The notes beneath the pieces were generated by a model, which worked only from the letters and a program-made list of their open reading frames with translations, did not search any database and was not told where the DNA came from. Shown one piece after another: positions 1 through 64,000 of a DNA stretch of 64,000 nucleotides. Both the position numbers and the translations under genes were made by a program. The stretch lies in assembly GCF_024721305.1 (NCBI RefSeq), contig NZ_JAMXOD010000001.1, positions 62,001-126,000 of the forward strand, written 5' to 3'. The stretch's first letter is position 1. The number at the start of each line of letters is the position of its first letter. The DNA is from Aequitasia blattaphilus (GTDB lineage Bacteria > Bacillota > Clostridia > Lachnospirales > Lachnospiraceae).

Positions 1-652
1 TCGAAAGATGGCAAAAGCAAAAAATGAACAAGAGAAACATGATGATATGGTTAGATTCGAGTATATCAATAATTTTGGTTACTATTGTACTGAGTCTAGT
101 GAGCATAATGCGGAATACAATAATTTCTTCATTAAAAAGCAATACCCAGAATTGATTGAAAAATATAATATTCCTTTAGATGAATACCCAAGACGATGTG
201 AAAAACAAATTGCGGAGTGGGAAGAAGAAAAAGCGGGTATTTTAAAAAATGGAGAAATTACCCATGAAAGATCTCATGAATATGCTTCCTATATCATGGA
301 AGCGATTGTAACAAATAAACCCTATAAAATCGGGGGAAATGTAATGAATACAGGGCTGATTACCAATTTGGTAAGCGATGCTTGTGTGGAGGTGCCATGC
401 TTAGTGGATGGGAGCGGTGTTACACCTTGTTATGTAGGAGAGCTTCCAACTCAACTGGCAGCAATGAATATGACCAATATTAATGTGCAGCTTTTGACAA
501 TTCAAGCGGCAGTAACGAAGGATCGAAATTATATTTATCAAGCAGCTATGCTGGATCCTCACACTTCTTCAGAACTTACTATTGAAGAGACGAAAAGAAT
601 GTGTGATGAATTGATTGAAGCACATGGAGAGTATATGGTGGATTACCAATAA
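1..652 (+). CDS. GH4 alpha-galactosidase / alpha-glucosidase, C-terminal part
   Basis: This is the 3' end of a gene that begins before the window; the frame is open from the first bases, and the ATG at 8 is probably internal. The roughly 216 visible residues match the C-terminal half of glycoside hydrolase family 4 (MelA type), NAD- and Mn-dependent cytoplasmic enzymes that cleave alpha-galactosides or alpha-glucosides. The conserved stretch GGNVMNTGLITNL followed by VEVPCLVDGSGVTP is typical, as is the following region on which GH4 enzymes dimerise. Which sugar it acts on cannot be told from this part. An AraC-family regulator of the type that controls sugar genes lies convergently downstream and may regulate it. 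Family assignment is secure; the symbol melA would be a guess. Confidence 0.88.
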   Translation, partial: RKMAKAKNEQEKHDDMVRFEYINNFGYYCTESSEHNAEYNNFFIKKQYPELIEKYNIPLDEYPRRCEKQIAEWEEEKAGILKNGEITHERSHEYASYIMEAIVTNKPYKIGGNVMNTGLITNLVSDACVEVPCLVDGSGVTPCYVGELPTQLAAMNMTNINVQLLTIQAAVTKDRNYIYQAAMLDPHTSSELTIEETKRMCDELIEAHGEYMVDYQ

Positions 653-660
653 GTATAGAG

Positions 661-692
661 ATAAAGAGGAAGCGTTGTGCTTCCTCTTTATT
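661..692. terminator. bidirectional terminator between GH4 gene and AraC gene
   Basis: A perfect 13-bp inverted repeat (661-673 with 679-691) and a 5-base loop. The arms start in A-rich and end in T-rich sequence on both strands, so it can end both the GH4 transcript and the convergent araC-type transcript, whose stop codon lies inside the hairpin. Confidence 0.85.
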
Positions 693-1572
693 TGAACGTG
701 TGCTTTTCTTTGTGGACATCCAGTTGCTTTTTGTTTTGTGTCCATACTTTTTTGCGATAATCTCGAGGTGATATCCCTTGCCTTTGCTTAAAAGCTTTAG
801 AAAAAACCAGAGGATTTTTATATCCGCAGGACGAGGCGATATTTTCAATCGATAAATCAGACAAACTCAACATATCCATCCCTCGGTCAAGACGAAAATC
901 CGAAAGATATTTTTGTGGTGATATTCCCAGCTCTTTCTTAAAGAGAGTACATAGGTAGCTTCTGTTTATGCAGACAAAGTCGGCAACATTTTGTACAGTG
1001 ATTTCATGCACATAGTTATTACCAATATATTCTAGCGCCTTTTTGATATAGAAGGTTTGTTTTTCGTTAGGCTTGTAAGGCAACTCTACGGTTAATTCTT
1101 TTGCAAGGTAACCAAGAAATTGATAAAAATAGCCTTGTAAAAAGTAGTCATGGTATTCGCCAATTTTACTATGATTGAGCATTTCTACAATAAGAGATTT
1201 GAGTTCAGTGCCATAGCTTGTTTTGAAAATAGGGTGCCCCATATTGATGCCTAATTTTTGCAGATATTCAGGACATTTCGTTCCATTAAATCCAATCCAA
1301 ATGTAGGACCAAGGATTCTGTGAGGAAGCCTCATAATAGGTGCGTACATGGGGTTCAATTAAAAATCCTTGCCCTTTTTGCAGATGATACACTTTTTTAT
1401 CTACATGAAAAGTGCCTTCTCCCTCTAAGATTACATGTAGGACGTATCCTGTTCGTGCGGCAGGACCAAAGCTATGACTAGGAGAGCACTCGCCATATCC
1501 ACAAAAACACAAATAAAATTCCTGATGTTTATTTTCACTTTCGTTTAATTGAAGAACATATGCATTTTCCAT
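688..1572 (-). CDS. AraC-family transcriptional regulator (cupin + HTH_18)
   Basis: A 294-residue DNA-binding regulator. Residues about 20-110 look like an AraC-type cupin sensor domain (GTFHVDKKVYHLQKGQGFLI), and residues about 185-285 carry the paired helix-turn-helix of AraC/XylS proteins, ending in the family signature ENIASSCGYKNPLVFSKAFK..GISPRDYRK. The start is supported by AGGAGG about 10 bases upstream. Proteins of this shape (MsmR/RafR-like) usually sense a sugar and activate a nearby glycosidase or transporter operon; the adjacent GH4 gene is the obvious candidate target, but that is inferred from position only. It follows a small anchored-protein gene on the same strand after 47 bases. 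Confidence 0.92.
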   Translation of the reverse strand: MENAYVLQLNESENKHQEFYLCFCGYGECSPSHSFGPAARTGYVLHVILEGEGTFHVDKKVYHLQKGQGFLIEPHVRTYYEASSQNPWSYIWIGFNGTKCPEYLQKLGINMGHPIFKTSYGTELKSLIVEMLNHSKIGEYHDYFLQGYFYQFLGYLAKELTVELPYKPNEKQTFYIKKALEYIGNNYVHEITVQNVADFVCINRSYLCTLFKKELGISPQKYLSDFRLDRGMDMLSLSDLSIENIASSCGYKNPLVFSKAFKQRQGISPRDYRKKVWTQNKKQLDVHKEKHTFK

Positions 1573-1619
1573 AGAAGGAATCCTCCTGAATTTTTTAATA
1601 TGTCATAGGGAAAAACCCT

Positions 1620-2024
1620 CTAATATCCATGATCAAAATGTTCCCAGTCACCACTTTCGTTCCGAATAAGAACCCAACTCCAATCACTGTAAGTTGAATT
1701 TGGGTTAAAACCATCTCCAGCAAAGGAATTAACATCAAAGGATGATAATATTACGATTACTTCAGCACTATCCCAATCTTTATATTCATCGAGGTAGGTA
1801 TCTCCGGGGTAATAAAGTTCTGTTAGTGTACAGCCACCAAATTCACTATGAAAATAGTCTTTTATTGTTTGAAAGGCTGATTCAATTTCAGCATTTGAAT
1901 ATATTTTAGAGGGGTTACCATCAGAAATTTGAACATTGTGAATATTTCCTCTACTATTTTTTAAAATAAATACAGTAAACAATAACGTAACGAAAGCTAT
2001 AATAATAAGTACTTTTTTGAGCAA
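1620..2024 (-). CDS. small membrane-anchored protein, DUF4829-like
   Basis: A 134-residue protein with an N-terminal hydrophobic segment (residues about 4-21, VLIIIAFVTLLFTVFIL) acting as an uncleaved anchor or signal peptide, then a soluble domain with NPNSTYSDWSWVLIRN and a C-terminal W-E-H-F-D-H-G-Y. This pattern resembles the DUF4829-type exported domains of Firmicutes; function is unknown. The start is a TTG, chosen because GGAGG lies about 9 bases upstream and no ATG is near. It lies between the tag and araC-type genes on the same strand and may be co-transcribed with them. Confidence 0.65.
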   Translation of the reverse strand: MLKKVLIIIAFVTLLFTVFILKNSRGNIHNVQISDGNPSKIYSNAEIESAFQTIKDYFHSEFGGCTLTELYYPGDTYLDEYKDWDSAEVIVILSSFDVNSFAGDGFNPNSTYSDWSWVLIRNESGDWEHFDHGY

Positions 2025-2067
2025 TTTGCGGGACCTCCAACATATTTAGAATTGAGTGCGCAGAATA

Positions 2068-2628
2068 CTAATGACAAGGACAATCAACCAAATGATCGTT
2101 TACCATCCCAATTGCTTGCATATACGCATAGATAATCGTGCTTCCCACAAAGTTGAATCCCCGCTTCTTTAGGTCCTTACTAATCTCATCAGAGAGAGGT
2201 GTATTTGCTGGAACCTCTTCAGGTGTCTTGAAATGATTAATGATGGGTTTGCCGTCTACAAAGCCCCAAAGGTACGCATCAAAGCTGCCAAATTCTTCGA
2301 CAACAGGAAAAAAAGCTTTTGCGTTTTGTATCGCCGAGCGAATTTTCCTCTGGTTTCGAATGATGCCAGCATTTTCCATTAAGCTCTTCACTTTTTCTTC
2401 GTCATAGTCAGCAATTATCTTTGGATCGAAATAATCATATGCCTCGTCGAAAGCTTTTATCTTTTTTAAAATCGTAACCCAGCTTAGGCCAGCCTGCTGA
2501 CCCTCTAAAATAAGCATGCGGAAAAGCTGCCGATCATTATGCTCGGGCCTTCCCCATACCGTATTGTGATATTCCATTTCTAGCTCACTTTGCAGTGCCC
2601 AGTCACAGACTCTTTCGATGTGTTTCAT
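2068..2628 (-). CDS. tag: DNA-3-methyladenine glycosylase I
   Basis: A 186-residue base-excision repair enzyme that removes N3-methyladenine from alkylated DNA. It is full length for the Tag family. The structural zinc ligands known from E. coli Tag (Cys, His near the N-terminus; His, Cys near the C-terminus) are all present with the right spacing: C8, H21, H179 and C183. Other signatures are RVCDWA, YHNTVWGRP and the helix-hairpin-helix region before GFNFVGSTIIYAYMQAIGMVNDH. The ATG directly follows the TAG stop of the upstream NYN gene, with GAGG just before it, so the two are very probably translated from one transcript. Confidence 0.95.
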   Translation of the reverse strand: MKHIERVCDWALQSELEMEYHNTVWGRPEHNDRQLFRMLILEGQQAGLSWVTILKKIKAFDEAYDYFDPKIIADYDEEKVKSLMENAGIIRNQRKIRSAIQNAKAFFPVVEEFGSFDAYLWGFVDGKPIINHFKTPEEVPANTPLSDEISKDLKKRGFNFVGSTIIYAYMQAIGMVNDHLVDCPCH

Positions 2629-3576
2629 CTATCCTCTTTCCTTCCATCTGGCAAACATTTGCTCGTTTAATCTGATGACTTCTATATCATCAATGCTTTC
2701 CACGAAATTATAGAATTGCGTATATCCGTAGTCTTTTACCTTAAAGCCTTTAAATTCCTCGCGAAGATCCCGTCCCAGAGTTCCAAGAGAGACTCCTTTC
2801 TTTGGAGCTTGTTTAACATAATTCTTAACGAATTGACGAACCTTATGCTTTTCGTCTTCATTTTCCCGGATTTCTACGAATACGTGATTGTTATTCTTTG
2901 TACTAAGATGAAGCTTAGGCATAGTTTCTAAAAATTTCGAGAGTAAGCTATACCCATAGCGTCTAACGTCAAAGTCAGGATAAAGCTTAACAAGACGATT
3001 CCCTACCTCTGCTAAGCCTGTTTTCTTATTGTTGTTTTGGTTTTCGGAGATAATCTGTATGATATCACTTTCAATCTTCTTTTTCCCGATAATGGTGATG
3101 TCTCCATTCCGTGTATCGTTATGATTTTCAGCTTCTTCCTCATCATCTCCCATAAGGGTTTCCAGAACTGTAAAAATATCACAAGCACTTCGCAGAGCCT
3201 GTGGTGTTTTCGCTTCACCTATTCCAATGACCATCATGCCACCTTCCCGCAGGCGTTCGGCCAGTTTTGTAAAGTCGCTGTCACTGGATACAAGGCAAAA
3301 GCCCTCCACCTGTCCGGTATAAAGCATATCCATTGCATCGATAATCATTGCGGCATCAGATGCATTCTTACCCTCTACGTAGCGGAACTGTTGAACTGGT
3401 GTGATGGAATTTTCCAGTATGTTATTTTTCCAGCCGGCGCGACTGGTATTGGTCCAGTCTCCATATATTCTTTTATACGTTACTTTTCCGTATTTGGACA
3501 TTTCTGTCAAAATAGGCTTTATATATTTGGGTGATATATTTTCTGCATCAATAAGCAATGAAAATCTCGGTTCCAT
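2629..3576 (-). CDS. NYN-domain protein with two OST-HTH (LOTUS) modules
   Basis: A protein of about 315 residues. The N-terminal NYN/LabA-type PIN-like nuclease domain (residues about 5-140) has the expected acidic residues in LLIDAENIS, DAAMIIDAMD and SSDSDF. Two winged-helix OST-HTH domains follow (about 160-235 and 240-315; compare RRYGYSLLSKFLE with VKDYGYTQFYNFVE), which in other proteins bind RNA or G-quadruplexes. Members are presumed RNases or RNA-binding factors; substrates are mostly unknown. I chose the second ATG (3576): the first, at 3582, is only one base from AAGG, while the second is properly spaced. An extended -10 (TGtTATAGT, 3606-3614) lies upstream on this strand. Confidence 0.88.
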   Translation of the reverse strand: MEPRFSLLIDAENISPKYIKPILTEMSKYGKVTYKRIYGDWTNTSRAGWKNNILENSITPVQQFRYVEGKNASDAAMIIDAMDMLYTGQVEGFCLVSSDSDFTKLAERLREGGMMVIGIGEAKTPQALRSACDIFTVLETLMGDDEEEAENHNDTRNGDITIIGKKKIESDIIQIISENQNNNKKTGLAEVGNRLVKLYPDFDVRRYGYSLLSKFLETMPKLHLSTKNNNHVFVEIRENEDEKHKVRQFVKNYVKQAPKKGVSLGTLGRDLREEFKGFKVKDYGYTQFYNFVESIDDIEVIRLNEQMFARWKERG

Positions 3577-3605
3577 AGGCATACCTTTATCTTTCGTTTC
3601 TTTTT

Positions 3606-3614
3606 ACTATAACA
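3606..3614 (-). promoter_or_regulatory. extended -10 promoter for NYN-tag genes
   Basis: Read on the minus strand the bases are TG, one base, TATAGT, an extended -10 element. No good -35 is seen. It lies 30 bases upstream of the NYN start. Confidence 0.45.
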
Positions 3615-3648
3615 TATTTTACTTCAATTATGGAATGCTTGGTGTTAT

Positions 3649-3686
3649 CTTATTGCTTTCTTTGACCGATAATCATTATAGAAAGT
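3649..3686 (+). promoter_or_regulatory. possible promoter(s) of the chemoreceptor gene
   Basis: Two overlapping readings exist. A vegetative promoter can be drawn as TTGCTT, 18 bases, TATAGA. Within the same spacer is CCGATAA (3666-3672), which is the -10 core of motility sigma-28/SigD promoters and would suit a chemoreceptor gene, but I see no matching TAAA-type -35. Both are tentative. Confidence 0.4.
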
Positions 3687-3709
3687 AAATTTATGTTTGG
3701 GAGGGGCTT

Positions 3710-5689
3710 ATGAATATTAGTAAAAGGATTTTACTGCCAACAATTTCGGTAGTTATTGGAGCGATTATCATTGTTCTAGGTGTGGTGATAGGAGTTTTTT
3801 CGAATTATTCCAAAAAGGTTTTGATGGAGGATGTTAAAACGTATTCATCTATTTTGGAAAATGAGTTTGCTGGGTTATGGGAAGGCTCAAAAGCTAGTGC
3901 TGTTATGATTGCAGGGGACGATAAAGTTCAGGAGGCACTACTGGCCGGGGATAAACAAGGGCTAATGGATCGGGTTACCGCTCTTGATAAAGAGGCAGAG
4001 ATTGACTTTGTAACAGTAATGGATAGAGAAGGCAATGTGGTATTACGAAGCCACAATCCAGATAAATCCGGTGATAGTCTTGCAAAGCAGGAGAATACAA
4101 AGAAAGCATTAGCAGGTGAGACTTATACAACGGTAGAAAAGGGGAACGAAATTGCCTTATCCATACGTACTGGCACACCGATTAAAAGTGAAGATGGGAA
4201 AGTGATTGGTGTAGTATCTGCGGGATTTCGCCTAGATACCTTTGATTTTGTGGATTCAATGAAGGAATTGATGAATGCAGAGTTTACGGTGTTTAGTGAA
4301 AACGAGAGACTCTCGACTACAGTAATGGATGAGAACGGAGAGCGGGCTATTGGAACTCAGGCAGCGGAAGAAGTAAGTGCTCAGGTACTTGCTGGACAAA
4401 CTTTTGAAGGAAAAACAGAGGTACTGGGAAAAAATGCCTTTGTCAAATATACTCCACTGAAAAATGCTGAAGGTGCGGTAATCGGTATGCTGTTTGTAGG
4501 GGAATACACCTCGGAAAGTATGGCGGCTATTCTGAGTATGCTTTGGATAGCAATTCTTGTAGCAATTATTTTAGTAGGAGTAGCATTTGTACTAATACGA
4601 AGAACATCAAGGAAGATTTCTACCCCAATAAAGCGCATGGTTGATGCAGCAGAGGAGTTAGCAGAAGGTGCTGTCGATCTTAGTGTGGAACCAGGGACTA
4701 ACCTTTTAGAGATTACCGAGTTATCCAGAGCATTTAATGAGATGATTGTTGCTTTTAAAAATCAATCTGTGGCACTTCAGGAAATTTCAGAGGGAGATTA
4801 TTCCATTGATATGGAGCTGGCCTCAGAAAAAGATATCGTGGGGAAAGCAGTGGTGCAAATCTTGGAGAATAATAATAGTCTGGTTCACGACATCAGAAAT
4901 TCGGCTAATCGGGTATCTAATGGTGCCCAGCATTTGGCTCAAGGTGCTCAGGAGCTAGCCAGTGGTTCTACTGAGCAAGCAGCGGCAGTAGAGCAAATTT
5001 CAGCGTCTGTTCAGCAGGTTCTATCTCAGGCAGAAGAAAGTGCAGGTGAGGCAGGGCAAGCTTATGATGAAATTCAGAAAGTTGTGGAAAATGTAAATGT
5101 AAGCATTGAGTCGATGGGAGAAATGACTCGGGCTATGGGGGAAATTAATAAAAGCTCCAGAGATATTGAAAAAGTAATCAAGGTGATTGATGATATAGCG
5201 TTTCAGACAAATATTTTAGCTTTGAATGCTGCGGCAGAAGCAGCTCGGGCAGGTAGTGCAGGAAAAGGGTTTGCAGTAGTGGCCAATGAGGTGAGAAATT
5301 TGGCAAGTAAAAGTGCTGAAGCCGCCAGAGAGACATCAGAGTTGATTAAGGCGAGTTTAGATAAGGTAGTAGAAGGAACTGAGTTTACGGAAAAAACAAG
5401 TGAGAGCCTGCAGCAGGTGGCAGAAATTTCAAATAGTAGTGCAGAGGCTATTAGTAAAATTAATGAAATGTCTCAAGCACAGAAAGCTGCTATCACAGAA
5501 ATCAGCAGCAGTGTAGAGCAGATTGCTACGGTTACTCAGGCCAATTCTGCCACTTCGGAAGAGGCGGCAGCATCATCTGAGGAAATGGCTACCCAGGCAC
5601 GCAAACTTAATCGAATTGTAGACAAATTCAAACTGCGAGAGAAAAGCGGTGATTTGATCTATTATGATCGAGAAAAAAGAGCAAGATAG
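3710..5689 (+). CDS. methyl-accepting chemotaxis protein with Cache sensor
   Basis: A 659-residue membrane chemoreceptor. Transmembrane helix 1 is at residues about 8-30, an extracytoplasmic Cache-type sensor follows (about 35-270, with [24 protein letters not shown] and [13 protein letters not shown]), helix 2 is at about 275-297, then a HAMP linker and a long cytoplasmic signalling coiled coil. The hairpin tip that contacts CheA/CheW ([20 protein letters not shown]) is at about residue 495-515. The ligand cannot be told; related sensors bind small organic acids or amino acids. No che or flagellar genes lie in the window, so it is an orphan receptor feeding a pathway encoded elsewhere. GGGAGGGG precedes the ATG. 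Confidence 0.95.
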
Positions 5690-5696
5690 AATGAAA

Positions 5697-5730
5697 GAGA
5701 TTGGTATGGATATTTCCCAATACCAATCTC
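5697..5730. repeat. 11-bp hairpin after the chemoreceptor gene
   Basis: GAGATTGGTAT (5697-5707) pairs perfectly with ATACCAATCTC (5720-5730). On the plus strand it is followed by a run of A, not T, so it is not a standard intrinsic terminator for the upstream gene; it may stabilise the 3' end of the mRNA. Confidence 0.5.
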
Positions 5731-5761
5731 AAAAAAAACGTCAAAAAAGTTCAATAAAGCC

Positions 5762-5790
5762 TTGCAATTTCCTGAGGCATATAATATAAT
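5762..5790 (+). promoter_or_regulatory. promoter of tRNA-Lys
   Basis: TTGCAA, 17 bases, TATAAT (5785-5790), ending 21 bases before the mature tRNA 5' end. An additional overlapping TATAAT is at 5780-5785. Confidence 0.75.
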
Positions 5791-5811
5791 ATTCCTTGCG
5801 TTACATTTTAT

Positions 5812-5884
5812 GCGCGATTAGCTCAGTTGGTAGAGCACCTGACTCTTAATCAGGGTGTCTGGGGTTCGAGCCCCCAATCGCGTA
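5812..5884 (+). tRNA. tRNA-Lys (anticodon CUU)
   Basis: A complete cloverleaf can be drawn: 7-bp acceptor stem (5812-5818 with 5877-5883, one G-U pair), D stem GCTC/GAGC, anticodon stem CCTGA/TCAGG with loop C-T-CTT-A-A (anticodon 5845-5847), and T arm with GTTCGAG. The discriminator base is A at 5884 and CCA is not encoded. Anticodon CTT reads AAG lysine codons. It stands alone with its own promoter. No duplicated 3' end was seen in the window that would mark it as an integration site. Confidence 0.97.
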
Positions 5885-5939
5885 TTTATAAGTACTGTTT
5901 TTGAGACTGGAATGAGCTCGGGGGCGGTGCTTTTTTTGT

Positions 5940-5984
5940 GCAAAAACTCAAGCAGTGCAAAGCATTTCTGAGTTGCACTGCTTG
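5940..5984 (-). terminator. terminator of the tdh-kbl operon
   Basis: A 12-bp perfect inverted repeat (5949-5960 with 5973-5984) followed on the minus strand by GTTTTTG. It begins 15 bases after the kbl stop codon. Confidence 0.85.
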
Positions 5985-5998
5985 GGAGATTGTACAAT

Positions 5999-7195
5999 CT
6001 ACAACTTCATTTCTTCTCGAACTTCTTTAAAGCACTTCACAACAAAATCAATATCCTCTTTCGTATGAGAAGCACATACTTGAGTACGAATTCTTGCTTT
6101 TCCCTTTGGAACCACAGGATAGGAGAAAGCCACAACGTAGACATTTTTCTCCATCATACGTTTTGCAAATTCAGCAGTAGTCTTTTCATCATAAAGCATT
6201 ACTGGAACACAAGGATGAGTTCCGGGGATAATATCGAAATTATTTTCCACAAGAAGCTTTCGATAATAAGCAGTGATTTCCTCTAAATGATCACGAAGAG
6301 AGGTATCCTCACTAAGCATGTCCAAAAGCTCGATGCTGGCACCTGCAATAGCAGGGGCAAGTGAGTTGGAAAATAGGTAAGGACGGCTTCTTTGACGCAA
6401 TAAATCAATAATCTCTTTTCGACCAGAGGTGTATCCACCAGAAGCACCACCTAGTGCCTTGCCAAGAGTGCCAGTAATAATGTCTACACGACCTTCAACA
6501 TTACAGTATTCAGGTGTGCCTCGGCCGTTCTTGCCGATAAAGCCAACAGCATGGCTGTCGTCAACAAGAACTAAGGCATTATACTGATCAGCTAAATCAC
6601 ATACGCCTTGCAGGTTACAAATAATACCATCCATAGAGAATACACCATCGGTAGCAATAAGTTTTATTCGTGCTCCATCAGCATCAGCAGCCTTTAGCTG
6701 CGCTTCCAAGTCTTCCATATTATTGTTTTTATAGCGATATCTTTTTGCCTTTGAAAGACGGATTCCGTCGATAATTGAGGCATGGTTTAATTCGTCGCTG
6801 ATTACCGCATCTTCTGGACCAAGGATGGTTTCAAAGAGACCACCGTTTGCATCGAAGCAGGAGGAATATAAGATAGTATCCTCTGTATGTAAGAAATCAG
6901 ACAGTTTCTTTTCGAGAGTTTTATGTATATCCTGTGTACCACAGATAAAACGTACAGAGGCTACACCGTAGCCTCGCTCATCATAAGTTGCTTTAGCAGC
7001 AGCAATGAGTCTTTTATTATTGCCAAGACCGAGATAGTTGTTAGCACACATATTTAAAACCTCTCGACCATCTGTTAAGGTGACCTTGGCATCTTGAGCA
7101 GAGGCAATGGGAACTTCGCCTTTAAAAAGGCCGGCTTCTTTTATAGCTGCTACTTCACTAGCATAAAAGTCCAGTGTATCTTTCTTTGTAAACAT
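5999..7195 (-). CDS. kbl: glycine C-acetyltransferase (2-amino-3-ketobutyrate CoA ligase)
   Basis: A 398-residue PLP enzyme of the alpha-oxoamine synthase family. With threonine dehydrogenase it completes threonine breakdown: 2-amino-3-ketobutyrate plus CoA gives glycine plus acetyl-CoA. Signatures include [12 protein letters not shown], the substrate-binding [33 protein letters not shown] and the PLP lysine in [15 protein letters not shown]. The reading frame extends to 7210, but the ATG there forms part of the Shine-Dalgarno sequence ATGGAGGATA; the true start is the ATG at 7195, eight bases after GGAGG. It lies just downstream of tdh and ends in its own terminator. Confidence 0.95.
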
Positions 7196-7215
7196 TTTTA
7201 TATCCTCCATATCTA

Positions 7216-8277
7216 TTAGTTAATATTTTCCCAGTTTAAAATTACTTTTCCAGCTTGGCCGGAAACCATAGCATCAAAGCCTTTTTGGTAGTCTTGGATA
7301 TCAAAGCGGTGGGTGATAATTGGAGAAATATCCAAGCCAGCCTGAATCATTGTCGACATCTTATACCAGGTATCCCACACCTTTCTTCCGTATATGCCAC
7401 GGAGAACTAAGCCGTTGAAGATCACAGTTTCCAAATCGATTTGCGAATCCTTTGGTTGAAGTCCCAGCAGAGAAATGTGTCCACCGTGCTTCATATGATG
7501 AATCATATCTGAAAGTCCTCCTGGATTTCCAGACATTTCTAAGCCCACATCAAAGCCTTCAGCCATTCCGATTTTTTTCATCACATCATCCAAGCGCTCT
7601 TCTTTGAGGTTTATTGTGTGTGTTGCCCCTAGTTTCTTTGCCAAATCTAAACGATATGGATTGAAATCAGTAACGACAACATGCCTTGCCCCAGCAAATT
7701 TTGCAATCGCAGCAGCCATACAACCAATAGGACCAGCACCAGTAATTAGCACATCCTCACCAATCAAATCATAATAAAGTGCGGAATGAGTAGCATTTCC
7801 AAAGGGATCAAAAATAGAATAGAGTTCCTCGGGAATATTTGGGTTACATGGCCATACATTTACATGAGGGATAACCAGATATTCAGCAAAGGCACCATTG
7901 CGATTTACACCGACACCCTTAGCATCTCTGCAGTTTTCTTTATGCCCTTCCAGACAGTTTCGGCATTTGCCACAAGTGATATGACCCTCCCCAGAGACCA
8001 AATCTCCTGGCTTATAGCCTCGAACGCCAGCACCGACTTCTACAACTTCCCCTACGTATTCATGTCCGGCAGTTAAGCCAATTGGAATAGTGTCTTGTGC
8101 CCATTGGTTCCACTCATAAATGTGGACATCTGTTCCACAAATAGCAGTTTTGTGAATTTTAATTTTCACATCATTGGGTCCGACTTCGGGAATTGGTACG
8201 CGCTTCATCCATAGACCGACCTCGGGCTTTTCTTTTACAAGAGCCCACATTTGACCATCGTCATTTTGCATATTCAT
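7216..8277 (-). CDS. tdh: L-threonine 3-dehydrogenase
   Basis: A 353-residue zinc-dependent medium-chain dehydrogenase that oxidises L-threonine to 2-amino-3-ketobutyrate with NAD+. The catalytic zinc region is [15 protein letters not shown] and [12 protein letters not shown]; the structural zinc cysteines are in [20 protein letters not shown]; the nucleotide fold carries [20 protein letters not shown]. The HIYEW motif and the downstream kbl partner separate it from other sugar or alcohol dehydrogenases of this superfamily. Start ATG 8277 is eight bases after GGAGG. Transcription comes from the promoter at 8316-8345. Confidence 0.95.
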
Positions 8278-8315
8278 TCAATTTACCTCCTCTAATGATA
8301 CATACTTAGACCTAT

Positions 8316-8345
8316 TATAGTACGTAAAATTGTCGAATTCAATAA
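8316..8345 (-). promoter_or_regulatory. tdh-kbl promoter
   Basis: On the minus strand: TTGAAT, 17 bases, TATAAT, reading into tdh 39 bases further on. The whole element lies in the left copy of the 34-bp direct repeat (8316-8349) that recurs at 14817-14850. Confidence 0.8.
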
Positions 8346-8349
8346 AGAG
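8316..8349. repeat. left copy of 34-bp direct repeat flanking the surface island
   Basis: By eye 26 of 34 bases match 14817-14850, including the blocks ATAGTACGTA and GAATTCAATAA in the same order and spacing. The left copy overlaps the tdh promoter exactly. Confidence 0.7.
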
Positions 8350-8550
8350 AGTGTGCTATTTCCACAAAAAACTAAAAATAATTTAGGTAATATCATTAAA
8401 TTTTAGAAAAAAGATGAAAAGTACTTGAAATAATACATAAAGAAGAGTAATATTTGCTCAAAGATGATAAAAATAGGCAAAAAACATAGTATTTAGACAA
8501 AAAAGCAAATTATAAGTTCAAAAAAGTCCTATTTAAAAAGGGAGGAAAGT
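8350..8550 (+). promoter_or_regulatory. AT-rich leader and promoter of the surface island
   Basis: Very AT-rich non-coding stretch. The best promoter is TTGAAA (8425-8430), 17 bases, TAATAT (8448-8453), leaving a leader of about 90 bases before the first gene, which has GGGAGGAAAG as its ribosome binding site. I see no riboswitch or terminator in it. Confidence 0.55.
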
Positions 8551-10122
8551 ATGAAACAGAAACAAAAAATCAAAAAAAGCACTGCACTATTGCTGGCAGG
8601 AGTGCTGGCAATAAGTACAGCAATTGCAGCGATAGGAGCAACTTTAGCAGCAAAACCCATTAACTGGACAGCTACTGCACCAGAAGGAATGCCCACGAAT
8701 GAGAGATATCATGTAGATGCGGCAGGTATTAAGGATAACAAGAAAAAGCAATTATCCTTTGGGGCATCAAGTTCTCATACTTGGGGAAGCAGTAACATCG
8801 GAATTGCACGGGTAAAAGAAAGTACAGGGAGTAAGGCTACTTATTTGGCGGCAAAACCAGGAATTTTTATTGCCTATAGAAGCACCGAAGAAGGACAATT
8901 GGGAAGTACCACAGCCATGGTCTATGATTCCACAAAGCCTTATACCTATAGTATTTCTAAAAACCACTCGGTGATTCAGTCAGTTGGAAAAACGGATCAA
9001 ATTCCAATTACCATGAAGGATATGAATGGTGCAAAGCTTGTTGATGCTGTTACCTGGTCTTCAGATGATACGGATATAGCAACAGTGACGGAAACTACGG
9101 GAGAGATTACTGCAGTAGGTGAAGGCTTAGCAAATATTCGTGGAAGTTTTGTGGATTGCTATGGACAGAGTAGAGAAATACACTATTTAGTATCCGTGAA
9201 CAAACCAGTAGCGGATTTATTTGCAAGGAGAATTATATTAAAGCTGTCGAATGGGATGGAAATTGAAAGTGGAGATAAGGAGAATGTGGCAGCGGCTACG
9301 GATATTAACTTAGAAGATAGAAATCCGGCAAGTATGTTAGTTGAAGTAGGCAAAAGCCAGGAAGCACCGGAAGTCACAGTAATGCCAGAAAGTGCAGAGA
9401 ACAAAAAGGTAGCATGGGAGAGTTCAAAAAGTAATATTGCTGAGGTGGATTCTGCTACTGGAGAAGTGACAGGTGTAGAGAGTGGAGTAGCAGTTATTAC
9501 TGCAACAGTTGAAAATAAAGATGGAAGTAGGATAACCGCTTCTTATCCTGTATATGTTCATCGACCTGTAACGAAAATTACATTGGGGAATCCAGAAAGT
9601 TCAACGATAATTCCGGGAGGTCTCCAGAGAGGACCGACGGTAAGTATAACACCAGAAAATGCAACAAACCGTCAGATAGTATGGAGCAGTTCGGACAGTG
9701 AATCGGTAAAAGTCCTTAAAGACTGGGGAGATATAGAGGGCTGTGGAGCAGGAACTGGGTCAGCAAGGATTACCGCAACAATCACCAATCTGGATGGAAG
9801 TAAGGTGGAGGCTTCCTATGAGATGAGTTGTCCTGTATTGGCAACTGGTATGACATTAGGGGATCAAGAAAAGAAGGTATTAAGTGCAGGCGAAAAAATG
9901 AATGCACCAAGTATTAAAATTAGTCCAGAGAGTGCAGGAAATCAGCAGGTGGTCTGGAGTAGTTCAGAAAGTCGAGCTGCAATTGTAGATGAGGCTACAG
10001 GAGAAGTAACGGCATTAGAGGTAACGGATAAAAGTATAGATAGAGCAGTTAAAATTACGGCGACACTTACCAATGCAGGAGGAAGTCCGATAATAGAGTC
10101 TTACTGGATATATGTGCGTTAA
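8551..10122 (+). CDS. secreted protein with Ig-like (BIG2) repeats
   Basis: A 523-residue exported protein: a signal peptide (residues about 1-34, ending near TLAAKP), a divergent N-terminal region, then about four bacterial Ig-like domains of the BIG2 type. Recurrent signatures are VTWSSDDTDIATVTETTGEITAVGEG, KVAWESSKSNIAEVDSATGEVTGVESG, QIVWSSSDSESV and QVVWSSSESRAAIVDEATGEVTAL. There is no sortase motif, transmembrane tail or S-layer domain, so it may be released or held by another protein. Such repeats usually form rods in adhesins and cell-surface enzymes. It is the first gene of a five-gene island of exported proteins; codon use and promoter are local. Specific role unknown. Confidence 0.85.
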   Translation: MKQKQKIKKSTALLLAGVLAISTAIAAIGATLAAKPINWTATAPEGMPTNERYHVDAAGIKDNKKKQLSFGASSSHTWGSSNIGIARVKESTGSKATYLAAKPGIFIAYRSTEEGQLGSTTAMVYDSTKPYTYSISKNHSVIQSVGKTDQIPITMKDMNGAKLVDAVTWSSDDTDIATVTETTGEITAVGEGLANIRGSFVDCYGQSREIHYLVSVNKPVADLFARRIILKLSNGMEIESGDKENVAAATDINLEDRNPASMLVEVGKSQEAPEVTVMPESAENKKVAWESSKSNIAEVDSATGEVTGVESGVAVITATVENKDGSRITASYPVYVHRPVTKITLGNPESSTIIPGGLQRGPTVSITPENATNRQIVWSSSDSESVKVLKDWGDIEGCGAGTGSARITATITNLDGSKVEASYEMSCPVLATGMTLGDQEKKVLSAGEKMNAPSIKISPESAGNQQVVWSSSESRAAIVDEATGEVTALEVTDKSIDRAVKITATLTNAGGSPIIESYWIYVR

Positions 10123-10139
10123 AGTAGAGGAGTCATAGT

Positions 10140-10712
10140 ATGAAAATATCAATACAAAAAAGAGTCCTATTTTGTATAACAATGGTATGTCTTTTTATTG
10201 TATTTAGTCTAACCGTTTATGGAAAGGAAGAAGATGTAGGTACAGGAATAACGGAAATCAGCTATGAAAAGCAATATAATGACGTATACATATTGTCGGT
10301 ATCTGTTTTTGGAGAAGGTGCATTACACGATGGGAGCGGTACAATCAAGGAGCAGGTTAGTAAGTATGAGATAAGAGTGGATGAATCTAAAACGCTAAAG
10401 ATTGTGCCCTCTAAAGGGTATCAGCTTGATCAAGTCATTTTAAATGATACGAATATTACAGATAAGGTTAAGGATGAGTCAATCACAATCTATGGGGAAA
10501 CATTCAATCAAGAGCTAAAGGTGTATTTTGTTAAAGCAGCGGATAGTCCCATCATTCGCGCGTCATTAAACAGCGACAATTCAATTAAGACAGGAGATGC
10601 AGCCAGATTAGAGCTATTCGTTATTAGTTTTTTGATTTCAATCTTTACAATTTTATGTATTGTAAAAAGTGGGAAAAGCAGATGTGACGAAGAAAGGAAT
10701 CAAAATGATTAA
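10140..10712 (+). CDS. small exported protein with KTGD-type C-terminal anchor
   Basis: A 190-residue protein with a signal peptide (residues about 1-29, ending VYGKE), a central beta-rich domain with VSKYEIRVDESKTLKIVPSKGYQLDQVILND, and a C-terminus of SIKTGD, about 20 hydrophobic residues and a short basic tail (KSGKSR). That order is the layout of a sortase signal; KTGD is a common variant of the LPXTG core in Clostridia, but the leading proline is missing here. If it is not cleaved by sortase, the tail would act as a simple membrane anchor. It starts 17 bases after the Ig-like gene and overlaps the next gene by 8 bases, so it belongs to the same transcript. No specific function recognised. 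Confidence 0.75.
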   Translation: MKISIQKRVLFCITMVCLFIVFSLTVYGKEEDVGTGITEISYEKQYNDVYILSVSVFGEGALHDGSGTIKEQVSKYEIRVDESKTLKIVPSKGYQLDQVILNDTNITDKVKDESITIYGETFNQELKVYFVKAADSPIIRASLNSDNSIKTGDAARLELFVISFLISIFTILCIVKSGKSRCDEERNQND

Positions 10713-11175
10713 AAGCAATAAGATAAAACTACAATTATTGCTAGTTTTTATAGTAATTATAATGGTTTGGTTGATATCTAATCAGAATCAGAAGCCCAAT
10801 ATTGATTCATCTATTCAGGACTATGTTGCAGAGCTAAAGAGACCTGAAAACTTAGAGGAAACAAAGATACTTATACCAGCGATTACGAATATGGTTATGG
10901 ATGCGGATAGTGATGTGTTGAGTGGAACAACATTGTTTAACCCTGCTGGAAATCCATGTTATTTCCAATTTACAATTGTATTAGAGGATGGAATAACGAT
11001 TTTTGAAAGTCAATTAGTACCACCAGGCAAAGGAATAAGTGAAGCAAAGCTCAATAGAATAATAAAAGAAGGAACGTATGACGTCATAATCAGAATTACA
11101 TCATATGATTTGAATGATCACGAGAATGAATTTAATGGTGGAGAAATCAAAAGTGTACTTAGGGCATTAGGATAG
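10705..11175 (+). CDS. signal-anchored small surface protein
   Basis: A 156-residue protein with an N-terminal membrane anchor (residues about 6-26, IKLQLLLVFIVIIMVWLIS) and an outer domain containing TTLFNPAGNPCYFQFTIVLEDGITIFESQLVPPGKG and a closing EGTYDVIIRITSYDL. The pattern NP-x-x-NPCYF-x-hydrophobic strand followed by ES-x-LVPPG is one I associate with small proteins in Clostridia surface-protein clusters, but I know of no assigned function. The upstream ATG at 10669 is in frame but has no binding site; I chose 10705, five bases after AAAGGA, which gives an 8-base overlap with the previous gene. Confidence 0.75.
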   Translation: MIKSNKIKLQLLLVFIVIIMVWLISNQNQKPNIDSSIQDYVAELKRPENLEETKILIPAITNMVMDADSDVLSGTTLFNPAGNPCYFQFTIVLEDGITIFESQLVPPGKGISEAKLNRIIKEGTYDVIIRITSYDLNDHENEFNGGEIKSVLRALG

Positions 11176-11190
11176 TGAGGTGAAGCGTAA

Positions 11191-14121
11191 GTGGAGAAAA
11201 GATTAAAAATAAAAAAGAGTAATTCATGTGCCATCATTTTACTTACAATATGTCTGGCAATTCAGTCGACCATGTTTGGCATTAGTGTAAAGGCGGAAGG
11301 GGAAGAATCACCACCGATACCACCATATACTGTTGTATACAATGAGGAGTTGAACAGTGTGAGCATCAACTTTGATTTAGAAACAATAGACCAAGAGAAA
11401 TATGAGATTGCAAAACTGGTGACCGAAGGAGAGCAAAGGATATTATATGACCGAGAAGCAGATATACAAGACCTAGCCTATGAGGTAACCACGAATGGTG
11501 AGTATGAGTTTGCTCTGTACTATAAAGAAAAAGAACAACCAGTCGAGGGGGAGCAAATTATAACCGAAGAAGAGGAAACAGAAAGAGAAACAGAAGAAAA
11601 TGATACACAACAAACGCTTTTTACAATTGTAGTTGAGCAAATAAAAGATGAAGAAGGGGTAAATGTGTCAGAAGGAGGGGAGGTTCCTTTTCAGAATATT
11701 GAGCCAATACAACCCACTTTGAATGAAGAAAAACCTACCACACAAATTAATTTGACTGGTCAGTTTGATATGGCAGCTGCTGCAACAAATAAAAAGGAAT
11801 ACGCTACCATAAGTGGAAATTCTGCTAAGCTATCTGATTCGCAAATTGCATGGTCAACAGTGGAAGGTCCATTTTCACCACATCAGATATGTCAAACGAC
11901 ATCGTTTACCTCAAAATATAAGATTGATTTTAGGCGAAGTTGGAGTTTAGACGGGATGTATTTCCAGCCATTTGTGGCGGATGGTTTTGCCGTTTCATTT
12001 CATAATCAAGCAGGATATAAGTCAAAAGTTGAAAACGGAAGCGGATTCTTGGGTGCATATGGTGATATTGGGTTGAAAACAGCATTAGTTTTTGAGCTGG
12101 ATAGTTTCACATTCAGTAATCGAGGAGATGTAGGAACAGAAGGAAAAAAGGGGGCTCATATGCAGATTATGCAAGCAAATGGGACAGCTGAACCTGACAA
12201 GGTCAGTGATTTAATTCCTGTAGCAAGTGGGACATATGAAGATCCAAAATCAGCTTATTTTGGAACAGAACAACCCTTTTCCCTAAGCTATGAGGCGGCA
12301 TCGAGAACAATTATCTGGAAATATGGAGGCAGTGGCAAGGCAAGTGTAAAAACTTTGTCCTATACATTTACAAGCGAGTCTGACATTATTGCTAGATGTG
12401 GATCTTTAACGCCATACTACACGCTTTCCTGTGCCATGAACTATTCAAATATAGTTATTAACAATCATGGAAGTGCTAATTCGGGAAATTCCCAATTAAC
12501 CATGAATGAATTTAAATATATAGATATGTTACCTGCCGTTACAGAAACAAAGTATTATCGAATAGAAACAAATGGAACGGAGACAACAGAAGTACCAATA
12601 AATGGAGATGTAAATCGAGGATATTGTGCAAGAAGTGGAGATACGATTGTTATTCGTCATAAACTGAACAATACAATAAAAAGTCTTGTTGATATCAAAG
12701 ACAAGATATATGTGAATACAAAAATCAATGATACTAAATTAGAGCCCATTTCAGGAAGTGCCAAATATTATATAGATCCGAATAGTAAAATTGGATTAGA
12801 AGATGCCATATTTAATGAAGGGGGAGCAGATATTACTTACCCTAAAAACAGTGGTGCCTTTTATGTAGAATACCAGGTGAAAATACCAGATTACTTTGAC
12901 AGCGATCAGGTGAGTCAATTGGTTAGTGAGCAAAAATTAGGGACAAATGGGATGACTCAAGTTGTAAAAACGCAAAATATGCCGCTTATTTCCCGGGGAC
13001 AGCTTTTATCAAATGGAAAAAGCATCGATAATGTACAATGCTCACCTTTAAGTAATTCGTCTGTTAACTTAGGTATAACAGAAGCACAAAAATTGTTTTT
13101 TAATAATTGGAATATAAATATACAAGGAGGCGCATTAACAAGTCTAAAAACTGTGTCAGAAAAATTTGCAAACATGGTGAATAAATCCAGTTTCGTATCG
13201 GATAGCGTGGATAATAATTGGAAACTTAAGGTGTCTCACTTTTCTGGGGGAAGTGGAACAACGCAAATAGTACCTAATGTAGTCGATACCAGCAAATTAG
13301 GGATGTACTACAGCTTTGTAGAGGTTGATGAAGCGCGTTTTAAAAATCAAAATGGGATGGAGAATCCAAACGGTAAAAGGAACTCTTTGCGTCGTATATG
13401 GGTTTGTGACAATTTTGTTCAAATGAACAATCAATATGGTATAAGTAAAAACTTTACGATGGATGAGGTTAAATTATCAAAGCTGAATGATGTAACGCTG
13501 AAAGAAGAGATACTCAAACATATTCAAGTATATAGTGAAACGGCATCTATTGATGAAATATCAAAGCTCATCACAGGAAATAAAGAAGGAAAATTAGAAA
13601 GTATTACAGTAGATAACATCACGGTTCAAGGCATCACAAATTCAAGCGTAGCAGGTGCTGCGGGAAGTAAGGATTATCCTTCAACAGCAAAAATTACAAT
13701 TCATGAGAATGTATTTGATATACCCATTAAAGTGACTGTGGTTAATGCAGATGTTGCGAGCTATATTGTTATTCCAGCTGAAATTGAGCTAGAAAAAGAT
13801 GAGGGAATAAATGCATCCTGTATTGGAAGACAAGCGACGATTGAACTTATAAGTGAACAACAATCAACAGATAAGAGTTTCCGAATTCAAGCAGATACTG
13901 GATTTGAATTAGAGGATGAAAAAAAGACAAATAAATTTACTGTGGAGCTCTATGATTTATCTCGTGATAAGCTAACCACTAAAGGAAGCGTTGCAAATGT
14001 TGGAACATTAAATAAATCAACAAAGAAACTAATGGTTTGGTTAAATGCAGAAAAGATCAAGGTGAAACGTGATAGTAACTATAAGGGTACTATGAAATTT
14101 TATGTGGACCTGAAGAAATAG
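11191..14121 (+). CDS. large secreted protein with L-type-lectin-like domain
   Basis: A 976-residue exported protein, starting with GTG after GAGGTGAAG. Signal peptide residues about 1-36; a Glu-rich linker about 120-150; then residues about 210-440 resemble bacterial L-type lectins, with VADGFAVSFHN, GSGFLGAYGDIGLKTALVFELDSF, GAHMQIM and TIIWKYGG in the usual order, which suggests carbohydrate binding. A further exported region (440-860) is unassigned. The last 115 residues (from about VASYIVIPAEIELEKDEG to KGTMKFYVDLKK) form a beta domain that resembles, in its spacing of hydrophobic strands, the small secreted protein encoded next. The layout recalls WxL clusters (lectin protein, small WxL protein, anchored small protein), but no clear WxL motif pair is visible. 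Confidence 0.78.
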   Translation: MEKRLKIKKSNSCAIILLTICLAIQSTMFGISVKAEGEESPPIPPYTVVYNEELNSVSINFDLETIDQEKYEIAKLVTEGEQRILYDREADIQDLAYEVTTNGEYEFALYYKEKEQPVEGEQIITEEEETERETEENDTQQTLFTIVVEQIKDEEGVNVSEGGEVPFQNIEPIQPTLNEEKPTTQINLTGQFDMAAAATNKKEYATISGNSAKLSDSQIAWSTVEGPFSPHQICQTTSFTSKYKIDFRRSWSLDGMYFQPFVADGFAVSFHNQAGYKSKVENGSGFLGAYGDIGLKTALVFELDSFTFSNRGDVGTEGKKGAHMQIMQANGTAEPDKVSDLIPVASGTYEDPKSAYFGTEQPFSLSYEAASRTIIWKYGGSGKASVKTLSYTFTSESDIIARCGSLTPYYTLSCAMNYSNIVINNHGSANSGNSQLTMNEFKYIDMLPAVTETKYYRIETNGTETTEVPINGDVNRGYCARSGDTIVIRHKLNNTIKSLVDIKDKIYVNTKINDTKLEPISGSAKYYIDPNSKIGLEDAIFNEGGADITYPKNSGAFYVEYQVKIPDYFDSDQVSQLVSEQKLGTNGMTQVVKTQNMPLISRGQLLSNGKSIDNVQCSPLSNSSVNLGITEAQKLFFNNWNINIQGGALTSLKTVSEKFANMVNKSSFVSDSVDNNWKLKVSHFSGGSGTTQIVPNVVDTSKLGMYYSFVEVDEARFKNQNGMENPNGKRNSLRRIWVCDNFVQMNNQYGISKNFTMDEVKLSKLNDVTLKEEILKHIQVYSETASIDEISKLITGNKEGKLESITVDNITVQGITNSSVAGAAGSKDYPSTAKITIHENVFDIPIKVTVVNADVASYIVIPAEIELEKDEGINASCIGRQATIELISEQQSTDKSFRIQADTGFELEDEKKTNKFTVELYDLSRDKLTTKGSVANVGTLNKSTKKLMVWLNAEKIKVKRDSNYKGTMKFYVDLKK

Positions 14122-14168
14122 TATATACAGTATTGAACACATTCATCAAAGAAAATGGAGGAAGAGTT

Positions 14169-14723
14169 ATGAAGATCAAAAAAGTATTTTTAGCAGGAGC
14201 AGCTGTATTTGCAGCGACAACAGTACTAGGAACAACAGGAGTGTATGCAGCGGAGGATAAGACAGTAAGTGATACAACGGTAACTTATAATAATCAAAGT
14301 GTTGTGCCTGGGGATTCGGGGGTATGGGGAATCGTTATACCAACTGCCGTAAGCTTTAGTGATGGTGCCGGTGAAAAACAAAATTTCTCAGTAGAGCTTG
14401 TAGGGGTTAATGGATATGAGCTGGATGATTTGCATGCCGATTTAAGGGTACAGGTGTCTGCAACATCACAGGAGGGATATAAGCTTTCTGATGGTAAGGG
14501 AAATACTGCTGATTATGAAGTTTCTTATACAAAAACCAACAGTCAACAAGCAATCACAACTGGGACATCTACAGCAAAGAGTAAAACACAGGTGGCAGAA
14601 CTGAGTAAGACAACAGCAAAGTCTGATGCAACTGCTACATTAAAAAGAAAACCTACGGTAAAAGGTGCGTACAAAGATAAAATAAAATATTCAATTGCAC
14701 ATACTGGCAGTGAATTAAAATAA
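14169..14723 (+). CDS. small secreted beta-domain protein of the surface island
   Basis: A 184-residue protein: signal peptide of about 27 residues ending TTGVYAAED, then a domain beginning VWGIVIPTAVSFSDG and ending GAYKDKIKYSIAHTGSELK. The 'IP..I/V' opening, central VEL strand and terminal 'Y-K-(G/D)...K-(F/Y)-(Y/S)' strand mirror the C-terminal domain of the preceding lectin-like protein, suggesting a shared fold or partner surface. The frame extends to 14133 but the good binding site (GGAGGAAG) serves the ATG at 14169. It is Lys/Thr/Ser-rich and has no anchor of its own. A strong terminator follows directly, ending the island. Function unknown; a secreted subunit that assembles with its larger neighbour is a reasonable inference. 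Confidence 0.75.
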   Translation: MKIKKVFLAGAAVFAATTVLGTTGVYAAEDKTVSDTTVTYNNQSVVPGDSGVWGIVIPTAVSFSDGAGEKQNFSVELVGVNGYELDDLHADLRVQVSATSQEGYKLSDGKGNTADYEVSYTKTNSQQAITTGTSTAKSKTQVAELSKTTAKSDATATLKRKPTVKGAYKDKIKYSIAHTGSELK

Positions 14724-14731
14724 TGGCTTAG

Positions 14732-14791
14732 AAACACCCATCTTAGAATCGAGACAAGGAGTCTTATGATATCTCTAAGATGGGTGTTTTT
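14732..14791 (+). terminator. strong terminator ending the surface island
   Basis: A 16-bp perfect stem (14732-14747 with 14774-14789) and a T run to 14791. It starts 9 bases after the last island gene. Confidence 0.93.
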
Positions 14792-14816
14792 GAAATCTAG
14801 GAAAGCCTCATATCAT

Positions 14817-14850
14817 CATAGTACGTAGAAATCTGGAATTCAATAAGGGT
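14817..14850. repeat. right copy of 34-bp direct repeat flanking the surface island
   Basis: Matches 8316-8349 at 26 of 34 positions by eye. On the minus strand it still holds a promoter-like TTGAAT, 17 bases, TATGAT, but that would fire leftward into the island terminator with no gene to serve. This makes it look like a relic copy of the tdh promoter. Confidence 0.7.
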
Positions 14851-14878
14851 TGACAAACACCTGAAATCAAGCCACAAT
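14850..14878 (+). promoter_or_regulatory. candidate promoter of the PTS operon
   Basis: A consensus TTGACA (14850-14855), 17 bases and a weak -10 CACAAT (14873-14878). A weak -10 with a perfect -35 would fit an activated promoter. No catabolite-response (cre) sequence was recognised nearby. Confidence 0.5.
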
Positions 14879-14916
14879 CATAATATGAAATAATGAGAAA
14901 GAGAGGAAGATGAGAT

Positions 14917-15222
14917 ATGCTAAAAGTAATGTTTGTATGTGTGGCCGGCATGTCTACCAGCCTGCTTGTTGAGAAGGTAAATGAGGTTGCAAAAGGAAAA
15001 GGAATGGAAATAGATGTATTTTCAAGGGCTGAGACGGAAGCGAGAAGCGATTTGAATCAGGCAGATGTAATACTTCTTGGTCCCCAGGTGCGTTATTTAG
15101 AGAGCAGCTTCCGTGAGGGGATTTCAGGCATGGACATTAAGCTGGGAGTAGTAGATATGGTTTCTTACGGAAGGATGGATGGCGCAGCAGTTTTAAAACA
15201 GATAGAAGAACTGATAAAATAA
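14917..15222 (+). CDS. PTS system, lactose/cellobiose-family EIIB subunit
   Basis: A 101-residue cytoplasmic phosphocarrier of the cellobiose/chitobiose/lichenan PTS family. The phospho-accepting cysteine is C8 in FVCVAGMSTS, and the family's LGPQVRY motif follows at about residue 55-60. It takes phosphate from EIIA and passes it to a sugar entering through EIIC. Length is normal. It is the first gene of a B-C-A operon. The sugar cannot be named from sequence; this family imports beta-glucosides, chitobiose or lactose. Unlike most such operons, no phospho-beta-glycosidase or BglG/LevR regulator lies alongside. Confidence 0.93.
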   Translation: MLKVMFVCVAGMSTSLLVEKVNEVAKGKGMEIDVFSRAETEARSDLNQADVILLGPQVRYLESSFREGISGMDIKLGVVDMVSYGRMDGAAVLKQIEELIK

Positions 15223-15240
15223 AAATATGAGGTGTTGTAT

Positions 15241-16566
15241 ATGAGGGGAATGGACAATTCTGTTGTAAATAAATTGGTAACAGTTGCTTCAAAAATAGGC
15301 AGACAAAGACATTTGAGTGCGATTAGAGATGGGTTTATTTCGTTGATTCCTTTGATGATAGTAGGGTCGATTGGGACATTGATTAATAACTTCCCCACAG
15401 GCCAAACCAGCACTTTACGTATGTTTCTGTCTGAAAACGAGTTCTTATCTTGGATTGTAACCTTAAATGGAAATATATGGTGGGGGAGTATGGGAGTAAT
15501 GTCCATATTCACAGTGGTAACAATTTCCTATTATCTGGCAAAATCCTATGAAGGGGATGCGTTAATGGCTGGACTGGTTTCGCTATCAAGCTTCCTGGCA
15601 AGCACACCTCAGAATGCGGTGCTTATGGCAGGAGACGAAGAGATAAGCGGATGGGGATTTATCAGTACAAGGCATATCAATGCCCAGGGACTTTTTGTGG
15701 CAATTCTTATTGCGTTAGTGGCAACAGAGCTTTTCGTAAGGTTTTCCAAAAGTGAAAAATTAACAATTAAGATGCCAGCAGGCGTTCCGCCAGCAGTATC
15801 GAAATCTTTTGGTGCATTAATACCTGGAGCACTGACGGTTATAGCCGTAAATTTCGTGACGGTTATGTTGGAGAAAATATTGCACAATAACGTGTTTGAT
15901 GCAATTTATGAAAGCATAGCAAAGCCTCTTTCCAACACCTCAGGTTCTTTAGGATTTGGATTGGTTATTGTTTTTTTGACACATTTTCTCTGGATTTTCG
16001 GAATTCATGGACCGAATATGTTCGAGGGGATTTTACAAACCCTTAATGCAATGGCAATTGAAAACAATCAGAACCTCATGAATATGGGGGCATCGGAAGG
16101 GTTTACAATTTTTAATAAATCCTTTGTTGATACATTTGTCTATATGGGTGGGGCAGGAGTCGGGCTTGGACTTATTATTGCAATTTTAATGCTGTCAAAA
16201 CATGAACAGATACGAAGAGTCGGGCAGATTGGAGTGGCTCCAGGAGTATTTAACATAAATGAGCCTATTTTATTTGGACTGCCCATTGTTTTAAATCCTG
16301 TTTTTGCAATTCCTTTTATTTTAGCGCCAATGATATCTCTTGTGGTTGCATATACTGCTACGACCCTTGGGCTTTTACCACCAGTTGGAGTAATCATTCC
16401 ATGGACTACACCACCTATTTTATCAGGGCTGTTTGCATCCAATTTTAGTATATGGGGACCGATTGTTCAGATTATTAATTTAGGACTCTCAATCGTGATA
16501 TATATCCCGTTTGTAAAAATAGCTGACCGGGTAGAAGCAAAGAAGGAGAAGATGCAGAATGAATAA
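15241..16566 (+). CDS. PTS system, lactose/cellobiose-family EIIC permease
   Basis: A membrane permease of about 441 residues with eight to ten hydrophobic segments, carrying the sugar across the membrane while EIIB phosphorylates it. Family signatures are the N-terminal ISLIPLMIVGSIGTLINNFP, the FLTHFLWIFGIHGPNMFEGI segment and the conserved NINEPILFGLPIVLNP loop. The frame opens at a GTG (15232), but GAGGTG lies six bases before the ATG at 15241, which I take as the start. It follows EIIB after 18 bases and overlaps EIIA by 8 bases. Substrate not assignable. Confidence 0.93.
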   Translation: MRGMDNSVVNKLVTVASKIGRQRHLSAIRDGFISLIPLMIVGSIGTLINNFPTGQTSTLRMFLSENEFLSWIVTLNGNIWWGSMGVMSIFTVVTISYYLAKSYEGDALMAGLVSLSSFLASTPQNAVLMAGDEEISGWGFISTRHINAQGLFVAILIALVATELFVRFSKSEKLTIKMPAGVPPAVSKSFGALIPGALTVIAVNFVTVMLEKILHNNVFDAIYESIAKPLSNTSGSLGFGLVIVFLTHFLWIFGIHGPNMFEGILQTLNAMAIENNQNLMNMGASEGFTIFNKSFVDTFVYMGGAGVGLGLIIAILMLSKHEQIRRVGQIGVAPGVFNINEPILFGLPIVLNPVFAIPFILAPMISLVVAYTATTLGLLPPVGVIIPWTTPPILSGLFASNFSIWGPIVQIINLGLSIVIYIPFVKIADRVEAKKEKMQNE

Positions 16567-16876
16567 GGAAAATGTAAGAATGGTGATGAATCTTATCGCA
16601 GATGCGGGAAGTTCCAAAAGCTACTCAATGCAAGCGATTGCATATGCCAGAGAAGGAAAGTTTGAGGCTGCAAAAATAGCAATGAATCAATCGGAAGAGG
16701 AGATTACGAAGGCACATGCATTGCAAACGGATTTGATACAAAATGAAGCAAAAGGAGATAAGACCGAAATGGATCTTTACATGGTTCATGCACAAGATCA
16801 TGTAATGACGGCTATTCTGGCAAAAGAAATGGCAGTAGAGATAGTAGAATTGTATCAACGCCTTGAGAAACAATAG
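16559..16876 (+). CDS. PTS system, lactose/cellobiose-family EIIA subunit
   Basis: A 105-residue all-helical cytoplasmic phosphocarrier of the EIIA-Lac/Cel family. The phospho-histidine is H77 in MVHAQDHVMTAILAKEM, with the conserved Asp three residues on that binds the trimer's metal ion. Another family block is GSSKSYSMQAIAYAREGKFEAAKIAM. It receives phosphate from HPr and gives it to the EIIB encoded two genes upstream. The start overlaps the EIIC stop by 8 bases, so translation is probably coupled. A bidirectional terminator closes the operon. Confidence 0.95.
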   Translation: MNKENVRMVMNLIADAGSSKSYSMQAIAYAREGKFEAAKIAMNQSEEEITKAHALQTDLIQNEAKGDKTEMDLYMVHAQDHVMTAILAKEMAVEIVELYQRLEKQ

Positions 16877-16892
16877 GAACAGTGAATGATAT

Positions 16893-16937
16893 AAAAAAGC
16901 GTCAAAAAACGAAAAAGTTTTCTGACGCTGGTTTTTT
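16893..16937. terminator. bidirectional terminator, PTS operon and aro operon
   Basis: AAAAAAGCGTCA (16893-16904) pairs with TGACGCTGGTTTTTT (16923-16937); the stem has A and T tracts on both sides and serves the convergent PTS and SDR/aroB/aroF transcripts. Confidence 0.8.
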
Positions 16938-17682
16938 ATAACGTTGTAAATAAATCTATGGATTGTCCTGTCATAACCGGAGGAGCATCACATAGCAGAT
17001 AAAGGGCAGCTTTGGCTACGGAGTCAGGGGTGCCCATTTTAACATCATCTTGTCCAACGGAATGATTGTACTGTCTTTGTCCAGGGGTATCTAATATTCC
17101 AGGGGAGATGGCATTTACACGGATTCCATATTCAATGGTTTGAATAGCCGTTGTTTTTGTCATTGTAATAATTCCACCCTTGGCAACAGCGTAGGCGCCC
17201 ATTTGAGAAGCGATACGTCCCATTCTGGAAGAGAGATTTACGATATCTCCACTGCGTTGTTCGATCATAAGTGGAACGATATGCTTCGTACATAAGAATG
17301 GTATTTTTAGATTCGTTTTAATAATCTGATCCCATTGTTCTTCAGACCATTCCCATATCTTAATGGCTTGCTGTGGTCTGTCCTTATAAATTTCAGAAGG
17401 ATATCCGCCAGCATTGTTCACTAAGATATCGATTTTACCATAACGTTCTTTTACTTCAGAGGCAAGAGAGATGACTTCTTCCTCAACGGTCAAATCTTTT
17501 GCGATAGCAAAAGATTTTCCGCCCTCTTTTTCAATTAAAGACACGGTGTTGTTAAGATCTGACATAGTTCTGGACACAACGACAGTAATTGCGCCTTCGC
17601 CGGCAATGGCTAAAGCGATTTCCTGTCCGATTCCCTTGCCGGATCCGGTTACGATTGCTACTTTTCCTTCTAGCTTTTTCAT
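16936..17682 (-). CDS. short-chain dehydrogenase/reductase (FabG-like)
   Basis: A 248-residue NAD(P)-dependent oxidoreductase of the classical SDR family. The coenzyme motif is TGSGKGIGQEI near the N-terminus, then NNAGG, the catalytic Ser in VNLSSRMG and the catalytic YAVAKGG. These are all the residues needed for activity. The substrate is not clear: proteins of this shape include 3-oxoacyl-ACP reductases and many sugar or alcohol dehydrogenases. It is the last gene of the leftward aroF-aroB operon, 13 bases after aroB with AGGAGG before the start, so a link to aromatic or secondary metabolism is possible but unproven. Confidence 0.88.
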   Translation of the reverse strand: MKKLEGKVAIVTGSGKGIGQEIALAIAGEGAITVVVSRTMSDLNNTVSLIEKEGGKSFAIAKDLTVEEEVISLASEVKERYGKIDILVNNAGGYPSEIYKDRPQQAIKIWEWSEEQWDQIIKTNLKIPFLCTKHIVPLMIEQRSGDIVNLSSRMGRIASQMGAYAVAKGGIITMTKTTAIQTIEYGIRVNAISPGILDTPGQRQYNHSVGQDDVKMGTPDSVAKAALYLLCDAPPVMTGQSIDLFTTL

Positions 17683-17695
17683 TCTCTTTTACCTC

Positions 17696-18760
17696 CTATA
17701 TAATTTTATTATAAACAGACTGGAAAAATTCCGTATCGGTGGGATAGATATAGCTCTCACCAATGGATTTTAACAGTACTAGGTTTAGCTGATTGTGAAG
17801 CATCTTTTTGTCCAAAGACAGAGCAGGCAGAACCTGTCCAATTGGAATAGTGGCTTTATGGGGAAGCTCATAGAGAGAAAGGAGATTCAAAATCTTCTCT
17901 GCACTTCCTGGTTGGGTAAGGCATTTTTCTTCCGCTAAGCAAGTGAGCTGATACATACCAATCGCAACAGCTTCACCATGACTTTCTCTTTTATAACCAT
18001 AAAACTGTTCAATAGCATGAGCCAGGGTATGGCCAAAATTGAGAAGCATGCGCTGACCCTTATCAAAAGGATCTGCCTCAACTACCTGGGTTTTGATCTG
18101 GATGCATCGGAATATAACCTCCATTAGCCGCGGTTTTAGTCCTTCAAATGAACCGGACTCTTCCAGAAGCTGGAACAAGGAAGCATCCTGTATACAACCA
18201 TATTTAATCACCTCTCCCATACCGTCTTTGATAAAACGTGGAGAAAGAGTTGATAAAACTTCTGGATCAATTAGTACCAGTTTGGGCTGGTAGAAGGCTC
18301 CCACCAGATTTTTCCCCTGAGGCAAATCAACAGCAACCTTTCCACCTACGGAAGAATCCACCTGAGCCAAAAGAGAGGTAGGGATTTGAATAAAATCAAT
18401 ACCCCTTAGATAACTGGCGGCAACGTATCCGGCTAAATCACCGATGACCCCACCTCCAAGGGCGATAATCAAGTCACTTCTGCTAATCCCTGAATTGATA
18501 AGAGCCTCATAGACAACAGGGAGAGACTGAAAGCTTTTAGTAGCCTCTCCATGGGGCAGAATCAAATGGTGGCATTCGTAGAAGTGGCTCAAATCCTCTT
18601 GGATAGAGGCACCATATAAAGGGTATACATTATCGTCAGATAATAGAAAAATACGTTTTCCAGAAAAAATCTTTTGAATATGGGATGAGGTTTGCGATAT
18701 CAAATTATTTTCAATATAAATTGGGTAACTGTCTTTCCCAAGGTTTACAAGTATCTCCAT
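17696..18760 (-). CDS. aroB: 3-dehydroquinate synthase
   Basis: A protein of about 354 residues catalysing the second step of the shikimate pathway, DAHP to 3-dehydroquinate, using NAD+ and a divalent metal. Signatures are LILPHGEATKSF, the NAD-binding IALGGGVIGDLAGYVAASYLRGI, QIPTSLLAQVDSSVGGKVAVDLPQGKNLVG and the metal-site region LNFGHTLAHAIEQFYGYKRESHGEAVAIGM. The frame opens at a GTG overlapping the aroF stop, but GGAG six bases before the ATG at 18760 makes that the likely start. It is co-transcribed with aroF, whose product is its substrate. Confidence 0.96.
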   Translation of the reverse strand: MEILVNLGKDSYPIYIENNLISQTSSHIQKIFSGKRIFLLSDDNVYPLYGASIQEDLSHFYECHHLILPHGEATKSFQSLPVVYEALINSGISRSDLIIALGGGVIGDLAGYVAASYLRGIDFIQIPTSLLAQVDSSVGGKVAVDLPQGKNLVGAFYQPKLVLIDPEVLSTLSPRFIKDGMGEVIKYGCIQDASLFQLLEESGSFEGLKPRLMEVIFRCIQIKTQVVEADPFDKGQRMLLNFGHTLAHAIEQFYGYKRESHGEAVAIGMYQLTCLAEEKCLTQPGSAEKILNLLSLYELPHKATIPIGQVLPALSLDKKMLHNQLNLVLLKSIGESYIYPTDTEFFQSVYNKII

Positions 18761-18771
18761 ATTTTTCTCCA

Positions 18772-19785
18772 CTAAGCTTTTTTTTCGATAACGTGTGCAA
18801 TTTCTACAATGTTTTTCAAGAGTTCATCATATTTGTCCGGTTTTAAAGATTGAGCACCATCGCAAAGAGCATTGCTGGGGTCATTATGAACTTCAATCAT
18901 AAGACCATCTGCACCAGCAGCGATGGAGGCTTTGGCCATAGGTTCAACAAGCCACCATTTTCCACCTGCATGACTGGGGTCAATAATAACCGGAAGATGA
19001 GTAAGCTTCTTCATAACGGGTATACATTGTAAGTCCAAAGTATTTCGAGTATAACTTTCAAAAGTACGAATTCCACGTTCACAGAGAATTACGTTTTCAT
19101 TTCCGGAAGCCATTATATATTCGGCAGACATTACCCATTCCTCATAGGTTGCATTCAACCCACGTTTCAAAAGAATCGGACGATTAATATCCCCTAAGTG
19201 TTTTAGAAGATCGAAGTTCTGCATATTTCTTGCGCCAATTTGGATTAAGTCGACCTTTTCATTGAAAAGGTCAAGATATTCTGGAGACATAAGTTCACTT
19301 ACGATAGGAAGACCAGTTTCTGCTTTCACCTCGGAAAGAATTTTCAGGCCATCCACCCCCATGCCCTGAAAAGCATAAGGACTTGTACGAGGCTTAAAGG
19401 CACCTCCACGCAGCATATTTGCCCCGGAGGCTTTTACTGCTTGTGCAATTTCTAAGACCTGTTCTGTAGATTCAACAGAACAAGGTCCGGCAATGAGTGC
19501 CAGGTGCCCTCGTCCTACCTTAACTCCTGATACATCGATACAAGAGTCTTCAGGATGAAAAGCACGATTTGCCAGCTTATAAGGTTCCTGAACATGCATT
19601 ACCCTATCTACTGAGAGGTCCAATTCAAATTGCTTCAAATCAATACGTGACGTATCACCAATACAACCAATGATTGTCAGTTCTTGACCTTGAACAACGT
19701 GAGCCTCTAAACCTTTTTCCAGCACTTTGTCAGTCAGTCTTTTAATATCTTCTTGCTTAGATCGTGGTTTCATTACAATAATCAT
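18772..19785 (-). CDS. aroF: 3-deoxy-7-phosphoheptulonate synthase (DAHP synthase)
   Basis: A 337-residue enzyme joining phosphoenolpyruvate and erythrose 4-phosphate, the entry step of aromatic amino acid synthesis. Residues about 1-68 form a ferredoxin-like regulatory domain (MIIVMKPRSKQEDIKRL) as in Thermotoga-type DAHP synthases; the barrel follows with LIAGPCSVES, MLRGGAFKPRTSPYAFQG, LLKRGLNATYEEW and IIDPSHAGGKWW. The N-terminal domain in relatives mediates feedback inhibition by tyrosine or phenylalanine, which may apply here. It has its own consensus promoter and a short inverted repeat in the leader, so control at transcription is also likely. Confidence 0.95.
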   Translation of the reverse strand: MIIVMKPRSKQEDIKRLTDKVLEKGLEAHVVQGQELTIIGCIGDTSRIDLKQFELDLSVDRVMHVQEPYKLANRAFHPEDSCIDVSGVKVGRGHLALIAGPCSVESTEQVLEIAQAVKASGANMLRGGAFKPRTSPYAFQGMGVDGLKILSEVKAETGLPIVSELMSPEYLDLFNEKVDLIQIGARNMQNFDLLKHLGDINRPILLKRGLNATYEEWVMSAEYIMASGNENVILCERGIRTFESYTRNTLDLQCIPVMKKLTHLPVIIDPSHAGGKWWLVEPMAKASIAAGADGLMIEVHNDPSNALCDGAQSLKPDKYDELLKNIVEIAHVIEKKA

Positions 19786-19810
19786 AACTTTTCCTCATTT
19801 CATCTTTATA

Positions 19811-19822
19811 TACACTGGTGTA
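19811..19822. promoter_or_regulatory. inverted repeat in the aroF leader
   Basis: TACAC-TG-GTGTA lies between the aroF -10 and its start codon. It could be an operator for an aromatic-responsive repressor; no protein is assigned. Confidence 0.35.
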
Positions 19823-19842
19823 AATTATGTAAAATTGTAACT

Positions 19843-19871
19843 ACTATACTCCAAGTTAATTCAAATGTCAA
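19843..19871 (-). promoter_or_regulatory. aroF-aroB promoter
   Basis: On the minus strand: TTGACA (19866-19871), 17 bases, TATAGT (19843-19848), near-perfect consensus. The -35 overlaps the stop codon of murF, so aroF is uncoupled from the upstream genes. Confidence 0.88.
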
Positions 19872-21253
19872 TGTGAAACATAATTCATCAGAGCCTCTAC
19901 TACAACAGGCAAATCCATTCCATGTGAAGCTTTTACAAGAACATTATCGCCAGTTTCCAGAAGGTTCTTCATGTTATTGATAAATTTTTCTTTTGTATCA
20001 AACCAAAGAGCCTTGGTATGAGGCTGCTTATCACTTGCACCTTCTGCAATATATTTTGCCAAAGGTCCAATGGCCACTACTAAGTTGATGTGTTTTTGAG
20101 CGGCGTATTCCCCAAGCTCTTTATGAAGAGCAATCTCTTCCGGACCAAGCTCGCCCATATCTCCCAGAATAGCAACTTTTCGTCCAATAGCCAGGCTTAG
20201 AACATCAAGGGCAGCTTTCATTGAAACTGGATTTGCATTATAACAATCATCTAAAATAATGAAATCTTTTGTCTCCAGCAGATTGTTTCTTCCCTCTATC
20301 GAAGAATAATCTAAAATTCCTCTTCTGATTTCATCGGTTGTCAATCCAAGGCAAAAACCTACACTTGCGCCGGCAAGAGCGTTTAGTACCATGTGAGAGC
20401 CGGGAACCTGTATATGGCATTCAAAAGATTTTCCGCCGGGAAGATGAATGTCACAAGTACTTCCCCGTAAGCCAATGGATTCTACATTACAGGAATAAAC
20501 GTCATTCTGAGAATTGTTGCCAAAAAAAAGTGGTTTGATGCCATTTACAGGAGAGATGGTTGAAAGTAAGTCATCATCCCCATTTAAAATGATATGTCCA
20601 CCGTCTTTAACGTCCATAAGCATCTGTCTTTTTTCTTCCAAAATCCCTTCTCTTGTTTTGAAAAACTCCAAATGTGCCACACCGATATTGGTCATGACAC
20701 ATACATCTGGAGAAGCGGTTTTGGACAGAATACGCATTTCACCAAAATGATTCACTCCTAATTCTAAAACGGAAATTTCATCTCCTTCCTCAATATTAAA
20801 AATGGAAAGAGGAAGTCCCCATTGATTATTAAAATTCCCAAGAGTTTTATGAACCTTATACTTCTGAGACAGGACACTGGCTATCATTTCTTTTGTACTT
20901 GTCTTTCCAACACTTCCAGTTATGGTAACGACCTTTAGATTAGGGAAAGAATCCCGATAATATTTGGCCATATCTAAAAGGGCCTGTGAAGTGGAGTCTA
21001 CCAGGATGTATGGAAAATTGGTATCTCCCAAATCCTGATGACTTACGATACATATGGCACCGCTTTCTACGGCAGCGGGAATATATTGATGTCCATCCTG
21101 ACTTTCTCCCTGTATTGCAAAAAAGAGACTGCCGTGTTGAACCTTCCGGCTGTCTATCACAATATCAGCGATAGATTCCTGGAGCAGATGCCCAGGTCCT
21201 CTAAATTCTCCCTTGCAGGCAAAAATCAGATTTTCTAATAGAATTGGTTTCAT
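19868..21253 (-). CDS. murF: UDP-N-acetylmuramoyl-tripeptide--D-Ala-D-Ala ligase
   Basis: A 461-residue cytoplasmic ligase that adds D-Ala-D-Ala to the UDP-MurNAc tripeptide, the last soluble step of peptidoglycan precursor synthesis. It has the Mur ligase layout: N-terminal UDP-binding domain (DIVIDSRKVQHGSLFFAIQG), central ATPase with the P-loop VTITGSVGKTSTKEMI, and C-terminal domain with LDDCYNANPVSMKAAL and ILGDMGELG. The loop GSVGKTST and the NANP motif separate MurF from MurC/D/E. It is the fourth gene of a malQ-plsC-pncB-murF series with short gaps. Confidence 0.95.
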   Translation of the reverse strand: MKPILLENLIFACKGEFRGPGHLLQESIADIVIDSRKVQHGSLFFAIQGESQDGHQYIPAAVESGAICIVSHQDLGDTNFPYILVDSTSQALLDMAKYYRDSFPNLKVVTITGSVGKTSTKEMIASVLSQKYKVHKTLGNFNNQWGLPLSIFNIEEGDEISVLELGVNHFGEMRILSKTASPDVCVMTNIGVAHLEFFKTREGILEEKRQMLMDVKDGGHIILNGDDDLLSTISPVNGIKPLFFGNNSQNDVYSCNVESIGLRGSTCDIHLPGGKSFECHIQVPGSHMVLNALAGASVGFCLGLTTDEIRRGILDYSSIEGRNNLLETKDFIILDDCYNANPVSMKAALDVLSLAIGRKVAILGDMGELGPEEIALHKELGEYAAQKHINLVVAIGPLAKYIAEGASDKQPHTKALWFDTKEKFINNMKNLLETGDNVLVKASHGMDLPVVVEALMNYVSH

Positions 21254-21262
21254 AGAGTTCTC

Positions 21263-22708
21263 CTAACTTAGTTTGTTTAATAAATCTTGTTTTACCTTCC
21301 AAAGCTTTGACGATAAGTCTACATAAATCTGATGTGGGTAAAATAAACGCTTTGTTTCATCCCAGAGAGTGTTTTTTTCTTCCTCACAGTATTTTGCAAT
21401 TTCCATAACGGAGGGAGAGTGGTAGACGCATTCACCTTTGATAAATACAGGAAGAAGGAGCTCTCTCATATAATAGGAATTTCCAGGTAATGTAGTTTTT
21501 TTCCAAGTATCTACGGGATCAAAGAGGAGCAAATCCTCAGACTCATCAAAGGTTTCGTCTGCAAATGTAATGAGGTCAGCTTTGATTTTTCCAGACTCTT
21601 TTTCATAGATACGATAAATGGTTTTATTGCCAGGGTTTGTAATTTTTGTGCTATTTTCCGAGATTTTTATTTTGGGCACAAAATCACCAGCCTCATTTTG
21701 GATAGCAGCCAGTTTATAGACGCCTCCAAAGGAAGGGCAGTCCTTAGATGTAATAAGATTTGTGCCTACTCCCCAGGACGTGATTTTGGCGTCCTGCATT
21801 TTCAAATCATGGAGTAAGTATTCATCCAAATCATTGGAAGCAGAGATAATTGCATCTTCAAATCCTGCAAGATCTAAAAGCTTTCTTGCCTCTTTTGATA
21901 AATAGGCAAGGTCACCGCTGTCTAAACGTATGCCATAGCGTGACAGTGTGATTCCAGCATTTTTCATTTCCTGGAATACCCGAATTGCATTAGGGACACC
22001 GGATTTTAATGTATCATAGGTATCCACTAAGAGAATGCAGTTATTTGGATAGATATCACTATAATGTTTGAAAGCAGTATATTCATCTTTGAAGCTCATA
22101 ATCCAGCTATGAGCATGGGTTCCGGAGACTGGCACATCAAAGGCTTGACCAGCCAGGACATTAGAGGTCCCCACACAGCCACCAATCATTGCAGCTCTTG
22201 CACCATAAATTCCGGCATCAGGCCCTTGGGCACGTCTGAGTCCAAATTCCATAATACCATCTCCATTTGCAGCAAAAACAACGCGAGAAGTCTTCGTTGC
22301 AATTAAGGATTGATGATTTATGATATTTAAAATAGCAGTTTCCACCAATTGAGCCTCCATAATAGGAGCAATGACTTTTACAAGAGGCTCCTTCGGGAAT
22401 ATGACGCTGCCTTCTGGAATCCCATAGATATCCCCAGTAAAATGAAAACCGCTGAGGTAGTTTAAAAAGCCTTCGCTAAATATATTTAAGCTTCGCAAAT
22501 AGTCAATGTCTTCATAGGTGAAATTTAAGTTTTTAATGTATTCAATTACTTGTTCTAAACCGGCGCAGATGGCATATCCGCCATCACAAGGGTTGGATCG
22601 ATAGAACATATCGAAAATCACAGTTTCATTTTGTCCCTTGTCAAAGTAGCCCTGCATCATAGTTAATTCATACAAGTCAGTTAATAGGGTGAGATTTCTC
22701 TTCTCCAT
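21263..22708 (-). CDS. pncB: nicotinate phosphoribosyltransferase
   Basis: A 481-residue enzyme of NAD salvage, joining nicotinate and PRPP with ATP to give nicotinate mononucleotide. Signatures are LLTDLYELTMMQGYF at the N-terminus, MEFGLRRAQGPDAG, SGTHAHSWIMSF with the histidine region used for phosphorylation in the family, and the phosphate-binding RLDSGDLAYLSKEARK. Its length fits the long bacterial class. It follows plsC after 5 bases with GGAG before the start, and precedes murF after 9 bases, so it is in the same transcript. Confidence 0.95.
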   Translation of the reverse strand: MEKRNLTLLTDLYELTMMQGYFDKGQNETVIFDMFYRSNPCDGGYAICAGLEQVIEYIKNLNFTYEDIDYLRSLNIFSEGFLNYLSGFHFTGDIYGIPEGSVIFPKEPLVKVIAPIMEAQLVETAILNIINHQSLIATKTSRVVFAANGDGIMEFGLRRAQGPDAGIYGARAAMIGGCVGTSNVLAGQAFDVPVSGTHAHSWIMSFKDEYTAFKHYSDIYPNNCILLVDTYDTLKSGVPNAIRVFQEMKNAGITLSRYGIRLDSGDLAYLSKEARKLLDLAGFEDAIISASNDLDEYLLHDLKMQDAKITSWGVGTNLITSKDCPSFGGVYKLAAIQNEAGDFVPKIKISENSTKITNPGNKTIYRIYEKESGKIKADLITFADETFDESEDLLLFDPVDTWKKTTLPGNSYYMRELLLPVFIKGECVYHSPSVMEIAKYCEEEKNTLWDETKRLFYPHQIYVDLSSKLWKVKQDLLNKLS

Positions 22709-22713
22709 GGTTG

Positions 22714-23445
22714 TTACTCCTTCGCGTTCTTTTCTATGGTTTTTTGTATGATTTCTTGTGTATAAGTTGCGATATGTTTCTTTTCCTCACGATCCATTTT
22801 GGAAAGATAGATGGGATCACCAAACTCTAAAATAACACGAGACTTTCGAAATGCAGGAAATTGGTTTTCGAAAATAGACGCAGTATTATTGAGACTGACC
22901 GGAACAATAGGAGAACCGCTTTTCTCTGCTATTTTAAAAGAACCGGCGTGGAAAGGCAGCATGGAAAGCTCTTTTCCATCGTTTCGGGTTCCCTCCGGGA
23001 ATATAAAAATGGAAATGCCGGACTTTATAAAGGAAATTGCCTCTAAAATAGATTTAAGCCCCTCCTTTGGGTTTTCCCGATCGAGAAACACACAATGTAT
23101 CCGTTTCATCCAGTTCCTTAAAAGAGGATAGCGAAGCATCTCCTTTTTGGCAACGTATCCCATGGTGCGCTGGATGTAAACATAGGTGATTAAAATATCA
23201 AAATAGCTGCGGTGATTTCCGATGAAAAGAGCAGCCTCCTTGGGGATTTTTTCTTTGCCTTTTACGACTATTTCGGCACCAGAAATACGGATGATTGTCT
23301 GAAAACCAAAGGTAACGTAGGAGAGTGCAATCTTATCAACACTTTTCTTGCTAAAGGTACCAATCAACCAAGTGAAAAATAAAACAGGAACACTAATAAC
23401 TAAGTATACAATTAAAAAAATCACAGCAATAATAAATCGAATCAT
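22714..23445 (-). CDS. plsC: 1-acyl-sn-glycerol-3-phosphate acyltransferase
   Basis: A membrane protein of about 243 residues converting lysophosphatidic acid to phosphatidic acid. An N-terminal hydrophobic segment (FIIAVIFLIVYLVISVPVLFF) anchors it. The acyltransferase motifs are present: NHRSYFD (H-x4-D), the arginine block DRENPKEGLKSI, FPEGTRN and IVPVSL. The frame extends to a TTG at 23460, but GGAGG lies just before the ATG at 23445, which is taken as the start. Gene spacing (17 bases after malQ, 5 before pncB) indicates an operon. Confidence 0.9.
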   Translation of the reverse strand: MIRFIIAVIFLIVYLVISVPVLFFTWLIGTFSKKSVDKIALSYVTFGFQTIIRISGAEIVVKGKEKIPKEAALFIGNHRSYFDILITYVYIQRTMGYVAKKEMLRYPLLRNWMKRIHCVFLDRENPKEGLKSILEAISFIKSGISIFIFPEGTRNDGKELSMLPFHAGSFKIAEKSGSPIVPVSLNNTASIFENQFPAFRKSRVILEFGDPIYLSKMDREEKKHIATYTQEIIQKTIEKNAKE

Positions 23446-23462
23446 ATTTCCTCCAAACAATA

Positions 23463-24959
23463 CTACTCTCTTCCGTAAAGAGTTGTTAAAAATTTCAGCT
23501 CCTCAATGATGGTATCATCATAGGAGGAGATTGTTAATCGAAATTCCCAGTTTCCCCGGGGAGTGCCTGGGACATTCATACGTGCCCTGGAGCCAAGAGA
23601 AAGGATATCCTGAATGGGCAAGACAGCATACTTTGCAATGCTGGCATAACAGCACCGAATGAGTCCTTGGGAAATATTACTTCCAGAAGAATTCACGTAA
23701 GCACAGACCTTTTTCTTTGCATCTGCCTCTAACCCACGATACCAGCCTTTCGTCGTATCATTATCGTGTGTTCCGGTATAACAGACGTAATTTGAGCTGT
23801 CAAATCTGTGAGGCAAAAGGTCATTATCGGCTGTATCCATAAAGGCAAATTGCAAAACTTTCATTCCTGGAAAGTGGAAAGCATTTCGAAGCTTTACCAC
23901 TTCAGGAGTAATAATCCCTAAATCTTCTGCAATAATGGGAAGAGGAGCTCCACAAGCCTTTGTAAGGGCTGTAAAAAGCTGGAATCCCGGGGCTTTTTTC
24001 CAAATACCATTTTTTGCAGTTTTTTCCTTGGAATCCACAGCCCAGTAAGACTCATAGCCGCGAAAATGATCAAGACGTATCAAATCGTACATTGAGAGCT
24101 GCATTTTCATACGGGCAATCCACCAGGAAAAATCTTCTTTTTGATGCATTTGCCAATCATACAAAGGATTTCCCCAAAGCTGACCGTCTTCACAAAAATA
24201 ATCTGGCGGAACACCGGCTACTTTTGCAGGGGATCCATCTTCATCCAGTTGAAAAAGATGTGGATTGGCCCATACATCTGCACTGAGTATAGATAAGAAA
24301 ATGGGAAGGTCGCCAATCATATATACTCCCTTTTGACGAGCATATTCTTTTAAGGAATTCCACTGAGAGAAAAAGAGAAATTGTAAGAATATTTCATAAT
24401 CCATCTCCTGCTGAAAAAGGGAGTAAAGGGAAGTCCGTTCCTCTCTCGATGGGAATCGATATTCGCGTTCCCATTTTAGCCAGTTTTCTTGTCCGGTTTT
24501 CTTTTGTATGGAACGGAATAGAGCAAAATCATTAAGCCAAAAAGATTCTTGACTTAAAAATGTATGATATTCTTTTGGAGGCTCTTTCAAAGAGAAATTT
24601 TGATAGGCCTTTTGAAATAATTTTTCTTTTAGGGCTGTCACTTCTTTATAATGTACTCTTGCATAATTTTTATCAAAAGAAGAGGGTAAATCTTGTCTGG
24701 TTAAGAGACCTATGTCAACCAGTTCTTCTGGTGAAATCAGCAAGGTTTCTCCTGCAAACGCAGAAAAACATTGGTAAGGGGAATTTCCCGGACCAATGGG
24801 ATTAAGGGGAAGAACCTGCCAAAGATGCTGGTTGGATGCAGAAAGAAAATCAACGAACTTACGTGCTTCTAATCCAAAATCTCCAATTCCAAATCCACCA
24901 GGGAGGGAGGTTGGGTGAAGCAGTACTCCAGCAAGCCTTCTTGTGTCTGATAAATACAT
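23463..24959 (-). CDS. malQ: 4-alpha-glucanotransferase (amylomaltase)
   Basis: A 498-residue GH77 enzyme that transfers glucan chains between maltodextrins in maltose/glycogen metabolism. Signatures are RLAGVLLHPTSLPGGFGIGDFG, WQVLPLNPIGPGNSPYQCFSAFAG, the catalytic nucleophile region IRLDHFRGYESYW, the acid/base IIAEDLGIITPEV and YTGTHDNDTTKGW. It is full length. It is the first gene of the leftward series and is read from a promoter that overlaps, back to back, the promoter of ispE. Confidence 0.96.
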   Translation of the reverse strand: MYLSDTRRLAGVLLHPTSLPGGFGIGDFGLEARKFVDFLSASNQHLWQVLPLNPIGPGNSPYQCFSAFAGETLLISPEELVDIGLLTRQDLPSSFDKNYARVHYKEVTALKEKLFQKAYQNFSLKEPPKEYHTFLSQESFWLNDFALFRSIQKKTGQENWLKWEREYRFPSREERTSLYSLFQQEMDYEIFLQFLFFSQWNSLKEYARQKGVYMIGDLPIFLSILSADVWANPHLFQLDEDGSPAKVAGVPPDYFCEDGQLWGNPLYDWQMHQKEDFSWWIARMKMQLSMYDLIRLDHFRGYESYWAVDSKEKTAKNGIWKKAPGFQLFTALTKACGAPLPIIAEDLGIITPEVVKLRNAFHFPGMKVLQFAFMDTADNDLLPHRFDSSNYVCYTGTHDNDTTKGWYRGLEADAKKKVCAYVNSSGSNISQGLIRCCYASIAKYAVLPIQDILSLGSRARMNVPGTPRGNWEFRLTISSYDDTIIEELKFLTTLYGRE

Positions 24960-24988
24960 TTCCGTACTCCTTTTTTAAACTTCTACTT

Positions 24989-25017
24989 ATTATACTAAAG
25001 ATTGATTTTTAAAGCAA
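24989..25017 (-). promoter_or_regulatory. malQ promoter
   Basis: On the minus strand: TTGCTT (25012-25017), 17 bases, TATAAT (24989-24994). Its -35 lies inside the spacer of the divergent ispE promoter. Confidence 0.75.
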
Positions 25018-25030
25018 ACATGAGTATACT
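25002..25030 (+). promoter_or_regulatory. ispE promoter
   Basis: TTGATT (25002-25007), 17 bases, TATACT (25025-25030). It overlaps the malQ promoter on the other strand by 16 bases, so the two cannot both be occupied at once. Confidence 0.75.
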
Positions 25031-25067
25031 GATAAGGTAGTGTATACAAAAAACAAGAGGAAAAACA

Positions 25068-25919
25068 ATGAAGGAAATTAAGATAAAAGGATATGGAAAA
25101 ATCAATCTTAGTTTGGATATTCTCGGAAGAAGAGAAAATGGCTACCACGACTTGGAAATGGTGATGGAAAGCGTGGACTTATATGATGATATCTGTATTC
25201 AAAAAACAAATGCAGGTATTGAAGTGCGGACAAACCATAAGAATCTTCCAACAGATGAAAGAAATTTGGCATACAGAGCGGCACAGTTATTAATGGAAAA
25301 ATTTGAGATCAAAGAGGGCGTACGTATTACGATTGATAAAAATATTCCAATGGCTGCTGGTATGGCAGGAGGAAGCGCAGATGGGGCGGCAGTTTTAACA
25401 GGTATGAATCAGCTCTTTTCTTTGAAATTGAGGAAAGAAGAATTGCAGGAGCTGGGTTTAAAGCTGGGGGCAGATGTTCCTTATTGCATAGAAGGAGGAA
25501 GCGCCCATGCAAAAGGTGTAGGAGAGATACTGTCTCCCTTAAAGAAAATACCGGCCTGTTGGATTGGGATTGTAAAACCAGATTTTGATGTGTCTACAAA
25601 GTGGGCCTTTGAAACTTATGACAAACTTTCAGAAAAAAGGCATCCCAATACACAGCGTTTGCTAGATGCCATACAAGAAGAAGATTTGGACAAAATTGGA
25701 AAAAGCATGGGAAATGTATTGGAATATGTTACCATAGAGGAGTATCCAGTTATTGCAGAGATAAAAAGCAAGCTCATGAAACATGGGGCGTTGGGAGCGA
25801 TGATGACTGGAAGCGGACCAACTGTGTTTGGAATTTTTTTATCGAAGGAAAAGGCCTTAGATGCATTAAATCATATTGAAATAGGAGGTGTAGAGAAGTG
25901 GGTTCAGACTTTGATGTAA
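25068..25919 (+). CDS. ispE: 4-diphosphocytidyl-2-C-methyl-D-erythritol kinase
   Basis: A 283-residue GHMP kinase of the non-mevalonate (MEP) isoprenoid pathway, phosphorylating CDP-methylerythritol with ATP. The N-terminal GYGKINLSLDILGRRENGYHDLEMVM is diagnostic; the ATP loop is PMAAGMAGGSADGAAVL, and the C-terminal MMTGSGPTVFGIF closes the active site. Length is normal. It leads a rightward operon with the GntR regulator, whose start it overlaps by 22 bases. Confidence 0.96.
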   Translation: MKEIKIKGYGKINLSLDILGRRENGYHDLEMVMESVDLYDDICIQKTNAGIEVRTNHKNLPTDERNLAYRAAQLLMEKFEIKEGVRITIDKNIPMAAGMAGGSADGAAVLTGMNQLFSLKLRKEELQELGLKLGADVPYCIEGGSAHAKGVGEILSPLKKIPACWIGIVKPDFDVSTKWAFETYDKLSEKRHPNTQRLLDAIQEEDLDKIGKSMGNVLEYVTIEEYPVIAEIKSKLMKHGALGAMMTGSGPTVFGIFLSKEKALDALNHIEIGGVEKWVQTLM

Positions 25920-26575
25920 GCATGAATGAGTTTTTGCCCCTACGTGATGTAGTTTTTAATACATTGCGCCAGGCAATTTTAAAAGGAGAGTTAAAGCCTG
26001 GAGAAAGGTTGATGGAAGTACGATTGGCAAATAAGCTGGGAGTCAGCCGTACACCAATCCGTGAAGCAATCAGAAAATTGGAATTAGAAGGTCTTGTTGT
26101 GATGATTCCAAGAAGAGGGGCTGAGGTTGCGGAAATTACGGAGAAAAGCTTGTTGGATGTGATGGAGGTTCGTTTGACACTGGAAGAACTGTGCGTGCAG
26201 TTGGCGTGTCAGCGCATGACAGAGGAACAAGTCGTAGAATTAAAGGAAGCGGCTGATGAATTTAAAAAAATTACGACTACAAAAAACCTGACCAGTGTGG
26301 CACAGGCAGATGTGGATTTTCATGATATTATTTATCAGTCTACAGATAATAAAAAACTAGTACAGCTCTTGAATAACTTAAGAGAGCAAATGTATCGTTA
26401 CCGTGTAGAGTACTTGAAAAGCGAAGAAGTATATCCTCAGCTCATAGCAGAGCATGAAGCTATCATTGATAAAATCGAACAAGGGGATGAAAAGGGCGCG
26501 AAGAAAATTATGGGAGCCCACATTGTAAACCAAATCGAGGCTGTTTTAGAAGCCATCCGGAAAAAGAAAGCTTAA
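25898..26575 (+). CDS. GntR-family regulator, FCD (FadR) subfamily
   Basis: A 225-residue regulator with an N-terminal winged helix (residues about 10-75, with LKPGERLMEVRLANKLGVSRTPIREAIRKLELEGLV) and a C-terminal all-helical FCD ligand domain (about 85-215) with the metal-site residues expected in D-x-x-FH and later histidines. Such proteins usually sense organic acids. The GTG start, inside the ispE gene, is chosen because AGGAGG lies about eight bases before it. Being translationally linked to ispE is common in Clostridia and need not mean it controls isoprenoid genes; targets are unknown. Confidence 0.9.
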   Translation: MGSDFDVSMNEFLPLRDVVFNTLRQAILKGELKPGERLMEVRLANKLGVSRTPIREAIRKLELEGLVVMIPRRGAEVAEITEKSLLDVMEVRLTLEELCVQLACQRMTEEQVVELKEAADEFKKITTTKNLTSVAQADVDFHDIIYQSTDNKKLVQLLNNLREQMYRYRVEYLKSEEVYPQLIAEHEAIIDKIEQGDEKGAKKIMGAHIVNQIEAVLEAIRKKKA

Positions 26576-26585
26576 GAGGGTGAAA

Positions 26586-27770
26586 ATGACGGAACTACTG
26601 GTCAAACGTTTTGTGAAAAATTATGAGAATGTCTCTGAAGCAAAGGTAAGAACGAGCTATGGGGTCCTGACAAGTATGGTTGGGATTTTCTGTAACGTTC
26701 TATTGTTTCTTGGCAAGGTTCTGGCAGGAATTGTCATGGGCAGTGTTTCTGTTATGGCAGATGCATTCAACAATCTATCCGATGCAGGCTCTTCTGTTAT
26801 CGGCCTTGTGGGGATTAAAATGGCAAGTAAACCTGCAGATGAAAAACACCCCTTTGGACATGGAAGAATAGAATACATTGCTGCTCTTGTGGTGGCTTTT
26901 GTGATTCTTCAGGTGGGCTTTCGTTTTTTGAAAGAGGGAATTGATAAAATAAGAAATCCAGAAGATATTAAGTTTTCCTACGTATCAATTTTGATTTTGC
27001 TTTTTTCGATTTTAATGAAGCTATGGTTGGGATTTTTTAATAAGAAGTTGGGACAACGGATTGATTCCACGGTTATGCTGGCAACGGCAGCTGATTCCCT
27101 GGGAGATGTGTTGGTTACAAGTACAACGCTGGTATCCATTTTGGTCTTTCGATTTTGGGGATTCAATATAGATGGGTACGTCGGTGTCATAGTCTCGTTA
27201 ATGGTTATGTGGGCCGGGATTAGTGTGGCGAAAGACACGCTGTCACCATTAATAGGAGGTGCTGTCAGCGAGGAAGAGTACGAAAAAATTGCTCAGTTTG
27301 TGGAGGCTTACAAGGGGATTGTAGGAAGTCATGATTTGATTGTTCATGATTATGGACCAGGAAGAAGCATGGCCTCCATACATGCAGAGGTACCGAATGA
27401 TGTTGATATTGAAGTCTCTCATGAGATTATCGACCGTATTGAGCGTGATGCACAAGTGAATCTGGGCATTTTCCTAGTGATACATATGGATCCTGTGGAA
27501 ACGAAGGATGAACGGGTTTTGGCGATTAAAGAGGAGCTTAACGATTTAATCAACAGGATTGATGAGAATGTTTCCATGCATGATTTTCGTATGGTAGAAG
27601 GAAAAAAGCAGATTAATTTAATTTTTGATCTGGTTATTCCTTATACCTATGATGACAATCAGGCAGCAGAACTTGAGGAAAAAATAAAAGAAGATTTACA
27701 TAAACTAGACCGAAGATATGTCTGTGTTATTACCATGGACCGAAGTTATGTAAACAGTGAGGTGGAATAA
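26586..27770 (+). CDS. cation diffusion facilitator (CDF) metal transporter
   Basis: A protein of about 394 residues exporting divalent metals such as Zn, Fe or Mn in exchange for protons. It has about six membrane helices, with metal-site residues in ADAFNNLSDAG and TAADSLGDVLVTS, the histidine-rich loop KHPFGHGRIEY, and a cytoplasmic C-terminal dimerisation domain (IVGSHDLIVHDYGPGRSMASIHAEVP). The frame starts with GTG at 26580, but GAGG spacing favours the ATG at 26586. It follows the GntR gene after 10 bases and runs directly into the next gene. Metal specificity is not predictable. Confidence 0.9.
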   Translation: MTELLVKRFVKNYENVSEAKVRTSYGVLTSMVGIFCNVLLFLGKVLAGIVMGSVSVMADAFNNLSDAGSSVIGLVGIKMASKPADEKHPFGHGRIEYIAALVVAFVILQVGFRFLKEGIDKIRNPEDIKFSYVSILILLFSILMKLWLGFFNKKLGQRIDSTVMLATAADSLGDVLVTSTTLVSILVFRFWGFNIDGYVGVIVSLMVMWAGISVAKDTLSPLIGGAVSEEEYEKIAQFVEAYKGIVGSHDLIVHDYGPGRSMASIHAEVPNDVDIEVSHEIIDRIERDAQVNLGIFLVIHMDPVETKDERVLAIKEELNDLINRIDENVSMHDFRMVEGKKQINLIFDLVIPYTYDDNQAAELEEKIKEDLHKLDRRYVCVITMDRSYVNSEVE

Positions 27771-28610
27771 GTGTTAGAAAATTTATTGGGAAAAAAGGTT
27801 TCGTTAGAAGTTGTTAAAAAAGTGGATTTTGGGTATTATCTGGGAGAAGAAGAGGACAAAGTATTATTGCCGAAAAGTGAGGCGCCTAAAGACGTTGAGG
27901 AATTGGAAGAAGGAGATAAGGTTGAGGTATTTCTTTACAAGGATTCTGCAGACCGTATCATTGCAACTACAATTACTCCTCTCATTTCTTTAGGAGAAAT
28001 TGCACTTCTAGAAGTGGTTGATGTGGGAAAAATTGGAGCCTTTGTGGATTGGGGATTAAAGAAAGATCTTTTGATTCCATTTAAAGAACAGACCACAAGC
28101 TTAAAAGTAGGTGATAAATGTCTCGTTAGTCTTTATGTAGATAAAAGTAAGCGCCTGTGTGGAACCATGAAACTGTATCGTCTGCTCAAAACCAACAGCC
28201 CATACAAGAAGGATGATGAAGTAGGTGGAATGGTTTACGAAATCAGCGATAATTTTGGAGCCTTTGTTGCAGTAGATAATGTGTATTCTGCTTTGATTCC
28301 TCAAAAGGAAGTACCGAAAGGTGTGGAGGTTTTGGACATTGTGGAAGGAAGAGTCTCTGGAATTCTGGAAGATGGAAAAATCAATTTAAGTTTACGGAAA
28401 AAAGCGTGGATGCAGATGGAAGAGGATGAAGAAATGATCCTTTTATGGATGCAGGACAACGAAGGTAAGATTCCGTTTACAGATAAAGCTTCGCCGGAAA
28501 CCATTCAAGAAGAATTTGGTTTGAGCAAGAACGCATTCAAGCGTGCAATTGGTGGATTATTAAAAAAGAATAAAATAAAAATTAATGAAAATTACATTGA
28601 ATTATTGTAA
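27771..28610 (+). CDS. S1-domain RNA-binding protein, CvfB/YitL family
   Basis: A 279-residue protein with tandem S1-like OB folds (for example LGEIALLEVVDVGKIGAFVDWGLKKDLLIPF at residues about 68-100 and GGMVYEISDNFGAFVAVDN at about 150-170) and a C-terminal winged helix (about 220-279, MILLWMQDN..IPFTDKASPETIQEEFGLSKNAFKRAIGGLLK). This is the CvfB family, RNA-binding proteins linked to virulence gene control in Staphylococcus; the exact role is not settled. The GTG start abuts the stop of the CDF gene, so it is translated from the same transcript. Confidence 0.88.
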   Translation: MLENLLGKKVSLEVVKKVDFGYYLGEEEDKVLLPKSEAPKDVEELEEGDKVEVFLYKDSADRIIATTITPLISLGEIALLEVVDVGKIGAFVDWGLKKDLLIPFKEQTTSLKVGDKCLVSLYVDKSKRLCGTMKLYRLLKTNSPYKKDDEVGGMVYEISDNFGAFVAVDNVYSALIPQKEVPKGVEVLDIVEGRVSGILEDGKINLSLRKKAWMQMEEDEEMILLWMQDNEGKIPFTDKASPETIQEEFGLSKNAFKRAIGGLLKKNKIKINENYIELL

Positions 28611-28667
28611 AGTAGAGGCTATAATCGAAATAGAAATGAGTTGACTGACGAGAAGGAGGTTTTACAA

Positions 28668-28904
28668 ATGAAAGTTGAAAATATTACGAATATTGAAAAG
28701 TTCTTTGAAGTTGTAGATAGTTGTAAAGGTAAGGTTGAGCTTGTAACAGGCGAAGGAGACCGTTTGAACCTGAAATCTAAGTTATCCCAGTACGTATCAA
28801 TGGCAAATATCTTTTCAAATGGAGAAATTCCTGAATTAGAAATTATTGCTTATGAAAAAGAAGATATCGACAAACTGGTAAACTTCATGATGAATGGAGA
28901 ATAA
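28668..28904 (+). CDS. small conserved protein upstream of dnaE
   Basis: A 78-residue acidic protein (MKVENITNIEKFF... to ...LVNFMMNGE) of unknown function. The pattern of a short protein with EKFFEVVDSCKGKVELVTGEGDRLNLKSKLSQYVSMANIF is one I recall as conserved in Lachnospiraceae beside dnaE/pfkA; some databases label it misleadingly as a polyA polymerase. The open frame extends to 28641, but GAAGGAGG lies eight bases before the ATG at 28668. No catalytic motif or membrane segment is visible. It has its own terminator. Confidence 0.7.
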   Translation: MKVENITNIEKFFEVVDSCKGKVELVTGEGDRLNLKSKLSQYVSMANIFSNGEIPELEIIAYEKEDIDKLVNFMMNGE

Positions 28905-28918
28905 GAGATTGATTTAGG

Positions 28919-28950
28919 AAGGGGACGTTATCTAAAACGTCCTCTTTTTT
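28919..28950 (+). terminator. terminator before dnaE
   Basis: An 11-bp stem with one G-T pair (28919-28929 with 28936-28946) and a 6-T run to 28950. Confidence 0.88.
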
Positions 28951-28972
28951 ACTAAGAGAAGGGTAGAAGAGA

Positions 28973-31900
28973 ATGAGTTTTACACACCTACACGTACATA
29001 CTGAGTACAGTTTATTAGATGGCTCCAATAAAATCAAAGAATGTATTTCCCAGGTGAAAAAGCTGGGAATGGACAGTGTTGCTATCACAGACCATGGCGT
29101 CATGTTTGGGGTTATCGATTTTTATAGAGAAGCAAAGGCTCAGGGAATTAAGCCAATACTTGGCTGTGAAGTCTATGTGTCTCCAGGCTCCCGATTTGAT
29201 AAAGAGGCTTATGGAGATGGGGACGACCGGTATCATCACCTGGTCTTATTGGCGGAGAATAATACAGGGTATCAAAACCTGATAAAAATAGTATCAAAAG
29301 GATTCACGGAAGGCTATTACTATAAACCAAGAGTGGATTATGAGGTGCTGGAAAAATATAGTGAAGGAATCATTGCTCTTAGCGCATGTTTGGCTGGAGA
29401 AGTGCAAAGAAACATACTGAGAGGCTTTTACGAAGAAGGAAAAGAGGCAGCCTTTCGCTATCAGAAAATATTTGGGGAAGGTAATTTTTATCTGGAATTG
29501 CAAAATCATGGATTGAAAGAGCAGGAAATCGTAGCACAGGGATTGGTTCGCATGTCAAAAGAAACTGGAATTCCTTTGGTTGCAACAAACGATATTCATT
29601 ATACTTATAAAGATGATGTAAAGGCTCATGATATTTTGCTGTGTATTCAGACTGGAAAGAAGCTGGCAGATGAGAATCGGATGCGCTACGAAGGTGGACA
29701 GTATTACATCAAATCGGAAGAAGAAATGAGACGTCTTTTTCCATATGCCCAAGAGGCAATTGATAATACTTATGATATTGCAAAACGCTGTGAGGTAGAA
29801 ATTGAGTTTGGCGTAACAAAACTTCCGAAATATGATGTGCCGGAGGGCTACACAGCCTCAGCCTATTTAAGGGAGCTGTGTGAACAAGGTATCAAGGTTC
29901 GTTATCCGGAGGTAACAAAAGAGTTGACAGAGCGTTTGGACTATGAACTCGGTGTTATTAATTCCATGGGATACGTAGATTATTTTTTGATTGTATGGGA
30001 TTTTATTAAGCATGCAAAAGACGTGGGGATTATTGTAGGGCCTGGGCGAGGTTCGGCAGCGGGGAGTATTGTGTCCTACTGTCTGGATATTACAACCATA
30101 GACCCGATTAAATATCAACTCCTTTTTGAACGTTTTTTAAATCCGGAACGTGTATCTATGCCAGATATTGATATTGACTTCTGCTACGAAAGGCGTCAGG
30201 AAGTAATTGACTATGTTGTGGAAAAGTACGGAAAAGACCGCGTGGTTCAGATTGCAACTTTTGGAACTATGGCGGCAAGGGGTGTCATTCGGGATGTGGG
30301 TCGAGTAATGGATCTTCCTTATACACAGGTTGATTCGATTGCAAAAATGATTCCAATGGAATTGAATATTACCTTAAACCGGGCACTTTCTACAAATCAA
30401 GAACTAAAGAAGCTGTACTCTGAGAATGAAGAGGTTCGGGAGCTTATTGATATGTCTATGCGTCTGGAAGGGCTGCCAAGACACACATCCACTCATGCAG
30501 CCGGTGTCGTAATCAGTCAAAAGGCAGTCGATGAGTACGTTCCGTTATCCCTGGGGTCTGATGGGTCCGTTACGACCCAGTTTACGATGACAACTTTGGA
30601 AGAATTAGGACTCCTTAAAATGGATTTCTTAGGTCTGCGAACTCTTACGGTCATTCAAAATGCTGAGGAGCTGGCAGGAATTACCAGCGGTCAGAAAATT
30701 GATATAAATCAAATAGATTATGATGATAAAGATGTTTTGGCTTCTATTGGAACAGGACGAACAGACGGCATATTCCAATTGGAAAGCAGCGGTATGAAAA
30801 GCTTTATGAAGGAGCTAAAGCCGGAAAGCTTAGAGGATATAATTGCCGGGATTTCTCTTTATCGTCCAGGACCCATGGACTTCATTCCGCAATACATAAA
30901 GGGAAAAAATCATCCGGAAACCATTACCTATGCTTGTCCCCAGCTAGAGCCAATTCTTGCACCTACCTATGGCTGTATTGTTTATCAGGAGCAAGTAATG
31001 CAGATTGTTCGGGATTTGGCAGGCTATACCTTAGGCAGAAGTGATCTTTTGCGGAGAGCGATGTCTAAGAAGAAAGCAGATGTGATGGATAAGGAACGTA
31101 AGAACTTCGTGTATGGAAACGAAGAGGAAGGCGTTCCGGGATGTATCAAGAATGGGATCTCAGAGAGTATTGCAAATAAAATTTATGATGATATGTTGGA
31201 TTTTGCAAAATATGCCTTTAATAAATCTCATGCAGCTGCATATGCCGTAGTATCTTACCAGACAGCATGGCTTAAGTATTATTACCCGGTAGAATTTATG
31301 GCGGCTTTAATCACCTCTGTTTTAGACAATACAGGAAAGGTTGCAGAATATATCTATTCCTGCCGGCAGATGGGAATTGAAATTCTTCCGCCAGACATTA
31401 ATAAAGGAGGCGGGAAATTTTCGGTAGAGGACGGGAAGATTCGATATGGAATGGCAGCCATCAAAAGTATTGGAAGACCGGTGATTGATGCAATTGTAAG
31501 AGAGCGTGAGGCAAGGGGCTCATTTAAGACCTTAAAAGATTTTATGGAACGCTTGTCTGGAAAAGAGATTAACAAAAGAACCATTGAAAGCTTTATAAAG
31601 GCAGGTGCTTTGGATAGCTTAGGGGGAACCAGAAAACAATTCATGATGGTCTATATTCAAATATTGGAGCAAGTGAATCAAGAAAGAAAATATTCTATGA
31701 CAGGACAGATGACGCTGTTCGACATGGTGGATGATGAGCAAAAGAAAGAATTTGACATCTCTCTTCCAAATGTAGGGGAGTTCGAGAAGGAAACAAAGCT
31801 TTCCTTTGAAAAGGAGATGCTTGGCGTTTATCTAAGTGGACATCCGATGGAAGAATATGCTGAAAAGTGGAAGAGAAGCATTAGTAAGACAACTCTTGAC

Positions 31901-32446
31901 TTTCAACAGGATGAAGAAACAAAGAGACCGAAAGTATTAGATGGCAGCAGAGAGATTATCGGTGGTATTCTCACTGGAAAAACTATAAAATATACCAAGA
32001 ACAACAAAACCATGGCATTTCTAATGATAGAAGACTTGGCAGGAAGTGTGGAGGTTATTGTATTTCCAAGAGAGTATGATAAGTATAGAGAGTTCCTGGA
32101 GGAAGAAGCTAAGATATTTGTGAAAGGAAAGGTATCGGTGGAAGATGATGCACCGAGTAAATTGATTTGTGAGATGATAACACCTTTTGATCATACCAAA
32201 AAAGAGCTTTGGGTGGCATTTCCTGAAAAAATGGATTATCTGGATCGAGAATATGATCTCATGGATGTGCTTTCTCAATACAAAGGAGATAGTATTGTAA
32301 AGGTGTATTGTGCAAAAGAAAAGGCGGTAAAGGTACTTCCCTTTAATCATAATGTAACGATATCGGCTCATCTCTTAACGAAGCTGCAGAACTATTTTGG
32401 AGAAGAAAGTGTGAAGGTTGTGGAAAAAGCAATTGAAAACAAATAG
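28973..32446 (+). CDS. dnaE: DNA polymerase III alpha subunit
   Basis: A 1157-residue replicative C-family polymerase. In order: an N-terminal PHP domain (FTHLHVHTEYSLLDG, ITDHGVMFG), the palm with catalytic acids in MPDIDIDFCYERRQEVIDYV after GPGRGSAAGS, the fingers, a tandem helix-hairpin-helix region, and a C-terminal OB domain (GGILTGKTIKYTKNNKTMAFLMIEDLAGSVEVIVFP). In Firmicutes DnaE works beside PolC, extending primers before hand-over. Length is normal for DnaE. The ribosome binding site is weak (AGAAGGG). It is followed by pfkA after 57 bases. Confidence 0.97.
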   Translation: MSFTHLHVHTEYSLLDGSNKIKECISQVKKLGMDSVAITDHGVMFGVIDFYREAKAQGIKPILGCEVYVSPGSRFDKEAYGDGDDRYHHLVLLAENNTGYQNLIKIVSKGFTEGYYYKPRVDYEVLEKYSEGIIALSACLAGEVQRNILRGFYEEGKEAAFRYQKIFGEGNFYLELQNHGLKEQEIVAQGLVRMSKETGIPLVATNDIHYTYKDDVKAHDILLCIQTGKKLADENRMRYEGGQYYIKSEEEMRRLFPYAQEAIDNTYDIAKRCEVEIEFGVTKLPKYDVPEGYTASAYLRELCEQGIKVRYPEVTKELTERLDYELGVINSMGYVDYFLIVWDFIKHAKDVGIIVGPGRGSAAGSIVSYCLDITTIDPIKYQLLFERFLNPERVSMPDIDIDFCYERRQEVIDYVVEKYGKDRVVQIATFGTMAARGVIRDVGRVMDLPYTQVDSIAKMIPMELNITLNRALSTNQELKKLYSENEEVRELIDMSMRLEGLPRHTSTHAAGVVISQKAVDEYVPLSLGSDGSVTTQFTMTTLEELGLLKMDFLGLRTLTVIQNAEELAGITSGQKIDINQIDYDDKDVLASIGTGRTDGIFQLESSGMKSFMKELKPESLEDIIAGISLYRPGPMDFIPQYIKGKNHPETITYACPQLEPILAPTYGCIVYQEQVMQIVRDLAGYTLGRSDLLRRAMSKKKADVMDKERKNFVYGNEEEGVPGCIKNGISESIANKIYDDMLDFAKYAFNKSHAAAYAVVSYQTAWLKYYYPVEFMAALITSVLDNTGKVAEYIYSCRQMGIEILPPDINKGGGKFSVEDGKIRYGMAAIKSIGRPVIDAIVREREARGSFKTLKDFMERLSGKEINKRTIESFIKAGALDSLGGTRKQFMMVYIQILEQVNQERKYSMTGQMTLFDMVDDEQKKEFDISLPNVGEFEKETKLSFEKEMLGVYLSGHPMEEYAEKWKRSISKTTLDFQQDEETKRPKVLDGSREIIGGILTGKTIKYTKNNKTMAFLMIEDLAGSVEVIVFPREYDKYREFLEEEAKIFVKGKVSVEDDAPSKLICEMITPFDHTKKELWVAFPEKMDYLDREYDLMDVLSQYKGDSIVKVYCAKEKAVKVLPFNHNVTISAHLLTKLQNYFGEESVKVVEKAIENK

Positions 32447-32466
32447 GATTTAGAGTAGAATAGTAA

Positions 32467-32485
32467 CTTGTAATAATGGTACAAG
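32467..32485. promoter_or_regulatory. inverted repeat upstream of pfkA
   Basis: CTTGTA and TACAAG separated by 7 bases, ending 18 bases before the pfkA start. It could be a regulator site or a weak hairpin; no factor assigned. Confidence 0.35.
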
Positions 32486-32503
32486 AGATATGGAGGGAGA
32501 ACA

Positions 32504-33481
32504 ATGGCGAAAAAAAAGGTTCGAACAATAGGAGTTTTGACAAGCGGTGGTGATGCACCGGGAATGAATGCGGCAATACGTGCTGTAGTAAGAACGGCTC
32601 TTGGACAAGGAATTAGAGTCAGAGGAATAAGAAGAGGCTATCAAGGCCTATTAGATGAAGAGATTATAGATTTATCTGCCAGAGATGTGTCTGACACCAT
32701 TCAAAGAGGTGGAACAATTCTCCAGACAGCAAGATGTGAAGAGATGCGTACACCGGAAGGACAGCAAAAGGCAGCAGCAATTTGTAAGAAGTATGGAATC
32801 GACGGTTTGGTTGTAATCGGAGGAGACGGTTCTTTTGCCGGAGCACAGAAATTATCTAATTTAGGAGTGAACACGGTAGGCGTACCAGGAACCATTGACC
32901 TTGATATTGCATGTACAGATTATACCATTGGTTTCGATACAGCGGTAAATACAGCGATGGAAGCAATTGATAAGGTAAGAGATACCTCAACATCACATCA
33001 GAGATGCTCTGTTATTGAAGTTATGGGTAGAGATGCCGGATATATTGCGTTGTGGTGTGGAATTGCAAATGGTGCAGAGAAAATTTTGATGCCAGAAGAG
33101 CATAATTATGATGAAGAGAAAATTATTGCCGATATCCTGGAAAGTAAGGAAAGAGGAAAGAAAAACTACATCATCATCAACGCTGAAGGCGTTGGTGACT
33201 CAATTAATATGGCACAGAGAATTGAAGAAGCAACTGGCACAGAGACGAGAGCGACAATTCTGGGTCATATGCAAAGAGGAGGAAGCCCCTCTTGTAAAGA
33301 CCGGGTGTATGCTTCTATCATGGGGTCTTTAGCAGCGAAACTGCTCATTGAAGGAAAGACAAACCGTGTCATTGGTTATCAGCATGGAGAATACCAGGAT
33401 TTTGATATTAACGAAGCGCTGTCATTGAAGAAAGAAATTCCAGAATACCAGTATGAAATAGCACAGGAGTTAGCGATATAA
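32504..33481 (+). CDS. pfkA: ATP-dependent 6-phosphofructokinase
   Basis: A 325-residue glycolytic kinase making fructose 1,6-bisphosphate. Signatures are IGVLTSGGDAPGMNAAIRAVV, the phosphate loop VIGGDGSFAGAQKL, the catalytic PGTIDLDIACTDYTIGFDTA, and VIEVMGRDAGYIALWCG. Glycine after GGD in GGDGS marks the ATP-using type; pyrophosphate-using enzymes have Asp at that position. The last part (ILGHMQRGGSPSCKDR) gives the sugar-phosphate site. The ATG follows GGAGGGAG. The dnaE-pfkA neighbourhood is widespread in Firmicutes. It is followed after two bases by a DUF1934 gene. Confidence 0.97.
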   Translation: MAKKKVRTIGVLTSGGDAPGMNAAIRAVVRTALGQGIRVRGIRRGYQGLLDEEIIDLSARDVSDTIQRGGTILQTARCEEMRTPEGQQKAAAICKKYGIDGLVVIGGDGSFAGAQKLSNLGVNTVGVPGTIDLDIACTDYTIGFDTAVNTAMEAIDKVRDTSTSHQRCSVIEVMGRDAGYIALWCGIANGAEKILMPEEHNYDEEKIIADILESKERGKKNYIIINAEGVGDSINMAQRIEEATGTETRATILGHMQRGGSPSCKDRVYASIMGSLAAKLLIEGKTNRVIGYQHGEYQDFDINEALSLKKEIPEYQYEIAQELAI

Positions 33482-33483
33482 TT

Positions 33484-33912
33484 ATGAATAAAGATGTCTT
33501 ACTTAGCATCTCAGGGCTTCATTTTGACGAATTAGATTCGGCAAATGAAGCAATCGAGGTCATTACTCCCGCCCAGTATTTCTTTAAAAATAATAAGCAT
33601 TACATTATTTATGAAGAATTGGTGGAGGGAAGCAAAGAAACGATACGCAATAAGATCAAAATTGAAGAAAAGAAGGTTGAAATCATCAAAGGTGGTTTGA
33701 TGAATACTCGTATTGTTTTTGAGAAAGACCGGATGAACATGAGCCATTACAATACTCCTTATGGTGATATTTCGATTGGAACAATGACCAAGCAGATGAA
33801 TTATGAGGAAACAGAGGATTGTATAAATGTTCAGATTTTGTATTCCCTGGATGTAAATGATGAGTGGGCAGCAGATTGTAACGTGTGGATTCGAATAAAG
33901 AGTGTAAAATAA
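33484..33912 (+). CDS. DUF1934 calycin-like protein
   Basis: A 142-residue soluble protein of the DUF1934 (YwiB-like) family, a single beta barrel related to calycins. It begins MNKDVLLSISGLHFDE and contains the family stretches YFFKNNKHYIIYEE, NTRIVFEKDRMNMSHYNTPYGDISIGTMT and QILYSLDVNDEWAADC. Function is unknown; the fold suggests binding of a hydrophobic ligand. It is placed 2 bases after pfkA and ends in a symmetrical terminator. Confidence 0.82.
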   Translation: MNKDVLLSISGLHFDELDSANEAIEVITPAQYFFKNNKHYIIYEELVEGSKETIRNKIKIEEKKVEIIKGGLMNTRIVFEKDRMNMSHYNTPYGDISIGTMTKQMNYEETEDCINVQILYSLDVNDEWAADCNVWIRIKSVK

Positions 33913-33944
33913 AAAAAGCTGATGAAAATTTTCATCAGCTTTTT
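33913..33944. terminator. bidirectional terminator
   Basis: A perfect palindromic stem around AGCTGATGAAAA/TTTTCATCAGCT with A5 before and T5 after, serving the pfkA-DUF1934 transcript and the convergent membrane-protein gene. Confidence 0.9.
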
Positions 33945-33950
33945 GAATGG

Positions 33951-34388
33951 TTATTTTCGAAATCTGGAGAAGAAACCCTTCTTTTTTGCTGGGGCATCTA
34001 AACCACCTCTTAATCCGCGAACATTTGTAATATAGATTCCGCTGACTGTAGCCTTTACTTCTTTTTTTACAGGAATCAAAGGATAAATTTCGGCGTCGAC
34101 CATAAGTGTCATAATCTTAGGGCCAATTTTTGCTTTTACTACCGGAACTTTTGAACGGCGTAAATATTTTGGAGAGCTTTCTACAACAACCGCAGGGAAG
34201 CCGGCGTCCTTTAGTCTCATTTTACCCTTATCGATGATAAGCATGGAGACGGTTTGCGCAACCTCATCCATTTGGGCTTTTTGTTCTTCTTGTTTCTTCT
34301 GTGCTCGTTTTCCTAAAAAGTACAATACAATCGTTGCGATAATCAGTACCGCTAGGATGATGAGTAATATTATTGATAATTTGCTCAC
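33951..34388 (-). CDS. single-pass membrane protein of unknown function
   Basis: A protein of about 145 residues: one N-terminal transmembrane segment (LSIILLIILAVLIIATIVLYFLG) then a cytoplasmic basic linker (KRAQKKQEEQKAQMDEVAQ) and a small beta-rich domain with IDKGKMRLKDAGFP and AKIGPKIMTLMVDAEIYPLIPVKKEVKATVSGIYI, ending in a basic tail. I recognise it only as a conserved hypothetical protein of Clostridia. The frame extends to 34412, but GGAGG lies about six bases before a GTG at 34388, giving MSKLSII. Confidence 0.7.
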   Translation of the reverse strand: MSKLSIILLIILAVLIIATIVLYFLGKRAQKKQEEQKAQMDEVAQTVSMLIIDKGKMRLKDAGFPAVVVESSPKYLRRSKVPVVKAKIGPKIMTLMVDAEIYPLIPVKKEVKATVSGIYITNVRGLRGGLDAPAKKKGFFSRFRK

Positions 34389-34568
34389 GATAATCCTCCT
34401 ACTAAATCTCAATTCTGCAACTCATTGTAGCATTTCTCGAAGAGAGTTGCAAGGTAAATAATTACGTCAGAAAATTGAAAATACTGTGAAAAAGGTTTAT
34501 TCTTGGAGGCAGATATGCTATAACATAATAGTATGTGCAGACGCATAAAAAAAGTGTAGAGGTGAAAT

Positions 34569-35627
34569 ATGAAAAAAAGAGTAATTGCAGTAATTGCAAC
34601 TGCGACCTTATTAATAGGAGCAGTGACAGGATGTCAGAAGAATTCATCAATTAATACAGATGAGCTAGAATTAGCAGGATATAAAGGAATTGAAGTTGCC
34701 CAGGTAGAGAAACCAGAGAAGGTTACAGATGAAGATGTTGAAAACCAAATCAACTCTACATTGGAAGCAAAAGCAACCAAGGAAGAAATTGAAGACAGAG
34801 CTGTAGAGAAGGGTGATGTTGCCAACATTGATTTTTCGGGAAAGGTTGATGGAGAAGTTTTTGATGGCGGTACAGCAGAGGGCTATGACTTGGAGATTGG
34901 TTCCGGAAACTTTATCGAGGGATTTGAAGACAGCATAATTGGTCACAATATAGGAGATGAATTCGATTGGAATGGAAAATTCCCAGATGATTATCAAAGT
35001 ACAGATTTGGCTGGCAAAGATGTTGTCTTTACAATCAAGGTAAACAAAATCTCGGAAAAGAAAGTGCCGGAGCTTACAGATGATTTAGTAAAAGAGCTTA
35101 CAACAGATGAAAAGTCAAAGACTGTAAAAGAGTACAAGGAAGAAGTGAAAGAGCAGCTAACCACGCAAAGACAGCAGACTTATGACAGTACCTTATACGG
35201 TGAAGTGTGGACAGCAGTATCAGATAAAGCAACAATTAAGAAGTATCCGGAAGATCGTATCAAAGAGCTTTTAGACGAAACAATTGCGCAACACAAAGAA
35301 AGCGCTGAGCAATACGGTATGGAATTTAAAGATTATATAGCACAATACCAGGTTGAAACAGAAGAAGAGTTTGAGGCGGCAGTAGAAGAGAGCATCAAAA
35401 AGTCTTTAAAGGATGAAATCATTGCTGCAGGTATTGCAAAGAAAGAAAAATTAGAACCAAGTGATAAGGAATATGAAAAAATTTACGAAGAGCTTGCAGA
35501 ATCAATTGGTTATGATGTGAAAACAATGAAGGAAGCATACGAGGAAGATGTCATTAAAAATGCGGCATTAAAGCTTCATGTAACAAAATGGTTGGCAGAC
35601 AATTGTGTGCAGGTAAAGGGCGAGTAG
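34569..35627 (+). CDS. trigger-factor-like peptidyl-prolyl isomerase lipoprotein
   Basis: A 352-residue lipoprotein: signal peptide with lipobox AVTG and Cys at residue 22, then an FKBP-type isomerase domain (residues about 70-155, VEKGDVANIDFSGKVDGEVFDGG...GFEDSIIGHNIGDEF) and a long helical C-terminal region like that of trigger factor (residues about 160-340). The ribosome-binding N-terminal domain of true trigger factor is missing, so it probably acts outside the membrane as a foldase for secreted proteins. The window's many exported proteins make that role plausible. It is the first gene of an operon with a nucleotidyltransferase and galE. Confidence 0.9.
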   Translation: MKKRVIAVIATATLLIGAVTGCQKNSSINTDELELAGYKGIEVAQVEKPEKVTDEDVENQINSTLEAKATKEEIEDRAVEKGDVANIDFSGKVDGEVFDGGTAEGYDLEIGSGNFIEGFEDSIIGHNIGDEFDWNGKFPDDYQSTDLAGKDVVFTIKVNKISEKKVPELTDDLVKELTTDEKSKTVKEYKEEVKEQLTTQRQQTYDSTLYGEVWTAVSDKATIKKYPEDRIKELLDETIAQHKESAEQYGMEFKDYIAQYQVETEEEFEAAVEESIKKSLKDEIIAAGIAKKEKLEPSDKEYEKIYEELAESIGYDVKTMKEAYEEDVIKNAALKLHVTKWLADNCVQVKGE

Positions 35628-36548
35628 ATGAAAAAACCAATTTTACTGATTATGGCAGCTGGCATGGGAAGCAGATATGGTGGACTAAAACAGATTGATC
35701 CTGTGGATTCGGCAGGACATATTATTATGGACTATTCCATCTATGATGCAAAAAGAGCCGGATTTGAAGACGTTGTTTTTATCATTAAAAGAGAAAATGA
35801 AGAGAGTTTTAAAGAAGCAATAGGGAATCGGATATCAAAACATATGAAGGTTCATTATTGTTACCAAGAGGTTTCACAAGTGCCATCGGAGTTTGAAGTG
35901 CCAAAAGACAGAGTGAAACCTTGGGGAACAGCCCATGCGGTCTTGGCATGTAAAGAAGTTGTAGAAGGACCATTTGTAGTCATCAATGCAGATGATTTTT
36001 ATGGAAGAGAAGCATTTCAGCTGGTCTATGATTTTCTGATGAAGACAGAAGAGGATGAGGTCTATCGTTATGCCATGGTTGGATATGAGCTCAGAAATAC
36101 AGTGACGGATAACGGTTCTGTATCCAGAGGGGTATGTGAATTGAGCCCTGAGAAAGAACTTCTATCAATTACGGAGCGTACTCGTATCGAAAAAAGAAAT
36201 GGTGAGATTGCTTATACCTTAGACGAAGGAGAGACCTACCATGTACTTCCAGAGGATACTTTGGTTTCTATGAATATGTGGGGATTTAGTAAGAGTTTGA
36301 TGGAGGAAATCGAAAGAGGATTCAGAGATTTTTTGAAGGAAACTTTACAATCCAATCCTTTAAAGGGAGAATACTATTTACCGGGAGTGGTAAGCCGGTT
36401 AATGGAAGAAAAAAGAGCATCTGTCAAGGTTTTAAAGACCGCAGATAAGTGGTATGGTATTACATATAAAGAAGATAAGAAGGAAGTAGAAGAAGGCTTA
36501 AGTAATATGAGAAGTCAAGGAATCTATGAGGCTAATCTATTAGAATAA
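35628..36548 (+). CDS. sugar nucleotidyltransferase-family protein
   Basis: A 306-residue protein of the NTP-transferase family. The nucleotide loop is [20 protein letters not shown] at the N-terminus and the metal site is [14 protein letters not shown]. Such enzymes couple sugar-1-phosphates or related compounds to NTPs; the variant with GSRYGGLKQ and this length is common in Clostridia but not assigned to one substrate as far as I know. It starts immediately after the stop of the upstream lipoprotein and precedes galE by 19 bases, consistent with nucleotide-sugar metabolism. Confidence 0.85.
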
Positions 36549-36567
36549 AAGAAATGGAGGGAATACA

Positions 36568-37593
36568 ATGGCAACAATACTGATAACGGGTGGTGCAGGA
36601 TACATTGGCAGCCATACGGCATTGGAACTTTTGAATCAAGGTTATGACGTGGTCGTTTTTGACAACCTCTATAATTCATCGGAGGAAGCAATCAGACGAG
36701 TTGAGGAGCTGACAGGCAAAAAGATTAAATTCTATAAAGGGGATGTGCTGAACCGAGAAGATTTGGATGAGCTATTCCAAAAGGAAAAGATTGATGCAGT
36801 TATTCATTGTGCTGCGTTAAAAGCAGTAGGAGAGTCTGTACAAAAGCCAATGCTTTATTACCACAATAACATTACTGGAACATTAACTCTGATGGAAGCT
36901 ATGAACCAGGCAAAAGTAAAACGTATTGTTTTCAGCTCTTCCGCAACGGTGTATGGAAATCCACAGAAAATGCCAATCACAGAAGATACACCAAAGGGAG
37001 ATTGTACCAATCCTTATGGTTGGACGAAGTCTATGATGGAGCAAATCATGACAGATGTGCAAAAAGCAGATTCTGAATGGGACGTAGTTTTACTTCGTTA
37101 TTTTAATCCTGTAGGTGCTCACGAGAGTGGCAGGATTGGGGAAGATCCAAAAGGCATCCCAAACAACTTGATGCCATACATTTCCCAAGTGGCTGTTGGT
37201 AAGCTGGAAAAGCTTGGAGTCTTTGGAAATGATTATAATACGCCAGACGGAACCGGTGTCCGTGATTACATTCACGTGGTAGATTTGGCAATTGGGCACT
37301 TAAATGCCATCGAAAAGATATTAGAGAATCCAGGACTTAAGGTTTACAATCTGGGTACTGGGGTAGGCTATTCTGTATTGGATATGATTAAGGCTTTTGA
37401 AAAGGCAAGTGGTAAAAAGATTCCTTATGAAATAAAACCAAGAAGAGAAGGAGATATTGCAACCTGTTATGCGGATCCGGCTCTTGCAAAGGAAGAATTA
37501 GGCTGGACAGCCAAAAGAGATTTGGAGCAAATGTGCGCAGATACATGGAGATGGCAGTCTGAAAACCCGAATGGATACGAAGACAGAGGATAA
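36568..37593 (+). CDS. galE: UDP-glucose 4-epimerase
   Basis: A 341-residue extended short-chain dehydrogenase interconverting UDP-glucose and UDP-galactose with bound NAD. Signatures are [33 protein letters not shown], the catalytic FSSSATVYG with downstream [32 protein letters not shown] and [15 protein letters not shown]. It serves the Leloir pathway and surface polysaccharide precursors, and would complement the alpha-galactosidase at the left end if that enzyme releases galactose. GGAGGG precedes the ATG, and a terminator overlaps the stop. Confidence 0.96.
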
Positions 37594-37613
37594 CCTCTGT
37601 CTTTTCTTTTTTT
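37581..37613 (+). terminator. galE terminator
   Basis: A 9-bp stem (37581-37589 with 37594-37602) with a 4-base loop that includes the galE stop codon, followed by a T-rich tract. Confidence 0.85.
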
Positions 37614-37621
37614 CCTAATGG

Positions 37622-37630
37622 TGCTATAAT
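37622..37630 (+). promoter_or_regulatory. extended -10 promoter of gdpP
   Basis: TGC-TATAAT, an extended -10, 36 bases before the gdpP start. No good -35 because the T tract of the galE terminator fills that place. Confidence 0.55.
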
Positions 37631-37665
37631 TAACCCTGTATCGTGTGAAAAAAGGGAGAGGACCT

Positions 37666-39711
37666 ATGGAAGAGAAGAAAAAAGCCAAGGTAAGACTCAA
37701 AGGCCAACTAAGGCTGTACATGCAGTGGCCTGGTATTATGGCCGTATTATTGGTTGCAATTAATATATGGATTTATTATACAAATAAGCGGGCAGGAAGA
37801 TTTCTCTTTGTGTTTGTATTAGTGTACGTCATTATGGTGATTATCTTGTATTTATCCAGTAAGGCTATGATAATGAGAGATTTTATTGAGTTTGCTGCTC
37901 AATATGGAATTGTACAAAATACATTACTTAAGGAATTGGGAGTGCCTTACGGTATTTTTTTAGCAGATGGAAAACCGGTATGGATGAATGATCAATTTAA
38001 AGAAGTCATTGGGGGCAAGTTTAAAGCTTCTTCGCCAATCAGCAAATTTATGCCTGAGATAAATGTTCATGTTTTCCCAGAGGATTCCAATGATTTTGTG
38101 GAAATTGATGTACCTTACATGGATCGTTTGTTTCATGCAGAAATCCGTAAAGTTTCGGTAGAGGGATTTAGTGAAACAGAGCAGCTTATGGAGCTTCCAA
38201 AAGCATCGGAATACTTTATTGCAATTCATCTCCACGACATTACACAACAAGAAAAATATGCGAGAGAAAATGATGAATTAAGATTGGTATCAGGCTTGAT
38301 TTATATTGATAATTATGATGAGCTTTTAACCAGCGTAGAAGAAGTGCGACAGTCTCTTTTAATTGCACTTGTTGATCGAAAAATCAGTCAGTACATCTCG
38401 AAAGTAGATGGAATTGTAAAAAAGATAGAAGTAGACAAGTATTTTATCGTCCTGAAAAAAGGGAGATTTAAGGAATTAGAAGAAGATGAATTTTCTCTTT
38501 TAGAGGAGGTAAAGGCAATCAATGTAGGAAATCAAATTCCTGCAACCTTGAGCATTGGTCTTGGTGTGAGTGTGGATACCTATACCCAAAGCTATGATTA
38601 TTCTCGTGTTGCAATTGATCTCGCTCTTGCCAGAGGCGGGGATCAGGCAATCATAAAGAGTAGTAAGGAGATTACTTATTTTGGAGGAAAAAGAGAGCAG
38701 ACAGCGAAAAACACCAGGGTAAAGGCACGTGTAAAAGCAGAAGCTCTTAGAGAATTTATTACGGTCAAGGACTCTATTTTTATTATGGGTCATAAGATGG
38801 GAGATGTAGATTCATTTGGCGCAGCGATTGGATTGTATCGTGCTGTTGCTGAATCACAAAAGCATTCCCATATTGTAATTGATGAAATCAGTGCATCTCT
38901 TCGGCCTATGTATGAAGCTTTTGCAAATGATTACGACTATCCAGAGGATATGTTTTTGACCCCTCAGGAAGCCATTGATATGGCGAATTCTGATTCCATG
39001 GTAATTGTTGTGGACACCAATCGTCCTCAGATGACAGAATGCCCGGAATTATTAAAAAAGACTAAAACCATTGTGGTATTGGATCACCATAGACAGAGTA
39101 CGGATAATATTGATAACGCCTTGCTTTCTTATATTGAGTCCTACGCTTCATCTACCTGTGAGATGGTATCAGAGGTGCTTCAATATATTGTAGATGATAT
39201 TAAATTACCGAATAAGGAGGCAAGTGCTCTTTATGCAGGAATCATGATTGATACCAATAACTTTACAAATAAAACCGGTGTTCGAACCTTTGAAGCAGCA
39301 GCCTTTTTAAGAAGAAACGGGGCAGATATTACTTTTGTGCGGAAAATGTTTCGTGATGATATAGAATCCTTCCGGGCGAAGGCAGAGATTATCAGCAGTG
39401 CAGAGGTTTATAAAGGGATGTATGCAATTGCATCGGGAAAAGCATTAGAGATTGAAAGCCCAACGATTATTGGTGCACAGGCGGCAAATGAGCTCTTAGA
39501 TATCAATCAGATTAAAGCTTCGTTTGTACTGACGGAATACAATGATATGATTTACATTAGTGCAAGATCGATTGATGAAGTGAATGTACAGGTGATTATG
39601 GAGCATTTAAATGGAGGCGGCCATATGAATGTGGCAGGTGCCCAACTGGAAAACACAAGTGTAGAGAATGCAATTTTTCTGTTGAAACAGGAAATTGACA
39701 AGGTAATATAG
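37666..39711 (+). CDS. gdpP: cyclic-di-AMP phosphodiesterase GdpP
   Basis: A membrane protein of about 681 residues hydrolysing c-di-AMP. Two N-terminal transmembrane helices (about 20-70), a degenerate PAS domain (about 78-150), a degenerate GGDEF domain (about 180-310) and a C-terminal DHH/DHHA1 phosphoesterase (about 340-680). Metal ligands are visible in [28 protein letters not shown] and VVLDHHRQ, and [11 protein letters not shown] ends the DHHA1 part. The frame begins at a GTG (37645), but GGGAGAGG favours the ATG at 37666. It heads the classical gdpP-rplI-dnaB operon; loss of GdpP homologues in other species changes beta-lactam and osmotic tolerance. Confidence 0.95.
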
Positions 39712-39727
39712 AGAGGATGGCAGACAG

Positions 39728-40177
39728 ATGAAAGTAATATTACTAGAAGATGTAAAAACATTAGGGAAAAAAGACGAAATTGTTGAGGTTAATGATGGAT
39801 ATGCCCGCAATTTTCTTTTGAAAAACAAAAAAGGCATTGAAGCAACAGGTAAGAACTTAAATGATTTAAAACTTAAAAAAGCGAATGCGGATAAGCTCCA
39901 ACAGGAAAGATTGGATGAGGCAAAAGAATTGGCAGCAAAAATTGCTGAGGGAAGCATTTCTCTTACCATTAAAATTGGGGAGGGAGGAAGAAGCTTTGGA
40001 AGTATCTCCTCAAAGGAAATTGCAGAAGCCGTAAAGTCTCAGATGAATTTAGAAGTGGACAAGAAGAAGGTTCTTCTAAAGGACCCAATAAAAACACTGG
40101 GAAAACACGAAGTAGAAATTAAAGTACATCCTCAAGTAGTTGCTACATTAGTAGTTCAGGTTATGGAAGAGGCTTAG
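39728..40177 (+). CDS. rplI: 50S ribosomal protein L9
   Basis: A 149-residue ribosomal protein with the N-terminal 23S rRNA-binding domain ([40 protein letters not shown]), a long central helix rich in Lys/Ala/Glu, and the C-terminal domain with [20 protein letters not shown]. Complete length. It lies between gdpP and dnaB, an order kept in many Firmicutes, with short gaps. Confidence 0.97.
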
Positions 40178-40190
40178 GAGGAAAAGAAAT

Positions 40191-41528
40191 ATGGATGAAG
40201 CCCTGATAAAGCGGGTTTTACCTCACAGTATTGAAGCAGAGCAATCGGTAATTGGTGCTATGCTTATGGATCGGGAAGCGATTGTTGTGGCAGAAAGTAT
40301 GATTACCCAAGATGATTTCTACCATAAGGCTTATGGTATTGTTTTTGATGCTATGGTAGAGCTTTACCGGGAAGCAAAGCCTGTAGACTTGATTACACTT
40401 CAGGATCGTCTGCGGGAAAAGGATATTCCCGAGGAGGTAGCAAGTCTTGAATACGTAAGGGACTTGCTGACAACGGTTCCGACTTCCGCGAACATAAAAT
40501 ACTATGCAGATATCGTTGCGGAGAAGTCAATGCTTAGAAGGCTGATTCGATTGAACGAAAGTATTGCAAATACTTGTTATGTGGGAAAAGAGCCATTAGA
40601 GGTAATTCTAGAAGAAACAGAAAAGTCGATGTTTGCTCTCTTGCAAAAGAGGAATAACGTTGAATCAACGCCAATTAAGCAGGTGGCGTTAAATGCATTA
40701 GAACGAATTGAGATGGCATCAAAAAACAAGGGATCTGTTACGGGGATTCCTACGGGATTTATGGATTTGGATTATAAGCTTTCCGGACTCCAAAATTCAG
40801 ATTTGATTCTGATTGCAGCGCGGCCCTCAATGGGAAAAACAGCTTTTGTATTGAATATTGCCCAACACGTTGCCTTTAAGCAGAACCTGGGAGTGGCAGT
40901 CTTCAGTCTGGAAATGTCAAAGGAGCAGTTGGTAAACCGATTGTTCTCTTTGGAGTCACAAGTGGATTCCCAGTCGATTCGTACAGGGAATCTTAAGGAT
41001 TCGGATTGGGATAAGTTGATTGAAAGTGTAGGTGTTATTGGGAAATCTAAATTGATTATTGATGATACGCCCAGTATTTCCGTTACAGAACTTCGATCGA
41101 AATGTAGAAAATTTAAATTGGAAAATGATTTATCCCTTATTATCATTGACTACTTGCAATTGATGTCAGGAAGCGTTGGGAAGAGAACGGAATCCAGGCA
41201 ACAAGAAATTTCAGATATTTCAAGAGGCTTAAAGCAGGTGGCGAGAGAATTGAATGTTCCAGTTATTGCACTTTCACAGCTGTCTCGTGCTGTGGAGTCT
41301 AGAACAGATAAAAGACCGATGCTCTCGGACTTGAGAGAGTCAGGAGCGATTGAACAGGATGCCGATGTGGCAATGTTTATTTATAGGGATGAGTATTACA
41401 ATAAAGATTCAGATGCAATAGGTACAGCTGAAATTATAATTGCGAAACAGAGAAATGGTCCGATTGGTACTGTGGAGCTGGCATGGATTGCGGATTATAC
41501 CAAGTTTGGAAATCTAGTTAGAGAGTAA
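40191..41528 (+). CDS. dnaB: replicative DNA helicase
   Basis: A 445-residue hexameric helicase that unwinds DNA at the replication fork. N-terminal domain (PHSIEAEQSVIGAMLMDREAI), then a RecA-type ATPase with Walker A ARPSMGKTAFVLNIA, Walker B LIIIDYLQLMSG, and the C-terminal motifs LSQLSRAVESR, SDLRESGAIEQDADVAMFIYRDEYY and KQRNGPIGTVEL. No intein is present. AGGAGG precedes the start, and the gene ends at a terminator shared with the ferredoxin gene. Confidence 0.97.
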   Translation: MDEALIKRVLPHSIEAEQSVIGAMLMDREAIVVAESMITQDDFYHKAYGIVFDAMVELYREAKPVDLITLQDRLREKDIPEEVASLEYVRDLLTTVPTSANIKYYADIVAEKSMLRRLIRLNESIANTCYVGKEPLEVILEETEKSMFALLQKRNNVESTPIKQVALNALERIEMASKNKGSVTGIPTGFMDLDYKLSGLQNSDLILIAARPSMGKTAFVLNIAQHVAFKQNLGVAVFSLEMSKEQLVNRLFSLESQVDSQSIRTGNLKDSDWDKLIESVGVIGKSKLIIDDTPSISVTELRSKCRKFKLENDLSLIIIDYLQLMSGSVGKRTESRQQEISDISRGLKQVARELNVPVIALSQLSRAVESRTDKRPMLSDLRESGAIEQDADVAMFIYRDEYYNKDSDAIGTAEIIIAKQRNGPIGTVELAWIADYTKFGNLVRE

Positions 41529-41540
41529 AGCTTTAGAATA

Positions 41541-41571
41541 AAAAGGAAGTCCGAATTGGACTTCTCTTTTT
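41541..41571. terminator. bidirectional terminator, dnaB / ferredoxin
   Basis: A 7-bp stem (41546-41552 with 41558-41564), a 5-base loop, A tract before and T tract after. Confidence 0.75.
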
Positions 41572-41580
41572 AAGCACTTA

Positions 41581-41751
41581 TTATCCTTGAGAAATTGCTT
41601 CTGTTGGACATTGAGCAGCACAGGCACCACAATCGATGCAAGAATCTGCATCAATAACGAATTGAGCATCTCCCTGAGAAATTGCACCTACTGGACATTC
41701 GCTTTCACAAGCGCCACAGCTAACACATTCTTCACTAATTACATAAGCCAT
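41581..41751 (-). CDS. small 2[4Fe-4S] ferredoxin
   Basis: A 56-residue protein read from ATG at 41751 (GGAGG seven to eight bases upstream). It has two clostridial-type cluster motifs, CVSCGACESECP and CIDCGACAAQCP, each C-x2-C-x2-C-x3-C-P, as in the low-potential electron carriers of anaerobes. It would carry electrons for pyruvate:ferredoxin oxidoreductase, hydrogenase or Rnf-type enzymes. It is monocistronic, convergent with dnaB, with a promoter and an inverted repeat upstream. Confidence 0.95.
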   Translation of the reverse strand: MAYVISEECVSCGACESECPVGAISQGDAQFVIDADSCIDCGACAAQCPTEAISQG

Positions 41752-41779
41752 AGTTGTTACCTCCTTATAAGAATTCTAA

Positions 41780-41796
41780 ATAACCATTATGGTTAT
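41780..41796. promoter_or_regulatory. inverted repeat in the ferredoxin leader
   Basis: ATAACCA-tta-TGGTTAT, a 7+3+7 perfect repeat between the ferredoxin promoter and its ribosome binding site. It may be an operator for a redox or iron-dependent regulator; none is assigned. Confidence 0.4.
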
Positions 41797-41800
41797 ACAT

Positions 41801-41829
41801 ATAATAATACAAAGCATTAGTCTTTACAA
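41801..41829 (-). promoter_or_regulatory. ferredoxin promoter (approximate)
   Basis: On the minus strand TTGTAA, 17 bases, TATTAT in the 126-base gap between the divergent ferredoxin and binding-protein genes. Coordinates are accurate to a few bases. Confidence 0.5.
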
Positions 41830-41877
41830 GGAAAATAATGGATTAAATCAAGTACATTGAAGAGATAGGAGACTTAA

Positions 41878-42909
41878 ATGATAAAGAGAATCAGTAGGGT
41901 TCTTTGCATAGTCCTAATCGTTGGATTAACTGCCGGATGTGCAAAAGAAGAACCGAAACAATCAGAAAATGAAACAGTTGAAGCAGAGGATAAAGAGACG
42001 GCTCAAAGAAAGGCTTTAAATCAGATTAATCCTTCTGCCTATGGAAATACTTATGGAGTTGATTTAGAACCGGGAAGCTACATATCTATCATCGGCAGAG
42101 CATCTGGGGGAGGATATTGGGAGGAAATAAAAAAGGGTGCAGAAAAGGCAGTTCAAGAGATTAATGAGAATCTGGGATATGAAGGAAGCGATAAGGTAAA
42201 GCTGGTTTATAGTGGTCCAGGAAAAAAGGGAGATGTGGAAGAGCAAATCAATATATTAGATGAAGAACTGGCAAGATATCCAAGTGCCATAGCCATATCT
42301 CTATCCGATTGTGTTGCATTTGAAGTTCAGTTTGATTTGGCAATGGAAAATGATATTCCAATCGTAACCTTTGATTCAGGCAGTGACTATAAAGGTGTCA
42401 TGGCAAATATTGGAACGGATAATGTACTTGCTGCCAAAGAGTGTGGGAAGGAAATGGGGGAGCATCTGGAGGAAGAAGATAAAGTATTGATTTTAGTAGA
42501 GGATGAGAAGAACCGCTCGGAAATCATAAGAAAAGAAAGCTTTATTCAAGAGATGCAGGAAAGTTACCCTGGAATTGATACAGAGTCTGTTGTAGAAATG
42601 AGTACCATAGAGGATTTCAGTGAGTTTTTGAGCCAGGAAGAAAATATAGCGGGAATCTTTACAACCAACGATGGAAATCTATCTAAAATTCTTACCTTCT
42701 ATGAGGAAAATGAGGAGATTGACAGACCTTTGATTTATGGCTTCTCAGATGGTGTGCAAGACACAACTAAGGCAGATGGTTTAATCATCCAAAATCCTTA
42801 TGGAATGGGGTATGCCACTGTCGTTGCATCGGCCAGAGCTATTTTGGAAATGGGAAATGAAGCGGTTATTGATACCGGATATACAATGATCACAAAAGAG
42901 AGCAAATAA
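41878..42909 (+). CDS. sugar-type ABC substrate-binding lipoprotein
   Basis: A 343-residue lipoprotein: signal peptide with lipobox LTAG and Cys21, a Glu-rich linker, then a type I periplasmic-binding fold (residues about 60-340) of the RbsB/LacI-like class, with YWEEIKKGAEKAVQEINENLGY near the start and IPIVTFDSGSDYKGVMANIGTDNVLAAKECGKEMGEHL centrally. Such proteins bind sugars or autoinducer-2-like compounds for an ABC importer, but no permease or ATPase gene is near. It could work with a transporter elsewhere or as a sensor subunit; the convergent histidine kinase is a neighbour without proof of a link. Confidence 0.85.
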   Translation: MIKRISRVLCIVLIVGLTAGCAKEEPKQSENETVEAEDKETAQRKALNQINPSAYGNTYGVDLEPGSYISIIGRASGGGYWEEIKKGAEKAVQEINENLGYEGSDKVKLVYSGPGKKGDVEEQINILDEELARYPSAIAISLSDCVAFEVQFDLAMENDIPIVTFDSGSDYKGVMANIGTDNVLAAKECGKEMGEHLEEEDKVLILVEDEKNRSEIIRKESFIQEMQESYPGIDTESVVEMSTIEDFSEFLSQEENIAGIFTTNDGNLSKILTFYEENEEIDRPLIYGFSDGVQDTTKADGLIIQNPYGMGYATVVASARAILEMGNEAVIDTGYTMITKESK

Positions 42910-42953
42910 AAAAGTCAGGAAGAAGTATGTTATATGCTTCTTCCTGACTTTTT
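42908..42953. terminator. bidirectional terminator
   Basis: A long stem (about 42911-42925 with 42937-42951) with A and T tracts on either side. The histidine kinase stop codon lies inside it. Confidence 0.88.
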
Positions 42954-44354
42954 CTTTGGTAGAGTAAATTTAAATTCTGTGCCCACACCTTCGGTGCTGA
43001 CAACATGAATATTTTCCCCGTGAGCGCCTAAGATATCTTTCACAATGGATAAACCAAGGCCGGTGCCTTTACGGTCCTTTCCCCGGGAAAGATCTGCTTT
43101 ATAAAAGCGATCCCAAATCTTGCTGAGTTCATTACTGGAAATCCCACAACCATCATCTTTAACAGAGACAGAAATTTTTTCGGATATATCCGTCGTTTCA
43201 ATGGTGACGATGGTGTTTGGCTCACTGAATTTTAGAGCGTTGTCAATTAAATTGTATAATACTTGTTGAATCTTGGATTTGTCTGCATAGACAGATAAAT
43301 GTTTTGTGGCAAGAATCAGGTCGATAGAGAGCTGCTTTTCTTTACAGATTCCTTCCAAGGAAGAGACAACATTTTTGATGACTTCATGTATATCAAAGGT
43401 CTCACGCTCTAAAGGCATTTGGCCTTTGTCATAGGCATTTAAAGTGAGCAAATCTTTCGTAAGATCTGTAAGACGCTCAGTTTCGTTTAAAATGATTTTC
43501 AAGTACTTTTCCTGCATCTCAGGGGGAATGGTGCCATCTACAATGGCCTCGACATATCCCTTAATAGAAGTGAGAGGAGAACGGAAATCATGGGAAACAT
43601 TTGCCACAAATGAACGCTGATAATTTTCCATATCCCGAAGTTGGGCAGACATATAATTTAAAGATGCGGAAAGATAACCGATTTCATCTTCTTTATTCAC
43701 TGGGATCACGTAATCTAAATTTCCGGAAGCATATTGTTTTGCGGCCTCTGTGATTTTTCGAAGGGGACGATAGACTAAGAAGTTATATCCCACTAAAACA
43801 AGAAAAGAGAAAACGTATGTAATTAAAACAAAGCCATAAACGTAAAACATTAGGCGAGAGTGGAAATCATAAATAGATTGGGTGCTTTTATGAATGAGAA
43901 GGTAGCCTCCCGGACTTAATCCATGAATGACAGGAGACAAAACGGTTAGAACTTCCTGGTTAAAGTAATCATGGTAGCTTCCAACAAGATAACGATGTCC
44001 TCCCATTTCAGCAGGGTTAAAGTTTTCTACCTTTGAAGGAGGAAACTGATAGCGATCCGAATAGGCGGACGCAATCATTTCTCCGTCTCTGGCAACAAAC
44101 CATACGGATGCATCTAATTGCTTTTCCACACCTTTTAGGACGGTGCTGACTTGTCGCTCATCTATTTTGTCGGTGTAGTAATCTACCAGATAATCAGAGG
44201 CAATCATACTGGCTTCTTTGTACATTGTACTGGTAATCTCTTCAAATAAGAGGTTATCCAATGCATTTGTGGAAAGAGAAGCAACGACAAAGAAGCTTAG
44301 AAAACCATATATAATATAAATGATATAAAATTTCAAATGTAATGTACTTCGCAT
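42930..44354 (-). CDS. membrane sensor histidine kinase
   Basis: A 474-residue kinase: transmembrane helix 1 (about 8-28), an extracytoplasmic sensor of about 130 residues, helix 2 (about 165-190), HAMP, then HisKA with the phospho-histidine in FVANVSHDFRSPLTSIKGYVEAI and HATPase_c with the N box LIDNALKFS, DDGCGIS and GTGLGLSIVKDIL. It is the usual partner for an OmpR-type regulator, here encoded 11 bases upstream on the same strand. The signal is unknown. Downstream it meets the binding-lipoprotein gene tail to tail. Confidence 0.94.
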   Translation of the reverse strand: MRSTLHLKFYIIYIIYGFLSFFVVASLSTNALDNLLFEEITSTMYKEASMIASDYLVDYYTDKIDERQVSTVLKGVEKQLDASVWFVARDGEMIASAYSDRYQFPPSKVENFNPAEMGGHRYLVGSYHDYFNQEVLTVLSPVIHGLSPGGYLLIHKSTQSIYDFHSRLMFYVYGFVLITYVFSFLVLVGYNFLVYRPLRKITEAAKQYASGNLDYVIPVNKEDEIGYLSASLNYMSAQLRDMENYQRSFVANVSHDFRSPLTSIKGYVEAIVDGTIPPEMQEKYLKIILNETERLTDLTKDLLTLNAYDKGQMPLERETFDIHEVIKNVVSSLEGICKEKQLSIDLILATKHLSVYADKSKIQQVLYNLIDNALKFSEPNTIVTIETTDISEKISVSVKDDGCGISSNELSKIWDRFYKADLSRGKDRKGTGLGLSIVKDILGAHGENIHVVSTEGVGTEFKFTLPKKKSGRSI

Positions 44355-44365
44355 AGGTATCCTCT

Positions 44366-45067
44366 TTATGAAACTTCAAATTTGTATCCAATGCCCCATA
44401 CTGTGCCGAGCTTCCATTCTTTGTGATCTTTTATTTTTTCCCGCAGACGCTTGATATGTACATCTACGGTTCTGGTATCGCCAATGTAATCATAGCCCCA
44501 GATTTGATCAAGAAGCTGTTCTCTGGTAAATACTTGGTTTGGAGAAGCAGCCAGAAAATAGAGAAGCTCCATCTCTTTGGGGGGCATATCGACATGGGAA
44601 CCATCTACAATAACAGAATAATTTACCAGATTAATTTCCAGGCCAGGGTAAGATACGTATTTTTGGTTGGCTTTTGGTTTTGTGTCTTGCCCTTGATTCT
44701 GGAATCGACGCAAAACGGCTTTTACTCTTGCAACAAGTTCCTTTGTGTCAAAGGGCTTAATGAGGTAATCATCAGCACCAAGCTCCAGACCTAAAACTTT
44801 GTCAAATACCTCTCCCTTAGCAGAGAGCATAATGATAGGAACCGAAGAAGAAGTTCGGATTTCCCGGCAGACTTGATAGCCATCAATCCCTGGAAGCATA
44901 AGATCTAAAAGAATTAAATCTGGATTGTATAAATCAAAGACATTGATTGCATCTTCACCGCTGTGAACCATTTTTGTATCATAACATTCCTTTGTCAAAT
45001 ACAGGGAAATTAGTTCAGCGATATTTTCATCGTCATCGACAATTAAAATTTTTGTTTTTTCTACCAT
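44366..45067 (-). CDS. OmpR/PhoB-family response regulator
   Basis: A 233-residue regulator. The receiver domain (residues about 5-120) has the acidic pair in ILIVDDDENIAEL, the phospho-aspartate in PDLILLDLMLPGIDGY and the conserved lysine in DDYLIKPFDTKELVARV. The C-terminal winged helix (about 140-230) has LLYFLAASPNQVFTREQLLDQIWGYDYIGDTRTVDVHIKRLREKI. It is cotranscribed with the histidine kinase downstream and starts 11 bases after mutS2. GGAG precedes the start. Confidence 0.96.
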   Translation of the reverse strand: MVEKTKILIVDDDENIAELISLYLTKECYDTKMVHSGEDAINVFDLYNPDLILLDLMLPGIDGYQVCREIRTSSSVPIIMLSAKGEVFDKVLGLELGADDYLIKPFDTKELVARVKAVLRRFQNQGQDTKPKANQKYVSYPGLEINLVNYSVIVDGSHVDMPPKEMELLYFLAASPNQVFTREQLLDQIWGYDYIGDTRTVDVHIKRLREKIKDHKEWKLGTVWGIGYKFEVS

Positions 45068-45078
45068 TGGTATACTCC

Positions 45079-47454
45079 TTATTTAAATTCTACGATTGTA
45101 ACACCGCTGTCTCCTTCACCGAATTCACCGAGGCGGAAGGATTTTATATAATTCTGTCTTTTTAGATATTCATGTACGCCTTTGCGAAGAGCGCCAGTTC
45201 CTTTTCCGTGGACAACACGAACAGAAGGAAGGTGGGCAAGATAAGCATCATCCAAGTATTTATCCAAGGAAGAAATTGCCTCATCTACTGTTTTACCCAG
45301 AAGATTTATTTCCGGCCGAATCTGGAAAGATTTTCCCATTTTCATCTTCTGATTTCCCTTTTGTTCCCGGCTTTTCTTTAAATACAAAGGTTCTTCATCA
45401 ATGATTTCCAAGTCTCCAATAGGAAATTTGGATTTGATGATACCCATTTGAACTTGTACAAGACCTTTACGATCGGGAGGAGCAATAACGTGTCCTTTTA
45501 CATTCAGACTTAAGACTTTAACGCTTTCTCCTAGCTTGAATTCCTCGGGCTTATGAGCCTTAGCTGGTTTGCTTTGAAGAGAGGCATTTTTGTCTTGAAG
45601 GCCGGACATTTTCTTTCGAAGACGTTCCCGTTCTCTTTCAACGTCTGCCATAGTTACAGGTGCAGAGCCCATCTTCCGAAGGGTCTTTACGATTTCATCG
45701 GCTTCGGCCTTTGCACTGCTTAGTATTTCTCGTGCTTCTTCTGTGGCCTCCCGGATTTTTCGCTCCTTTTCCTGACGCAGTTTTTCTTTTTCTTTTTCCA
45801 CACTGTTTTTCAAACTGGAAATTTCATTTTTATACCGTTTGATTTCTTCCCGGTCTTGTTCTAATTCTTTTCTGGAAGCATCTAAATCTGTAAGAAGATC
45901 TTCGAAGGATTCATCTTGTGAGGAAAGCTGTTCTCTGGCTTTTTCAATAATGTTATCAGAAAGTCCAAGCTTACTGGCAATTGCAAAGGCATTACTCTTT
46001 CCGGGAATGCCAATCAGTAGGCGGTAGGTAGGCCGTAGAGTCTCAACATCAAACTCACAGCTGGCATTTTCAATACCTGGAGTAGACATTGCGTACACTT
46101 TAAGCTCACTATAATGTGTTGTAGCTACGCAGCGCACTTGCTTTTGAAAGAGATGGTCTAAAATTGAAATTGCAAGAGCAGCACCTTCCGTAGGGTCTGT
46201 TCCAGCACCGAGTTCATCAAAAAGAACTAAGGAATCTCTATTGGCTTCATCTAAAAAAGATACGATATTTGTCATATGGGAAGAGAAGGTACTGAGGCTT
46301 TGCTCAATGCTTTGCTCATCTCCAATATCAGCAAACACATTTTTAAAAATACAGAGCTTTGAACGATCCAGAGCTGGAATATGTAATCCGGATTGTCCCA
46401 TTAAAGTAAATAAACCGATGGTTTTGAGCGAAACTGTCTTACCTCCGGTATTAGGACCTGTAATAATTAAAAGATTAAAGTCTTCTCCTAAAGTAACCGT
46501 AATAGGAACGACTGTCTTCTGATCCAGAAGTGGATGACGGCCGCTTCGTATATGAATAATGCCCTGAGTATTAAAGAGTGGTTTTGAGGCGTTTTCTTCT
46601 AAAGAAAGAGAGCCTTTTGCAAAAATAAAATCAAGCTCACAAAGCACATGATAGTTTCTTCGGATTTCTGGGACATACTCGCCAGTGCTTGCACTTAAGG
46701 TGGCAAGAATTACTTGAATTTCATCATTTTCCTTTGCGTACAATTCTTTCAGCTCATTGTTTAAGTTTACAATGGTCATAGGCTCAATAAAAAGAGTAGA
46801 GCCGGTAGAGGATTGGTCATGAACCATCCCGGGCACTTGGTTTTTATACTCTGCTTTCACAGGGATACAGTAACGATCACCTCGCATGGTTATAATAGGA
46901 TCCTGTAGATAAGTACGATACCTTCCGTTTACCAGTTGGGTTAAAGTGGAGTGTATTTTATCATTGAGCCGCTGCATCGCAATACGAATATGTTTGAGTG
47001 TAGGACTGGCCTCATCACTGATTTCATCTTCAGAAAGAATGCATCTTGCAATCTCAGTAGAAAGAGGAGTAAGAGGCATGAGCTGATCAAAAAGTTCATT
47101 TAGTAAATCCTGCGTGTCATCATTTTGTTCCTGGCGGCCATAGGATTTTACTTGTCCGGTTATGCGGAGAAGCTTTTGTATATTTAGTAGTTCACCGCTG
47201 CCAAGGGTTCCTCCGATTTCCAGACGTTTCAAGGAGCCATCCACGGGAATAAGACCGTAAAAGGAAGGGTTTCCTTTTTTAACCAGACGAGTAAAGGCAC
47301 AAGAGGTTTCTTCTTGGGCACGGTTGATTTGCTCTAAGCTGGTCATGGGTTTTAAGTTTTCGCAAAGGCGTTTTCCTCCTACAGAGGAGGCATGGTTTTT
47401 CAGTTGTTCAATTATTTTTGGATATTCTAGTTTTATTAAAGTTTTTTCATTCAT
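45079..47454 (-). CDS. mutS2: endonuclease MutS2
   Basis: A protein of about 791 residues related to MutS but lacking its mismatch-recognition domain; homologues rescue collided ribosomes or restrain recombination. The ATPase carries Walker A LLIITGPNTGGKTVSLKTIG and LVLFDELGAGTDPTEGAAL. A coiled coil (about 520-630) precedes a KOW-like stretch and the C-terminal Smr domain (about 715-791) with VRVVHGKGTGALRKGVHEYL. The usual Smr LDLR/LDxR start reads INLLGKT here, so the nuclease acid and arginine are absent. The GTG at 47463 is in frame; AGGTG spacing favours the ATG at 47454. It leads the two-component operon. Confidence 0.94.
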   Translation of the reverse strand: MNEKTLIKLEYPKIIEQLKNHASSVGGKRLCENLKPMTSLEQINRAQEETSCAFTRLVKKGNPSFYGLIPVDGSLKRLEIGGTLGSGELLNIQKLLRITGQVKSYGRQEQNDDTQDLLNELFDQLMPLTPLSTEIARCILSEDEISDEASPTLKHIRIAMQRLNDKIHSTLTQLVNGRYRTYLQDPIITMRGDRYCIPVKAEYKNQVPGMVHDQSSTGSTLFIEPMTIVNLNNELKELYAKENDEIQVILATLSASTGEYVPEIRRNYHVLCELDFIFAKGSLSLEENASKPLFNTQGIIHIRSGRHPLLDQKTVVPITVTLGEDFNLLIITGPNTGGKTVSLKTIGLFTLMGQSGLHIPALDRSKLCIFKNVFADIGDEQSIEQSLSTFSSHMTNIVSFLDEANRDSLVLFDELGAGTDPTEGAALAISILDHLFQKQVRCVATTHYSELKVYAMSTPGIENASCEFDVETLRPTYRLLIGIPGKSNAFAIASKLGLSDNIIEKAREQLSSQDESFEDLLTDLDASRKELEQDREEIKRYKNEISSLKNSVEKEKEKLRQEKERKIREATEEAREILSSAKAEADEIVKTLRKMGSAPVTMADVERERERLRKKMSGLQDKNASLQSKPAKAHKPEEFKLGESVKVLSLNVKGHVIAPPDRKGLVQVQMGIIKSKFPIGDLEIIDEEPLYLKKSREQKGNQKMKMGKSFQIRPEINLLGKTVDEAISSLDKYLDDAYLAHLPSVRVVHGKGTGALRKGVHEYLKRQNYIKSFRLGEFGEGDSGVTIVEFK

Positions 47455-47482
47455 ATTTTTCACCTAGACATATTCTACCTTA

Positions 47483-47511
47483 TTGAACATTTAATAGCAA
47501 TCAGTTATACT
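47483..47511 (+). promoter_or_regulatory. promoter of the HtrA-like gene
   Basis: TTGAAC (47483-47488), 17 bases, TATACT (47506-47511), 29 bases before the start codon. Confidence 0.75.
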
Positions 47512-47540
47512 GTAAAAAGGGCAATAAAGGAGATATACAT

Positions 47541-48791
47541 ATGGATGAGGAAAAGCGCCCAAGTGGGGAAGAACATTCTTTTTTCAAGGAAACGATTAAG
47601 GATGAGAAGGTAGATAATAAAAAAATTTTAAAGGCATGTATGAAGTTTGCTGGTAAAGCGCTGATATTTGGTCTTCTCGCAAGCATAGCTTTTGGTGTGT
47701 CAAAACCTTGGTTTGACCCTTCGTCCAACAATCAGCAGATTACGATTGAGGATCAGGAACAAGAAGAGAATGAAAAGGAAGAGGAGCAGGTAGAAGAAGA
47801 TTTAACCCCACAGGAACAGGGAGAAAAAAACTACCAGGAAATGAATCGCGCAAGAAATACAGTAGCGAACACAGTATTTAAAAGTGTTGTAGAAATAGAA
47901 GGTATTTTAGATGACGAGCAATGGAAGTCCAGTTCTTTTGAAAAGACAAATGTGGTTTCCGGCTTGATTTTAGCAGAGACAGGAAAAGAAGTGCTCATCT
48001 ATGGCAGAACCAATATTGCCAAAGGCGCGACAAGCTTTAAGGTTACCTTTAATGATAATAAAACCTATGTGGCTTCTTTGCGAAATAAGGAAGAGGTTCT
48101 GGGCTTTGGAGTCTACTCTGTGGACAAAGAAAGTATGGATGAAACGACGATTAATCAAATCACGATTCCTCAGCTCGGCAATTTGGCAGGTGTGGGAAGA
48201 GGAGATAATATTATTGTTCTGGGGCATCCATTTGGGTATAGTAATGGTCTTGGCTTTGGAAATGTATCTTCAATCAAAAAGGTGGTTTCTAAGTATGATG
48301 GAGAATTTCATGTTATTGCAACAGATGTTCCGGCAGCAGAAAATGGGACAGGTTTTATTGCAAATATGGAGGGAGAAATCATTGGTATGGTTGACCAGCA
48401 GCTATCAGAATCGCCAAGCATGAGTCTCATAACTGGCTATGGCATTTCGGATTTAAAAGTGCGCATTGAAAAGCTGTTAAATAATATCTCGATTCCATAT
48501 GTCGGAGTACTGGGAATCGACGTTACAGAAGAGATTGAAGAAAAAGGTATTCCAAAAGGAATTTATGTAAAGAATGTGGCTGGAGATTCACCGGCGATGA
48601 ATGCAGGAATTCAACCGGGAGATGTCATTACTGAAGTTGCAGGAAACCCTGTGGCAACAGTGAGTGGATACGGTGCAGAAATCATGAAAATAGAACCAGG
48701 AAAAGCAGTGAAAATAGAAGGACTTCGCAAGGGAGCGGGAGAGGAATATGTAGATGTGACTTTTACCGTAGAAGTAGGGACAAAACAATAA
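47541..48791 (+). CDS. HtrA/DegP-like membrane protein without catalytic triad (pseudoprotease)
   Basis: A 416-residue protein with a cytoplasmic N-terminus, one transmembrane helix (about 35-52), an acidic linker, a trypsin-like S1C fold (about 100-290) and a C-terminal PDZ domain (about 305-410, with AGDSPAMNAGIQPGDVITEVAG). The fold and order match HtrA, but the catalytic residues are gone: the His segment (normally TN-x-HV) reads LIYGRTN, the Asp segment (D-x-DLAVL) reads VLGFGVYSVD, and the Ser loop (GNSGGPL) reads ENGTGFI. It therefore cannot cut by the usual mechanism and more likely binds misfolded or surface proteins. Similar degenerate HtrA proteins occur in Lachnospiraceae in my recollection. 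Confidence 0.85.
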   Translation: MDEEKRPSGEEHSFFKETIKDEKVDNKKILKACMKFAGKALIFGLLASIAFGVSKPWFDPSSNNQQITIEDQEQEENEKEEEQVEEDLTPQEQGEKNYQEMNRARNTVANTVFKSVVEIEGILDDEQWKSSSFEKTNVVSGLILAETGKEVLIYGRTNIAKGATSFKVTFNDNKTYVASLRNKEEVLGFGVYSVDKESMDETTINQITIPQLGNLAGVGRGDNIIVLGHPFGYSNGLGFGNVSSIKKVVSKYDGEFHVIATDVPAAENGTGFIANMEGEIIGMVDQQLSESPSMSLITGYGISDLKVRIEKLLNNISIPYVGVLGIDVTEEIEEKGIPKGIYVKNVAGDSPAMNAGIQPGDVITEVAGNPVATVSGYGAEIMKIEPGKAVKIEGLRKGAGEEYVDVTFTVEVGTKQ

Positions 48792-48809
48792 ATCAGAAAG
48801 AGGAAAGAT

Positions 48810-49751
48810 ATGAAATATATTAATGAATTGCGGGATGGAGATAATGTGAGAGGAGTCTATCTGTGTAAGGGTAAAAGAGTGGCTCAGACAAGAAATGGAA
48901 AGCCTTATGATAATCTCCTGATTCAAGATAAAAGTGGAACCATTGATGGGAAAATCTGGGATCCAAATTCTGGAGGAATTGCAGATTATGACGAAAAGGA
49001 TTTTGTTGAAATTGTAGGAGAGGTAATTAGTTATAACAATAATCTGCAGTTAAATATTAGACAACTGAGAGTTGCAAAAGAGGGAGAATATAATCCGGGA
49101 GATTATATGCCAACGACAGAGAAAAGTGTGGACGAAATGTACGATGAGCTTTTAAGCTTCATAAATCGTATAGAGAATACATACCTAAAGAAGGCACTAT
49201 CCTTTTATTTCGTAGAGGATGCAGCTTTTATTCAGTGCTTTAAAAACCATTCTGCGGCAAAGACCGTTCATCATGGGTTTGCTGGAGGACTTTTAGAGCA
49301 TACTCTAAGTGTTGTAAAGTTCTGTGAATATATGATTGGAGCCTATCCGATTTTAAATGCAGACTTGCTTTATGCAGCTGCGCTCTTTCATGATATCGGA
49401 AAAATAAGAGAGCTTTCTGCATTTCCAGATAATGATTATACAGATGCGGGTCAACTTTTAGGCCATATTGTGATAGGTGTGGAGATGATAGATGAAAGTA
49501 TTCGTCATATAGAAGGATTTCCTGTTGTTTTGGCAAATGAGTTAAAGCATTGTGTCGTGGCTCACCACGGAGAGCTGGAGTATGGTTCGCCAAAGAAGCC
49601 GGCTCTTGCAGAGGCTTTAGCTTTAAACTTTGCAGATTGTACAGATGCGAAGATGCAGACGATGACAGAGCTTTTAAAGGATCGAGAAGATACAGGTTGG
49701 ATTGGATATAACCGTCTCTTTGAATCAAATATAAGAAAGACAAGCGAATAG
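48810..49751 (+). CDS. yhaM: 3'-5' exoribonuclease YhaM-family
   Basis: A 313-residue RNase with an N-terminal OB-fold nucleic-acid-binding domain (residues about 10-90, VRGVYLCKGKRVAQTRNGKPYDNLLIQDKSGTIDGKIW) and an HD phosphohydrolase domain (about 150-290). Metal ligands are in HHGFAGGLLEHTLSVV, AALFHDIGKIREL and LKHCVVAHHGELEYGSPKKP. In Bacillus YhaM trims RNA 3' ends. It follows the HtrA-like gene after 18 bases and is directly upstream of rlmD. Confidence 0.92.
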   Translation: MKYINELRDGDNVRGVYLCKGKRVAQTRNGKPYDNLLIQDKSGTIDGKIWDPNSGGIADYDEKDFVEIVGEVISYNNNLQLNIRQLRVAKEGEYNPGDYMPTTEKSVDEMYDELLSFINRIENTYLKKALSFYFVEDAAFIQCFKNHSAAKTVHHGFAGGLLEHTLSVVKFCEYMIGAYPILNADLLYAAALFHDIGKIRELSAFPDNDYTDAGQLLGHIVIGVEMIDESIRHIEGFPVVLANELKHCVVAHHGELEYGSPKKPALAEALALNFADCTDAKMQTMTELLKDREDTGWIGYNRLFESNIRKTSE

Positions 49752-49752
49752 A

Positions 49753-51123
49753 ATGAAAAAGAATGATGTTGTAAAAGTGACAATTGAAGATATAGGAATT
49801 AATGGAGAAGGGATAGGGAAGATACAGAACTATCCCCTCTTTGTTAAAGGCGGGATTCCAGGAGATGAAATTCTGGCTCGTATTACGAAAACGAAGAAAA
49901 CATATGGGTATGGCCGAGTAGAAGAAATATTACATCCATCACCGGATCGAATTGAGCCTCCTTGTCCCATTGCGGAACCCTGTGGAGGCTGTCAGCTTCA
50001 AGCATTGTCTTATGAGAAGCAGCTGACGTTTAAAGAAAAAACCGTAAAAGGAAATCTGGAAAGGATTGGGAAAGTTCCTTCCCCATTGCTGGAGAAAGTG
50101 ATGAACCCAATTGTTGGAATGGAAGAGCCATTTCGCTATCGCAACAAAGCGGCGTATCCTATTGGACGAAATCGAGATGGAAGAATAGTGGCAGGGTTTT
50201 ATGCTGGAAGAACTCATCAGATTATTCCTGTAGATGATTGTCTCCTAGGAAAGAAAGAAAATAAAACCATATTAAACAAAATAATTTCTCATATGGAAAA
50301 ACATCAGATTGAACCTTATGATGAGGTAGGACACAGGGGACTTATTCGTCATGTTTTGATTCGGTATGGAGAAAAAACGGGAGAGTGGATGGTTTCTATT
50401 GTCATTAATGGAAATACAATTCCCAAGAAAGAGGAGCTAATAGAGGCACTTGTGGGGATTCAGGGAATGACGAGTATTTCCTTGTCTGTTAATAAAAAGA
50501 ACACGAATGTTATCATGGGAAATGAGATTATCACAATCTGGGGGCAAGAGTATATTACAGATAAAATTGGCGATTTGAGCTTTCAGATTTCCCCCCTTGC
50601 TTTTTACCAAGTCAACCAAAAACAAACAGAGAAGTTGTATAATCTGGCTCTTACCTATGCAGACCTGAAAGGAAAAGAAAAGGTTTGGGATCTTTATTGT
50701 GGAATCGGCACAATTTCTTTGTTTCTGGCTCAAAAAGCAGAGATGGTATACGGCGTGGAAGTTGTTCCAGAGGCAATTGAAAATGCAAAAGAAAATGCAA
50801 AAATAAATGGACTTGCAAATGCCCGGTTTTATGTGGGAAAGGCAGAAGAAGTTCTGCCGGCACATATAAAGGAGCATGGAAGAGCCGAGGTAATTGTTGT
50901 AGACCCTCCAAGAAAGGGTTGTGCAGAATCGCTTTTAGAGACTATGGTAAATATGGAACCAGAGAGAATTGTGTACGTAAGTTGTGACAGTGCCACTTTA
51001 GCAAGGGATGTGAAGTATCTAAGAGAGAATGGATATGAGTTGAGGGAAGTGACACCTGTGGATCAGTTTGGGATGACGGTGCATGTTGAGTGCGTTTGCT
51101 TAATGACGAGAAAAGAGACGTAA
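49753..51123 (+). CDS. rlmD: 23S rRNA (uracil-C5)-methyltransferase RlmD-family
   Basis: A 456-residue SAM-dependent methyltransferase of the TrmA/RumA family. A TRAM domain (residues about 1-60), [4Fe-4S] cysteines in PPCPIAEPCGGCQ with a fourth in VDDCLLGKK, and a C-terminal Rossmann domain with VWDLYCGIGTISLFLAQKAEMVYGVE, VDPPRKGC and the catalytic cysteine in IVYVSCDSATLARDV. The family methylates U747 or U1939 of 23S rRNA; in Firmicutes one enzyme (RlmCD) may do both, so the exact site is open. It starts one base after the yhaM stop and is the last core gene before the accessory region. Confidence 0.92.
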   Translation: MKKNDVVKVTIEDIGINGEGIGKIQNYPLFVKGGIPGDEILARITKTKKTYGYGRVEEILHPSPDRIEPPCPIAEPCGGCQLQALSYEKQLTFKEKTVKGNLERIGKVPSPLLEKVMNPIVGMEEPFRYRNKAAYPIGRNRDGRIVAGFYAGRTHQIIPVDDCLLGKKENKTILNKIISHMEKHQIEPYDEVGHRGLIRHVLIRYGEKTGEWMVSIVINGNTIPKKEELIEALVGIQGMTSISLSVNKKNTNVIMGNEIITIWGQEYITDKIGDLSFQISPLAFYQVNQKQTEKLYNLALTYADLKGKEKVWDLYCGIGTISLFLAQKAEMVYGVEVVPEAIENAKENAKINGLANARFYVGKAEEVLPAHIKEHGRAEVIVVDPPRKGCAESLLETMVNMEPERIVYVSCDSATLARDVKYLRENGYELREVTPVDQFGMTVHVECVCLMTRKET

Positions 51124-51376
51124 AAGTACCGAAAAAGCCGATAAAATGGGCGTTTCTCGGAAGTTGGAGCAAGATGTGAATGACTGGAGAATTTGAAAAA
51201 GAGGGTGAGATTTCAATGATGCCTTGATGGGATTTTGAAACCTGCCCTATGACTTATTATTCGTTTTTGGCTTGGTGAGTGTGCAGACGATTATTGAAAG
51301 CAATCGAAGAGACTGAAAAGATAGATGAATGGCTGATGTATGGAATTGATGTCAAATGAGCAAGGAGAAAATTCAA
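51124..51376. other. gene-free stretch at left edge of accessory region
   Basis: About 250 bases with no convincing gene, terminator or promoter. It marks the change from an ordered core operon to mobile debris. The right end holds the ribosome binding site (AAGGAG) of the next gene. Confidence 0.5.
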
Positions 51377-52303
51377 ATGATGAATTTAGGAAAATTGAAA
51401 GAAATAAAGGATTTGAGGAAAGTGTGGCCACATGAAGCATTGGATTTCACACCGTGGCTTGCTGAAGAAGAAAACCTTGCTTTGTTAACGGATGCAGTAG
51501 GTTTGGAGATTACTGTAGATGAAACCGAGTCAAGTGTCGGCGATTTTAATGTAGATATTTATGCGACTGAAACCGGGACGGATAGAAAAATCATTATTGA
51601 AAATCAGCTGGAGGACACCAACCACGATCATCTTGGCAAACTGATTACATATGCATCAGGCAAATCAGCGGATATTGTAATTTGGGTGGTAAAGCGCGCT
51701 CGTGAAGAACACAGGGCGGCAATTGAGTGGCTCAATAACCACACTGATGAGAACATAGCATTCTTCCTTTTGGAAATAAAGCTGTATCAAATTGGTAATT
51801 CGGACATTGCGGTAAAGTTTGAGGTGGTCGAGAAGCCCAATGACTGGACGAAAGAAATTAAACGACAGGCAAGCAGTTCTCCCACGCTGCAGGCAAGATA
51901 TGATTATTGGGTTGCCTTTAACGAATATGCTTTCAATAATGCGGCGTTTGCTAAGGCTTTTAACAGAAGAAAAGCCAGCACTGACCATTGGATGACATTG
52001 AGTGTTGGATCTTCTGCCTGCCATATCGGTTTACTGCAAGTCAGGAAAGATAACAATATTACCGTAGAATGGTACATTACTGACGATAAAGAGCTTTATC
52101 AGAAATTTTATTCCCACAAGGCGGACATTGAATCAGATATGGGAATGATGCTAGATTGGAGAGAATTGCCGGATAAGAAGGCAAGCAGGATTCTGGTAAT
52201 TCATGATGCAGATTTTGATAATAAGGATAAATGGTCGGAGCAGTTCGATTGGGCGATGGATGTTGCGATGAAGATGAAGAAAGCGTTTAAGAAGTATTTG
52301 TAA
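51377..52303 (+). CDS. DUF4268-type protein with PD-(D/E)XK-like N-terminus
   Basis: A protein of about 308 residues. The N-terminal half has features of a restriction-nuclease fold: VGDFNVDIYATE followed by KIIIENQLEDTNHDHLGKLITYASG, where D, then E-x-Q, stand in the usual active-site order. The C-terminal half (about 165-305, with ARYDYWVAFNEYAFNN and WMTLSVGSSACHIGLLQ) matches my memory of DUF4268. Such proteins are scattered, often on mobile elements, with no proven function. The frame opens at an ATG at 51356; AAGGAGAAA favours the ATG at 51377 or 51380. It is the first accessory gene after rlmD. Confidence 0.7.
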   Translation: MMNLGKLKEIKDLRKVWPHEALDFTPWLAEEENLALLTDAVGLEITVDETESSVGDFNVDIYATETGTDRKIIIENQLEDTNHDHLGKLITYASGKSADIVIWVVKRAREEHRAAIEWLNNHTDENIAFFLLEIKLYQIGNSDIAVKFEVVEKPNDWTKEIKRQASSSPTLQARYDYWVAFNEYAFNNAAFAKAFNRRKASTDHWMTLSVGSSACHIGLLQVRKDNNITVEWYITDDKELYQKFYSHKADIESDMGMMLDWRELPDKKASRILVIHDADFDNKDKWSEQFDWAMDVAMKMKKAFKKYL

Positions 52304-52335
52304 TCCAAAGTACAGAACTTAGAAGAGAATAGTAT

Positions 52336-52770
52336 ATGGAAAAGATAAGTACTGATATCGTGAAAGAATATTTGCAAAAGGGTGGGAGTGCTGTTTTAGA
52401 TATTGCAAGAGAAGTTTATGAAGACAGAGCCGATTAAGCATTTTCAGAAGCAATCGAAATGGGAATAACAAATACGATTGCGGCTCTCTATGATGTGGGT
52501 GTAAATGATGAAGAGATTGCACGGGTTCTTAACAAATTTTGGGGTATCAGCAGCAGGGAAGTGGACGAGAGGATACTGTTTGAAATGCATAATGCTGCGA
52601 AAAGAGAATTAAGGCACTATTTAAAAATGCAGGGATATTCGGATGTGGATATCCAACATTTTATGATTTCTACTAAAGCAGATGCCAAGATCAGTCATGA
52701 TAAAGACTTATGGAAATTGAGCAAAACACCTGAGAAACTTTTCAAGGCTGTGAAAAAGGAATCCAAGTAA
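52336..52770 (+). pseudogene. hypothetical gene broken by an in-frame TAA
   Basis: From the ATG at 52336 the frame reads MEKISTDIVKEYLQKGGSA... to ...YEDRAD, meets TAA at 52435-52437, then continues in the same frame as AFSEAIEMGITNTIAALYDVG... to ...FKAVKKESK at 52770. The product would be about 144 residues. The distal part (about 103 residues from an ATG at 52459) may still be translated alone. No family recognised; the stretch NDEEIARVLNKFWGIS looks like a small helical DNA-binding or regulatory segment. Confidence 0.65.
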
Positions 52771-52800
52771 GGATTTTAGATGTATCACGATGTTCCAGCA

Positions 52801-52814
52801 GGTGCAAATGCACC
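52801..52814. repeat. short perfect inverted repeat
   Basis: GGTGCA-AA-TGCACC in a non-coding stretch of mobile debris. Function not apparent. Confidence 0.3.
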
Positions 52815-52965
52815 GGCTACCATTAAATAATGTTACCTGTGTGAATTTGTTGATAAGTGGGTTAAATTTGCATTGTATAGCTTTTAGAACAGCAATAGAT
52901 GAAACAGTTGTGTGATTGATACAAAGAACAAAGCCTGGATGTGGCTTGGATAAGGGTTTCTGTAA

Positions 52966-52993
52966 ATGACCGAATGTAGCGGTCATATTTTTT
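52966..52993 (+). terminator. possible terminator in mobile debris
   Basis: ATGACCG (52966-52972) and CGGTCAT (52980-52986) with a 7-base loop, followed by ATTTTTT. Confidence 0.5.
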
Positions 52994-53034
52994 GCCCGGA
53001 AGTACGAAAATGGCTGAACCCAGAGTAACGAGAT

Positions 53035-53328
53035 ATGGCGGATTTAGCATACGCTTTTACCGATTGCTGTGGGGTATCGTTATTATGGTTAATGGTTGTA
53101 ACGATAGAAAAAGCCCCGATGAATATGGAATTCATCAAGGCTCATTCCATGCGTACCTTATCCCACTGCTTTATATGCGGTCATGTTCATGATGAACTGA
53201 TTATTGAGTGCAGCATGGGAGTTTCCCTTGATGCCGTGTGTGAGCAGATGGGCAGAACTCCGACTTGGATTTCAGGACTTCTGCTCCGAGTGGACGGGTT
53301 CGAATGCAGCTTCTATAAAAAAGATTAG
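53035..53328 (+). pseudogene. remnant of phage-type family A DNA polymerase (C-terminal end)
   Basis: A 97-residue open frame. Its second half, with RTLSHCFICGHVHDELIIE and, further on, VCEQMGRTP and FYKKD at the very end, is the C-terminus of the family A (PolI-like) DNA polymerases carried by phages and integrative elements; HVHDE holds the catalytic motif C acid. The first part is scrambled and no upstream polymerase exists, so only the tail survives. It sits just before a SHOCT-like gene and recombinases, the order in which such polymerase genes are often found at the end of integrative elements. Confidence 0.6.
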
Positions 53329-53343
53329 GAAAACGTCAGATTA

Positions 53344-53375
53344 CACCTCCTGCCAAGGCTATAAGGTAGGAGGTG
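53344..53375 (+). promoter_or_regulatory. hairpin covering the ribosome binding site of the SHOCT-like gene
   Basis: CACCTCCTGCC (53344-53354) pairs with GGTAGGAGGTG (53365-53375) at 10 Watson-Crick positions plus one mismatch/wobble. The right arm is the Shine-Dalgarno sequence of the ATG at 53384. It could hide the site, or, with the following CTTTT, act as a weak terminator. Confidence 0.55.
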
Positions 53376-53383
53376 CTTTTCAA

Positions 53384-53617
53384 ATGAATGATGAGAATAA
53401 AACAATAACGGAAATTATAGAGCCGGGCAGTTCCCCTGCTCTTATGAAATCACGCATGACGGAGGAACAATTGTGTAGTGATTATAAATATTGTATGGCA
53501 CAGAAAATTATAAAAGAAATGCTCGATAAAGGTCTGATTTCTGTGGATGAATTCAACAAAATCAGCGAGAGAAACCGCAAAACTTTCTCCCCATATTTAG
53601 CGGAGATTATGCCCTAA
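53384..53617 (+). CDS. small SHOCT-like protein preceding recombinase
   Basis: A 77-residue protein: a variable N-terminus, then MTEEQLCSDYKYCMAQKIIKEMLDKGLISVDEFNKISERNRKTFSPYLAEIMP. The pattern 'L-x-x-G-L-I-(S/T)-x-(D/E)-E-F' is that of short SHOCT-type domains, and proteins ending FSP-x-LAEIM are regularly found immediately before large serine recombinase genes in Clostridia. Role unknown; perhaps a recombination or regulation accessory. GGAGGTG precedes the ATG but lies in a hairpin. Here the recombinase that follows is broken. Confidence 0.72.
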   Translation: MNDENKTITEIIEPGSSPALMKSRMTEEQLCSDYKYCMAQKIIKEMLDKGLISVDEFNKISERNRKTFSPYLAEIMP

Positions 53618-53677
53618 ATGACTTGATATATATCGATTAGTACGGGAATATGTCCATACCGAAAGCGAGGTGAGTTG

Positions 53678-54147
53678 ATGAAAAGGATAATAAAAATTGA
53701 AGAAAATAAAACCATATCGGTTAAGAAGAAAACCCGTGTGGCTGCCTATTGCAGAGTATCTACAGCAAGTGATGAACAGCTTATCAGTCTTGATACGCAG
53801 AAGGCACATTATGAGGATTACATCAAGTCTAATTGCGAGTGGGAGTACGCAGGGGTATTTTACGATGAAGGTATCACAGGCACGAAAAAAGGAGTGCCGT
53901 GACGGTCTGAATTCCCTGATAGATTCTTGCGAAAAAGGTTTTGTTGATTTGGTCATCACAAAGTCCATCAGTCGATTCAGCAGAAATACTACAGATTGTC
54001 TGGAGTTGGTGAGAAAGCTGATTAGCCTGAATGTTACCGTGATTTTTGAAAAGGAGAACATTAATACGGACAGCATGGAAAGCGAGTTAATGCTTTCTAT
54101 CTTAAGTAGTCTTGCGGAGAGTGAATAGGTGTCCATTTCTGAAAAAG
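53678..54147 (+). pseudogene. large serine recombinase, N-terminal part, frameshifted and with stop
   Basis: Resolvase-type catalytic domain with the active-site serine in [10 protein letters not shown] at residues about 18-28. The frame runs to 53902, but the family sequence continues in the +1 frame from about 53888 ([44 protein letters not shown]... to ...[10 protein letters not shown]). The shift falls in an A6 run (ancestor probably A5). A TAG at 54126-54128 then stops it where relatives have Ser, after which VSISEKE still matches. The sequence then jumps to a second recombinase. It can make no active enzyme. Confidence 0.85.
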
Positions 54148-54498
54148 AGCATAACAGTTATCCCGGCACGAAAGCGTGTCGGCAACACAGTAAACAAAGA
54201 AGTAAAGCCGAAGCTCAGGGTTGCAGCGTACTGCCGTGTCAGTACAGACAGCGATGAGCAGGCTACCAGTTATGAGGCACAGGTGGAGCATTACAACAAC
54301 TTCATACAGAAAAATGAGGAGTGGGAGTTTGCCGGAATATTCGCTGACGACGGCATATCAGGCACCAACACCAAAAAACGTGAAGAGTTCAATCGAATGA
54401 TTGCTGAGCAGAAATGCAGGGTGTTTTCCGTTTGTAAATTTTCAATGAACTATCATATAAATATCTTGTATTTATCAACCAAATGGTTTATAGTGTAA
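54148..54498 (+). pseudogene. second serine recombinase, N-terminal fragment
   Basis: From about 54148 a different recombinase begins in frame: [12 protein letters not shown]..., then [27 protein letters not shown] with the catalytic serine, and [21 protein letters not shown]. Homology ends near 54411 (after IAEQ), and the frame drifts to a stop at 54498. Only the first 90 or so residues of a protein that should have about 500 remain. It is joined directly to the preceding recombinase fragment, which shows a deletion between two tandem recombinase genes or elements. Confidence 0.8.
54466..54494 (+). promoter_or_regulatory. promoter with internal operator for XRE-KAP genes
   Basis: TTGTAT (54466-54471), 17 bases, TATAGT (54489-54494). 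The spacer holds the perfect inverted repeat AACCA-AA-TGGTT (54477-54488), ideally placed for autorepression by the XRE protein encoded next. Confidence 0.65.
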
Positions 54499-54520
54499 TG
54501 CATATTAGTGGAGGTGTATC

Positions 54521-54748
54521 ATGACAACATCGGATATGATCAGAACGCTGTGTGAGAAGCAGAATATCAGTCTTGCGGAGTTGTGTAGGCGTATTGACCA
54601 GACACCGCAAAATTTCAATAAAAAACTAAAAAGAGGTACAGTTTCCTTTGAGGAAATGATGGCAATTGCAAAAGCACTGGGAGTTGAATATGAGCAACGA
54701 TTCATTTTAAGCGATGGTGAAAGCATATCTAGTGGAAATAAGACATGA
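54521..54748 (+). CDS. XRE-family HTH regulator
   Basis: A 75-residue Cro/CI-type protein made almost entirely of one helix-turn-helix domain: MIRTLCEKQNISLAELCRRIDQTPQNFNKKLKRGTVSFEEMMAIAKALGVEYEQRFIL. It has a good promoter with an inverted repeat in the spacer and lies 15 bases before the KAP NTPase gene, so it probably represses that gene and itself. Comparable small regulators control toxic or defence cargo. Confidence 0.88.
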   Translation: MTTSDMIRTLCEKQNISLAELCRRIDQTPQNFNKKLKRGTVSFEEMMAIAKALGVEYEQRFILSDGESISSGNKT

Positions 54749-54763
54749 CAATGGAGGAAGTAT

Positions 54764-56722
54764 ATGGCTACAGTCGATGAATTAGTATATTTTTGTCAAG
54801 AAGAAAATGTATTTGGTGCATTAATGTTTACTGGCAAGTGGGGATGTGGAAAAACATATTTGATAGAAAACGATTTGGCAAAGGCATTGGGAAATGAATA
54901 TATTATTCTCCGCATTTCGTTATTTGGAGAATCGTCCATTGATAGCATTCATCAAAAAGTACAAAAGGCGTATTTTCAAGAAGTAATGCTGAATATGGGA
55001 GGAAATATTGAGGAATTTGCTAAGGCATTTCCGCATGTTTCAAGCGAGAAAGCAGCACAACTTGGTGACCATGTTGAAAAAGTTACAGAAACAATTAGTG
55101 ATTTATCAGAAAAAATAGGAAAGAGTAAATTTGGAAAAGTAGTTCAGTTTGCATCTGGAATGGCAAAAAAAGTACCGGGATTTGACAAGATATTAGCTTT
55201 AAATCCTAGTGATTGTATGCCTGTAGAAGAAAGCATTGCTGGACGACATGTTATTTTGGTTTTTGATGACTTGGAAAGAAGTAACTTGGATGAGATAGAT
55301 GTATTGGGATGCATTAATGAGTATAGTGAAAACAAGCATATAAAAACTATTATTGTTGCAAATGAGGAAAAAATTATAGCCAAAAACCAGGAATCTCATG
55401 AAGATGGGGAAGAAGGTTTTTCTGGAACAGAACGTAAAAGCGGGAAAATTAAATATTCTGAAATAAAAGAAAAAATAGTTACAAGGACATTGAAAAACAT
55501 TCCTGATTATAAAAAGATTATAGAAAATTTAGCTATGTCATATCAAACTAAAAAATATGAGTATAAGGATTTTTTGTCGAATCACATTGTGGATTTAATC
55601 AACGTATTTATTTGTGGAAATATTGAAAATATAAGAAGTGTAAAATGTGCAATGCAAGATTTTCAAAGAGTATTTGTGGAACTAAAAGAAAAAGGCATTG
55701 ATGAGGAATTACCAGCATATTTCCAAACTTTTGTTTCCTACACTCTTTTAGCAAAGGAAGGAAAAATAAGTAAGTCTGATCGATATGGATACATATTTTG
55801 TGACGCTGATGTTGAAAAAGAATATCCGGGTTATTATGTAAGGCGTTATATGCTTACAAGTATCCGTGAATGGATTATGATGGGAGAGTGGAATGAAAAA
55901 AATATTTCTGATGATATAAACAAAATGATAGAAGTAAAAAGGAAAGCAACCCCAGAAGAATTAGTAAGAAACATGAGATTGATTGACCTTGAGGAGGATG
56001 TTATCAGGGAAGGATTTCCAGAGGTGTTACAGAATGCTTATAAAGGACAGTTGCTAGTTGATGAGTATATTGATTTGATTGGAAATATTCTTTTGGCAAG
56101 AACTATCGCTTATGAATTGCCAGAAGTTCCAGATATGAAGAAATTAGATGAGGGTGTTGACATATGTTTAGAAACTATATGTAATAGCGATGAACCTGAT
56201 ACCCGCGTCAGACGCATGATTTCACCAAATGATGTGAATTCACTTACTAAAGAAGAAGGTCTGATTTACGAGAAGATATGTAGATTTCGAGAAGAAGAAG
56301 TCCAAATGTTTGCAATTAATAAAAAAAAATATTTGACAGCATTGAAGTCTGAAAATATATCAGATTTGTATGAATGCGAGAATAAAAGATTTAATATTTT
56401 TGATGAAGAGGTGTGTCAAGCTGTTATGGAGTGCTATAAAAAATTGCAAAATTCAGATAGAGTATCTTTTATCGGAGTATTCCAAAAAATATGGGAATCA
56501 AAAATAGGATCTCAAGATTTTTTAATAGCAAAATCAATGCCTAATTTTGAAAAACTGAAAAATGAATTGACGACAAATCGAACAAATGAATTGCAGGCGG
56601 AATATGGTTTGAAGGCAGCACTTACCCAGAATTTCATAAATGATGTTACTAAGATTATTGAGGCAATAAAGAAGAGATTGGCTGATATGACAAAAAAAGT
56701 CAATGAAGACGAGGAAACGTAA
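54764..56722 (+). CDS. KAP-type P-loop NTPase
   Basis: A 652-residue protein. Residues about 1-60 include Walker A in LMFTGKWGCGKTYLIE, then ISLFGESSIDSIHQKVQ, and Walker B VILVFDDLERSNLDEIDVLGCINEYSE at about residue 165-190, followed by IIVANEEKI. This is the KAP/STAND-like STPase pattern. The remaining 430 residues are helical and unassigned; I see no transmembrane inserts, unlike many KAP proteins. KAP NTPases occur in phage-defence islands and some are part of known systems, which makes a defence role plausible but unproven. GGAGG precedes the start. Base composition is more AT-rich than the flanking core genes. Confidence 0.82.
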   Translation: MATVDELVYFCQEENVFGALMFTGKWGCGKTYLIENDLAKALGNEYIILRISLFGESSIDSIHQKVQKAYFQEVMLNMGGNIEEFAKAFPHVSSEKAAQLGDHVEKVTETISDLSEKIGKSKFGKVVQFASGMAKKVPGFDKILALNPSDCMPVEESIAGRHVILVFDDLERSNLDEIDVLGCINEYSENKHIKTIIVANEEKIIAKNQESHEDGEEGFSGTERKSGKIKYSEIKEKIVTRTLKNIPDYKKIIENLAMSYQTKKYEYKDFLSNHIVDLINVFICGNIENIRSVKCAMQDFQRVFVELKEKGIDEELPAYFQTFVSYTLLAKEGKISKSDRYGYIFCDADVEKEYPGYYVRRYMLTSIREWIMMGEWNEKNISDDINKMIEVKRKATPEELVRNMRLIDLEEDVIREGFPEVLQNAYKGQLLVDEYIDLIGNILLARTIAYELPEVPDMKKLDEGVDICLETICNSDEPDTRVRRMISPNDVNSLTKEEGLIYEKICRFREEEVQMFAINKKKYLTALKSENISDLYECENKRFNIFDEEVCQAVMECYKKLQNSDRVSFIGVFQKIWESKIGSQDFLIAKSMPNFEKLKNELTTNRTNELQAEYGLKAALTQNFINDVTKIIEAIKKRLADMTKKVNEDEET

Positions 56723-57011
56723 GAGTTTTACTACAAAGGTGAATGTGAATAGTATAGACTTGTTTCCACGAACGAACAAGGGTATTTGACATTCATGCAA
56801 TCAACTCGTGCCATGTTGAAACGGTGGTGTTGTTGGAGCGGAAAGCCCTGTAAATCAAAGGGTTTCGGGGATTTGAGCGGGATATGTAGGTGTGCTTTTG
56901 TGGCTTGTTGGGGTAAAATATGTTTGCGGTTACTGTGGTGAGGTAAGGAAATGGATACTTCAGCAAAAGATCAGGATTAATCATTATAAGATTACGGTGA
57001 GAGAGGTGCAG
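56723..57011. other. gene-free stretch between KAP and DUF1016 genes
   Basis: About 290 bases without a convincing gene. It is locally more GC-rich than the flanking cargo and reads like decayed coding DNA, but I can name no family. No terminator was recognised after the KAP gene. Confidence 0.45.
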
Positions 57012-58053
57012 ATGGTGAAAAAAGAAACTAAGTTAATCATGACGGATTATCCAGAATACGAAAATATTAGAAAGACTATTTTAAATGCAAAGGAAGACGT
57101 AGTTACTACTGTTAATTTTGCGATGGTAACTGCTTATTGGAAAGATGATTTACGAAGCACAGGATGGCAGCAGAGCCGAATACGGAAAGCAACTTATCAA
57201 ATATACAGCTAAACAATTAACTAAAGAGTTTGGCAGAGGTTTTGACGAACGAAACTTACGTTATATGCGTCAATTTTATGAATCTTTTCAAAAATGGAAC
57301 GCAGTGCGTTCTGAATTGAGCTGGACACATTATCGTCTGCTAATGCGCATTAAGGAACTTGAAAAGAGAGAGTATTATATTGAGGAGTGCATTGAAAATG
57401 GATGGAGCGCAAGACAGTTGGAAAGGAAAATTAATTCTTTTTATTATGAGCGAATTTTAGCTACTAATGAATCAAAGCGAATAGAGGTGAAAGCAGAAAT
57501 ACAATCACTGGAGCCAGATATAAATCCTAAGCATATTTTGAAGGATCCATATATCCTGGAGTTTTTAGGATTAGAAGAGAATAAAGCATATTTAGAGAAG
57601 GACTTAGAACAAGCATTAATTGACAATCTGCAAAAGTTCTTACTTGAACTTGGCAAAGGTTTTTCTTTTGTTGCAAGGCAGAAAAGGATCACTATTGATG
57701 GTGATCATTACTATGTTGATTTGGTATTCTACAATTATCTATTAAAATGCTTCGTTCTTGTAGATTTGAAAACTCACAAACTAACATATCAAGATGTAGG
57801 ACAGATAGACTTTTATGTAAAGTACTTTGAAGAAAATATAAAAATAGAAGGGGATAATCCTACGATAGGTATTATTTTGTGTTCTGAAAAGAATGAAACG
57901 ATGGTTAAATACTCAGTATTGAATGAGAATGACAGTTTGTATGCGTCAAAATACAAATTGTATATACCAACTGAGGATGAATTAAAATATGAAATAGAAC
58001 GCGAGCGATTCAATATAGAACAAAGTATGGGAAGAACGAATAGAAAACAGTAA
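57012..58053 (+). pseudogene. DUF1016 (YhcG-like) PD-(D/E)XK nuclease gene, frameshifted
   Basis: The N-terminal domain begins at ATG 57012 (GAGAGG upstream): MVKKETKLIMTDYPEYENIRKTI...VTAYWK, then the match moves to another frame at about 57142-57145 (MIYEAQDGSRAEYGKQLIKYTAKQLTKEFG). DUF1016 proteins read YW-x-IG-x-x-I here, so about 8 bases are missing. The rest is intact to 58053, including the nuclease region TIDGDHYYVDLVFYNYLLKCFVLVDLKTHKLTYQDVGQIDFY. The missing octamer would equal the remaining one (ATTGGAAA), so a tandem-repeat contraction is the simplest cause. The C-terminal frame (302 residues from 57145) could be translated alone. Confidence 0.85.
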
Positions 58054-58135
58054 TTTTGCAACTGTTGGGTGCAAAATTGAGTTTTGAATTAACCTATAGG
58101 GATAGTTTATATTGTTGATATGTATATATGTGTTT

Positions 58136-58204
58136 TCGATTGATTATGATGACCATTTGGATTTCTTGTTCAAGTCGGGGATTCAGATTGAAATACGAGG
58201 ATAA
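58136..58204 (+). pseudogene. C-terminal tail, probably of a serine recombinase (copy 1)
   Basis: Reads SIDYDDHLDFLFKSGIQIE and two more residues before a TAA at 58202-58204. The pattern 'V-x-DDH-x-x-F-x-FKSG-x-x-I-x-(V/I)' resembles the last strand pair of large serine recombinases. A second copy occurs at 61141-61221. No upstream coding sequence is attached. Confidence 0.45.
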
Positions 58205-58223
58205 AAAATGGGATTGCGATGGT

Positions 58224-58257
58224 AAGCATTTTGCGGAAAAGCGGGGTGCTTATTTTT
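58224..58257 (+). terminator. terminator after recombinase-like tail (copy 1)
   Basis: An 11-bp stem including several G-T pairs (58224-58234 with 58241-58251) and a T5 tract. A related hairpin follows the second tail copy. Confidence 0.65.
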
Positions 58258-58266
58258 CTGGAATGT

Positions 58267-58295
58267 TTGAAAATAACATAGAAACACGGTATAAT
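58267..58295 (+). promoter_or_regulatory. promoter of the XRE/pRiA4b-ORF3/RhuM genes
   Basis: TTGAAA (58267-58272), 17 bases, perfect TATAAT (58290-58295), 55 bases before the XRE start. Confidence 0.82.
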
Positions 58296-58320
58296 AAATT
58301 GTCTAATAAGTGCAATTTAT
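58294..58320. promoter_or_regulatory. operator-like inverted repeat over the transcription start
   Basis: ATAAATTG (58294-58301) and CAATTTAT (58313-58320), perfect 8-bp arms beginning inside the -10. A repressor here, most simply the XRE protein encoded next, would block the promoter. Confidence 0.55.
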
Positions 58321-58349
58321 TAAAACCAGTGCAGACAGAGGAGATTTGA

Positions 58350-58562
58350 ATGCTGAAAAATAATATTGAAGTAGATGTAAAAGTAAAATGTATAGAGAGC
58401 GGCATGACACAGACACAGCTTGCGGAGAAGATTAAAACAACAAGTCCGTATGTCAATCGCATCATCAAAAAGCAGGACGGTGTTGTGAACAAGACTTTTG
58501 TGCAGATGCTGGAAGCACTGGGATATGATATTGAACTTACTTATGTGAAGCGAGAAGATTAG
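58350..58562 (+). CDS. XRE-family HTH protein
   Basis: A 70-residue single-domain helix-turn-helix protein: VKVKCIESGMTQTQLAEKIKTTSPYVNRIIKKQDGVVNKTFVQMLEALGYDIELTY. The turn TQTQLAEKIKTTSPYVNRII is clear. GAGGAG precedes the start. It lies 12 bases before the pRiA4b-ORF3 gene and downstream of a strong promoter with an inverted repeat, so autoregulation of the three-gene unit is likely. Confidence 0.86.
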   Translation: MLKNNIEVDVKVKCIESGMTQTQLAEKIKTTSPYVNRIIKKQDGVVNKTFVQMLEALGYDIELTYVKRED

Positions 58563-58574
58563 GAGAAATGTATT

Positions 58575-59168
58575 ATGGCAGATGTATATAAATTTAAAGT
58601 GAAACTCTGTGAATTGGAAAATGTTATTTGGAGAGATATAGAAATCACTTCTGTTTCAAGTGTTGCAAAGCTTGGATATGCTGTATTGGCGGCTTTTGAA
58701 AGTACAGCAAGCCATTTGTTTAATATACGATTTGATGGCAAGCGTTATGAAATCGTATTTGAAGAGGATGATTTTGATGATGAGCCTGCTATTGATCCAA
58801 TCAAGACAAAGCTTTCCACTCTAAAACTCAGTGTTGGAGATAAGTTGAGCATGGAATATGACTATGGTGCAGGCTGGGAATTTGAGATAGAATTATTGTC
58901 AATAACTGAAATGAAACGAGGAGCAGGAACCCATTATCCATATGTTACTGATGGAAAAGGCAAAGGCATTATTGAGGATACATCGCCTTTTGAACTTGCT
59001 GAAATGATTGAGAAAACAGATAAGGATGGTACTGTACCTCAAATAATGGATATGTATTCTGGCAAAGAAGTATCGTGGGATTACAGAAAATTCGACTTGG
59101 AATACTGCAATGTGTTTTTTAAAGATAATGTTTGGAAAATACAAAATGCGTATGAGGAGTATGAATAA
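58575..59168 (+). CDS. plasmid pRiA4b ORF-3 family protein
   Basis: A 197-residue protein with the family layout: VYKFKVKLCELENVIWRDIEI at the N-terminus, a centre with ASHLFNIRFDGKRYEI, then LSTLKLSVGDKLSMEYDYGAGWEFEIELLSI and a C-terminal PQIMDMYSGKEVSWDYRKFDLEY. Family members are common on mobile elements and their function is unknown. The last 25 residues recur almost unchanged in the fragment at 61370-61447, showing that a second copy of this gene once stood there. It is followed by a RhuM gene after 35 bases. Confidence 0.82.
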   Translation: MADVYKFKVKLCELENVIWRDIEITSVSSVAKLGYAVLAAFESTASHLFNIRFDGKRYEIVFEEDDFDDEPAIDPIKTKLSTLKLSVGDKLSMEYDYGAGWEFEIELLSITEMKRGAGTHYPYVTDGKGKGIIEDTSPFELAEMIEKTDKDGTVPQIMDMYSGKEVSWDYRKFDLEYCNVFFKDNVWKIQNAYEEYE

Positions 59169-59203
59169 AAAGCAATGCAGTTAGCGAAAGGAGGACAACC
59201 AAG

Positions 59204-60208
59204 TTGGACACTTACGGTGAAATGATAATTTACCAGACCGAAGATGGTTTGACTAAAATAGATGTTAGTATGGTTGACGAAACAGTATGGCTTACGCAAG
59301 AGCAAATGGCAGAATTATTTCAAAGAGATAAATCGACTATTTCACGCCACATTAAAAACATCTTTACTGAGAGAGAATTAGATGAAAAAGTGGTTGTTGC
59401 AGAATTTGCAATAACCAGTCAGCACGGTGCGATGGAAGGCAAAACGCAAAGTAATATTACAAAATTCTATAACCTTGATGTTGTTATTTCTGTGGGTTAT
59501 CGTGTGAAATCACAGCGTGGTGTGCAATTTCGCATATGGGCAACAAACATCTTAAAAGAATACATCAAAAAAGGTTTTGCCATGGATGATAACCGTCTAA
59601 AGGAACTGGGCGGTGGCGGCTACTTCAAAGAGCTGTTGGAGCGTATTCGTGATATTAGAGCATCTGAAAAAGTGTTTTATCGTCAGGTGTTGGAAATCTA
59701 TGCTACAAGCGTAGATTATGATTCTAAAGCGGAAATTTCTGTTCAGTTTTTCAAGAGAGTGCAAAATAAAATCCATTATGCCGTTTCAGGAGAAACGGCA
59801 GCAGAGGTTATTTATCATCGTGCGGATGCCGAAAAAGACTTCATGGGATTGATGTCATTTTCCGGAGATCAGCCAACGCTGCGGGAAGCAAAAATTGCAA
59901 AGAATTATCTGGATGAAAAAGAACTGAGGGCAATGGGTCAGCTGGTATCAGGATATCTTGATTTTGCGGAAAGACAGGCGGAGCGGGAAATACCTATGAC
60001 AATGGAGGATTGGGCAAAGCATCTGGATGGGATTTTAACTTCCACAGGCGAAAATCTTCTCACCGGAAATGGCACGGTTAGTCATTTGCAGGCGATGGAA
60101 AAGGCTCAGACTGAGTATAAAAAGTATAAAGCCAAAACGCTTAGCAATGCGGAAAAGGACTATTTGGAAAGCATAAAGTTGCTGGAGCAAAAAGGGAAAA
60201 GGAAATAG
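59204..60208 (+). CDS. RhuM-family protein (virulence RhuM / Fic-associated type)
   Basis: A 334-residue protein of the RhuM family, found on pathogenicity islands and mobile elements; function is unproven, though several members lie in toxin-antitoxin or defence contexts. Signatures are DETVWLTQEQMAELFQRDKSTISRHIKNIF (a helix-turn-helix), FYNLDVVISVGYRVKSQRGVQFRIWAT, RASEKVFYRQVLEIYATSVDYD and KIHYAVSGETAAEVIYHRAD. I take the TTG at 59204 as start since AGGAGG lies nine bases before it; the ATG at 59221 has none. It appears intact. A decayed relative is at 61496-61944. Confidence 0.85.
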   Translation: MDTYGEMIIYQTEDGLTKIDVSMVDETVWLTQEQMAELFQRDKSTISRHIKNIFTERELDEKVVVAEFAITSQHGAMEGKTQSNITKFYNLDVVISVGYRVKSQRGVQFRIWATNILKEYIKKGFAMDDNRLKELGGGGYFKELLERIRDIRASEKVFYRQVLEIYATSVDYDSKAEISVQFFKRVQNKIHYAVSGETAAEVIYHRADAEKDFMGLMSFSGDQPTLREAKIAKNYLDEKELRAMGQLVSGYLDFAERQAEREIPMTMEDWAKHLDGILTSTGENLLTGNGTVSHLQAMEKAQTEYKKYKAKTLSNAEKDYLESIKLLEQKGKRK

Positions 60209-60210
60209 GG

Positions 60211-60268
60211 AGTTATCTGAAAAAATCGGATAACTGCGCATGTGCACTATTTGGAAAATGCAAATAGT
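60211..60268. repeat. two consecutive hairpins after rhuM
   Basis: AGTTATC/GATAACT (60211-60217 with 60229-60235) and ACTATTTG/CAAATAGT (60246-60253 with 60261-60268). Neither has a T tract; they may protect the 3' end of the RhuM transcript. Confidence 0.45.
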
Positions 60269-60294
60269 TCAAGCTTAATAGGAGGATTGATATT

Positions 60295-60399
60295 TTGCAG
60301 GAAAGAGGATTTACTGAAAAAGCCTGGAAGCTTTTTAGAAGCAAAATAGCGGATTGGCAAGAAGCCTATATGGACAGGCTCAATAAGGAATATATATAG
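60295..60399 (+). CDS. 34-residue ORF, remnant of an element protein
   Basis: A TTG start with AGGAGG seven bases upstream opens a 34-residue frame with KAWKLFRSKIADWQEAYMDRL. It looks like the C-terminus of a small amphipathic helical protein common in integrative elements, cut down at its front. It may be translated, but is more likely a relic. Confidence 0.4.
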   Translation: MQERGFTEKAWKLFRSKIADWQEAYMDRLNKEYI

Positions 60400-60559
60400 A
60401 ATTACTAAGCGAAAGAGGGAATCCGTCCGATAAATTTTGGAGTCTAGAGGAGTGGATAAAAAAGATAAGAAGAAAACTGGTGTGATTGACGTTGTTGCAT
60501 GAAATGGGTATAATATGAGTAGAATATTACTACCGTTATGAATTAGAGGAGGTGTCATT
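60400..60559. promoter_or_regulatory. leader and promoter of the toxin-antitoxin pair
   Basis: Non-coding. TTGACG (60486-60491), 17 bases, perfect TATAAT (60509-60514), 46 bases before the antitoxin start. The sequence after it, around an AATATT centre, is partly symmetrical and could bind the antitoxin. Confidence 0.75.
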
Positions 60560-60826
60560 ATGAATATTCGTCCATCCGCAGCAATTCGTCAAAACTACAA
60601 TGAGATCGCTGATATGTGTAGAAAGACCGAAGAACCGGTTTTCCTTACTAAGAATGGTGAGGGAGATTTGGTTGTTATGGATATTGAGACCTACAACAGA
60701 CGGGAAAAAATGTTGAAGCTCCGTGAAGAACTGCTTGGTGCCCAGGAGGATCGGATTGCAGGAAGAATCGGCTGTACTCTTGATGAGCTTGACGTATATC
60801 TCGATGAAATTATTTCAGAGGTATAA
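60560..60826 (+). CDS. type II antitoxin, Phd/YefM family
   Basis: An 88-residue antitoxin. The N-terminal DNA-binding part has IRPSAAIRQNYNEIADMCRKTEEPVFLTKNGEGDLVVMDIETYNRR, the Phd/YefM signature; the acidic C-terminus (TLDELDVYLDEIISEV) would wrap the toxin. It is placed three bases before the RelE-type toxin gene with AGGAGG at its own start. Expected to repress its own promoter alone and with the toxin. Confidence 0.93.
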   Translation: MNIRPSAAIRQNYNEIADMCRKTEEPVFLTKNGEGDLVVMDIETYNRREKMLKLREELLGAQEDRIAGRIGCTLDELDVYLDEIISEV

Positions 60827-60829
60827 CGT

Positions 60830-61147
60830 ATGGCAGACAGCAGGAGATACAAAGTGATTGTTTCCGACAGGGCAAAAGCAATGTTGGGAACGCATGTCCA
60901 CTTTATGGCACAGGTCAATAAGCAAGCGGCGAAAGAGAAAAAGAAAGAAATTATGACTGCACTGCGTTCTCTTTCTCAAATGCCGCAACGTTTTCCGTTT
61001 TTTGAGGAACTGTATATCACACCGAATAAGTATCACAAGATGTTTATTGAAAAGTGGTATCTTGTCCTTTACCAAATACAAGATGATACGGTATATGTAG
61101 AGTATATCGTTGACTGCCGAAAAGATTACAGTTGGTTCGCAAGCTAA
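60830..61147 (+). CDS. type II toxin, RelE/ParE superfamily
   Basis: A 105-residue toxin of the RelE/ParE fold: YKVIVSDRAKAMLGTHVHFMAQVN at the front, then LRSLSQMPQRFPFFEELYI and the C-terminal YHKMFIEKWYLVLYQIQDDTVYVEYIVDCRKDYSWF. The basic residue after VDCR suggests an mRNA-cutting RelE-like role rather than the gyrase-binding ParE role, but this is not decisive. It is complete and paired with the upstream antitoxin, so the module is probably still active and may help keep the region in the genome. Confidence 0.9.
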   Translation: MADSRRYKVIVSDRAKAMLGTHVHFMAQVNKQAAKEKKKEIMTALRSLSQMPQRFPFFEELYITPNKYHKMFIEKWYLVLYQIQDDTVYVEYIVDCRKDYSWFAS

Positions 61148-61221
61148 TTGAGAAAATAGCAGTGTTTGATGACCATTTAGATTTTTGGTTTAAGTCAGGT
61201 ATTCAAATTGAGGTTGAAGGA
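61141..61221 (+). pseudogene. C-terminal tail, probably of a serine recombinase (copy 2)
   Basis: In a frame different from the toxin gene: KLIEKIAVFDDHLDFWFKSG, five more residues and a stop. It matches the tail at 58136-58204 in residues (DDHLDF-x-FKSGIQIE) and in bases. LIEKI-V preceding it strengthens the resemblance to serine recombinase C-termini. Confidence 0.5.
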
Positions 61222-61237
61222 TAAAATTATTTTTCCG

Positions 61238-61264
61238 GCACTTTGCTATGGCAGGGTGCTTTTT
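61238..61264 (+). terminator. terminator after recombinase-like tail (copy 2)
   Basis: A 9-bp stem with two G-T pairs (61238-61246 with 61251-61259), 4-base loop, T5 tract. It probably ends the toxin-antitoxin transcript now. Confidence 0.7.
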
Positions 61265-61273
61265 CGGTGTGCC

Positions 61274-61369
61274 AGGTATGGAAAGATAAGAGCTTTAGGA
61301 ATACCTACAACGTTAGACAGAACGATTCAACAAGCAATAGTACAATCAATTTCGGATATATACAAAGAT
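61274..61369 (+). pseudogene. fragment of group II intron reverse transcriptase
   Basis: About 32 residues: RYGKIRALGIPTTLDRTIQQ, then AIVQSISDIYKD. 'R-x-LGIPT-x-x-DR-x-(I/V)QQAI' is the conserved block near the front of group II intron reverse transcriptase/maturases. It has no start, no catalytic YADD and no intron RNA around it, so it is a short scrap joined in frame to the tail of a pRiA4b-ORF3 gene. Confidence 0.65.
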
Positions 61370-61447
61370 TTTGACTTAGAATATCGCAATGTATTTTTTA
61401 AAGATAATGTTTGGAAAATGCAGAGTGCGTATGAAAGTTATGAGTAG
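61370..61447 (+). pseudogene. C-terminal fragment of a second pRiA4b ORF-3 gene
   Basis: The last 25 residues (FDLEYRNVFFKDNVWKMQSA and five more) match the C-terminus of the intact gene at 58575-59168 with about three changes. The rest of the gene has been replaced by the reverse transcriptase scrap upstream. Confidence 0.8.
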
Positions 61448-61495
61448 GCAACTGTTCAGAATTTCTGAATAGTTCAAAAAAAGGAGCAGATAATT

Positions 61496-61944
61496 ATGTC
61501 TAAAAAGAAGAAATTACTATCCGCTCAAGTGCGGCTGAATATCTCACCTATATCGCTTCTGTTCAAAATAAAATGCACTATGCTGTTCATGGACATACTG
61601 CAGCAGAACTTATTGTAGAAAGAGCAAATAGTGAAAAGGATCACAGGGGTCTTACCACTTGGGCTGAAGCACCGAGTGGAAAAATTAAAAAAACTGATGT
61701 GACAGTTGCGAAAAATTATCTATCAGAATTTGAGTTAAGTCAGCTTGACAGAATGGTTTCTGCTTATATTGAAATGTTTGAGTATGGTCTACTTAACGAT
61801 GCGGGGAAAGTATCCGCCGAGATTGCAAAACTCCATGCAGAAACAGAGTTTGGAAAATATAGAGTGATTCAAGATAAATTGTTCATGTCTGATTTTGATA
61901 AGTTTATGCTTGAGTTAGAAGACAAGGTAAAGGAGAAAGACTAA
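61496..61944 (+). pseudogene. decayed second RhuM gene
   Basis: ATG 61496 follows AAGGAG. The first codons MSKK are in one frame, and EEITIRSSAAEYLTYIAS continues in the frame shifted by a lost base in an A run (A5 now, probably A6 before). The sequence then jumps from the usual N-terminus to the C-terminal half (VQNKMHYAVHGHTAAELIVERANSEKDH... to ...ELEDKVKEKD), so an internal segment of about 200 residues is deleted. The C-terminal frame of 123 residues from 61573 is still open. It differs from the intact RhuM, so it is a related gene and not a recent copy. Confidence 0.82.
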
Positions 61945-61945
61945 C

Positions 61946-62797
61946 ATGAAAACAATTAGACTTCTATACCCCGACCATGTAAGCGGCGGGCTTGAAACAT
62001 ATTATTTTGGTGCAAATTTATTGCAGCATATTCTTCCTCATAATGAGGAGCAGCTGTTAGTAAAAGTCGATGTCATTCCTCCAAACGGAAAAGAAAAAGA
62101 AATCGTTGATGGCATTTATGGAAAAGATGAGATTATCTTCGCTTTAGAAAATGCAAATGCTCAGATAGAAAAAGAGAACCCAGATAGAATTATTACGATC
62201 GGCGGAAACTGTCTTGTTTCATTTGCACCTTTTGACTATCTGCATGGCAAATACGAAAATGTCGGAATTGTTTGGTTTGACGCACATCCTGATGTGTCAA
62301 AGGCAGAGAATGGCTATCCGAATGCACATGCGATGGTGCTCGGCTCTCTTATGGGATATGGAGATAGCGTCATGACAGAGCGAATGAAAAACAAGCCGTT
62401 TGACGCAAAGGATATTCTCTATATAGGCTTGCAGGAGATCCACGATTATCAGAAGAGTTTTCTTGATGAAACGGGTGTAAATTATAAAATTCAGACAGAG
62501 AACTTTGTTAAGAATGGAGAAATTAAGGAGTTCGTAAGCCGATATGACCACATCTTATTGCATCTTGATATTGATGTATTAGATGCATCGTTATTCCATT
62601 CTACTTATTTTGCAAATAAAGAATTAGTAGGAGACGGTGCTGGAAGCGGGAAAATGACTATGGAGAAATTAGGGAAGCTTCTTAAACTTGTTGAGGACAA
62701 CAGCAGTATAAAAGGGTTTACAGTGGCAGAGTATCTGCCGTTCGATGAACATAAGCTTCATCAGATGTTTTCAAAACTGAATCTTTTCAAAGAATAG
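61946..62797 (+). CDS. arginase-fold (ureohydrolase) family protein
   Basis: A 283-residue protein of the arginase/agmatinase/formiminoglutamase fold. The second and third metal motifs are intact: WFDAHPD (D, H, D) and LHLDIDVLDA (D, D). The first motif, normally GGDHS with a metal-binding His, reads GGNCLVS, so one manganese ligand is replaced. It may still bind metal through Cys or Asn, or have a different activity; I would not call it an arginase. It starts one base after the decayed RhuM frame, with AAGGAG before it, and is the first gene of normal appearance after the debris. Confidence 0.8.
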   Translation: MKTIRLLYPDHVSGGLETYYFGANLLQHILPHNEEQLLVKVDVIPPNGKEKEIVDGIYGKDEIIFALENANAQIEKENPDRIITIGGNCLVSFAPFDYLHGKYENVGIVWFDAHPDVSKAENGYPNAHAMVLGSLMGYGDSVMTERMKNKPFDAKDILYIGLQEIHDYQKSFLDETGVNYKIQTENFVKNGEIKEFVSRYDHILLHLDIDVLDASLFHSTYFANKELVGDGAGSGKMTMEKLGKLLKLVEDNSSIKGFTVAEYLPFDEHKLHQMFSKLNLFKE

Positions 62798-62900
62798 CAT
62801 CTGACCTATTACTGAAATACAGCGATTTTCTAGGTTTTTGCCTTTGACTCGTTCACGAAAGAGCAGATTACCTATACATAAGAAGGAGTAATAGAAAAGA

Positions 62901-63716
62901 ATGAAAGCTACAGTAATTGTTGATAATATAGGAAATGAAAGAATTTTTGGAGAGTGGGGACTTTGTATACACATTGAATATAAAGGAAAGAACATACTCC
63001 TTGATACAGGAGCATCCTCATTATTCATTCGAAATGCAGAACAACTAAACATTTCTCTCAAAGATATAGACTTTGCAGTGCTATCACATGCACATTACGA
63101 TCATGGAAATGGGATGTCTGATTTTTTTGAAATAAATGATAAAGCCACTTTTTATCTGCAGGAAGGATGCAAAGAGAATTGTTATGCGAAGAAGTGGGTT
63201 TTTCGTAAATACATCGGATTACCCCAAGGCGTTTTAGCAGCATACAAAGACCGAATTGTGTATGCCACGGATAATTTTGAAATCTGTGACGGAGTGAGCC
63301 TTATTCCTCATAGAACACCTCATTTAGAAGAGATTGGAAAAAGAGAAGGGATGTATCAGAAGAGTTCGACAGGCTGGATTCCTGATAACTTCTGTCATGA
63401 ACAAAGCTTGGTTCTGGACACTGCTGAAGGATTAGTTGTATTTAATTGCTGTTCTCACGGAGGCGTTATTAATATTATTCGTGAAGTGTCAGAGGCTTAC
63501 CCAGGAAAGACGGTGGCAGCGCTTATCGGAGGGTTCCATCTTTACAATAAATCCCAAAAGGAGGTTCGACAGTTGGCCAGGGAGATACAAAAAACTGGAA
63601 TTCAGTATATTTATACAGGACACTGTACTGGAAAGAAAGCTTTTGGGTGGCTGCATGAAGAATTGGGGGACATGATAAAACAACTGGAAATAGGATTGGA
63701 AATAAGTAATATATAG
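62901..63716 (+). CDS. MBL-fold metallo-hydrolase (COG1237-like)
   Basis: A 271-residue metallo-beta-lactamase-fold enzyme. The metal motif is H63-A-H65-Y-D67-H68 in LSHAHYDHGNG; a later CCSHGG and the C-terminal GGFHLYN and YIYTGHCTG supply other ligands. This set matches the COG1237 group, related to archaeal 7,8-dihydropterin-6-methyl-(ribofuranosyl)aminobenzene phosphate synthases, most members of which have no tested substrate in bacteria. AAGGAG precedes the start. It may form a transcript with the UPF0126 gene that follows after 18 bases. Confidence 0.87.
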   Translation: MKATVIVDNIGNERIFGEWGLCIHIEYKGKNILLDTGASSLFIRNAEQLNISLKDIDFAVLSHAHYDHGNGMSDFFEINDKATFYLQEGCKENCYAKKWVFRKYIGLPQGVLAAYKDRIVYATDNFEICDGVSLIPHRTPHLEEIGKREGMYQKSSTGWIPDNFCHEQSLVLDTAEGLVVFNCCSHGGVINIIREVSEAYPGKTVAALIGGFHLYNKSQKEVRQLAREIQKTGIQYIYTGHCTGKKAFGWLHEELGDMIKQLEIGLEISNI

Positions 63717-63734
63717 CATAAAGGGGAATGAGGA

Positions 63735-64000
63735 ATGGATTTAACAAATTATATTTTTGGAGTTGCTGAGTGGCTTGGAATTATTGCTTTTTCAATTTCC
63801 GGAGCTATGCTGGCGGTTGAGAGGCGATTCGATTTATTCGGAGTCATTACTTTAGGTGTTATTTCAACGCTAGGGGGAGGAATTATTAGAGATTTGCTAC
63901 TGGGGCAGACACCGCCACGATTTTTTTACAATTATCGGTATGTCCTGGTTTCGGCACTTATATCAGTGGCTGTATTTGCAGTTGCCAAAAGGGTGTCCGG
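63735..64000 (+). CDS. UPF0126/TRIC-family membrane protein, N-terminal part
   Basis: The gene runs off the window; 88 residues are visible. YIFGVAEWLGIIAFSISGAMLAVERRFDLFGVITLGVISTLGGGIIRDLLLGQTPP is diagnostic of the UPF0126 family, trimeric intracellular-cation-channel-like bacterial membrane proteins with an internal two-fold repeat; some members have been reported as glycine transporters. Three membrane helices are seen so far. AAGGGG nine bases before the ATG supports the start. Confidence 0.9.
   Translation, partial: MDLTNYIFGVAEWLGIIAFSISGAMLAVERRFDLFGVITLGVISTLGGGIIRDLLLGQTPPRFFYNYRYVLVSALISVAVFAVAKRVS

Follow-up and report, generated by a model that had tools for sequence, protein, structure and literature searches.

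In a stretch of 64,000 nt of the genome of Aequitasia blattaphilus (GCF_024721305.1, contig NZ_JAMXOD010000001.1, positions 62,001-126,000 of the forward strand; hereafter the window, in whose positions all coordinates are given), four consecutive genes, P2-P3-P4-P5, make up what we hold, with moderate confidence, to be a surface lectin display module. It would be analogous to the WxL clusters, built from different families, and would work by strand complementation. Two of its families, P3 and P5, are undescribed, their members in the window matching no curated Pfam or NCBIfam model; together they appear to make up a system of surface display.

Table. Features of the operon and of its proteins (positions in the window).
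Feature	Position	Strand	Description	Basis
P1	8551..10122	+	523 aa, secreted, Big_2 Ig-like domains	ORF
P2	10140..10712	+	190 aa, small protein of the surface with a signal-like N-terminus, a domain of ~110 aa and a sortase-type tail with TGD	
P3	10705..11175	+	156 aa, one N-terminal membrane segment and one Ig-like domain of ~100 aa (predicted)	
P4	11191..14121	+	976 aa, secreted, two-ended: lectin-like N-terminal half, P5-type C-terminus	
P4 L-type lectin-like domain	11785..12369	+	residues about 199-393	PF18483 below cut-off
P4 C-terminal P5-type (predicted pilin-fold) domain	13726..14112	+	residues about 846-974	profile-profile
P5	14169..14723	+	184 aa, small, secreted, single predicted pilin-fold domain	ORF
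Intrinsic terminator	14728-14793	+	closes the operon	folding energy vs shuffles

The open reading frames P1-P5 lie on the + strand, tightly packed between 8551 and 14723, and the gaps from P1 to P5 are 17, -8, 15 and 47 bases when P3 is started at the ATG at 10705 and P5 at the ATG at 14169. The latter start stands behind a GGAGG-type ribosome site; the TTG at 14133 chosen by the ORF tool is less likely. A sequence-only reading of this DNA had announced five tightly ordered genes, and all five were found. It had also placed them between a promoter and a strong terminator: the terminator was recovered, with a folding energy of -33.8 kcal/mol (z -7.3) that none of 200 shuffles equalled, but the promoter was not, the 33 promoter-like sites of the region being at the chance level (29.2 +/- 5.3 expected). 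The five genes form a genuine operon. The domain sketch of the same reading (an Ig-like protein, a sortase-like tail, a signal-anchored protein, a lectin-like protein of 976 aa and a small secreted protein) agrees with the ORFs, the profile scans and the hydropathy. A hydropathy script and inspection by eye served to assign signal peptides, membrane segments and sortase tails.

The conserved unit consists of the four genes P2-P3-P4-P5, and not of five, because P1 has no counterpart in the operon of the best relative, Granulicatella balaenopterae (Lactobacillales; locus L119), where the four core genes are found in the same order, each of them homologous. Four stretches of P1 match Big_2 (E 1.3e-30, Pfam scan), and its best match among the fetched locus proteins, a 1295 aa protein of locus L137, runs across this Big_2 part. 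P1, which belongs to the operon by position, was rejected as a core member for want of a counterpart in Granulicatella. The idea of a five-gene system, for which a gene-neighbourhood survey had been proposed, survives for P2-P5, whose order is kept in Granulicatella, but not for P1.

P5, a small protein whose start is signal-like, has no Pfam match at E<=1 (none at E<=10 for its mature part) and no NCBIfam match above cut-off. Its AlphaFold2 model (pLDDT 88, pTM 0.79) resembles chaperone-usher pilins, which occupy 46 of the 50 fold-match rows listed; the TasA fibre 8aur is also in the Foldseek list (1.5e-2). The P5 profile matches pilins of the PDB in a sequence profile search, and the P5 sequence alone has no match there. 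Residue 152 of the model aligns with the last residues of FimG and FimA. Because the modelled P5 ends at the strand aligned to the last strand of pilins, its domain may lack a closing strand. Small P5-type proteins (n=106) have an N-terminal stretch of alternating hydrophobic residues (fractions 0.80/0.53/0.53 versus 0.19/0.12/0.05 between), which is weaker in the large P5-type proteins (n=65).

The C-terminus of P4 matches the P5 profile, taken without the rows of the window and of Granulicatella, at p 1.1e-6 (profile-profile), against 0.079 for the best of 40 column shuffles and 0.12 or more for other windows of P4. Judged by their profiles, P5 and the P4 C-terminus belong to one kind of domain. 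Nearer the N-terminus, a segment of P4 scanned alone matches PF18483 (Lectin_L-type_dom) over profile positions 4-188 of 215, with E 1e-8 and 35.8 bits for a curated cut-off of 78.3; this match is absent in the full-length scan. The same segment of the full-length P4 relative of Granulicatella, 27% identical to P4, scores 43.1 bits (E 6e-11). This lectin profile suggests that P4 may bind glycans. When P4 alone was compared with genome contigs, none of 44 pattern matches was confirmed and no plasmid matched; a class-level search for relatives returned its own genome only (1 of 391). Against PDB sequences, P4 gave only weak matches, all to one fluorescent protein (0.029), and the lectin pair alignment (A6) gave none.

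P3 has a single N-terminal hydrophobic segment, no Pfam match at E<=1 and no NCBIfam match above cut-off, the NCBIfam scan of the family having covered P0003 and the Granulicatella member. Its AlphaFold2 model (pLDDT 93, pTM 0.86) resembles Ig domains: pilus-chaperone N-domains take 19 of the 50 fold-match rows listed, and Ig domains that bind carbohydrates or are accessory to enzymes (GbpA, a CBM) are found among the top rows. P3, which represents an undescribed family, is predicted to be an Ig domain similar to the N-domain of PapD. In alignment A1, made of 17 rows picked from P3 hits, no stretch was conserved enough, and it gave way to alignment A2, built from six closer rows. The P3 profile found nothing below 0.5 among PDB sequences and no relation to the P5 profile (p 0.11). 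Of the structure predictions called for earlier, those of P3 and P5 gave folds close to Ig/chaperone N-domains and to pilins respectively. As for P2, it has a signal-like start and a tail in which TGD is followed by a hydrophobic and a basic part, and it scores 16.8 bits against TIGR03063 (srtB_target; cut-off 18.15). Homologs of P2 stand in the operon of Granulicatella (E 3e-15) and in those of loci L033 and L073 (2e-12, alignment A9); the Granulicatella relative reaches 15.9 bits against LPXTG_anchor, where the cut-off is 15.9, and 29.4 bits against the EF2685/EF0750 family (cut-off 47).

A profile search found the P3 family in 45 of 299 genomes of the host's taxonomic family, and P3 was also found in Erysipelotrichia. 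Among the same 299 genomes, P3 is present in 21 of the 24 that have a P5 domain, and 30 of the 34 P5 matches lie at most 10 kb from a P3 match, one of these 30 (genome G191) being a fragment of 25 profile positions; the copy numbers of P3 and P5 are lower bounds here because at most 13 candidates were scored per genome. Loci were taken from the best 80 of 107 confirmed P3 relatives, and seven of them, without P3 in the gene calls (L081, L090, L109, L132, L134, L145 and L152), were dropped, leaving 73. In these loci and the window, 170 of 171 P5-domain genes have the same-strand placement; many loci have several small P5-type genes together with large ones, up to five small and two large. Alignments A4 and A5 used 70 of 77 and 56 of 60 rows. 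Family scans covered 95 of 153 locus proteins and the large protein of Granulicatella, with the first 25 of 113 and of 64 families listed; a WxL or known fibre family may be present even where the VIA lists lack it. As far as these profile matches tell, a P5-type domain seldom occurs far from a P3 gene. The full set does occur in Clostridia, as the earlier notion of a Clostridia counterpart would have it, but it occurs in Granulicatella too, and P3 extends to Erysipelotrichia.

According to passages of PMC1534035 and PMC9772566, csc/WxL clusters comprise CscA, the WxLIP (DUF916+DUF3324), CscB, a small WxL protein, CscC, a large WxL protein (some with a ConA-like lectin), and CscD, a small LPxTG protein. 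Passages of PMC9772566 also give different predicted topologies for small and large WxL domains, and in AlphaFold2 models described in part of PMC10599100 a strand of WxLIP completes the WxL sandwich. Within the limits of these passages, P2-P5 offer the same parts: a small domain-only protein, a large protein that ends in this domain and starts with a lectin-like half, a membrane-tethered Ig-like partner (P3) and a small, putatively sortase-anchored protein (P2). They differ from them in having neither WxL nor DUF916/DUF3324, in the plan of P3 (one Ig domain and an N-terminal anchor, whereas WxLIP has two Ig domains and a C-terminal anchor) and in the predicted chaperone-usher pilin fold of the domain shared by P4 and P5. 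The previous idea of a glycan-binding WxL counterpart is supported by this shared domain and by the proximity of P3, but its unit, its taxon range and its fold affinity had to be corrected.

Judged by the predicted folds, the likeness goes beyond WxL and extends to the pilin and chaperone pair of chaperone-usher systems. FimH is made of an N-terminal lectin and a C-terminal pilin domain, and P4 is predicted to follow this two-part plan. Two other predicted features recall chaperone-usher pili (type 1, CFA/I, archaic Csu/SCPU): the small pilin-fold subunit P5, and the fold of P3, akin to chaperone N-domains among other Ig domains. Unlike its counterpart in these pili, P3 is membrane-tethered and has one domain, and a sortase-type protein is added. 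Ushers are outer membrane proteins; because we take the host to be a monoderm, an outer membrane usher is not expected. TasA is a secreted beta-sheet protein of Gram-positives, linked by donor strands. The F-ENA fibres have N-terminal hooks and constitute the family DUF4183, according to passages of PMC11952670. To the extent that these passages cover them, endospore appendage fibres (S-, L- and F-ENA) resemble our system, as TasA does, in being secreted beta-sheet proteins of Gram-positives, and differ from it in that the passages describe no lectin-tipped protein or PapD-like partner. The identity of P5 with a spore appendage of the F-ENA kind was set aside, as P5 has no DUF4183 match in Pfam.

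These likenesses lead to other explanations. One is an usher-less pilus, in which P5 would polymerise outside the membrane by N-terminal donor-strand exchange, with P3 as the membrane-bound chaperone of subunits still to be polymerised, P4 as tip adhesin and P2 as base anchor. The end of the predicted P5 fold at the place where pilins stop, the alternating stretch of the small proteins, the loci with several small and large genes and the resemblance of P3 to chaperone N-domains, among other Ig domains, all agree with it. However, the alternating strand would also fit an ordinary or a self-complementing strand and is weaker in the large proteins, there is a single P5 gene in the window, the polymer and its assembly factor are hypothetical, and P3 lacks a second chaperone domain. 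We find this pilus doubtful, and we are just as doubtful of its wider version, a monoderm usher-less pilus-like system in which P3, a tethered PapD-like protein of a single domain, would deliver pilin-fold P5 subunits that link by donor strands and bear a FimH-like tip (P4), with a sortase wall anchor; the WxL clusters would then be a second branch of the chaperone-pilin principle. Less probable still is that the proteins are independent of each other, P3 being a generic tethered binding or enzyme-accessory domain and P4 and P5 simple adhesins brought close by a surface-protein island. GbpA, a CBM, among the top fold rows of P3 would suit this, and the P3-P5 interaction is hypothetical; but the pairing is conserved across the 299 genomes, the P5-domain genes are on the same strand with one exception, and the order of the four genes is kept in another bacterial order.

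Improbable to almost the same degree is a true, highly diverged WxL cluster, with P5 as a WxL domain devoid of the motif and P3 as a reduced WxLIP. It would account for the common architecture (parts of PMC1534035, PMC9772566 and PMC10599100) and for a partner strand completing a sandwich, as modelled in the passages of PMC10599100. Yet PF13731 (WxL) matches none of the five proteins (E<=1 for P4 and P5) and nothing in the host's genome, in a search whose control was positive in Lactococcus lactis, and PF06030 (DUF916) likewise matches neither the five proteins nor the genome, which confirms what had been read from the sequence about both. P3 matches neither DUF916 nor DUF3324 (PF11797) in Pfam at E<=1, and none of eight genomes carrying a P3 gene, Granulicatella included, has WxL. 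As a reference we took the real WxL cluster of a Granulicatella relative (G342), which encodes a WxLIP of 336 aa, two WxL proteins (235 and 419 aa) and, as a third, one of 804 aa. P5 against the WxL profile (three sequences) gave p 0.02 (prob 2.4%) and P3 against WxLIP (one sequence) p 0.07, neither of them significant; this negative WxL comparison is weak because it relies on a 3-sequence alignment whose 804 aa member has no PF13731 match. Three proteins of this real cluster had no pilin-family match at E<=10.

In the surface display module that we prefer, P3 would catch P5-type domains on their exit from the Sec channel and would complete or cap them with a beta strand, whereby P5 and P4 would be kept at the envelope. 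P2, which a sortase of the cell would attach to the peptidoglycan, would be the partner on the wall side, and the lectin end of P4, turned outward, would bind a glycan of mucin, plant or microbial origin.

The P3/P5 system spans gut Clostridia and Lactobacillales, P3 reaching Erysipelotrichia as well. The chaperone-pilin principle is known from bacteria with an outer membrane; if beta-strand complementation does take place between P3 and P5, it would extend to single-membrane cells. This would also provide a model, open to testing, of protein retention in WxL clusters, and a glycan-binding surface structure to seek in abundant gut bacteria.

All five open reading frames that the sequence-only reading had placed in the operon were recovered by ORF calling and translation (see the table). 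Its strong terminator was confirmed too, whereas the promoter proposed at its head was not borne out, promoter-like sites occurring there at chance frequency. Scanned at full length, P2 to P5 gave no Pfam match below E 0.01 and no NCBIfam match above cut-off. The same genome has seven sortase matches. The PTS operon behind the terminator would be in keeping with a carbohydrate niche, although it is no proof of one.

Features of the operon and its surroundings (window positions)
Feature	Position	Strand	Remarks
Glycine C-acetyltransferase and L-threonine 3-dehydrogenase genes	5999-8277	-	divergent, upstream of the operon
P1, Ig-like rod	8551-10122	+	Big_2 Ig-like domains, E 1.3e-30
P2, sortase-tail protein	10140-10712	+	TGD-plus-hydrophobic tail; sortase B sorting model 16.8 bits, cut-off 18.15 nearly reached
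P3, membrane-anchored protein	best start ATG 10705	+	8-base overlap with P2; one N-terminal membrane segment
P4, large lectin-type protein	11191-14121	+	976 residues
P5, small secreted protein	best start ATG 14169	+	
Strong hairpin terminator	14728-14793	+	z -7.3
Lactose/cellobiose-type PTS	14917-16876	+	about 120 bases past the terminator; IIB 101 aa, IIC 441 aa, IIA 105 aa

The order P2-P3-P4-P5 is found again in Granulicatella balaenopterae, where a sortase-tail protein of 169 aa (FPQTGD tail), a P3 of 249 aa, a large secreted protein of 1016 aa and a small one of 187 aa follow each other with gaps of 14, 23 and 75 bases. All four are homologous to their counterparts in the window (among the fetched proteins, E 3e-15 for P2, 1e-20 for P4 and 2e-21 for P5; 8e-31 for P3), and the two large proteins align over their whole length with 27% identity. 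This establishes gene order and homology for four of the five genes of the system first proposed; P1 has no counterpart in this locus and drops out. In Faecalicatena (L033 and L073), relatives of P2, P5 and P3 occur together; no P4 relative was found in these two loci. Another large ORF with a P5 domain lies about 1.4 kb from P3 in a Faecalicatena genome (G148:C52).

When the fetched loci were searched iteratively, the P5 domain was seen in 141 proteins of at most 300 residues and in 70 larger ones. Small proteins consist of it entirely and many large ones end with it, its median distance from the C-terminus being 2 and 3 residues, respectively (upper quartiles 6 and about 150). Residues 846-974 of P4 match the P5 profile at 6e-10 when signal peptides are included and at 5e-4 with mature sequences only; for the large Granulicatella protein, the corresponding results are 5e-9 and no match. 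In a stricter test, profile against profile with the window and Granulicatella rows taken out of the P5 profile, the C-terminal pair of the two large proteins gave p 1.1e-6 and P4 alone 7.8e-5, while 40 column shuffles reached 0.079 at best and other P4 windows 0.12 or more. The domain is therefore common to P4 and P5. Two NCBIfam models, ExtJ (14 of 96 P5-domain proteins, best 7.6e-4) and BLB8/JUQZ-1 (8 of 96, best 2e-6), also match, through either the domain or the signal peptide.

The L-type-lectin-like domain read in P4 appears when its segment is scanned alone: PF18483, a legume-type lectin barrel, matches at 1e-8, covering positions 4-188 of the 215 in the profile, and at 6e-11 in the Granulicatella relative. 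Both scores are below the curated cut-off, and full-length scans of the two proteins do not have the match.

The family to which the window belongs includes Faecalicatena faecalis and is therefore presumed to be Lachnospiraceae; in 299 of its genomes, P3 was matched in 37 by a single-sequence search (E<=0.01) and in 45 by a 56-row profile (E<=0.001). With six close rows as query, 107 relatives were confirmed on genome contigs. The best 80 were examined; these include Lachnospiraceae, Ruminococcus, Oscillospiraceae, Christensenella, Erysipelotrichia (Amedibacillus dolichus, Clostridium spiroforme), Eubacterium callanderi, a Desulfoscipio MAG and Granulicatella balaenopterae, groups beyond the record titles being those to which we presume the organisms belong. 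Where P3 occurs in tandem (L113, L080, L035; also L118, with two P3 rows), the copies are about 250 aa long and, like the single Granulicatella copy, have an extra N-terminal part ahead of the membrane segment.

The P5 profile matches 24 of the 299 genomes, and 21 of these also belong to the 45 P3 genomes (Fisher p 6e-17). Of 34 P5 matches, 30 have a P3 match on their own contig no more than 10 kb away, a 25-position fragment in G191 included; those not near P3 are in G017, G051, G140 and G298, and in G017 a looser single-sequence search places a P3 match nearby. In 74 loci (73 of 80 with a P3 gene call, and the window), a P5-domain gene is present within 6 kb on P3's strand in 61, a small one in 57 and a large one in 38; a sortase-type tail occurs in 30, and all three in 16. 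P3's strand carries 170 of 171 P5-domain genes. With near-duplicates removed, 51 of 62 loci have such a gene (window left out), and the domain is found in 90 of 242 same-strand genes within 3 kb of P3 against 7 of 217 beyond 6 kb. All these counts are to be read knowing that the P5 profile was derived from such neighbours of P3. Seen from P5, the pairing is nearly obligate. Seen from P3 it is looser: 24 of the 45 P3 genomes have no P5 match, and one (G149; L061) carries 13 or more P3 matches, 13 of 115 candidates having been scored, with none to P5 in the profile searches. This means that P3 must have other partner families. In L052, L057, L060 and L063, P3-like genes stand in clusters that also encode secreted proteins (about 250-360 aa); one protein per locus has a VGTIVWT stretch near its C-terminus, and these are possibly another such family. 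In six further loci (L055, L056, L062, L067, L070, L072) the gene after the P3-like one encodes a secreted protein (about 335-375 aa), and some of the six have additional genes that look glycosyltransferase-like by eye.

The predicted fold of P5 resembles pilins, and that of P3 resembles, among other Ig domains, those of pilus chaperones. The last strand of P5, preceded by a conserved A-G-x-Y, has alternating hydrophobics at 145, 147 and 149 in 100, 100 and 96% of 70 rows. Since it aligns with the last strand of chaperone-usher pilins in the comparison of predicted folds, and such pilins are without a closing strand of their sandwich, P5 may likewise depend on a donor strand. An alternating hydrophobic stretch stands directly ahead of the domain in the small proteins and is weaker in the large ones. 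The boldest reading of these folds, an usher-less pilus, seems to us improbable.

According to PMC1534035, PMC9772566 and PMC10599100, the members of csc/WxL clusters are a small WxL protein, a large one with a C-terminal WxL domain and in some cases a ConA-like lectin domain, often a short LPxTG protein, and WxLIP, whose two Ig-like domains are joined to a membrane helix at the C-terminus; in AlphaFold2 models, a WxLIP strand fills a gap in WxL and completes the sandwich (PMC10599100). The operon has the same overall plan. Neither WxL nor DUF916 is present in the operon proteins, as had been noted from the sequence, or in their genome; moreover, none of eight genomes with a P3 gene has WxL, and direct profile comparison of the families, with few sequences on the WxL side, was not significant. 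Hence, by sequence, we judge that the operon is not a member of the WxL clusters, and we keep likeness of working apart from kinship. The Granulicatella P2 relative matches, under cut-off, the EF2685/EF0750 sortase-protein family (9e-7), which we take to be part of WxL-type clusters. A canonical cluster occurs in one of 40 genomes of Granulicatella's family, at L155 (G342; WxLIP 336 aa, WxL proteins 235 and 419 aa).

In the proposed mechanism, P3 would complete or cap P5-type domains with a beta strand at the membrane, the lectin end of P4 would be exposed and sortase would attach P2 to the wall. In the open-access literature (titles and abstract openings, subscription journals being mostly outside this scope), we found no description of the P2-P5 module, including among accounts of chaperone-usher or SCPU pilins in Gram-positives. 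We conclude that P2-P5 is a real, conserved surface module of a WxL-like display type, in which the P3 and P5 families and their predicted chaperone- and pilin-like folds are what seems new.
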